A stretch of DNA of 11,495 nt from an uncultured Erysipelotrichaceae bacterium (lineage in GTDB: Bacteria > Bacillota_I > Bacilli_A > Acholeplasmatales > Anaeroplasmataceae): positions 1 through 11,495 of the forward strand of contig CADBQV010000012.1 in assembly GCA_902796895.1 (NCBI GenBank), written 5' to 3'. A program made the translations under genes and the position numbers. The notes under the pieces were generated by a model that had not been told where the DNA came from, did not search any database, and saw only the letters and a list, made by a program, of their open reading frames with translations. This document shows, piece after piece, positions 1-11,495 of the stretch. Each line of letters opens with the position of its first letter. Within the stretch, counting starts at the first letter, position 1.

Positions 1-564
1 AGTAACATTACCACATACATTTTGATAGAATAATACTGGATTTACAATCTTATAAGAGAATACACCATTACATCTTACAGATACATCAATATCAAGACCG
101 ATTTTTGAATCAACTACTCTAAATGGAACAGGTTGAGCAGTACCAAATTTATTATCGATTAATTCCTTTAAATTAAAATAATAAACTCTTTGATCATGTC
201 CTGTGTCGCCACCAAATTTAAAACGTCTAGCAATTGTCTTAAAAATACCATTACCTAAACCACCTTGGAATATTGATCCTTCAGTTGATTTATCATATTT
301 AAATTCACCTGGTTCAGCAGTAAACTCAACGATTGCACCTTGATCTACAATCATCATACATTGACCTTCGTTTACGGCAATGATAGAACCATTAGAAATA
401 ATATTATCAGAACCATTTTTATTAGAAGATCTTTTAGAATTTACTCTTTTTTGTCCTTTTGCAACTAATACATCTTTTTCAAGTGAGTCACAATAGAAAT
501 ATTCTAACCATTGATCTCCAAATGTAGAGCCTGTGGCTCCAACTAAAGCTTTTATTAAACCCAT
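1..564 (-). CDS. ydjI: YdjI-like SPFH / virion-core-type protein, 5' part (C-terminus beyond the window)
   Basis: This reading frame runs leftward from ATG at 562-564 and is open to the window edge, giving 188 codons with no stop. A strong AGGAGG (574-579, minus strand) lies 9 bases before the ATG. The protein starts MGLIKALVGATGSTFGDQW and contains EYFYCDSL (21-28), KGQKR (36-40), SSNKNGSDNIISNGS (46-60), GGDTGHDQRVYYFN (118-131) and VPFRVVDSKIGLDIDVSVRCNG (residues 146-167). From memory these match Bacillus YdjI and the relatives named 'virion core protein' or SPFH-domain protein. In B. subtilis YdjI acts with PspA/LiaH-type envelope-stress proteins at the membrane; that role is family knowledge and is not shown here. 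The C-terminal part, often carrying zinc-ribbon-like segments in relatives, is outside the window. It is transcribed divergently from the diguanylate cyclase gene. Confidence 0.85.
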   Translation of the reverse strand, partial: MGLIKALVGATGSTFGDQWLEYFYCDSLEKDVLVAKGQKRVNSKRSSNKNGSDNIISNGSIIAVNEGQCMMIVDQGAIVEFTAEPGEFKYDKSTEGSIFQGGLGNGIFKTIARRFKFGGDTGHDQRVYYFNLKELIDNKFGTAQPVPFRVVDSKIGLDIDVSVRCNGVFSYKIVNPVLFYQNVCGNVT

Positions 565-595
565 TTTTAAAATCCTCCTAAGTTAAACTAATATA

Positions 596-624
596 ATTAT
601 AAAATACATTTTTTTTGTAGTCAA
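596..624 (-). promoter_or_regulatory. Sigma-A-type promoter for the ydjI-like gene
   Basis: On the minus strand, TTGACT (619-624) and TATAAT (596-601) are separated by exactly 17 bases. The -10 is a perfect consensus and the -35 matches five of six. Predicted transcription start is near 588-590, leaving a short leader with the AGGAGG site. Confidence 0.85.
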
Positions 625-819
625 CTTTAAGGATGTTAAAGAATGATTATATTTTAATAATATTTGTAAAATATGATTAAAAAATAGAAAAATAATGAAT
701 ATATAGGAATACAAAAGCATGTTTTGTTACACATTAATTTAAAATTGTTAGCGAGCAGTTAAAACAAATAATTTTTAATTATATATTTACAAAAAAGAAT
801 CTTAATAATACACAATTTA
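625..819. other. AT-rich intergenic stretch without a recognisable gene
   Basis: This is the middle of the divergent intergenic region. It is very A/T rich with stops in all frames, and I see no ORF, tRNA or recognisable riboswitch. The only less AT-rich patch is around 748-760. A weak pairing TTGTT (745-749) with AACAA (763-767) is too short to call. Confidence 0.6.
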
Positions 820-848
820 TTGATTAAAATATTATCTTATGTTAAAAT
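820..848 (+). promoter_or_regulatory. Sigma-A-type promoter with extended -10 for the diguanylate cyclase gene
   Basis: TTGATT (820-825) and TAAAAT (843-848) are spaced by 17 bases, and TG at 840-841 gives an extended -10 (TGnTAAAAT). Predicted start is near 855, about 24 bases before the ATG at 879. Confidence 0.75.
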
Positions 849-878
849 TAATCATAATTTTTTTAAGGGGGAGAGTAA

Positions 879-1916
879 ATGTATAAAATACAAGACTTAA
901 AAAAATATGACTATTTTAAAGATATAGATATAAATTATGCCCTAGATTCCTTAACAGGCGTATTGACTAGAACTAATATACTTGGATTTGCCAATTATCT
1001 AGTTGAAAACAATGTCGAATTTATGATGGGTATATTAGATATAGATAATTTTAAATTAGTTAACGATAATTATGGTCATAAAATAGGAGATGGGTGTTTA
1101 CAACAAATTGGTGAAGGCTTAGCTAATTATGTTGGAAATGAAGGCTTAGTTGGTCGTTTTGGCGGTGATGAATTCATCGTTATTTGGCTTAAAGGCACAT
1201 CTTATGATGATGTTCATGCATATTTAGATAAAATGTATACAAAGGCTGATATAATAAGAAAGAAAGTAACAGTAATGAATGTTAGCTTTTATGTTACCGC
1301 AACTATAGGTTGTGCATCATTTCCTAAAGATGCTAAAACATATGATGAATTATTCTTAACTGTTGATAAAGCATTATATAGAGGTAAAACAAAAGGAAGA
1401 AACTGCTATATAATTTATGTTGAAAATAAACATAAAAATATTGAAGTAAATTTAAGAGAACAATATACATTAACTAATATGTTTTTAAGAATATCTGAAA
1501 TTGCAGATAATAAAATCATTTCAAAAGATGATAAGATTAAAAACATAATGGATTTTATATCATCAGCATTACAGGTAAGTGAAGCTGCCACTTTATTTAA
1601 GGATAAAAGAGCTATTTTTAGCGGTGATGGCTATGATTGCGAAATTGATGAAGAATGTTTAAAAATATTTGAGGATTTAACTAAAGATAATCCAATATTT
1701 GTATATTCATGCTTTTATAAATCAACAAATCAAAAATTATTAAATTTTGTTAAAGAAAAGCATATTGTTACATTTATTGTTTCTAAAATTATAGTTTCAA
1801 ATGAAATATTTGGCTATATCGTTTTATTTGAAGATAAAATAACTAGAATATGGCAAGAAAGAGAATCAGCATTACTTCTATATTTAAATAGAATTGTTGA
1901 ATTATTATATAAATAG
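879..1916 (+). CDS. Diguanylate cyclase: GGDEF domain with a C-terminal GAF-like domain
   Basis: The protein has 345 residues and probably makes cyclic di-GMP from two GTP. The start ATG follows AGGGGGAG (866-873). An N-terminal GGDEF domain (about 20-182) shows DSLTGVLTR (23-31), LDIDNFK (53-59) with metal-ligand Asp candidates, NDNYGHKIGD (62-71), and an intact GGDEF at 95-99. The positions of the RxxD product-inhibition site before GGDEF are not Arg and Asp, so the classical I-site is absent. Residues about 195-345 look like a small GAF-type sensor, ending in alternating strands and a long helix; this assignment is weaker. No TM helix or signal peptide is seen, so it is predicted cytosolic. 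Having the sensor after rather than before GGDEF is less common. It has its own promoter and terminator and appears monocistronic. Ligand unknown. Confidence 0.9.
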   Translation: MYKIQDLKKYDYFKDIDINYALDSLTGVLTRTNILGFANYLVENNVEFMMGILDIDNFKLVNDNYGHKIGDGCLQQIGEGLANYVGNEGLVGRFGGDEFIVIWLKGTSYDDVHAYLDKMYTKADIIRKKVTVMNVSFYVTATIGCASFPKDAKTYDELFLTVDKALYRGKTKGRNCYIIYVENKHKNIEVNLREQYTLTNMFLRISEIADNKIISKDDKIKNIMDFISSALQVSEAATLFKDKRAIFSGDGYDCEIDEECLKIFEDLTKDNPIFVYSCFYKSTNQKLLNFVKEKHIVTFIVSKIIVSNEIFGYIVLFEDKITRIWQERESALLLYLNRIVELLYK

Positions 1917-1935
1917 ACTGCTTGCAGTCTATTTT
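1911..1935 (+). terminator. Rho-independent terminator overlapping the stop codon of the GGDEF gene
   Basis: ATAGACTGC (1913-1921) pairs perfectly with GCAGTCTAT (1924-1932), extendable by A:T pairs at the base. The two-base TT between the arms means the real loop is four bases. A short T tract (1932-1935) follows. The TAG stop (1914-1916) lies within the left arm. Confidence 0.75.
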
Positions 1936-1964
1936 GTATTTAATATAAGATTTGAGGTGATATA

Positions 1965-2840
1965 ATGAAGGTATTTGTAGTAGAACCTATATCTAATTAT
2001 TTGATGAATAAATTAAAATCTAGCTTTGAAATTACTTTAGATATTAAAGAGGCAGATATTGCAATTATAAGAAACAAAGAATTAAATAAAGAAATATTAG
2101 ATAGTGCTAAATTTTTAAAATTAATAGCTGTATATGGTACTGGCTATAATATGATAGATATTAATTATGCTAAAAAAATAGGTATTACAATATTTAATAC
2201 ACCTGGTTTGAATAAAAATGCAGTATCTGAATTAACAGTAGCTTTAATGCTTAATTTATCTAGAAATATTATTAAATCACTAAATGTAAAGGAATTAGGT
2301 TCTAATTCCTTACTTGGTTTAGAATTAAAAAATAAAACTGCAGGATTTATTGGACTTGGAAATATATCTATTAATACTGCTAAAATATTACATTATGGCT
2401 TTAATATGGATATATTAGGCTATAATAGACATAAAAAAAATATATCATATATAAATGAAGTATCACTAGATTATCTTCTTAAAAATAGTGATTATATCAT
2501 TATTGGTTTAGCTTTAAATGATGATACTAAAAATTATATAAATATTGATTTATTTAATAAAATGGAAAAAAAGCCATTTGTAATTAATCCAGCTCGTGGC
2601 TTAATTGTTAATAATGATGATTTATTATATGCATTAAAAAATAAATTAATTAAAGGCTATGCAGCAGATGTATTTTATCCAGAACCAATTAATGATGATA
2701 ATTTATTACTTAAAGAAAATGTCATTATATTACCACATATTGGTGCCCAAACTAAAGAAGCTAATGATTTAGTATCTGATGCAATATATAATAATTTAAT
2801 TAAATTCATTAATAATGAAAAACTAGATAATTTAATCTAA
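1965..2840 (+). CDS. D-isomer-specific 2-hydroxyacid dehydrogenase
   Basis: The protein has 291 residues and should interconvert a D-2-hydroxyacid and its 2-oxoacid using NAD(P)H in the cytosol. The start follows GAGGTGAT (1954-1961). The N-terminal substrate domain has YGTGYNMID (57-65) and NTPGLNKNAVSELT (78-91), as in phosphoglycerate/glycerate dehydrogenase relatives. The Rossmann loop GLGNIS is at 130-135. The three catalytic residues of the family are visible: Arg211 in NPARG, Glu240 in YPEP and His258 in LPHIGA. It is slightly shorter than the usual 310-330 residues and lacks the C-terminal ACT domain of long SerA proteins. After the second Rossmann strand it has GYNRHKK (152-158) instead of the acidic residue typical of NAD-specific members. 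No strong promoter is visible between the terminator and the ATG. Exact substrate cannot be told. Confidence 0.9.
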   Translation: MKVFVVEPISNYLMNKLKSSFEITLDIKEADIAIIRNKELNKEILDSAKFLKLIAVYGTGYNMIDINYAKKIGITIFNTPGLNKNAVSELTVALMLNLSRNIIKSLNVKELGSNSLLGLELKNKTAGFIGLGNISINTAKILHYGFNMDILGYNRHKKNISYINEVSLDYLLKNSDYIIIGLALNDDTKNYINIDLFNKMEKKPFVINPARGLIVNNDDLLYALKNKLIKGYAADVFYPEPINDDNLLLKENVIILPHIGAQTKEANDLVSDAIYNNLIKFINNEKLDNLI

Positions 2841-2845
2841 AAATG

Positions 2846-2854
2846 TGATATAAT
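2846..2854 (+). promoter_or_regulatory. Candidate extended -10 promoter before the channel gene
   Basis: TGATATAAT gives a perfect TATAAT (2849-2854) with an upstream TG. The -35 region at 17 bases (GATAAT) is poor. The same nine bases form the -10 of the gdpP promoter at 5794-5802. It sits 6 bases after the dehydrogenase stop and about 35 bases before the next ATG. Confidence 0.55.
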
Positions 2855-2888
2855 TTATGTATCTATTATTCATTTTTGAGGTAAGAAT

Positions 2889-4823
2889 ATGAGAAGAAAA
2901 AGAACAAATCGTATTAGAGCGTTTTATTATGCTCATCCATATTTAGTTATTTTTAATATTTTAATTATTTATAATATAGCAATTATTTTGTTATTTTCAT
3001 TATTACTTGCATACTTAAAGGATGGAACAATTAATTCTGATAATTACTTAAAGGCAGTACAATACTGTGCTATATATACAATGAATTCAGGAGATATTTG
3101 GTCTGAGGCACCAACATCTGTTGTAACACTTAAAATAATAATTAATACAACACAAATGATTACATTCTCAGGAGCCCTAATAGGTCTTGCTACATCAATG
3201 CTTCAAAATTTATTTAATAGAAGAGTTCATAACTTGGGTAAGTTAAAATTAAAAAATCATTATGTTATTTTAAACTGGTCTCATATTGGTGCTAATTTAA
3301 TTAAAGAATTATCTTATATGAGTGGTAAAAAAACAATTGTTATTTTATCTTCTAAGGATAGAGATGAAATAAATGAAGAAATAGATAATATGTTTATGGA
3401 ATCTAATATTGAAAGAAAAAATATTAGAATATTCGTTAAGCATGGCCTTCCTTCATCAAGAAAGGCATTAAAGGAAATAAGTATTGAAAAATGTGTTTCA
3501 GTAGCATTGCTTTCTAATGCTACATGGTTAAATTCAAAGACATTAAATGATGCTGATTCATTTAAAATATTAATGTCTATTTTAAGTATTAATAAAAATG
3601 CTAATGTAATAGTAGAGGTTAATAATGATAAGGTATCTAAAGAAATTGATGATTTAATGCTTGCAAGTACTGATTTAAAGAATGCAAATGTATCAATTTT
3701 TTCAAGAAATACAATTGTAGGACATGCGTTAGGTAGAGCTGCAATTAACACTTCATTTGCTGATTTATATTATTATTTACTTTCATATGAAGGTGGTAGC
3801 TTCTTTTCAGTTGATAAAAAATATGATTTATCAGAAGCATTAAAAAGATATAATAAGGCTTTGCCTATTACAACTTATAAAGAAGATGATGGTGAAAAAT
3901 TATATTTATATTCTAAAAATGATTTTAGCTTTGAATCTTTAACAAGAAAAGAAACTAATAAGACATTAGATTTTAAAAAGAATTTATTAAAGAATAATTT
4001 TACATTATTTGTTATTGGAGATAATGATAGATCAAATTCAATACTTGATGTATGTGATAACCATAATAGAATAAAAGATGGTAAGATTAAATGTAAGATA
4101 TATCCAACTGATGTTGATATTGATTTATTAATGGATGATATATCTAAAGCAACAGGTAGAAAAAAGGTTTTAATATTATCAGATGAAAATGCATTAGCTG
4201 ATGAACAAGATAATAATGTATTTTTAAGTTTAATTAAGATTAAAACAAATGAAAAATATACTCACGATATTGAATTATTTGCTGAAATATTTGATCCTTC
4301 ATCAAGATTTTCTTTAGATAGCTTAAATGTATCAGGTATGATTATTTCAAATGAAATGGTAGCTTTATATATAGCACAATTATTAACTCATCCTAAATCA
4401 CATAAATTCTATGAGGATTTATTAATTAGAAATTATGAATCTCAGGATGCTAAAATTGATTTTGATGTTAGAATGGCTAAGGAATTAATAAATATTAAAG
4501 ATGAAATAACATTTAATTCAAAATTAGAATTTATAAATGCATTATATGAATCAAGTAATCATGAATATATGCCAATAGGCTTTGTTGGTGAAAATAAGAA
4601 GAAAAACATGATTGAAAATGTAACATCAGTAATTGATGCTGCTGTAAATGTAACTGATAAGATGATAAATACAATTACAAACGCACTAACATTATCAGAT
4701 TCACCAACTGATTCACCTATTAATAAGGCTAATATTGTAATACTTGATAATAATATTAGAAAGCAAGAAAAGATAGTTATTAAAAAGGATACAATTATTG
4801 TTTTAGTTCATTATAATGTATAA
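2889..4823 (+). CDS. CASTOR/POLLUX-like ion channel with two TM helices and RCK-type domains
   Basis: The protein has 644 residues. A basic N-terminus (MRRKRTNR) is followed by TM1 (about 18-42), a pore-loop region (about 52-75) and TM2 (about 79-105). Next comes a Rossmann-like RCK/TrkA-N region starting NHYVILNWSHIGANLI (123-138), with a second similar region from about 370 (FTLFVIGDND). The C-terminal end (IIVLVHYNV) resembles the end of bacterial relatives of plant CASTOR/POLLUX channels. The canonical potassium filter TxGYGD is missing; TMNSGDI (64-70) occupies its place, so ion selectivity is uncertain. The start follows GAGGTAAG (2878-2885). A candidate promoter lies just upstream and the methyltransferase gene begins 12 bases downstream, suggesting cotranscription. 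Gating ligand is unknown; RCK domains commonly bind nucleotides or ions. Family assignment is from memory of motifs. Confidence 0.75.
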   Translation: MRRKRTNRIRAFYYAHPYLVIFNILIIYNIAIILLFSLLLAYLKDGTINSDNYLKAVQYCAIYTMNSGDIWSEAPTSVVTLKIIINTTQMITFSGALIGLATSMLQNLFNRRVHNLGKLKLKNHYVILNWSHIGANLIKELSYMSGKKTIVILSSKDRDEINEEIDNMFMESNIERKNIRIFVKHGLPSSRKALKEISIEKCVSVALLSNATWLNSKTLNDADSFKILMSILSINKNANVIVEVNNDKVSKEIDDLMLASTDLKNANVSIFSRNTIVGHALGRAAINTSFADLYYYLLSYEGGSFFSVDKKYDLSEALKRYNKALPITTYKEDDGEKLYLYSKNDFSFESLTRKETNKTLDFKKNLLKNNFTLFVIGDNDRSNSILDVCDNHNRIKDGKIKCKIYPTDVDIDLLMDDISKATGRKKVLILSDENALADEQDNNVFLSLIKIKTNEKYTHDIELFAEIFDPSSRFSLDSLNVSGMIISNEMVALYIAQLLTHPKSHKFYEDLLIRNYESQDAKIDFDVRMAKELINIKDEITFNSKLEFINALYESSNHEYMPIGFVGENKKKNMIENVTSVIDAAVNVTDKMINTITNALTLSDSPTDSPINKANIVILDNNIRKQEKIVIKKDTIIVLVHYNV

Positions 4824-4835
4824 ATAGGAAATATT

Positions 4836-5720
4836 ATGATAACAAAAGAAGAATACATTGAATTAATAAAAAAAGAATACCCAAATGATTATTTAGATAT
4901 TATAAATGGATTAACTGAAAAAAGATTAAGCTCATTTAGAATTAATAATTTAAAATGCAATAAGGATTTAGTTATATCTTATTTGAATGAAAATAATATT
5001 AAATATGAAATATCTAATATTTATGATAATTCTATTATTTTAAATGAAGATGTTAATCTTTTTGATAGTGATTTAGTAAAAAATGGATATATCTATTTTC
5101 AATCAATTTCAAGTCAAATACCCCCTCTTTGTATGGATTTATCTGATTCTTTTGATATTTTAGATATGTGTGCAGCACCAGGAGGTAAGACATCATTAAT
5201 TGCAGATTTAACGAATAATAAAAAAAGTATTATGGCAGTAGAATCTAATAAGATTAGATATCTTAAATTAGTTCATAATCTAGATTTATTAAATGTTAAA
5301 GCGAGTGTAATTCAAAATGATTCATTAAAGCTTGATTCATATTTTAAATTTGATACTATCTTACTTGACGCACCGTGCTCTGGTAGTGGCACAATCAATT
5401 TGAATAATGATAAGGATTTAAAGAATTTTTCTACTTTATTAGTTAAAAATTCTTCAAATATTCAAAAGAAATTACTAAAAAAAGCATTAGAATTATTAAA
5501 GCCTGGTAAGACTATGATTTATTCAACATGTTCAATTTTTAAAGAAGAAAATGAAGATGTATTAAAATCAGTTTTGAATAAAAATATAGTGCTTGAAAAA
5601 ATAGATTTAAATATTGATGAATCTAATATATTACCATCAAGCTTAGATTTTGCAATTACTATAAAGCCAAACAAATATTATGAAGGTTTTTTTATAGCAA
5701 AAATTAAAAAGATTAAATAA
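4836..5720 (+). CDS. RsmB/NOP (NOL1/NOP2/Sun) family RNA cytosine-C5 methyltransferase
   Basis: The 294-residue protein should transfer methyl from S-adenosylmethionine to C5 of a cytosine in rRNA or tRNA. The SAM-binding motif I is DMCAAPGGKTS (110-120), motif IV is LDAPCSGSGT (177-186) with Cys181, and motif VI is YSTCSIFKEENED (229-241) with Cys232. In this family the motif VI cysteine is the nucleophile and the motif IV cysteine assists product release; both are present. FRINNLK (34-40) matches the conserved segment before the catalytic domain. It lacks the NusB-like N-terminus of RsmB and the extra C-terminal domain of RsmF, so it is a short core-only member and its target base cannot be named. 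SD AGGA (4826-4829). It is the last gene before a strong terminator. Confidence 0.9.
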   Translation: MITKEEYIELIKKEYPNDYLDIINGLTEKRLSSFRINNLKCNKDLVISYLNENNIKYEISNIYDNSIILNEDVNLFDSDLVKNGYIYFQSISSQIPPLCMDLSDSFDILDMCAAPGGKTSLIADLTNNKKSIMAVESNKIRYLKLVHNLDLLNVKASVIQNDSLKLDSYFKFDTILLDAPCSGSGTINLNNDKDLKNFSTLLVKNSSNIQKKLLKKALELLKPGKTMIYSTCSIFKEENEDVLKSVLNKNIVLEKIDLNIDESNILPSSLDFAITIKPNKYYEGFFIAKIKKIK

Positions 5721-5741
5721 TTTTTAAATACAAGAAAGGAC

Positions 5742-5766
5742 TAGTTACTTATGTAACTATTTTTTT
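5742..5766 (+). terminator. Rho-independent terminator after the methyltransferase gene
   Basis: TAGTTAC (5742-5748) and GTAACTA (5753-5759) form a perfect 7-bp stem with loop TTAT, followed by seven T (5760-5766). It separates the upstream cluster from the gdpP-rplI promoter. Confidence 0.9.
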
Positions 5767-5773
5767 CTCTTTG

Positions 5774-5802
5774 TTGAATATAGATATCATTTTTGATATA
5801 AT
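5774..5802 (+). promoter_or_regulatory. Sigma-A-type promoter with extended -10 for the gdpP-rplI / dnaB / prfA operon
   Basis: TTGAAT (5774-5779) and TATAAT (5797-5802) have a 17-base spacer, and TG (5794-5795) adds an extended -10. Predicted start is near 5809, giving a leader of under 20 bases before the ATG at 5827. No room remains for a riboswitch. Confidence 0.85.
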
Positions 5803-5826
5803 TAAATAGATTAGGGGTGAAGAGTG

Positions 5827-8292
5827 ATGTTACTATTAATTTTCAGTTTTATATTCTTTGCATCATTTGTAGTAAGTGGCTATTTATCATACCACTATAT
5901 CTACATCCAAGAAAATAAAATTTTAGTATCAGTATTTATTTTAATTACAGTTTTGTCATTGGTAGCGACATTAATTTTCTTTTTCAAATTCCTTAGTAAG
6001 AAAAAGAATGATGAGATAAAGGATTTATCTGTAAGACTTAAAAAATGGTCAAATATTTCATACCATGCATCAAAGGCAGGAGATGAAGCATTTAACGAAT
6101 TACCAGTAGGTATCATTCTTTATGATGAATCATATAACATTACATGGAGTAATGGTTACGCAAGAAAAATATTTAATAATCAAATTATTGAAGATACAAG
6201 TGTTGATTTAACTAATATCGAATCATTGTCAAAAGAATTATTAGAACAAATTATGGTTCAAAAGGATATATTCCTATATGATTATTATTCTAAATCATAT
6301 GATGTTATTCATAATATTGAAAATAATATCTTATATTTCTTCGAAGTTACAGAAAGAGAAGAGATAAAGAAAAGATATAATGATAGAATCACTGGTGTAG
6401 GTATTATTGAAATTGATAACCTTGAAGAATCACTTAAAAAATTTGATATGCAAGAAAAAGCAAACATCAGAGGTCAAATTTTAGGTGAGGTATCAGATTA
6501 TATCGCAAGATATGGTTGTTATTTAGTTTCTGTATCAGGAGATAGAATGCTTATAATTATTGACCAAGAATCATTAAATAAAATGATGGCTGATAAATTT
6601 AGTGTTTTATCACAAGTTAGAGATATTTCACAAAAGAATAGACTTAAAGCAAGTATCTCAATGGGTATTGCTTGTCACGATGTTGAATATGATGAACTTG
6701 GTAGTATCGCTCAATCAGCAATAGAGCTTGCTGAAAAAAGAGGTGGTGACCAGGTTGTTGTTAATATCCAAAATAAAAAGATTCAATTCTTTGGTGGTAA
6801 TACAAACTCACTTGAAAAGAATACATTAGTTGAAGCACGTATGCAAGCTATGAACTTAAAAGAAGCAGTTGAGGGAAGCTCAAACGTTTTAATTATGTGT
6901 CATAATTTTGCAGACTGTGATGCCTTAGGTTCAATGCTTGGTGCATACCATATGGTTTCATCATCAGGAATTGAAACAAAGATGGTTTTTGATCCTAAAA
7001 AATCAGATGCTACAGTTAATAAGATTGCTGGAGATTTAATGAAAGACCCAGTTATATCTGAATATTTTATTACTGTTGATGAGGCCTTAGCTAGATTAAA
7101 GCCTACAACATTATTACTTATTACAGATACACAATCTCCATCCTTAGTAATGTTTAAAGAGGTATTAGAGCGTGCTCAAAGAATATCAATTATTGACCAC
7201 CATAGAGCAGGTGATCAAGGATATAGTAATTATTTAACTTATTATGTTGAAACAAGTGCTTCATCAGCAGTTGAATTAATTACTGAAATGTTTATGTTCT
7301 ATAATCCTGGTATTACAGTATCAAATAGAGAAGCATCAATTATGCTTGCAGGTATTATTGTTGATACTAATAACTTTACAATGCGTTCTGGTACAAGAAC
7401 ATTTGAAGCAGCAGCTACATTAAGAAGTATGGGTGCTGATATGATATTTGTTCGTCAATTATTACAAGAACCACTTCAAGAAGAAAAGATGCTTGCTGGT
7501 GCCTTAATGAAGGCTGAATTAGTTGAAAATAGATTTGGTATTGTTTGTCTTGATGAAGACGAAAAGATCAAAGATAGAACAACACTTGCTAAAATTTCAG
7601 ATAGATTACTTACTATATCTGGTATTAAAGGTTCATTTACAATTGGTAGAATTAATGAAAATTTAGTTGGTGTATCAGCTAGAAGCTTAGGCGATGATAT
7701 AAATGTTCAATTAATTATGGAAACAATGGGTGGCGGTGGACATTTCAATAGTGCCGCTGTTCAAAAAACAGGTAAAACTATTTTAGAGGTTAAAGCTGAA
7801 TTAATTGAAATTTTAAAAACTGAATTTGCAGATGGAGGTAGTGAAAAAGTGAAAGTTATATTAACTGCAGACGTTAAAGGCAAAGGTAAAAAGAATGATA
7901 TTATAGAAGTAGCAAATGGATATGCTAATTACTTAACAACAAATAATTTAGCAGTAAAGGCTACACCTGAAAACCTTGCTGAATTAGATAAACAAAAGGC
8001 TTTAGTAAAAAAAGAAGCTGAAAGTAAACGTAACGTTTTAAAGAAATTCAGAGATGAAATTGATGGAAAAACAATTACATTAAAGATTAAAGTTGGTGCT
8101 GGAGGAAAGAACTTCGGTCATATTACAACTAAGCTTGTATGTGATGAATTTGAAGCACAAACTGGTATTCACCTAGATAAAAAGAAGGTTGAACTTCCTG
8201 GTGAATTAAACTCAATTGGTATCTTTACTGCAACAGTAAAATTAGATACTGATATTGTTGCAAACTTCGAAATTAAAGTAATAGAAAAATAG
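5827..8292 (+). CDS. gdpP: Fused cyclic-di-AMP phosphodiesterase GdpP and ribosomal protein bL9
   Basis: The frame encodes 821 residues from ATG 5827, chosen over the in-frame GTG one codon earlier because AGGGGTGA (5813-5820) is better spaced. Two TM helices (about 2-22 and 31-56) are followed by a PAS-like region (about 85-175), a degenerate GGDEF (about 185-315, SGDRM in place of GGDEF), a DHH domain with HNFADCDALG (359-368), D434, DHH (457-459) and D513 in IVDTNNF, and DHHA1 with MGGGGHF (634-640). This is the full GdpP/YybT layout, a membrane enzyme that hydrolyses c-di-AMP. At 675-821 a complete bL9 follows: VKVILTADVKGKGKK, NGYANYL, LAVKATPENL, KNFGHITTK, DKKKVELP. In Bacilli gdpP, rplI and dnaB are usually separate neighbours; here no stop separates the first two. 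Motif II reads DTQSPS where DTHRPS-like sequence is usual. dnaB starts 12 bases downstream. Confidence 0.9.
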   Translation: MLLLIFSFIFFASFVVSGYLSYHYIYIQENKILVSVFILITVLSLVATLIFFFKFLSKKKNDEIKDLSVRLKKWSNISYHASKAGDEAFNELPVGIILYDESYNITWSNGYARKIFNNQIIEDTSVDLTNIESLSKELLEQIMVQKDIFLYDYYSKSYDVIHNIENNILYFFEVTEREEIKKRYNDRITGVGIIEIDNLEESLKKFDMQEKANIRGQILGEVSDYIARYGCYLVSVSGDRMLIIIDQESLNKMMADKFSVLSQVRDISQKNRLKASISMGIACHDVEYDELGSIAQSAIELAEKRGGDQVVVNIQNKKIQFFGGNTNSLEKNTLVEARMQAMNLKEAVEGSSNVLIMCHNFADCDALGSMLGAYHMVSSSGIETKMVFDPKKSDATVNKIAGDLMKDPVISEYFITVDEALARLKPTTLLLITDTQSPSLVMFKEVLERAQRISIIDHHRAGDQGYSNYLTYYVETSASSAVELITEMFMFYNPGITVSNREASIMLAGIIVDTNNFTMRSGTRTFEAAATLRSMGADMIFVRQLLQEPLQEEKMLAGALMKAELVENRFGIVCLDEDEKIKDRTTLAKISDRLLTISGIKGSFTIGRINENLVGVSARSLGDDINVQLIMETMGGGGHFNSAAVQKTGKTILEVKAELIEILKTEFADGGSEKVKVILTADVKGKGKKNDIIEVANGYANYLTTNNLAVKATPENLAELDKQKALVKKEAESKRNVLKKFRDEIDGKTITLKIKVGAGGKNFGHITTKLVCDEFEAQTGIHLDKKKVELPGELNSIGIFTATVKLDTDIVANFEIKVIEK
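7834..7838 (+). promoter_or_regulatory. Internal Shine-Dalgarno site for bL9
   Basis: GGAGG, extended to GGAGGT, lies inside the GdpP-coding part, where it encodes Gly-Gly. It ends 10 bases before the in-frame GTG at 7849. This spacing is at the long end of the usual range but workable. Confidence 0.65.
7849..8292 (+). CDS. rplI: Ribosomal protein bL9, probable internal-start product nested in the gdpP-rplI fusion
   Basis: Starting at the in-frame GTG gives 147 residues, the usual length of bL9, and the GTG aligns exactly with the initiator of the standard MKVIL start (here GTG-Lys-Val-Ile-Leu). bL9 binds 23S rRNA near the L1 stalk and influences reading-frame fidelity. The N-terminal rRNA-binding domain shows DVKGKGKK (682-689 of the fusion) and NGYANYL, with one residue fewer than usual before LAV. 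A connecting helix (about 714-745) and a C-terminal domain (about 746-821, with GKNFGHITTK and KKVELP) follow. An SD-like GGAGGT lies upstream. The other two frames stop at 7839-7841 (TAG), 7842-7844 (TGA) and 7850-7852 (TGA, overlapping the GTG). Use of this start is inferred. Confidence 0.6.
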   Translation: MKVILTADVKGKGKKNDIIEVANGYANYLTTNNLAVKATPENLAELDKQKALVKKEAESKRNVLKKFRDEIDGKTITLKIKVGAGGKNFGHITTKLVCDEFEAQTGIHLDKKKVELPGELNSIGIFTATVKLDTDIVANFEIKVIEK

Positions 8293-8304
8293 TGAGGAGA
8301 TAGT

Positions 8305-9681
8305 ATGGCAGAGGTTACAAAAAAAGTCCCATCAGAAATAGAAGCAGAAAAAGGATTACTTGGCTGCGTAATTTTAGATCAAGAATTGCTTGAAGAAGTA
8401 ATAGGCATAATAACTAAAGATGATTTTTTTGAACCAAAGCATGTTATTATCTATTCTTGTATAGAAAATATGTTTAATGAGCATCAACGCGTTGATTTAG
8501 TTACACTAGCATCAATGCTTGAGGCTACAAACAAGCTTGATCAGGCAGGTGGAAGTGCCTATCTTGGTGATTTAGTTGATAAAATTTATAATACTGATAA
8601 TTTAGAATCTTATATAAAATTAATACAGGATGCTACATTCAGAAGAATGGCTATCCAAAAATTTAATGACCTATCACAGCTTGGATATGATCAAACTGTT
8701 AAATCAGAAGATTATTCTGAGCAAGTTGAAAAAGCAATATTTGAACTTCAAAGCAACAAAAAGGTTGGTGGCTTTAAACCTATTTCTGTTGTTGCAAGAA
8801 ATGTTAATGAACAAACAAATAATGCTGCTAAAAATGATAGTGATTTAATTGGTTTAAATACAGGATTTTCGAATTTAAATAAAATCACACAAGGATTACA
8901 ACCAGGTGCACTAATAATTCTTGCAGCACGTCCTGCGATGGGAAAGAGTGCCTTCGCACTAAATTTAGCAACAAATATTGCTAAATTAAATCACCCTCAT
9001 GTAGAAGATGCTGCAAATACAAATGCTAGAGTTGCATTTTTCTCACTTGAAATGTCAGCAGAGCAATTAGTTGAAAGAATGATTGCTTCAGAAGCTTCAA
9101 TTCCACTTGGCGATATTAAAAATGGTAAGATGGAAAAAACATCTTGGATTAGATTTAATACAAGCTGTAAAAATTTAGAAGAATATAACATTTTCTTTGA
9201 CGATGCATCAGATACTTCTGTATCATCTATTAGATCTAAATGTAGAAAATTAAAAACAGAAGATGGCTTAGATGCTATAATTATTGATTATTTACAATTA
9301 ATATCTTCTGATAAAAATGGTCAAAGAGATTCAGAAATGGATAAGGTTACTAAGATTTCACGTAGCTTGAAATTATTAGCTCGTGAGCTTGAAGTACCTG
9401 TTATTGCACTTTCTCAATTATCACGTGATGTTGAAAAAAGAGAAGATAAGCACCCAACTATGGCCGACTTACGTTCTTCAGGTTCTATTGAACAGGATGC
9501 CGATATTGTAATGTTCTTGTATAGAGATGATTATTACAATAAAGCATCTGAAAGAAAGGGCGAGGCCGATTTAATCATTTCTAAAAACAGAAGTGGTTCA
9601 ACTACAGAAGCAGATGGAATGCCTTTTTATTTCCAAGGAAAATTCCAAAGATTTACAGAAAAGAAGAAAGACGAGGAATAA
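8305..9681 (+). CDS. dnaB: Replicative DNA helicase DnaB
   Basis: The 458-residue protein is the hexameric helicase that unwinds DNA ahead of the replication fork (called DnaC in B. subtilis). The N-terminal domain (about 5-150) opens with PSEIEAEKGLLGCVILD (9-25). The RecA-like domain has GLNTGFSNLNKITQGLQPG (183-201), Walker A AARPAMGKSAF (207-217), SLEMS (247-251) with catalytic Glu249, Walker B IIIDYLQL (325-332), ALSQLSRDVEKR (368-379), DLRSSGSIEQDAD (388-400) and the arginine-finger region KNRSGS (427-432). A short extra segment, about 229-240 (NHPHVEDAANTN), follows the Walker A helix. No intein interrupts it. GAGGAG (8294-8299) precedes the ATG, 12 bases after the rplI stop, so it is cotranscribed with the fusion gene. 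Confidence 0.97.
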   Translation: MAEVTKKVPSEIEAEKGLLGCVILDQELLEEVIGIITKDDFFEPKHVIIYSCIENMFNEHQRVDLVTLASMLEATNKLDQAGGSAYLGDLVDKIYNTDNLESYIKLIQDATFRRMAIQKFNDLSQLGYDQTVKSEDYSEQVEKAIFELQSNKKVGGFKPISVVARNVNEQTNNAAKNDSDLIGLNTGFSNLNKITQGLQPGALIILAARPAMGKSAFALNLATNIAKLNHPHVEDAANTNARVAFFSLEMSAEQLVERMIASEASIPLGDIKNGKMEKTSWIRFNTSCKNLEEYNIFFDDASDTSVSSIRSKCRKLKTEDGLDAIIIDYLQLISSDKNGQRDSEMDKVTKISRSLKLLARELEVPVIALSQLSRDVEKREDKHPTMADLRSSGSIEQDADIVMFLYRDDYYNKASERKGEADLIISKNRSGSTTEADGMPFYFQGKFQRFTEKKKDEE

Positions 9682-9685
9682 TTTA

Positions 9686-10765
9686 ATGCTTGATAGATTA
9701 AAACTAATGGAAGAAAGATATGAAGAAATTAATACTTTATTATCTTCTCCTGAAGTTGCAAGCGATGTAAAAAAGCTAACTTCATTATCTAAAGAACAAA
9801 AAGGATTAGAAAAGGCAGTTATGCTATTTCGTGAGCAACAAAAATTAGAAGCAGCAATCCCAGATTTAAGAGAAATGAAAAAATCTGATGATGCTGAAAT
9901 TGCAGAAATGGCTGCAATGGAATTATCTGACAATGAAAAAAGATTAGACGAAATTGCAGAAGAAATTAAAATATTATTACTTCCAAAGGACCCTAATGAT
10001 GATAGAGACGTTGTTGTTGAAATTAAAGGTGCTGTAGGTGGAGATGAAGCAAACATCTTTGCAGGTGACCTATTTAGAATGTATCAACATTACGCTGAAT
10101 CTAAAGGATGGAAGGTTCAAGTAGATGATGCTACTGCAGGTGCTGCAGGTGGATATTCTAATATTTCATTTACTATATCTGGTGATATGGTTTATTCATT
10201 TATGAAATATGAATCTGGTGGACATAGAGTTCAAAGAATTCCAACAACAGAATCTAATGGTAGAATTCAAACATCAATTGCTACAGTTTTAGTATCACCT
10301 GAAGCTACAGACGATGATGATATCGAACTTGCAGAAAAGGATTTAAGAATTGATACTTTCTGTTCATCAGGCCCAGGAGGACAAGGTGTAAATACTACAT
10401 ATAGTGCAGTTAGAGTTACATATATTCCTACTGGTGATTTCGTTGCTTGTCAAATTGCAAGAAGCCAACATGAAAATAAGGCTACTGCTATGAGATTATT
10501 AAAGACTAAAATTAAAGCTCAAAGAGATGCTGAAAAAGCAGAAAAAGAAGGAGCAATAAGACAATCTTTAGTAGGTAGCGGTGAAAGAGCAGAAAAAATA
10601 AGAACATATAACTATCCTCAAAATAGAGTAACTGATCATAGAATTGGCTTTACAGTAAATAGATTAGATGCTGTAATTGAAGGTAAGCTTGATATAGTTA
10701 TTCAAGAATTAATTAACGAGGATCAAAAAAGAAAATTATCTAACGAAGAGTCTGTAAGACTATAA
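9686..10765 (+). CDS. prfA: Peptide chain release factor 1 (RF1)
   Basis: The 359-residue protein recognises UAA and UAG in the ribosomal A site and triggers release of the finished peptide. The ATG at 9686 was chosen over an open upstream extension inside dnaB because it gives the usual RF1 length and has AGGA (9674-9677) before it; only 4 bases separate it from the dnaB stop. The codon-reading PxT motif is PTT (186-188 in RIPTTES), typical of RF1 and not the SPF of RF2. The catalytic GGQ is at 231-233 within SSGPGGQGVNTTYSAVR. The residue after Gln is Gly where many RF1 have His or Ser, and Tyr239 stands where Asp is common. Other RF1 hallmarks are LLPKDPNDDRD (98-108), GGDEANIFAGDLFRMY (118-133) and TYNYPQNRVTDHRI (307-320). 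prmC, which methylates the GGQ Gln and often follows prfA, is not adjacent. Confidence 0.95.
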   Translation: MLDRLKLMEERYEEINTLLSSPEVASDVKKLTSLSKEQKGLEKAVMLFREQQKLEAAIPDLREMKKSDDAEIAEMAAMELSDNEKRLDEIAEEIKILLLPKDPNDDRDVVVEIKGAVGGDEANIFAGDLFRMYQHYAESKGWKVQVDDATAGAAGGYSNISFTISGDMVYSFMKYESGGHRVQRIPTTESNGRIQTSIATVLVSPEATDDDDIELAEKDLRIDTFCSSGPGGQGVNTTYSAVRVTYIPTGDFVACQIARSQHENKATAMRLLKTKIKAQRDAEKAEKEGAIRQSLVGSGERAEKIRTYNYPQNRVTDHRIGFTVNRLDAVIEGKLDIVIQELINEDQKRKLSNEESVRL

Positions 10766-10769
10766 AAAT

Positions 10770-10787
10770 AGCCCTTATGGGCTTTTT
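10770..10787 (+). terminator. Rho-independent terminator after prfA
   Basis: AGCCC (10770-10774) pairs with GGGCT (10779-10783) around loop TTAT, followed by a run of T (10783-10787). It ends the gdpP-rplI/dnaB/prfA operon. Confidence 0.88.
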
Positions 10788-10814
10788 GTTGTTTATTGAA
10801 AGGATGTGAAATGA

Positions 10815-11018
10815 TTGATTAATAAAGTATACGATTTAAGAAAAAAGAATAAATATACACAAGAAGAGCTTGCACATAAGCTTGGTGTTACAAGACAAAC
10901 AATCATTTCCATCGAACAAGGAAAATATGTTGCCTCATTACAGCTAGCACTTAAAATAGCAAAAATATTTAATTGCTCTGTAGAAGATATATTTGATTTA
11001 GAAAAGGGTGAGTTTTAG
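10815..11018 (+). CDS. Small XRE-family HTH transcriptional regulator
   Basis: The 67-residue protein is a single Cro/CI-type helix-turn-helix domain, presumably a DNA-binding regulator. The start is TTG at 10815. The near-perfect SD AAGGATGTGA (10800-10809, one mismatch to AAGGAGGTGA) ends 5 bases before it, the nearby ATG at 10811 opens only a three-codon frame, and a stop lies in frame just upstream. KKNKYTQEELAHKLGVTRQT (10-29) holds the first helices and the recognition helix begins near TRQTIISIEQGKY. The tail ALKIAKIFNCSVEDIF is typical of this group. A membrane-protein gene starts 2 bases after its stop. Pairs like this are common in Bacillota, where the regulator often controls its own operon. 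No separate promoter was recognised after the prfA terminator. Confidence 0.9.
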   Translation: MINKVYDLRKKNKYTQEELAHKLGVTRQTIISIEQGKYVASLQLALKIAKIFNCSVEDIFDLEKGEF

Positions 11019-11020
11019 TT

Positions 11021-11473
11021 ATGGATAATATCGAAAAATTAAGAAGCTTGACTAAAATAAAATTAATAATAATGTCAATATCAACTATTACCCCAATACT
11101 AGTTATAATCCTATTTGCAGTAGTATTTGATATTATCGATAATAGTGTATTTAATGAACAACCATGGGTACCATATGTTTTAGCATTAATATTTGAAGGA
11201 TACTTAGTATTTAAAATTGTTAAATATATAAGAATATTAATAAATGATGAATTTGCTAATAAAGTATTAATTAAAAAAAGTGATGAAAGAAATAAATTCA
11301 TTGAACAAAAAACAGCAAATCTAGCATCTAAAATATTCTTCTATATTTTATCAATATATACAATATATAGTGCTTTTATGAGAACAGGATATTTCATTCC
11401 TGCAGTTTCAATACTTATAGTATTTATAATAGTTCAAATGATTGTTAAATTAGTATATACGAATAAATATTAG
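11021..11473 (+). CDS. Predicted four-helix membrane protein, possibly DUF2178-like
   Basis: The 150-residue protein has four likely membrane segments: about 12-37, 47-72, 103-121 and 124-146. A charged loop between the second and third pair contains KKSDERNKFIEQKTANLASKI (residues 84-104), which resembles the DERx...E motif of small integral membrane proteins of the DUF2178/DUF3796 type encoded beside XRE regulators. The family name is a guess from this motif. No enzymatic residues are recognisable and I assign no function. AAAGGGTGAG (11003-11012) inside the end of the regulator gene serves as SD, so translation is probably coupled. Another CDS begins 8 bases after its stop. Confidence 0.75.
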   Translation: MDNIEKLRSLTKIKLIIMSISTITPILVIILFAVVFDIIDNSVFNEQPWVPYVLALIFEGYLVFKIVKYIRILINDEFANKVLIKKSDERNKFIEQKTANLASKIFFYILSIYTIYSAFMRTGYFIPAVSILIVFIIVQMIVKLVYTNKY

Positions 11474-11481
11474 AGGTTAGT

Positions 11482-11495
11482 ATGAAAAAAATACA
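11482..11495 (+). CDS. Start of a further CDS, cut by the window edge
   Basis: AGAGGTTAG (11472-11480) precedes an ATG at 11482, followed by AAA AAA ATA (MKKI). Only four full codons are visible, so nothing can be said of function. Tight spacing suggests it belongs to the XRE/membrane-protein operon. Confidence 0.5.

Follow-up and report, generated by a model that had tools for sequence, protein, structure and literature searches.

In bacteria, infB, cheA and clpB are examples of genes in which a second start in the same frame gives a shorter product. For gdpP, the gene of the c-di-AMP phosphodiesterase, a close association with a ribosomal protein gene is described in Streptococcus pyogenes, where it is co-transcribed with rpl9 and holB (accessible part of PMC3711813). 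The fusion of GdpP with bL9 is itself already known to annotation, and a database search for this architecture, suggested by the first-pass annotation, finds it catalogued as the NCBIfam entry NF011110 (PRK14538.1, 'putative bifunctional signaling protein/50S ribosomal protein L9'), which has the same full-length architecture as the gene considered here. Literature searches for PRK14538, or for a bifunctional signaling protein with L9, returned nothing, nor did those for c-di-AMP with phytoplasma and Acholeplasma. The accessible parts of PMC3711813, PMC11229311 and PMC10720645 hold no mention of a GdpP-L9 fusion, those of PMC3335287 and PMC3750655 hold nothing found to bear on it, and no text on the fusion or on an internal L9 start was found in the open-access literature searched. 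According to the accessible part of PMC4014445, gene fusions in Mollicutes are marked in its supporting tables, and the GdpP-L9 fusion may be listed there.

The reading argued for here, in which we have good though not full confidence, is that the locus is a two-product gene. It would encode both a GdpP-L9 protein and a free bL9, having arisen by one old loss of a stop codon, with the L9 tail kept for use and the two jobs split after duplication in some relatives.

The fused gdpP-rplI frame

The window (the whole stretch of DNA that was analysed, 11,495 nucleotides) contains on its + strand a single open frame running from an ATG at 5827 to a stop codon at 8290-8292 and encoding 821 residues, with a GTG at 5824, one codon upstream, as an alternative start. 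The uninterrupted frame for GdpP and bL9 (5827-8292) that had been noticed at first is thus confirmed as open. Its product reaches 733.7 bits against NF011110 (cut-off 707), residues 31-821 aligning with model positions 49-835 of 838. The proposed domain succession also stands, all Pfam models scoring above their gathering scores: PAS_GdpP (residues 82-174), the degenerate GGDEF_GdpP (194-318), DHH (353-510) and DHHA1 (581-665) follow each other in GdpP order, and are followed by Ribosomal_L9_N (675-720) and Ribosomal_L9_C (739-819).

The GdpP part (5827-7848, + strand) starts with two hydrophobic segments, read by eye near the N-terminus, and ends in a short linker; helices are predicted at residues 2-28 and 31-90, and a solved structure entitled 'Cyclic-di-AMP phosphodiesterase' (9n0l_A) matches residues 88-669. 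The nested rplI (7849-8292, + strand), for a putative free bL9 of 147 residues, has GTG as the codon of L9 residue 1 and matches TIGR00158 with 100.1 bits (cut-off 58.6) over model positions 1-147 of 148, in agreement with the 147 residues counted originally. The statement that the two parts meet with no linker is nearly right, save for the few residues 669-672, which the structure model places, at pLDDT below 50, as a short joint between the last DHHA1 helix and L9. L9-like secondary structure follows this low-confidence stretch. The model was built from 32 sequences and has a mean pLDDT of 81.7, its pTM of 0.39 making the placement of the domains uncertain.

Individual residues were checked against the relevant motifs, the catalytic aspartates and histidines of DHH and the glycine-rich GGGH of DHHA1. 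H359, D363, D365, D434, H458, H459, D513 and G636-H639 are invariant in 32 aligned fusions, and D457 is present in at least 90% of them. Because most of these catalytic residues are invariant, the GdpP part is probably active as an enzyme. A DAC synthase domain was found in eight of nine genomes tried, the exception being the window's own draft genome (1.45 Mb, 79% complete), in which one L9 was found.

Upstream of the fusion, a candidate gdpP-rplI promoter (5774-5802, + strand) combines TTGAAT, a 17-nt spacer and TATAAT, with TG before the second hexamer, and matches the consensus at 10 of 12 positions. It is weak evidence on its own, since the scan yields no more sites than chance (14 in the region, with 16.5 expected). 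Downstream, the next gene is dnaB (8305-9681, + strand; TIGR00665, 489.3 bits, cut-off 385.25). Elsewhere in the window, 879-1916 encodes a GGDEF protein (107.9 bits) whose GGDEF motif is intact by eye, an indication that this lineage signals through c-di-GMP as well as c-di-AMP. The stretch 2889-4823, two genes upstream of gdpP, encodes a protein of 644 residues that resembles a channel subunit, with a Slo-like_RCK match (27.6 bits, cut-off 24) and, on inspection by eye, a hydrophobic region towards its N-terminus. The gene between them (4836-5720) encodes an RsmB/F-type rRNA methyltransferase of 294 residues that matches NF011494 (RsmB) from about position 165, below the cut-off; the usual N-terminal part seems absent.

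Age, spread and origin of the fusion

L9 was found in 39 of 40 genomes, the window's own included, and since all 39 lie within a long fused frame, the fusion is not a sequencing accident. Across the window's own order, L9 is present in 153 of 160 genomes (own included), and each of these, among the matches listed, has the fused frame, either whole or as a fragment truncated close to the end of a contig. Two of them, G004 and G015, have a lone-frame L9 besides the fusion, and no genome of the order has an unfused L9 alone among the matches listed. The seven genomes lacking an L9 profile match are six that are less than 90% complete, plus G053 (93% complete), with a gdpP fragment alone. In the class sample, again among the matches listed, fused members occur in families f9, f16, f19, f23 and f24 and unfused members in f7, f12, f15, f17, f22 and others, the fusion being shared by the order of the window with five families outside it. 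A recent or artefactual fusion is ruled out, relatives in ten families having it.

All 120 matches listed, of 2792 passing in the protein collection, have the same six Pfam domains, and the relatives include Acholeplasmatales metagenome genomes, Anaeroplasma bactoclasticum ATCC 27112 and a Candidatus Izemoplasmatales genome. The gene of A. bactoclasticum has GGAGG and an ATG at its L9 start. Phytoplasmas are presumably members of the same clade. The fusions outside the order, together with those of G004 and G015, match most of the length of NF011110 and score below its cut-off. Stops counted by the profile search inside some fused matches (e.g., G034, G042, G300 and G329) were dismissed, the frame from GdpP into L9 being open in the fetched loci. 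Frames of 397 residues in G286 and G339 had hinted at a fusion of another type. For G286 this was rejected, its gdpP and rplI occupying different frames and the open stretch upstream being due to chance. In the small-genome relative G089, two L9 matches, at C1:328029-328166 (+) and C1:454421-454558 (-), lie in two distant frames of 874 residues, which probably represent two copies of the fusion gene on one contig.

In a quickly made tree of GdpP parts (86 rows), two state changes are required, and the unfused family f7 branches from an open fork within the fused group. A 53-row tree, calculated without f10, f11, f21 and f23, places its 40 fused rows on one side of a branch with a support of 78, which f7 adjoins. 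With this moderate tree support, the simplest reading is a single old origin with at most one reversion; f7 may have regained a stop or may simply be the sister group.

The unfused relatives indicate how such a frame could arise. In 20 of 27 unfused loci, the gdpP stop and the rplI start after it overlap or are at most 3 nt apart, and in 10 of the 27 the stop codon ends past the first base of the rplI ATG. Because the ATG follows the stop so closely, the ribosome-binding site of the unfused rplI overlies the end of gdpP. Five of the 27 have an in-frame TAA 3 nt before the rplI ATG, so that the fusion is likely to be obtainable from the unfused arrangement by the loss of one stop. Most likely this would have happened once, long ago, when a gdpP stop near the rplI ATG was lost.

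The first-pass annotation had considered a neutral loss of the stop codon, and as an account of the origin this agrees with the five loci that are one stop away. As an account of the upkeep of the frame, it fits poorly. If the read-through were harmless, the free L9 alone would matter and the tail of GdpP would be neutral baggage carried since the loss; a stop regained in f7, if this family is not a sister group, would speak for it. The linkers speak against it: from 172 distinct eight-codon linkers, connected by 477 substitutions in a near-neighbour spanning tree, and with 7.9% of single changes leading to a stop, about 41 stops would be expected and none was seen, a rough count in loci that were chosen as fused. 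The absent stops are not accounted for by a requirement for free L9, because such stops are compatible with L9 expression. Neutral upkeep is distinctly unlikely in our estimation, also with regard to the tail comparisons given below. The frame would rather have been held open since its origin by a use of the L9 tail in the full-length protein.

A conserved internal start at L9 residue 1

The junction DNA carries a feature absent from the first-pass annotation, namely a ribosome-binding site and, after it, a GTG as the first codon of L9. The internal Shine-Dalgarno GGAGG (7834-7838, + strand) lies within the final codons of GdpP and precedes the L9 start by 10 nt, and its duplex energy with the anti-Shine-Dalgarno is -10.6 kcal/mol. 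Conservation was assessed from 182 fused loci (G034 appearing twice), of which four with a second L9 nearby were set aside, leaving 178; with 19 further loci, and G034 counted once, these make 196 single-L9 genomes, which are related rather than independent and were chosen from genomes already listed as fused.

All 196, the window included, have a start codon at L9 residue 1 (ATG in 176, GTG in 19 and TTG in one), counting one locus, L124, after a one-codon shift, its ATG standing one codon before the automatic alignment. When residue 1 is valine, as in 17 of the 178 loci, the codon is always GTG, compared with a mean of 15% GTG among the valine codons of those frames. The internal site has a median duplex energy of -9.3 kcal/mol and reaches -4 kcal/mol or stronger in 190 of the 196; five of the six weaker ones belong to the small-genome genus g24, whose 26 genomes have a median of -5.5 kcal/mol. 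By comparison, 3301 other in-frame ATGs of the 178 loci have a median of -0.9 kcal/mol, and the L9 start is strictly the best Shine-Dalgarno site of the whole frame in 150 of the 178. When the last seven codons are reshuffled synonymously, the mean energy is -6.67 (SD 0.14, lowest of 200 at -7.02), against an observed value of -8.79. Exact GGAGG motifs are distributed over the three codon phases as 65, 25 and 1 among the 178 loci, and because they fall in different phases, it is the nucleotides, and not one peptide, that are conserved. The internal start codon and Shine-Dalgarno site are, thus, conserved as expected from the sequence of a two-product gene.

Translation from 5827 would yield the c-di-AMP phosphodiesterase GdpP with a C-terminal bL9 domain, and internal initiation on the same mRNA, through the Shine-Dalgarno site at 7834-7838 and the GTG at 7849, would yield free bL9 for the ribosome. 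A separate internal rplI promoter was considered and rejected, a weak consensus scan of the + strand giving no promoter-like match from 6587 up to the start of L9. Folding at the internal start is not unusual either (z -0.29).

The initial proposal was that L9 is borne as a tail on a membrane protein and could tether ribosomes. Taken strictly, this means that the fusion alone is made and that ribosomes carry L9 as a GdpP tail, hence bound to the membrane. It agrees with the single L9 of the window's own genome (79% complete) and with a frame that stays open throughout the 196 fused genomes examined, but gives no reason for the conservation of an internal start with its Shine-Dalgarno site; furthermore, the membrane enzyme would need to equal the ribosomes in number. 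These points, together with the genomes described below, make a membrane-tethered ribosomal L9 a most improbable reading.

Second rplI copies and the role of the tail

Five relatives have a second, free rplI just downstream of the fusion: G004 and G015, of the window's own genus (g1), and G408, G414 and G420, of genus g89 in family f9. Because an L9 tree places the copies inside their own lineages, two duplications are indicated, in a tree of few columns for which the program flagged long branches that come together at the second-rplI copies. They constitute a natural experiment of two duplication events in five genomes. In all five, the fused copy has an internal site no stronger than -2.4 kcal/mol, compared with three of the 196 single-L9 genomes, and in the three g89 fused copies the start codon at L9 residue 1 is also gone. 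The free rplI copies have their own sites, at -5.7 to -10.3 kcal/mol. A reading with the fusion as sole product offers no reason for the site to vanish beside a second rplI.

The fused tail is still in frame in all five genomes and shares 36-43% identity with the free L9 of the same genome. Gly24 (a rounded 100% of 223 L9s) and Gly90 (96%) are lost in all five tails and retained in all five free copies, a further point against ribosomes carrying L9 as a GdpP tail. At 27 L9 columns, conserved in at least 85% of 223 other L9s, the tails depart 8-10 times and the free copies 3-5 times, other rows having a median of 1 and a maximum of 8.

Selection on the tails was estimated as dN/dS by NG86 throughout. 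For the pair G004-G015, the tail has a value of 0.115 (bootstrap 0.060-0.192), next to 0.151 for GdpP and 0.133 for free L9. For G414-G420, it has 0.327 (bootstrap 0.195-0.511), next to 0.153 and 0.157, i.e., this tail is partly relaxed, at about twice the values of GdpP and free L9, yet well below 1. The comparisons with G408, in which tails share 35-40% identity, are near saturation and unreliable (G408-G414: tail 0.57, GdpP 0.50, free L9 0.38; G408-G420: tail 0.92, GdpP 0.49, free L9 0.43). Judged by these sequences, the tail is hardly made except within GdpP in the second-rplI genomes, and it is still selected in the close pairs. The high tail values against G408 speak for neutral baggage; those of the two close pairs, where the tail can hardly be made outside GdpP, speak against it. 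The first-pass annotation had envisaged, as counter-evidence to its reading, a second rplI beside a freely diverging tail. The outcome is mixed and mainly contrary to this: the second copies do occur, in these five relatives, but the tails of both close pairs are under purifying selection, divergence from the distant G408 being too great for judgement.

Two other members of genus g89, G238 (97% complete) and G444 (65% complete), yield no L9 match at a threshold as loose as E 10. A full-length gdpP-L9 match is likewise missing from both, with a partial one of 26.7 bits in G238, while a DAC domain is present. L9 and GdpP functions seem to have been lost together there, in relatives of two-L9 genomes.

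We infer that in single-L9 genomes both products are made. The two rplI duplications would have separated their jobs, one copy serving as free L9 while the fused one, its internal start site gone, retained a tail for which not all conserved L9 residues would be needed. After duplication, the tail would most likely be a structural or binding module of GdpP, and it probably has a non-ribosomal role in scaffolding, in RNA or polysome sensing, or in tethering. The most modest of these readings is a structural role or acquired dependence, in which the tail serves the folding or stability of GdpP alone and has no regulatory meaning. This special case of the two-product explanation is quite possible, if short of probable: purifying selection in spite of the missing Gly24 and Gly90, and an L9-like module on a short linker in the structure model, are in its favour, whereas the GdpP of unfused relatives does without a tail. 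Sequence cannot separate it from a regulatory role, nor does the model, with its uncertain domain placement, assist.

A coupling between translation and c-di-AMP breakdown, also put forward initially, may exist. The boldest reading, rather unlikely in our view, makes the tail a translation sensor throughout the clade, which would bind ribosomes, polysomes or rRNA-like RNA and set c-di-AMP breakdown, while the same gene makes free L9 in a fixed relation. Duplication would then have freed the tail from the ribosome and turned it into a dedicated regulatory domain. A binding role is conceivable because bL9 has a reported role in polysome organisation in Mycoplasma pneumoniae and reported mRNA binding in Pseudomonas (accessible part of the review PMC10931766).

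Whichever role the tail has, a ribosomal protein gene nested in frame within a signalling enzyme, and kept clade-wide (including Anaeroplasma), is unusual. One gene would carry two functions under conflict, which the two later duplications seem to relieve, and this can be tested by comparison. An annotation with one fused protein at this locus misses the likely source of free bL9.

Compared with known systems, the gdpP and rpl9 genes of Streptococcus pyogenes are likewise neighbours, but have a stop between them, whereas the frame of the window runs through. NF011110 describes the same protein from end to end; its family name, unlike the present reading, holds no internal start and no free L9. 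The nested two-product reading and the function-separating duplications appear to be new. In having one frame, two starts, and a long and a short protein, the gene as proposed resembles infB, cheA and clpB; unlike in these, its shorter protein would be an entire ribosomal protein and its longer one a signalling enzyme with that protein attached, two proteins encoded elsewhere by separate genes.
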